11,616 nt of DNA, taken from contig JACCRJ010000262.1 in the NCBI GenBank assembly GCA_013813615.1, positions 1 to 11,616 on the forward strand. The letters run 5' to 3'. The notes beneath the pieces are model-generated. The model had not been told where the DNA came from and searched no databases. It worked only from the letters and a program-made list of their open reading frames with translations. Made by a program: the position numbers and the translations under genes. The stretch's first letter is position 1. The number at the start of each line of letters is the position of its first letter. This document shows positions 1-11,616 of the stretch, piece by piece. The stretch comes from Lautropia sp. GTDB taxonomy: Bacteria > Pseudomonadota > Gammaproteobacteria > Burkholderiales > Burkholderiaceae_E.

Positions 1-1848
1 GTGCAGCACTGGGTGTCGATCTCGGTGGTGCTGATGACTTTTCAGCTGCACCTGTCGCAGCATACCGGCGGCTTCGTCATTGCCCGGGATTCGCTCTCGC
101 GACTGGTGCCGATCGAGAACGCGGCGATGGCCGACCGCAGCGTGATCCAGTGGGACAAGGACGACCTGGATGCGCTGGGCTTGTTGAAGATCGATGTGCT
201 GGCGCTGGGCATGCTGTCCGCCATCCGCCGGGCGCTGGAACTGGTCGGCCGCCGGCGCCGGACCATCTTCCGCATCCAGGACGTGCCGGCGGAAGATCCG
301 GACACCTACGACATGATCTGCCGGGCCGATACCGTCGGCGTCTTCCAGATCGAGTCGCGCGCACAGATGAGCATGCTGCCCCGCCTGCAGCCGCGCCGGT
401 TCTACGACCTGGTAATCGAAGTCGCCATCGTCAGGCCGGGCCCGATCCAGGGTGGCATGGTCCACCCCTACCTGCGTCGCCGCCAGGGGCTGGAGGCGGT
501 GGAGTATCCGCGTGAGGAGATCAAGCCGGCACTGGAGCGGACCCTCGGCGTGCCCATCTTCCAGGAGCAGGTCATGCAAGTGGCCATCATGGCGGCCGGC
601 TTCACCCCCGGCGAAGCGGACCAGCTGCGCCGCTCCATGGCGGCATGGAAGCGCAAGGGCGGCCTGCACCAGTTCCAGCAGAGGGTGATCAATGGGATGC
701 TCGAACGCGGCTATGAACTCGAGTTCGCAGAGCGCATCTTCAAGCAGATCGAGGGTTTCGGGGAGTACGGCTTTCCGGAAAGCCATGCCGCCAGCTTCGC
801 CCTGCTGGTCTATGTCTCCTGCTGGCTCAAGCAGCATGAGCCGGCGGCTTTCCTGGCTGCCATGCTCAACTCGCAGCCGATGGGCTTCTACGCGCCGGCG
901 CAACTGGTGCGCGACGCCCGCGAGCACGGCGTCGAGGTGCTGCCGGCAGACGTCCTGATCAGCGACTGGGAATCGACGCTGGAGGAGAGCACCGGCGCGC
1001 CCGCCAGTGTCAGCGACGGCGTCGACTACCGGCCGCAGCCGGCGGTTCGCCTGGGGCTGGACCGGATCCACGGGCTCGGCGAAGCGGCGGGCCGCAGGAT
1101 CCTGGCCAGCCGCAGCAGCGTCCGCGCCGCGGCAGCGGCAGCCGACGCGACGAGTACAACCGACGCAGCCGACGCAACCGACTCCGACGCAACCGACGCA
1201 TCTGAAAAATTGCGGCGCTGGAGAAGCGTGGAGGAACTGGCCTTGCAGGCGCAGTTGAACCAGAAGGAGTTGCAGGCACTGGCGCGAGCCAATGCCCTGC
1301 GGGGACTGGCGGGCCATCGGATGAATGCAGCCTGGCAGGTTGCAGGGATCCAGCAGATGCCGGAACTGCTGGCGGCGGCGCCGGTGAATGAGGCGCCGCT
1401 GGCCCTGGCTGCCCCCACCGAAGCCGAAGACACCATCGCGGATTACCGGTCGCTCGGCATCCCGATGGGGCGCCACCCGCTGGCCCTGCTGCGCGACCAG
1501 CTGTCACGCTTCCGGGTGGTGCCGGCGGAAGTGCTACGGACCTATCCGCACGGGCGCCTGGCCCGTGTCAGCGGCCTGGTGACGCATCGCCAGAGACCGG
1601 AGACCGCGAGCGGCGTGGTGTTCCTCACGCTGGAGGACGACACTGGCGCAGTCAACGTGATCGTCTGGCCGGACCACCTGGAGCGCTACCGCAAGGAAGT
1701 GCTGGGCGGCAATCTGCTGACGGTCTACGGGACCTGGCAGCGGGACACCGACACCGGCGGCCAGGTGATGAACCTGCTGGCGCAGCGCATCGTCGACCAC
1801 AGCCACCTGCTGGGCGGGCTGGCAACCCGCAGCCGCGATTTCCGCTGA
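1..1848 (+). CDS. dnaE2: Error-prone DNA polymerase DnaE2, C-terminal part (5' end outside window)
   Basis: C-family DNA polymerase of the DnaE2/ImuC type, which carries out damage-induced translesion synthesis, usually with ImuA and ImuB. About 615 residues are visible; family members are usually a little over 1000, so the PHP domain and two palm aspartates lie upstream. The GTG at position 1 is not a real start. Visible residues: HLSQHTGGF at 17-25, the IQWDKDDLDALG stretch, and LLKIDVLALGM with D65 matching the third catalytic aspartate. IEGFGEYGFPESHAASFA and NSQPMGFY are DnaE2 hallmarks. A helix-hairpin-helix region follows (LGLDRIHGLGEAAGRR, about 350-366). The OB-fold lies at about 515-600, and the ending LATRSRDFR is typical of the family. 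Odd points: an Ala/Asp/Thr-rich insertion at 376-401, and FQLH where DnaE2 normally has FPRH (14-17). The gene converges on the methyltransferase gene. Family assignment is very secure. Confidence 0.95.
   Translation: MQHWVSISVVLMTFQLHLSQHTGGFVIARDSLSRLVPIENAAMADRSVIQWDKDDLDALGLLKIDVLALGMLSAIRRALELVGRRRRTIFRIQDVPAEDPDTYDMICRADTVGVFQIESRAQMSMLPRLQPRRFYDLVIEVAIVRPGPIQGGMVHPYLRRRQGLEAVEYPREEIKPALERTLGVPIFQEQVMQVAIMAAGFTPGEADQLRRSMAAWKRKGGLHQFQQRVINGMLERGYELEFAERIFKQIEGFGEYGFPESHAASFALLVYVSCWLKQHEPAAFLAAMLNSQPMGFYAPAQLVRDAREHGVEVLPADVLISDWESTLEESTGAPASVSDGVDYRPQPAVRLGLDRIHGLGEAAGRRILASRSSVRAAAAAADATSTTDAADATDSDATDASEKLRRWRSVEELALQAQLNQKELQALARANALRGLAGHRMNAAWQVAGIQQMPELLAAAPVNEAPLALAAPTEAEDTIADYRSLGIPMGRHPLALLRDQLSRFRVVPAEVLRTYPHGRLARVSGLVTHRQRPETASGVVFLTLEDDTGAVNVIVWPDHLERYRKEVLGGNLLTVYGTWQRDTDTGGQVMNLLAQRIVDHSHLLGGLATRSRDFR
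1141..1200 (+). repeat. Imperfect 15-bp tandem repeat inside dnaE2
   Basis: A GACGCA-rich stretch. The 14-mer CCGACGCAACCGAC occurs exactly at 1169-1182 and again at 1184-1197, giving a 15-bp period (five codons), with degenerate copies just upstream. It encodes a low-complexity Asp/Ala/Thr/Ser segment (residues 382-401) between the helix-hairpin-helix region and the next conserved helix. The period is a multiple of three, so copy changes would keep the frame. Confidence 0.8.
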
Positions 1849-1944
1849 GCGGCCCCCAGGCCCTTTGATGTAGCGGCATCGACCAGGCCGTCTGCTGCGG
1901 CATCGACTCGGGAATCGGCTGCGTCATCGAACCTCACCTGGCCG
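1849..1944. repeat. Degenerate 24-bp periodic repeat across the dnaE2/methyltransferase junction
   Basis: The 11-mer GCGGCATCGAC occurs at 1873-1883 and exactly 24 bases later at 1897-1907. A third related copy (GCGTCATCGAA) starts another 24 bases on at 1921, and GCGGC also begins at 1849. The full 24-bp units at 1873 and 1897 agree at about 18 positions; the outer copies are much weaker. The repeat fills the 75-base gap between the two convergent genes and runs into the last methyltransferase codons. I saw no convincing intrinsic terminator in this gap on either strand. Confidence 0.5.
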
Positions 1945-3339
1945 GTACTCGCCAAGCCGGTCCCTCGAGTAGCGTTCGGGCACCCCGACGAGGGCGAACC
2001 GCCCGACCAGCCTGAAAGCTGCCTCGCCGTCCGGATCCGCCAGCGCCTGCCGAAGCTCGCCCTTGTCGATCCGGCCCCGGCGCTCGGTGTAGCCCATCAT
2101 GTCGGCGTCTTCGTAGGCGCCCCAGATGGTTCGGTACATGAACTCGGTGGCAAGAGCATCCGGATCCTCGGCAGTGATGCTCAGCACTGAATTCAGCGCC
2201 AGCCTGCCCACGCCATGGCACCAGACACCTTCCTCCTCTCCCTGCGGGGACAGCGCCTGGGGATTCTTCACGAAACTGAGGTACTTCTCCCACCGCAAGT
2301 CCGCGAGCGGCACCGGTTCACGCTCCAGGGGATTGCGCCGTATCAGGTAGTCCTTCCACAACAGGGCGTCCGGGAAATAGCGTGACCGGTCGCGACCGAA
2401 CAGATCCCAATACTCCCCAGGCTGCAGTTCGCCACCGTGCGGCGGATTGGGCGGACCGACACCCTTGTTTCCGACCCGCGCAAAGATCGCGGGACGCCCT
2501 GGCGCCACCCGCTCCACCTCGTCGACCAGCAGCTTCTTGTCAGGCAGACACATGAAGGCATCGGAGCAGACTGCACCGGCGCAACTGTCGGCCTTCAATG
2601 GCAGTCGGGCGCCGGCATCGCAGCAGACGAACCACGCATCCGGCGCCACCCAATGGCGCGCACCCCACGCCTGGAAGAAGTTGAAATCAATGCCGATGGC
2701 AGGCGTGCTGCGGCGCCGCCGGGTCAGATAGTGTTCAATGTGGCCGTAGCCGCAGGCGATGTCGAGCACCGGTTTGTCGTCTGCACCGAACCGCTGCACC
2801 AGCGACATCGCCGACAGGTAGCGTGGCATCACGAAGCGGTTCAGAAAATACTCGGCAAGATAAGGATTGTTGCCCGAGCGTCTGGAATGGAAGAAGTTGA
2901 AGAGATCCTGCGCAAGCACCCCGTCCGTGCTGCCAGCTATCAGCCTTCTCAGCCCGGAGCGGGTCTGTGCCAGGCCAACCTTCGCGCTGAGCGACGACGG
3001 CCAGAGACCAGCGCGGCTCAGCCGTCCCTGCAGCGGGTACTTGCGAGGAAACACCAGGCAGTCGAGGAGGGCTTCGCCAGTGGCGCCGCGCTCGAGCGCC
3101 GCGACAAGTTCCGGCGCGCTGGGGCCGGTATGGAGAGCACCATCGTTCCAGTGCGAGAAAACTCCTACCCTGCCCTTCATCAGCACCGGCACATCGTCGA
3201 TCACCGGATACCTGCTGCAGCCACAGGAAAGGATGCCGTAGCGGCCCGGACCTGGCGATGGCGAAGAAGCCGCCCATGAAAAATCACCGCCGCATTCGGG
3301 GCATTGCAGGGCAGAGAGAAACGCGTCGAAGCTTCGCAT
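1924..3339 (-). CDS. SAM-dependent class I methyltransferase with N-terminal zinc-ribbon (Trm112-like) domain
   Basis: Predicted 471-residue soluble methyltransferase of unknown substrate. The N-terminus has a four-cysteine metal site, C13-x2-C16 and C39-x-C41, followed by YPVIDDVPVLM (44-54), the pattern of Trm112/UPF0434-type domains. Motif I of a Rossmann-fold methyltransferase is VLDIACGYG (191-199), followed by IGIDFNF and then CCDAGARLPLKADSCAG, which fits motifs II and III. The C-terminal part (from about residue 300) matches nothing I recognise. The start is the ATG at 3339; the frame stays open upstream but only as an out-of-frame shadow of metZ. It begins 50 bases after the metZ stop with no obvious promoter between, so co-transcription with metZ is likely. 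No strong Shine-Dalgarno is visible. The fold call is secure; a small-molecule, RNA or protein substrate are all possible. Confidence 0.85.
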   Translation of the reverse strand: MRSFDAFLSALQCPECGGDFSWAASSPSPGPGRYGILSCGCSRYPVIDDVPVLMKGRVGVFSHWNDGALHTGPSAPELVAALERGATGEALLDCLVFPRKYPLQGRLSRAGLWPSSLSAKVGLAQTRSGLRRLIAGSTDGVLAQDLFNFFHSRRSGNNPYLAEYFLNRFVMPRYLSAMSLVQRFGADDKPVLDIACGYGHIEHYLTRRRRSTPAIGIDFNFFQAWGARHWVAPDAWFVCCDAGARLPLKADSCAGAVCSDAFMCLPDKKLLVDEVERVAPGRPAIFARVGNKGVGPPNPPHGGELQPGEYWDLFGRDRSRYFPDALLWKDYLIRRNPLEREPVPLADLRWEKYLSFVKNPQALSPQGEEEGVWCHGVGRLALNSVLSITAEDPDALATEFMYRTIWGAYEDADMMGYTERRGRIDKGELRQALADPDGEAAFRLVGRFALVGVPERYSRDRLGEYRPGEVR

Positions 3340-3389
3340 GAGGCACCCGTGGCGACTTCGCCAGTGAGACGATGATACGCACCCTTTCC

Positions 3390-4685
3390 TCAGCCGGCCG
3401 CCAGCCCGCGGCCCAGGTCGACGCAGACATCGGCGGGAGATTCCAGTCCCACCGCGATCCTGAGCAGCCCTTCGGTGATCCCGGCCGCCTCCCGAACCGG
3501 CGGCGCCATCCGGCCGTGCGTAGTGCTGGCCGGGTGCGTGATGGTGGTCTTCACGTCGCCGAGATTGGCGGTGATCGAGAGCAGGCGGCAGTTGTCGACT
3601 ACCCGCCAGGCGTGGGCGCGCGCCTCTTCCCGGCTGGCGCCCTTGACCTCGAAGCACAGCACCGGCCCGGCGGCACTCTGCTGGCGCGACGCGATCTCGA
3701 ACTGGGGATGGCTCTGCAGGCCCGGATAGAGCACCCGGTGCACCTGCGGCTGGCGCTCCAGCCACCGCGCCACTTCCAGTGCGTTCGCCGACTGTTGTCG
3801 CATCCTCAGCGGCAGCGTCTCCAGCCCCTTGGCCAGCACCCACGCGTTGAAAGCCGACAGCGTCGGACCGCCAAAGCGCAGCACCGGTTCGAGCTTCTCT
3901 TTCACATACTCGGTGGTGCCCAGCACGGCCCCACCCAGCACCCTGCCCTGCCCATCCAGATACTTGGTGGCCGAGTGCACGACGATGTCGGCGCCGAGTT
4001 CCAGCGGCCGCTGCAGCACCGGCGTGCAAAAACAGTTGTCCACCACCAGCAGCACGCCTCGGCGCTGCGCCAGTGCAGCCAGGGACTCCAGGTCCGCCAC
4101 TTCGGTGGAGGGGTTGGCCGGCGTCTCCAGGAACAGGAAGCGGGTGGTCGGCTCGATGGCGGCTTCCCACGCCGCCAGGTCCGTCAGCGGCACGTAGCTG
4201 GTGCGAACCCCATAGCGCTCGAAGAGGCCGAACAGCTGAACGGTGGTGCCGAACACTCCCATCGAGCTCACGATGTGGTCGCCGCTGCGGGTGAGGCTCA
4301 GGATCACCGACTGGATCGCCGACATGCCGGAGGCGGTCGCAAGGCAGGCCTGCGCCCCCTCGAGCGCAGCCAGCCGGTCCTGGAACAGCCGGACCGTGGG
4401 GTTGCGGTAACGGGAGTAGATGTAGCCGTCGATCTCGTTGGAAAACTTCGCGGCGGCGTTGGCGGCGCTGGTGTGCACGAAGCTCGATGTCAGGAACATC
4501 GGCTCGCTGTGCTCGCCATAGTTGGTTCGCTCGAAACCTGCCCGGACGGCGCGGGTTTCGAGATCGTAATCGCACGAGGTGAAATCCGGCGGGGCGAACT
4601 CGGCGGCGCGTGCGACCGCGGCGTCGAACGCCGCAGCGGCGCTGCCGGCCGAAGGATTGCTGGAGGGTGATCTCGACTTGTTCAT
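3390..4685 (-). CDS. metZ: O-succinylhomoserine sulfhydrylase
   Basis: PLP enzyme of the Cys/Met metabolism family, 431 residues, cytoplasmic. It converts O-succinylhomoserine and sulfide to homocysteine, bypassing cystathionine in methionine synthesis. Visible: YSRYRNPTV (90-98), the PLP-phosphate loop ATASGMSAI (116-124), DNCFCTPVLQ after the strand LLVVD, and HSATKYLDGQG with Lys241 as the Schiff-base lysine. SITANLGDVKTTITHPAS and the C-terminal AGITEGLLRIAVGLE are typical of MetZ rather than MetB. Homologues I recall are about 400 residues; the extra length is a Ser/Ala-rich N-terminal stretch of about 35 residues. The ATG at 4685 follows CCAGGACC. No alternative start lies in frame before a TGA near 4784. 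A SAM-II-like riboswitch lies upstream, which fits a methionine gene. O-acetylhomoserine as the true substrate cannot be excluded. Confidence 0.93.
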   Translation of the reverse strand: MNKSRSPSSNPSAGSAAAAFDAAVARAAEFAPPDFTSCDYDLETRAVRAGFERTNYGEHSEPMFLTSSFVHTSAANAAAKFSNEIDGYIYSRYRNPTVRLFQDRLAALEGAQACLATASGMSAIQSVILSLTRSGDHIVSSMGVFGTTVQLFGLFERYGVRTSYVPLTDLAAWEAAIEPTTRFLFLETPANPSTEVADLESLAALAQRRGVLLVVDNCFCTPVLQRPLELGADIVVHSATKYLDGQGRVLGGAVLGTTEYVKEKLEPVLRFGGPTLSAFNAWVLAKGLETLPLRMRQQSANALEVARWLERQPQVHRVLYPGLQSHPQFEIASRQQSAAGPVLCFEVKGASREEARAHAWRVVDNCRLLSITANLGDVKTTITHPASTTHGRMAPPVREAAGITEGLLRIAVGLESPADVCVDLGRGLAAG

Positions 4686-4771
4686 GGTCCTGGCCGGAAT
4701 GCTCTGCCGGCAATATGAAACCCGCTGCCTGCGCCACGAAGGCCGTCGCCGGACAAGCCGGTGGCGGCCAT
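4682..4771 (-). CDS. Possible 29-codon leader ORF whose stop overlaps the metZ start
   Basis: An ATG at 4771, five bases after the stop of the 13-codon leader ORF, opens a 29-residue Gly/Ala/Arg-rich frame (beginning MAATGLSGDG). It ends with a TGA that overlaps the metZ ATG as ATGA. This overlap is a common arrangement for translational coupling. There is no recognisable domain and no good Shine-Dalgarno, and the frame also covers a large inverted repeat. It may be chance open sequence in GC-rich DNA. Confidence 0.3.
   Translation of the reverse strand: MAATGLSGDGLRGAGSGFHIAGRAFRPGP
4741..4769. repeat. Inverted repeat in the metZ leader (12-bp arms, 5-base loop)
   Basis: The arms GGCCGTCGCCGG (4741-4752) and CCGGTGGCGGCC (4758-4769) flank ACAAG. 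In a plus-strand RNA all 12 positions pair if two G-U wobbles are allowed. In the metZ-sense RNA 10 of 12 pair, with two A-C mismatches. No T-run follows on either strand, so it is not a standard terminator. It lies between the riboswitch and the metZ start and could affect leader folding or processing. Confidence 0.6.
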
Positions 4772-4776
4772 GTGGA

Positions 4777-4818
4777 CTACTTCAGGAAAAACAGCGAGCC
4801 GGACGAACAACTGCTCAT
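4777..4818 (-). CDS. Possible 13-codon leader ORF directly after the riboswitch
   Basis: The ATG at 4818 lies two bases after the AGGGG (4825-4821) that closes the riboswitch pseudoknot. It reads MSSCSSGSLFFLK and stops at TAG (4779-4777). In known SAM-II switches the site sequestered by the pseudoknot serves the regulated gene's own start, so this ATG is where the metZ start would be expected, yet it is out of frame with metZ (133 bases upstream). The spacing of the Shine-Dalgarno-like site is shorter than usual. It may be a translated leader peptide or nothing. Confidence 0.3.
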   Translation of the reverse strand: MSSCSSGSLFFLK

Positions 4819-4820
4819 CG

Positions 4821-4876
4821 CCCCTGGATTTAGCTGTATTTCTTATGCGCTCGCAAGCCGGGACAAATCAGCGCAG
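4821..4876 (-). promoter_or_regulatory. SAM-II (SAM-alpha type) riboswitch aptamer upstream of metZ
   Basis: Read on the minus strand, P1 is a perfect 6-bp stem, TGCGCT (4875-4870) with AGCGCA (4851-4846). The loop begins GATTT and contains CCC (4862-4860) and TTGC (4856-4853). After P1 come AAGAAAT, AGCTAAA (4835-4829) and AGGGG (4825-4821), whose G run can pair with CCC to form the H-type pseudoknot. These blocks (CTGATTT, CC, TTGC-R-AGCGC, an A-rich loop, GCTAAA, GGG) appear in the same order and similar spacing as in the published SAM-II metX aptamer, recalled from memory. SAM-II elements bind S-adenosylmethionine and repress methionine genes, usually by hiding the ribosome binding site. 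The position before metZ fits. No covariance-model search was run. Confidence 0.85.
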
Positions 4877-4881
4877 CCCCG

Positions 4882-4910
4882 AATATACCGCTAAACCCGG
4901 CTAGTCCTGT
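4882..4910 (-). promoter_or_regulatory. Candidate sigma70 promoter for the riboswitch-metZ transcript
   Basis: TATATT (4887-4882) is a good -10 hexamer in the only AT-rich patch of the purF-metZ gap. It would place the transcript start about 7 bases downstream, near 4875, at the 5' base of the riboswitch P1 stem. The -35 region is poor: with a 17-base spacer it would be ACAGGA (4910-4905), overlapping the purF stop codon. The placement is the main support. Confidence 0.4.
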
Positions 4911-6424
4911 ACAGCCGAAAACTTCAGGTTCATCTGGTTCCGGTCAGCGTCTTCCGCGAGCCTGCTCACCAGGAGGCGCGCATTCTCGATCCGATCGAGG
5001 TATGCCGGCGTGATGTCGCCGGTCACGTATTGACCGTCGAAGCAGGAGGCGTCGAACTGCTTGACCCGCGGCCCCGCATCCCGCACCGCCTGCTTCATCG
5101 CGTCGATGCTCTGGTAGAGCAGCGCATCGGCGCCGATGGCAATCCGTATATCCTCGTCGCTGCGGCCGTGGGCGATCAGTTCGTCGCGGGTCGGCATGTC
5201 GATGCCGTAAACGTTGGGATAGCGGATCGGCGGCGCCGCCGACGCGAAGAAGACCTTGTTGGCACCGGCCTCGCGCGCCATCATCACGATCTCGCGCGAC
5301 GTAGTGCCGCGCACGATCGAGTCGTCCACCAGCAGTACATTCTTGCCCTTGAATTCGATGCTCATGGCGTTGAGCTTCTGGCGGACGGATTTCTGGCGCA
5401 CCGCCTGGCCGGGCATGATGAAGGTACGGCCGACATAGCGGTTCTTGATGAATCCTTCGCGGTAGTTCAGCCCCAGGCGCATCGCCAGCTGCATTGCCGA
5501 CGGCCGCGAGGTGTCCGGTATCGGCATCACCACGTCGATCTCGCCGGTACGCCAGGCACTGCGCACCGTCTCCGCCAGGTTCTCGCCCAGCTTGAGGCGC
5601 GCGTCGTAGACCGACGTGCCGTCGATGACCGAGTCCGGACGCGCGAAGTAGACGTACTCGAAGATGCACGGGCTCAGCTGCGATTGAGCCGCGCACGGCT
5701 GGCTGTAGAAGTTGCCTTCGAGGTCGACAAAGATGGCCTCGCCGGGTGCGACGTCACGCACGAAGCGAAAGCCCGAGCCCTCGAGCGCGACCGATTCCGA
5801 GGCGATCAGGTATTCGGTGCCGGCCTCGGTCTCTGCAATGCCGTAGCAGATCGGGCGGATCCCGTAGGGATCTCGAAAACCCAGGACGCCGTAACCGGCA
5901 ATCTCGACCACGCAGGCATAGGCGCCGCGAACCCGCTGCTGCAATACCGCCACCGCCTTGAAGATCGTGGCCGGATCGAGGGAAATACCGGACGCGTTGG
6001 CCTGCAACTCGTTGGCGAGTACGTTGAGCAGGACCTCGGAGTCGGAGTCGGTGTTGATGTGGCGCCGATCCAGCCGGAACATCTCGTCCTTCAACTCCGC
6101 CGAATTGGTCAGGTTGCCGTTGTGCGCCAAAGTCAGGCCGAACGGCGCATTGACGTAGAACGGCTGCGCCTCCTCGCCGTTGGAGGCGGAGCCGGCAGTC
6201 GGATAACGCACATGGGCGATGCCGGAATTGCCGGGCAGCGCCCGCATATTGCGCGTCCTGAAGACGTCTCGCACCAGCCCGTTGCCCTTCTGCATGGCAA
6301 ACGCCCGGCCGGTACAGGTCGCGATGCCGGCGGCATCCTGGCCGCGGTGCTGCAGCAGCAGCAGGCTGTCGTACAGGAGCTGGTTCACCGGGGTCCGGGC
6401 AACGACACCAAGAATTCCACACAT
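4901..6424 (-). CDS. purF: Amidophosphoribosyltransferase
   Basis: First committed enzyme of purine synthesis. It transfers the amide nitrogen of glutamine to PRPP to give 5-phosphoribosylamine. The protein has 507 residues, close to the 505 of E. coli PurF. It starts MCGILGVV, so Cys2 becomes the N-terminal nucleophile after removal of Met; there is no propeptide. LQHRGQDAAGIAT, HVRYPTAGS and LAHNGNLTN are glutaminase-domain motifs. The phosphoribosyltransferase domain carries the PRPP loop VLLVDDSIVRGTTS (363-376), with GFIKNRYVGRTFI before it. It lies 50 bases downstream of cvpA, the classical cvpA-purF pair. AGGA about ten bases before the ATG is a possible ribosome binding site. I saw no convincing PurR operator or intrinsic terminator. 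Confidence 0.98.
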   Translation of the reverse strand: MCGILGVVARTPVNQLLYDSLLLLQHRGQDAAGIATCTGRAFAMQKGNGLVRDVFRTRNMRALPGNSGIAHVRYPTAGSASNGEEAQPFYVNAPFGLTLAHNGNLTNSAELKDEMFRLDRRHINTDSDSEVLLNVLANELQANASGISLDPATIFKAVAVLQQRVRGAYACVVEIAGYGVLGFRDPYGIRPICYGIAETEAGTEYLIASESVALEGSGFRFVRDVAPGEAIFVDLEGNFYSQPCAAQSQLSPCIFEYVYFARPDSVIDGTSVYDARLKLGENLAETVRSAWRTGEIDVVMPIPDTSRPSAMQLAMRLGLNYREGFIKNRYVGRTFIMPGQAVRQKSVRQKLNAMSIEFKGKNVLLVDDSIVRGTTSREIVMMAREAGANKVFFASAAPPIRYPNVYGIDMPTRDELIAHGRSDEDIRIAIGADALLYQSIDAMKQAVRDAGPRVKQFDASCFDGQYVTGDITPAYLDRIENARLLVSRLAEDADRNQMNLKFSAVQD

Positions 6425-6451
6425 GGCTTAAGGTCCTGTTCGAATCAATCC

Positions 6452-6466
6452 GGGGAGGCTCTCCCC
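6452..6466. repeat. Perfect 6-bp hairpin in the cvpA-purF gap
   Basis: GGGGAG (6452-6457), a 3-base loop and CTCCCC (6461-6466) form a perfect inverted repeat 27 bases upstream of the purF ATG. No T-run follows on the minus strand, so it does not look like an intrinsic terminator. It may be a weak attenuating or mRNA-stabilising structure between cvpA and purF. Confidence 0.5.
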
Positions 6467-6474
6467 ACCCGGGT

Positions 6475-6963
6475 CTAGACTTTCCTGACGGCTGGCAACC
6501 AGGGCTGCGCAACTTCGATCATGGTTTCCAGCAGCGGCCTCGCGGCAGCCGCCTGCCATGAAGCCGTCTGGGAGAAGCCCATGCGGTGGGCAATGACGGC
6601 AGCCACCAGAACCACCAGTCCCGCACGCGCGACTCCGAGGGCGGCGCCGAGCATCCGGTCCACGCCCGCCAGGCCGACCGAGCGCGCACCCTTGAGAAAG
6701 ACCACGCCGATCAGCCGCACGACCATGAACGTCAGCAGGAACGCGACGATGTAGAGCACCCACATCGGGACGCCGCTGATTCCGAACTGCTGGCCGATCA
6801 CCATACCGACGAGCGGCGCACCGATGATCCCGAGGATCCAGGCGGCAAGACCGAAAACCGTCCTGATCATGCCGCGCCAGATACCGAGCCCGGTTGAAAC
6901 GAAAGCCACAGTGAGGATGAACCAGTCCCAGCTCGTGAGGGACGGGATGAGGCCGTCGGGCAT
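6475..6963 (-). CDS. cvpA: CvpA family inner-membrane protein
   Basis: Small integral membrane protein, 162 residues from the ATG at 6963. Four hydrophobic segments are visible at about 13-29, 36-57, 66-89 and 104-126. The sequence WDWFILTVAFVSTGLGIWRGMIR near the N-terminus and the GLAGVDRMLGAALGVARAGL stretch before the last segment are diagnostic of the CvpA family (split here only by description). In E. coli CvpA was named for a role in colicin V production; its exact function is poorly defined, with links to envelope homeostasis. A TTG at 6978 would add five residues but overlaps the upstream gene; the ATG four bases after that gene's stop is preferred. It sits directly before purF, as in many proteobacteria. 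Confidence 0.92.
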   Translation of the reverse strand: MPDGLIPSLTSWDWFILTVAFVSTGLGIWRGMIRTVFGLAAWILGIIGAPLVGMVIGQQFGISGVPMWVLYIVAFLLTFMVVRLIGVVFLKGARSVGLAGVDRMLGAALGVARAGLVVLVAAVIAHRMGFSQTASWQAAAARPLLETMIEVAQPWLPAVRKV

Positions 6964-6967
6964 TCGG

Positions 6968-7936
6968 CTAGAGCGCAATGATGGCAGCTGTCACGCCCGC
7001 GCGCTTCAGGTCCTGCTGCGCGCGTTCCGCGTCCTGGCGGCTGGCGAAGGGCCCGACGCGCACGCGGATCCAGTCCCCCTGCGCCGTCTTGACTGTCTCC
7101 TGATACGGCCTGAGGCCGACCTGGACCGCGCGATCCAATACCGACCGCGCGCTCTGCACGTTGCTATAGGCGCCAATCTGCACCAGGAACTTGCGCGACG
7201 CCGTCTTTGCGGCAACGCCGGCGGACTGGCTGCCCGCAGCCGGGTCGGCACGCTCGATCAGCCGGGCAAGCACGTCCGGCTCGCCGGCGCGAGTGGGCAG
7301 CCTGTCCTGCGCCAATGGCGGCTTGTCCTGCGCCAATGGCGGCTTGTCCTGGACCAGCGGTGGCGGAGCCGGCTCGCCGCGATTGGAGGGCTTCACGAGG
7401 TCCTGCCTGGGCTGCTGGCGGGCAACTGCCGGCGGTGCGGCAGCGGCGGCGGGGATCGGCGGCGCCGGCGCGCCCGCAGCAGGAGATCCCGGCGGCGTGA
7501 CGGCCTTGACGGCGGACCTGGTATTGGCCGGGTCGGACGCGCTGGCATCGTTACGGCGTGCTGCCGCCGTCGCAGCTGGAGTCTGGGTGGCCGCCAGGTT
7601 GCCGATGGCGCCAGTCGTCACAGCACCGGGTTCCGTACCCCTGGCTGGTTCAGCCGACCCGGAAGATGCAGCGGCGCCGGCTCTTTGCGCACCCGCGTTG
7701 GCATCCGCTCTGGCGGATGCAGCACCGTCAGCCGGACCCCGGGCCGACCCCGCGAGTTCGATCGGCAGGTCCCAGTCGCGAGGACGCGGTTCCGATTCGA
7801 GTACCAGGGGAACGACGATGGCGGCGATCAGGCTCAAGCAGATGGCCCCGACCAGCCGGTGGCGCGCCCGCTTCTTCTGGACGAGTGACGGATCGATGGC
7901 GCCGTCACCAGAGGATCGAGTTTGCTGGCGCGACAT
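6968..7936 (-). CDS. SPOR-domain protein, DedD-like
   Basis: Bitopic inner-membrane protein of 322 residues. There is a short basic cytoplasmic N-terminus (QKKRARHR, 20-27), one membrane segment at about 28-46 (LVGAICLSLIAAIVVPLVL), and a long Pro/Ala-rich, probably disordered periplasmic linker (about 60-245). The C-terminal SPOR domain begins FLVQIGAYSNVQSA and includes WIRVRVGPFASRQDAERA. SPOR domains bind denuded glycan strands of septal peptidoglycan, so a role at the division site, as for E. coli DedD, is likely. The position between folC and cvpA is the usual dedD place, which supports orthology, but the linker is too variable to be certain. The start is the ATG at 7936, ten bases after the folC stop. 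The linker carries an exact 7-residue repeat. Confidence 0.9.
   Translation of the reverse strand: MSRQQTRSSGDGAIDPSLVQKKRARHRLVGAICLSLIAAIVVPLVLESEPRPRDWDLPIELAGSARGPADGAASARADANAGAQRAGAAASSGSAEPARGTEPGAVTTGAIGNLAATQTPAATAAARRNDASASDPANTRSAVKAVTPPGSPAAGAPAPPIPAAAAAPPAVARQQPRQDLVKPSNRGEPAPPPLVQDKPPLAQDKPPLAQDRLPTRAGEPDVLARLIERADPAAGSQSAGVAAKTASRKFLVQIGAYSNVQSARSVLDRAVQVGLRPYQETVKTAQGDWIRVRVGPFASRQDAERAQQDLKRAGVTAAIIAL
7303..7365 (-). repeat. 21-bp tandem repeat in the SPOR protein linker
   Basis: Two exact 21-bp copies (7303-7323 and 7324-7344) are followed by a degenerate third (7345-7365). On the coding strand each encodes the seven residues PPLAQDK, giving a run of QDK-PPLAQDK-PPLAQDR at about residues 196-212. 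The repeat keeps frame and lies in the probably disordered periplasmic linker, where length change should be tolerated. Confidence 0.85.
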
Positions 7937-7946
7937 CAGTGGCTAT

Positions 7947-9374
7947 TCACGTATTGCGGCTGCTTGGTCCTGCCGACTGCGTGGCGGCGTCAATCGGAAT
8001 GGTCTGACTTTCGACTCCTGCCGCACCATCAACCTGGTTGAGGGCGCCGGCCACGGTCAGGAAGGACCCGAAGACGAGGATTCTATCATTCGCATCCGCC
8101 CGCCCGCGGGCCAGCGCCACACCCTGCGCCGCTGTTGGGACGCATACAACGCTGGTGTCCAAGCCCCGCCGCACGTCGACGCGGTCTTCGATACCGGCAG
8201 CTCGCAGCCGTGCCGCCAGGTGCTCCGAGCTGCTGCCGCGAGGCCCCGGCAGCGTGCAGCAGATCCAGTGATCGATGGCCCCCTTCAGGTGGCCGATCAC
8301 CGCGTCGATGTCCTTGTCCGACAGCATGCCGAAGACCGCAAACGTCCGCGGAAAGAAGCCCATGCTCTCGAGGTTGCGCGCGAGGTGCGCGGCCGCATGC
8401 GGGTTGTGCGCGACGTCCAGGATGACTGACGGCCTGCCCGGCAGCACCTGGAACCGGCCGGGCAGGTCCACCAGCGCAAAGCCCTTGCGCACCGCCTGGG
8501 CGCTGACTGGCAGCGCAACCCGGGTCGCCTCGAGCGCCGCCAGCACGCCCGAGGCATTGAGCAGCTGGTTGGCGCCGCGAAGCGCCGGATACGCAAGGCT
8601 GTTGCGACGCTGACCGCGCCCGCCGTACGACCATTGCTGGCGATCGCCCGCGTAGTTGAAGTCGCGCCCGAAGCGCCAGAGGTCCGCACCCGTCCCGGCC
8701 GCATGGTCCACCACCGACTGCGGCGGCTGCGGATCGCTGCAGATGGCCGGCTTGCCGGCGCGCATGATGTGGGCCTTCTCCCAGCCGATGCGCTCGCGCG
8801 AATCGCTCAGGTAGTCGGCATGGTCGATGTCGATGCTGGTGAGGATCGCGCAATCGGCGTCGACGACGTTGACCGCATCGAGCCGTCCGCCGAGGCCGAT
8901 CTCCAGAACCAGGGCGTCCAGCGGCAGCCGGGAGAAAAGCCGCAGGATTGCCAGCGTGGTGAACTCGAAATAGGTCAAGCTGGTGTCGCCTCGCGCCGCC
9001 TCGATGACCTCGAACTGCTCGATCAGCGCGTCATCGTCCGCCGACGCACCATCGATGCGGGCACGTTCGTTGAACCTCAGAAGGTGCGGCGAGGTATAGC
9101 AGCCGACTCGGTAGCCGGCGGCGAGCAGGATCGCCTCCAGCATTGCGCAGGTGGACCCCTTGCCATTGGTGCCACTCACCACGTACTTGATTCCGGGCAG
9201 CGTCACCTCGAGCCGATCGAAGACATCCCGGACCCGCGCAAGTCCGAGGTCGATCGGCCGTGAATGCATCCGCTCGATATGCTCGAGCCACTGGTCAAGC
9301 GTCTTCAAGTGCCGCCCGCACCCGATGCGTTCCTGCGCAACAGGCCCCGATCCGATCGGCCCCCGCGCGCGCAC
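7947..9374 (-). CDS. folC: Dihydrofolate synthase / folylpolyglutamate synthase
   Basis: Mur-ligase family enzyme that adds glutamate to dihydropteroate and extends the glutamate tail of folates, using ATP. Visible: LDQWLEHIERMHSRPIDLGLARVRDVF at the N-terminus (a conserved FolC opening, about 26-52), P-loop SGTNGKGST (67-75), TSPHLLRFNERARIDG, LVLEIGLGGRLDAVN, the metal/ATP region SIDIDHADYL, and the C-domain motif VILDVAHNPHAA. The protein has 475 residues if it starts at the GTG at 9374, six bases after the accD stop. A TTG at 9308, just before KTLDQWL, would give a shorter protein aligned to many homologues. No ATG is available before the conserved block, and neither candidate has a strong Shine-Dalgarno. 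The length and accD-folC order fit the family. Confidence 0.95.
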   Translation of the reverse strand: MRARGPIGSGPVAQERIGCGRHLKTLDQWLEHIERMHSRPIDLGLARVRDVFDRLEVTLPGIKYVVSGTNGKGSTCAMLEAILLAAGYRVGCYTSPHLLRFNERARIDGASADDDALIEQFEVIEAARGDTSLTYFEFTTLAILRLFSRLPLDALVLEIGLGGRLDAVNVVDADCAILTSIDIDHADYLSDSRERIGWEKAHIMRAGKPAICSDPQPPQSVVDHAAGTGADLWRFGRDFNYAGDRQQWSYGGRGQRRNSLAYPALRGANQLLNASGVLAALEATRVALPVSAQAVRKGFALVDLPGRFQVLPGRPSVILDVAHNPHAAAHLARNLESMGFFPRTFAVFGMLSDKDIDAVIGHLKGAIDHWICCTLPGPRGSSSEHLAARLRAAGIEDRVDVRRGLDTSVVCVPTAAQGVALARGRADANDRILVFGSFLTVAGALNQVDGAAGVESQTIPIDAATQSAGPSSRNT

Positions 9375-9380
9375 ACGGGT

Positions 9381-10256
9381 TCACGTCGCAGCGACGGGCG
9401 GCTGCTTCATCAGCAGCGCGATCAGGCCGGCGATCTCGCTGCGCATATTGCGGCGATGGACGATCATGTCGATGGCGCCCTTCTCCAGGAGGAACTCCGC
9501 GCGCTGGAAGCCCTCCGGCAGCTTCTCCCGCATCGTCTGCTCGATCACCCGCGGGCCGGCGAAGCCCACCAGGGCCCGCGGTTCGGCGATGACCACGTCA
9601 CCGAGGAAGCAGAAGCTGGCGGACACGCCGCCCATGGTCGGGTCGGTCAGCACGGAGATGTACGGAACGCGTTCAGCCGAGAGCCGGGTCAGCGCGGCCG
9701 TGGTCTTGGCCATCTGCATCAGCGACAGCAGGCCTTCCTGCATCCGCGCGCCGCCGGAGGCGGCGATCGAGATGAAAGGCGCGCGCTGCTGGATGGCGGC
9801 CTGCACGCCGCGGGCGAAGCGCTCGCCCACCACCGAGCCCATCGAGCCGCCCATGAACTCGAACTCGAAGCAGGCAACCACCACAGCGAGCGTGTGGATG
9901 GAACCGCTCATCACCACCATCGCCTCGGTTTCCGAGGAGTCGGTCGTCGCCTGCAGGAGTCGGTCGGAATACTTGCGGCTGTCCTTGAATTTGAGCGGGT
10001 CCAGCGGCCGCACTTCCTGGCCCAGTTCCACCCGGCCGTCCGGATCCAGGAGCCTGTCCAGCCGCATCCGCGCGGTCAGCCGCATATGGTGCTCGCACTT
10101 GGGGCAGACGTTCAGGTTGTTCTGCAGGTCCGTCGAGTACAGCACCGCATCGCAGTCGGGACACTTGATCCAGAGGCCTTCCGGAACCGACCTGGGTTTG
10201 GCAGTACCTTCAGAGCGCTTCAGCCCCGGGGGAAGAATCTTGTCGAGCCAGGTCAT
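9381..10256 (-). CDS. accD: Acetyl-CoA carboxylase carboxyltransferase subunit beta
   Basis: Beta subunit of the carboxyltransferase that, with AccA, moves CO2 from biotin on AccB to acetyl-CoA, making malonyl-CoA for fatty-acid synthesis. It has 291 residues from the ATG at 10256. This start is chosen because [10 protein letters not shown] is the typical AccD N-terminus; upstream in-frame codons would overlap trpA. The zinc ribbon is C32-x2-C35 and C51-x2-C54. The crotonase-fold core includes [32 protein letters not shown], and [14 protein letters not shown], followed by [21 protein letters not shown]. It lies 31 bases downstream of trpA and is followed closely by folC, a widely conserved order. 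No clear Shine-Dalgarno is visible. Confidence 0.98.
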
Positions 10257-10287
10257 GGGTCGCGTCGTTGCTTCTTTTGATTGCTTT

Positions 10288-11154
10288 TCATGAGCGCTTG
10301 CCGGCGCCGCCACTGCGCGGTTGCAGCTGCGATTGCGGCCGCGGTTGCGCCTGCATCCGCGCATCCATCGCGGCCCGCAGCGAGCCGATCAGCTCACCGG
10401 CGCGTGCTTGCGCACCGCTCGCCCCGCCCTGCTCCAGGACCTCGATCAGCCGGCTGCCGATGACGACCGCATCAGCGAAGACGGACACCCGCGCTGCCGT
10501 CGGGCCGTCCTTGATGCCGAAGCCCACGCCGACCGGCAACCCGGTCGCCTGCTGGATCTTCGGGACCTGGCGTGCGACCTCCTCGATGTCGATGTTGGCG
10601 GCGCCGGTGACGCCCTTGAGCGAGACGTAGTAGACGTAGCCGCTGGCCAGTTGCGCAACCTGCCTGAACCGTGCTTCGCTGCTGGTGGGCGCCAGCAGAA
10701 AGATGGGATCGATCCGCCGGCTGCGCATCTCGGCAGCGAATTCCGCAGCCTCTTCCGGCGGGCAGTCGACCAGCAGCACGCCGTCGACGCCGACAGCAGC
10801 GGCGCGCTCGGCGAACGCCTTCAAACCCATGCGTTCGACGGGATTGCAGTAGCCCATCAGCACCACCGGGGTGCTGTCGTTGCTGCTGCGGAAGGCTTTC
10901 ACGTAGTCCATCACGTCGCCGAGGCCGATTCCAGCGGCCAGTGCCTTGTCGCCCGCGCGCTGGATGACCGGGCCGTCTGCCATCGGATCCGAGAACGGAA
11001 CGCCGAGCTCGATGATGTCGGCGCCATTCTCCACCAGCGCATGCATCAGCGGCACGGTGGAGGCGGGCTCCGGGAAGCCGCTGGTGATGTAGGGGATCAG
11101 CGCGCGTCGAGAGGTGGCCTTGAGCTTTTCGAACGTGGCCGATATCCGCGACAT
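10288..11154 (-). CDS. trpA: Tryptophan synthase alpha chain
   Basis: TIM-barrel subunit that cleaves indole-3-glycerol phosphate to indole and glyceraldehyde 3-phosphate; indole passes to TrpB in the alpha2-beta2 complex. It has 288 residues. The catalytic residues fall at the same numbers as in the enteric enzyme: Glu49 in [10 protein letters not shown] and Asp60 in [19 protein letters not shown], the [11 protein letters not shown] loop, and [10 protein letters not shown] are also present. The C-terminus carries an extra Gln/Pro/Arg-rich tail of about 20 residues ([13 protein letters not shown] onward), absent from the 268-residue E. coli protein. The ATG lies three bases after the trpB stop, so the two genes are probably translationally coupled. 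Confidence 0.98.
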
Positions 11155-11157
11155 CGG

Positions 11158-11616
11158 CTAGAGCTCCCGGCCGGCGCGCTGCGCGACGGTGTGCATGTCC
11201 TTGTCGCCGCGGCCAGAGAGATTGACCAGGATCGTCTGGTTGGCAGGCAAGGTGGCGGCAAGGCGGGCGGCGTAGGCAAGCGCATGACTGGATTCCAGCG
11301 CCGGGATGATGCCTTCGATACGGCAGCAGGTGTGAAAAGCCGCCAGCGCTTCCTCGTCGTCGACGACCACGTACTGAGCCCGGCCGGAATCCTTCAGCCA
11401 GGCATGCTCGGGGCCGACGCCAGGGTAGTCCAACCCAGCCGAGACGGAATGGGTTTCGACGATCTGCCCGTTGGCGTCCTGCAGCAGGTAGGTGCGGTTG
11501 CCATGCAGCACGCCGGGCACGCCGCGCGTCAGCGAGGCCGAATGCTTGCCCGAATCGATGCCCAGGCCGCCCGCCTCCACGCCGATCAGCCGCGTGTTCT
11601 CGTACGGGATGTAGGG
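11158..11616 (-). CDS. trpB: Tryptophan synthase beta chain, C-terminal part (5' end outside window)
   Basis: PLP-dependent subunit that condenses indole with serine to give tryptophan. Only the last 153 or so residues are present; the frame runs off the window edge, so the start, the Schiff-base lysine and the phosphate-binding loop are not visible. Visible: [46 protein letters not shown], the conserved [15 protein letters not shown] with the glutamate that contacts PLP, and [14 protein letters not shown] at the C-terminus. It is the first gene of the visible minus-strand cluster and is followed after three bases by trpA. Confidence 0.97.

Follow-up and report, generated by a model that had tools for sequence, protein, structure and literature searches.

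A probable SAM-II riboswitch with an odd leader ahead of metZ, from what seems to be one betaproteobacterial element under three names

Described SAM-II riboswitches and kindred elements

The SAM-II riboswitches, filed in Rfam as SAM_alpha (RF00521), have in common with the locus described here a P1 helix, the conserved blocks GAUUU, CUUGC and GCUAAA, the place of a second pairing (P2), a methionine gene downstream, and a -10-like box before P1. Their occurrence outside the Alphaproteobacteria was reported between 2005 and 2009: in a paper of 2005 (PMC1273637), in another that gives Alpha- and Gammaproteobacteria as well as Bacteroidetes and mentions platforms of the terminator type for Alpha- and Betaproteobacteria (PMC2258182), and in a third for Alpha-, Beta- and Gammaproteobacteria (PMC2704228).

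Two switches of S. meliloti (PMC9373788) are also close to this locus. That of metA, a tested SAM-II switch whose target start codon lies 74 nt further downstream, resembles the present locus in that its Shine-Dalgarno-like P2 strand is accompanied by an AUG, with the true start far downstream. That of metZ has the same class and target, and differs in its predicted typical terminator and its alphaproteobacterial host.

Two elements published under other names also come close. The metXZ element (PMC4239095) shares metX and metZ, the taxa, a set of six conserved regions in which 1 pairs with 4 and 2 with 6 (a pseudoknot), and a terminator behind; it was presented there as new, the Rfam scan of that paper having located SAM_alpha in Rhizobiales and Rhodobacterales alone, and we liken it to SAM-II by description and infer the identity. 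The second, Bp2_287 (RF02424, Bp2_Cand287_SIPHT), was reported in 2012 as an sRNA lying ahead of methionine genes, in a paper that names purF, metZ and metX in a figure legend and suggests a cis element (PMC3521395), and a review of 2024 gives it as a synonym of RIT77 and marks it as expressed (PMC10987360). It occupies the same purF-metZ gap in Burkholderia, where an aptamer lies under its match on the metZ strand, and it differs in that it matches the opposite strand and is catalogued as an sRNA.

The locus considered here lies in the window, i.e., the whole stretch of 11,616 nucleotides that was analysed. We conclude with high confidence that its purF-metZ gap holds a SAM-II riboswitch, transcribed from a promoter of its own, by which abundant SAM would turn metZ expression down. 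What the data show are the aptamer with its conserved blocks, the covariation of P1, the presence of metZ downstream, and the homologous copies found before metX and metZ in relatives, and from these we infer SAM binding, the promoter and the repressive sign. Apart from its odd leader the window copy is ordinary, and its kind is already known.

The aptamer, its promoter and its neighbours

Both the reading of the blocks and the Rfam SAM_alpha model place a SAM-II aptamer at 4876-4820 of the minus strand. A sequence-only reading had proposed a SAM-II type riboswitch ahead of metZ, and its blocks and positions are correct: P1 (TGCGCT 4875-4870 with AGCGCA 4851-4846), GATTT, CTTGC, GCTAAA, and the CCC/GGGG pair follow in order on the minus strand. 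The features of the aptamer and of its surroundings are as follows.

4817..4876, minus strand: SAM-II aptamer, extent of the match to model R1 (RF00521 and R1)
4870..4875, minus strand: 5' strand of P1, UGCGCU (Rfam match; P1 covariation, 71 sequences)
4865..4869, minus strand: conserved GAUUU (alignment A1)
4860..4864, minus strand: 5' strand of a possible P2 pseudoknot, GUCCC (could pair with GGGGC 4820-4824, -6.5 kcal/mol)
4853..4857, minus strand: conserved CUUGC in loop 1 (alignment A1)
4846..4851, minus strand: 3' strand of P1, AGCGCA (Rfam match; sole UA inner pair, changed on both sides)
4829..4834, minus strand: conserved GCUAAA (identical in all 71 aligned copies, the window's included)
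4820..4824, minus strand: 3' strand of the possible P2 pseudoknot, GGGGC (sequence and pairing energy)
4882..4887, minus strand: -10-like box TATATT (sequence; predicted transcription start near 4876, at the foot of P1)
3390..4685, minus strand: metZ, O-succinylhomoserine sulfhydrylase, the gene that the switch would regulate (NCBIfam PRK08133, 627 bits, cut-off 522)
4901..6424, minus strand: purF, the upstream neighbour (TIGR01134, above cut-off)
1924..3339, minus strand: methyltransferase-domain gene 3' of metZ (Pfam Methyltransf_25 and _11, above cut-off; start chosen by hand)

When the window was compared with all Rfam families, RF00521 was the sole one to pass its own cut-off, at 4812-4884 of the minus strand, where it scores 36.2 bits (window E 3.1e-5) and so exceeds the cut-off of 36 by only 0.2 bits; neither SAM-V nor any other SAM family of Rfam had a match above cut-off in the window. 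The covariance-model search by which the sequence-only reading was to be checked thus came out in its favour. No other match to RF00521 was found in the organism's own assembly, which has 3.28 Mb and is 82% complete. The window has a single instance of the core pattern GATTT-N4-14-CTTGC-N10-28-GCTAAA, and none of 200 dinucleotide shuffles contains it. With R1, a model built from alignment A1 (71 non-redundant copies including the window's, near-identical ones having been removed beforehand), the match spans 4817-4876 of the minus strand with 60.0 bits (E 7.2e-14 in the own genome, R1 E-values being rough); because the training copies include the window's, this score is not independent, as the Rfam score is.

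Of the two pairings whose conservation in relatives was to be expected, P1 is borne out by covariation. It is paired in 97.7% of cells of the 71 copies, three of its pairs are changed on both sides, and its covariation score of 0.127 is reached in 0 of 500 shuffles, which ignore relatedness, and by no slid version (at most 0.047). The innermost pair is U-A in the window copy alone among the 71. Within the nine short-loop copies alone (eight metZ-linked ones plus locus L126) the covariation of P1 is not clear, as 41 of 500 shuffles score equally high.

For P2 the permutation tests are not significant. CCC 4862-4860 lies opposite GGGG 4824-4821 and can be extended to five base pairs (GUCCC 4864-4860 with GGGGC 4824-4820), a pseudoknot that we regard as possible in the window copy from its sequence; in the Rfam consensus the P2 region is longer by three bases per strand. 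At least three of four P2 pairs can form in each of the nine short-loop copies (the window's among the eight metZ-linked ones), and loops in this set fit the tails of other copies similarly, 170 of 720 permutations (six groups) being as good. Over 89 copies the observed mean is -3.69 kcal/mol and that of 200 permutations -3.27 +/- 0.18 kcal/mol, a distance of about 2.3 SD, and at least one of the permutations is better than the observed value. These 89 copies are what remained after two loci without the core blocks, L131 and L135, both with unclassified downstream genes, were removed.

The TATATT box at 4887-4882 suggests that the RNA probably begins at P1. A TAnnnT box starts 8-18 nt 5' of P1 in 62 of the 89 copies, the window's included, whereas an equally wide control stretch, 38-48 nt before P1, has one in 7 of 89; a generic promoter scan returned no full -35/-10 site near the aptamer. 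The same layout, with the -10 box before P1, was described by Corbino 2005 (PMC1273637).

The identity of metZ, proposed from sequence, is confirmed by PRK08133, and its ATG at 4685 is the earliest ATG, GTG or TTG after the in-frame stop. The repressive sign of the control is what the riboswitch class and the genes would lead one to expect. SAM control had also been suggested as probable for the methyltransferase gene, and here the case is weak: the domains are present, and the gene lies on the same strand as metZ with a possible start about 50 nt past it, which makes it a possible operon partner, whereas a search of 29 related loci, some of them with little DNA downstream, found such a gene behind metZ in none; the gene may therefore be a local addition at the window. 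The gene order, in which purF and metZ are confirmed and the other names are assigned from the sequence, is presumably trpA-accD-folC-dedD-like-cvpA-purF-metZ, and positions 1-1848 (plus strand), at the left edge, resemble the end of what we take to be an error-prone, DnaE2-like DNA polymerase.

The leader and the ways in which it might act

Between the aptamer and metZ the leader differs from the RF00521 pattern in having no free-standing terminator, only an imperfect hairpin that shares a strand with P2, and in the 134 nt that separate the possible P2 from the metZ start codon. Three features are to be considered.

4792..4826, minus strand: imperfect terminator-like hairpin sharing the 3' strand of P2, followed by UUUUU 4791-4787
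4777..4818, minus strand: possible 13-codon leader ORF, beginning 2 nt past AGGGG (sequence)
4682..4771, minus strand: possible leader ORF of 29 codons, its TGA overlapping the ATG of metZ (sequence)

As the hairpin is modest, alternative folds exist and the ORFs form a chain, we divide our expectation about the platform among three readings. The foremost, held tentatively and at somewhat less than even chance, is ribosome loading through AGGGG (A4825-G4821, minus strand), a Shine-Dalgarno-like stretch that overlaps the P2 3' strand. With SAM bound, P2 would hide AGGGG beside the AUG, and fewer ribosomes would load on the leader, which would lower the translation of metZ 134 nt downstream; the metA switch of S. 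meliloti offers a precedent for action on a distant start. The spacing of 2 nt between AGGGG and AUG is short. The 13-codon ORF ends 5 nt from the 29-codon one, and the stop of the latter overlaps the metZ start as ATGA; a comparable chain arises in 128 of 5000 dinucleotide-shuffled leaders, a post hoc count on one sequence, and no relative among the ten metZ-linked copies that were read has a leader like the window's.

Nearly as likely is conventional attenuation by the same aptamer, with SAM favouring termination at the 4826-4792 hairpin and its UUUUU. The relatives speak for it: of 89 copies, the window's included, 79 carry a T-run no more than 110 nt from GCUAAA, and 48 of the 79 also have a flush hairpin at z <= -2 (a survey whose automatic anchor is misplaced in a few rows, e.g., L029, L119, L120, L126 and L136), the other nine metZ-linked copies of the family show by eye a hairpin and a T-rich tail between aptamer and gene, and the S. 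meliloti metZ switch is predicted to terminate (PMC9373788). In the window, too, the hairpin is flush with the U run and lies 37 nt past GCUAAA, inside the range of the relatives. However, it requires the 3' strand of P2, so SAM-bound P2 would weaken it, which gives the wrong sign. Its stability is modest (-15.1 kcal/mol, z -1.99; -15.5, z -1.7 by a second estimate), and a terminator scan of the leader returned 0 sites. When the first 90 nt of the leader are folded without constraints, the minimum-energy structure (-25.6 kcal/mol) keeps P1 and ties the U run into a helix with AAAUACAGC, and a fold made to resemble the SAM-bound state (P1 kept, P2 and pocket held out) yields a 7-bp hairpin and no terminator. 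An antiterminator pairing the CUUGCGGGC of the aptamer with the terminator was rejected as a candidate: 91 of 100 shuffles do at least as well as the window, the median being 0.32, and only 12 of 79 copies stand at or below 5 of 100 shuffles.

The third reading, a platform other than ribosome loading or attenuation, or no platform at all, we consider rather unlikely. Less likely still is a leader-peptide relay, in which the SAM signal would pass through the 13- and 29-codon ORFs to metZ; P2 with SAM would mask the AGGGG of the 13-codon ORF, and translational coupling through the 29-codon ORF would carry the signal over the 134 nt. This we hold to be improbable, its basis being the arrangement of the ORFs.

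It might also be argued that the aptamer is a relic, recognizable in sequence and without control of metZ, given that the genus-mates lack the switch, that the platform is weak and the leader long, and that the window differs at 6 of the 16 positions that at least 90% of the 71 copies share. Yet two of these six are the compensated P1 pair, and GAUUU, CUUGC and GCUAAA are intact; the intact blocks together with the compensatory change favour selection as the reading, and we give the relic very little credence. Sensing of a related ligand such as SAH in place of SAM is the least credible of all, as the three blocks are intact in the window and the A. tumefaciens prototype strongly discriminates against SAH (PMC1273637). 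A switch that binds SAM, with ribosome loading as the foremost candidate for its platform, thus stays the preferred reading. GAUUU belongs to the SAM pocket in SAM-II structures.

Relatives, and three names for what seems one element

The sequence-only reading placed the window in a beta- or gamma-type gene context, and the host indeed looks like a betaproteobacterium, on account of the 23S signature of its relatives and of the gene order. At the base probed in 23S rRNA, A marks Beta- and T Gammaproteobacteria. Among 15 genomes (own, genus, family and order), AAACGAAGTGGGAAGGC was found in the presumed 23S rRNA of six, the G variant in two and the T form in none, and seven, the own genome among them, gave no match.

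That reading also held such a distribution to be noteworthy, a view that is not supported, because SAM-II is common in the kin of this organism and was already published beyond the Alphaproteobacteria. At E <= 0.001, RF00521 is found in 78 of 150 kin genomes, the own one included, and above cut-off in 44 (with strict filters, by which weak matches are lost), and R1 in 115 of the 150, the own one again included, a count that is not independent for the many genomes that trained R1. Across the class 369 genomes were scanned with RF00521, the own included; 118 have a match at E <= 0.001 and 31 one above cut-off, and none of 14 control genomes has a match. The genus-mates stand apart: 0 of 8 carry the switch by either RF00521 or R1, and R1 without filters revealed no aptamer at their 4 metZ and 8 metX loci, a close MetZ (67-69% identity) being present in four of the eight and MetX in all.

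The genes downstream of 91 RF00521 matches, the window's included, were sorted by tblastn into 53 MetX-like, 22 MetZ-like (among them L077 at just 34% identity), and 5 MetH-like, the remaining 11 being unclassified; NCBIfam bears out the MetX reference, and the name MetH is presumed. SAM-II ahead of a MetH-like gene (L028, L095, L111, L120 and L136) is a target that the sequence-only reading did not mention. A search with MetZ matched in 74 of 74 genomes of the family, many with paralogues only, and R1 on 53 metZ loci of the family placed SAM-II before metZ in ten: the window, L144, L145, L146, L186, L188, L192, L195, L197 and L204 (of the 53, L202 holds no upstream DNA and L184 about 120 nt). 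Matches to MetZ among named relatives amount to 11 loci, with 61% identity at best, and named Burkholderiales metZ genes in plasmid and chromid records reach about 60% (tblastn).

Three of these gaps between purF and metZ, in Burkholderia arboris, B. stagnalis and Caballeronia, bear on the published names. On the strand opposite metZ, RF02424 scores 203.7, 201.4 and 96.4 bits, respectively (cut-off 70), covering a SAM-II aptamer and a terminator before metZ (L221:2246-2419, L222:2259-2432 and L223:2221-2426), and on the metZ strand R1 scores 37.0, 32.0 and 31.3 bits; PurF is encoded upstream in all three. The R1 match of B. arboris reads GAUUUGAU-AUCAGCUUGCGGACGC-...-GCUAAAGCG, and that of Caballeronia spans P1 and loop 1 only, the next loop being longer. 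P1 in these Burkholderia copies is GCGUC/GACGC, a compensated change, and they differ from the window by an insertion between P1 and GCUAAA. RF00521 has no match at E <= 0.1 in the three gaps, nor at E <= 0.001 across the whole B. arboris record. Below its cut-off, RF02424 also matches the strand opposite SAM-II at three of ten loci at E <= 0.01 (L024, L008 and L009) and at five of ten at E <= 1 (L122, L137, L138, L106 and L127).

By analogy of description, the metXZ element of the Betaproteobacteria is very probably the same RNA as SAM-II, and it seems that one betaproteobacterial SAM-II riboswitch goes under the names SAM_alpha, metXZ element, and sRNA Bp2_287; among the open-access papers searched we found no statement that equates the three. 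The Rfam model misses or under-scores many copies, as the difference between 78 and 115 of the 150 kin genomes with the kin-trained model indicates. If the three names are one, the methionine control that has been described in Burkholderia and its kin as a new element or as an sRNA could be tested as plain SAM sensing, and the Bp2_287 sRNA that is expressed may, if it lies on the metZ strand, be a metZ transcript that stops early, like RZ of S. meliloti.

Tandem SAM-II-like aptamers were seen at L110, L122, L137 and L139 as pairs of R1 matches, and at L081, L098 and L106 with the second aptamer found by eye. The first has a terminator; the second reads about UUAAUCGACAACUUGC...GCUAAAGCG, often with a changed GAUUU, and lies shortly 5' of a protein of 95-112 aa that starts with M(F/Y)DC, for which none of seven had a Pfam match at E <= 1 and which is followed by what we take to be a MATE-type transporter gene. 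Similar pairs precede an unrelated 167-aa protein without a Pfam match above cut-off (L138:1669-2169) and, at L127, a 43-codon ORF and a protein presumed to be HD-domain-like. Tandem SAM-II was dropped as a novelty, as 44 cases are in print (PMC9481103).

A copy near the window's type (L126, G012:C46) stands ahead of a non-methionine gene, presumably integrase-like. A blastn comparison of a relative's aptamer with plasmid records gave three weak records, and a SAM-II aptamer lies on a plasmid of Legionella adelaidensis (L224:2515-2578), with 65.1 bits by R1 and 31.4 by RF00521, the latter below cut-off, ahead of a gene that, we assume, encodes a protein resembling the ABC ATPase MetN.
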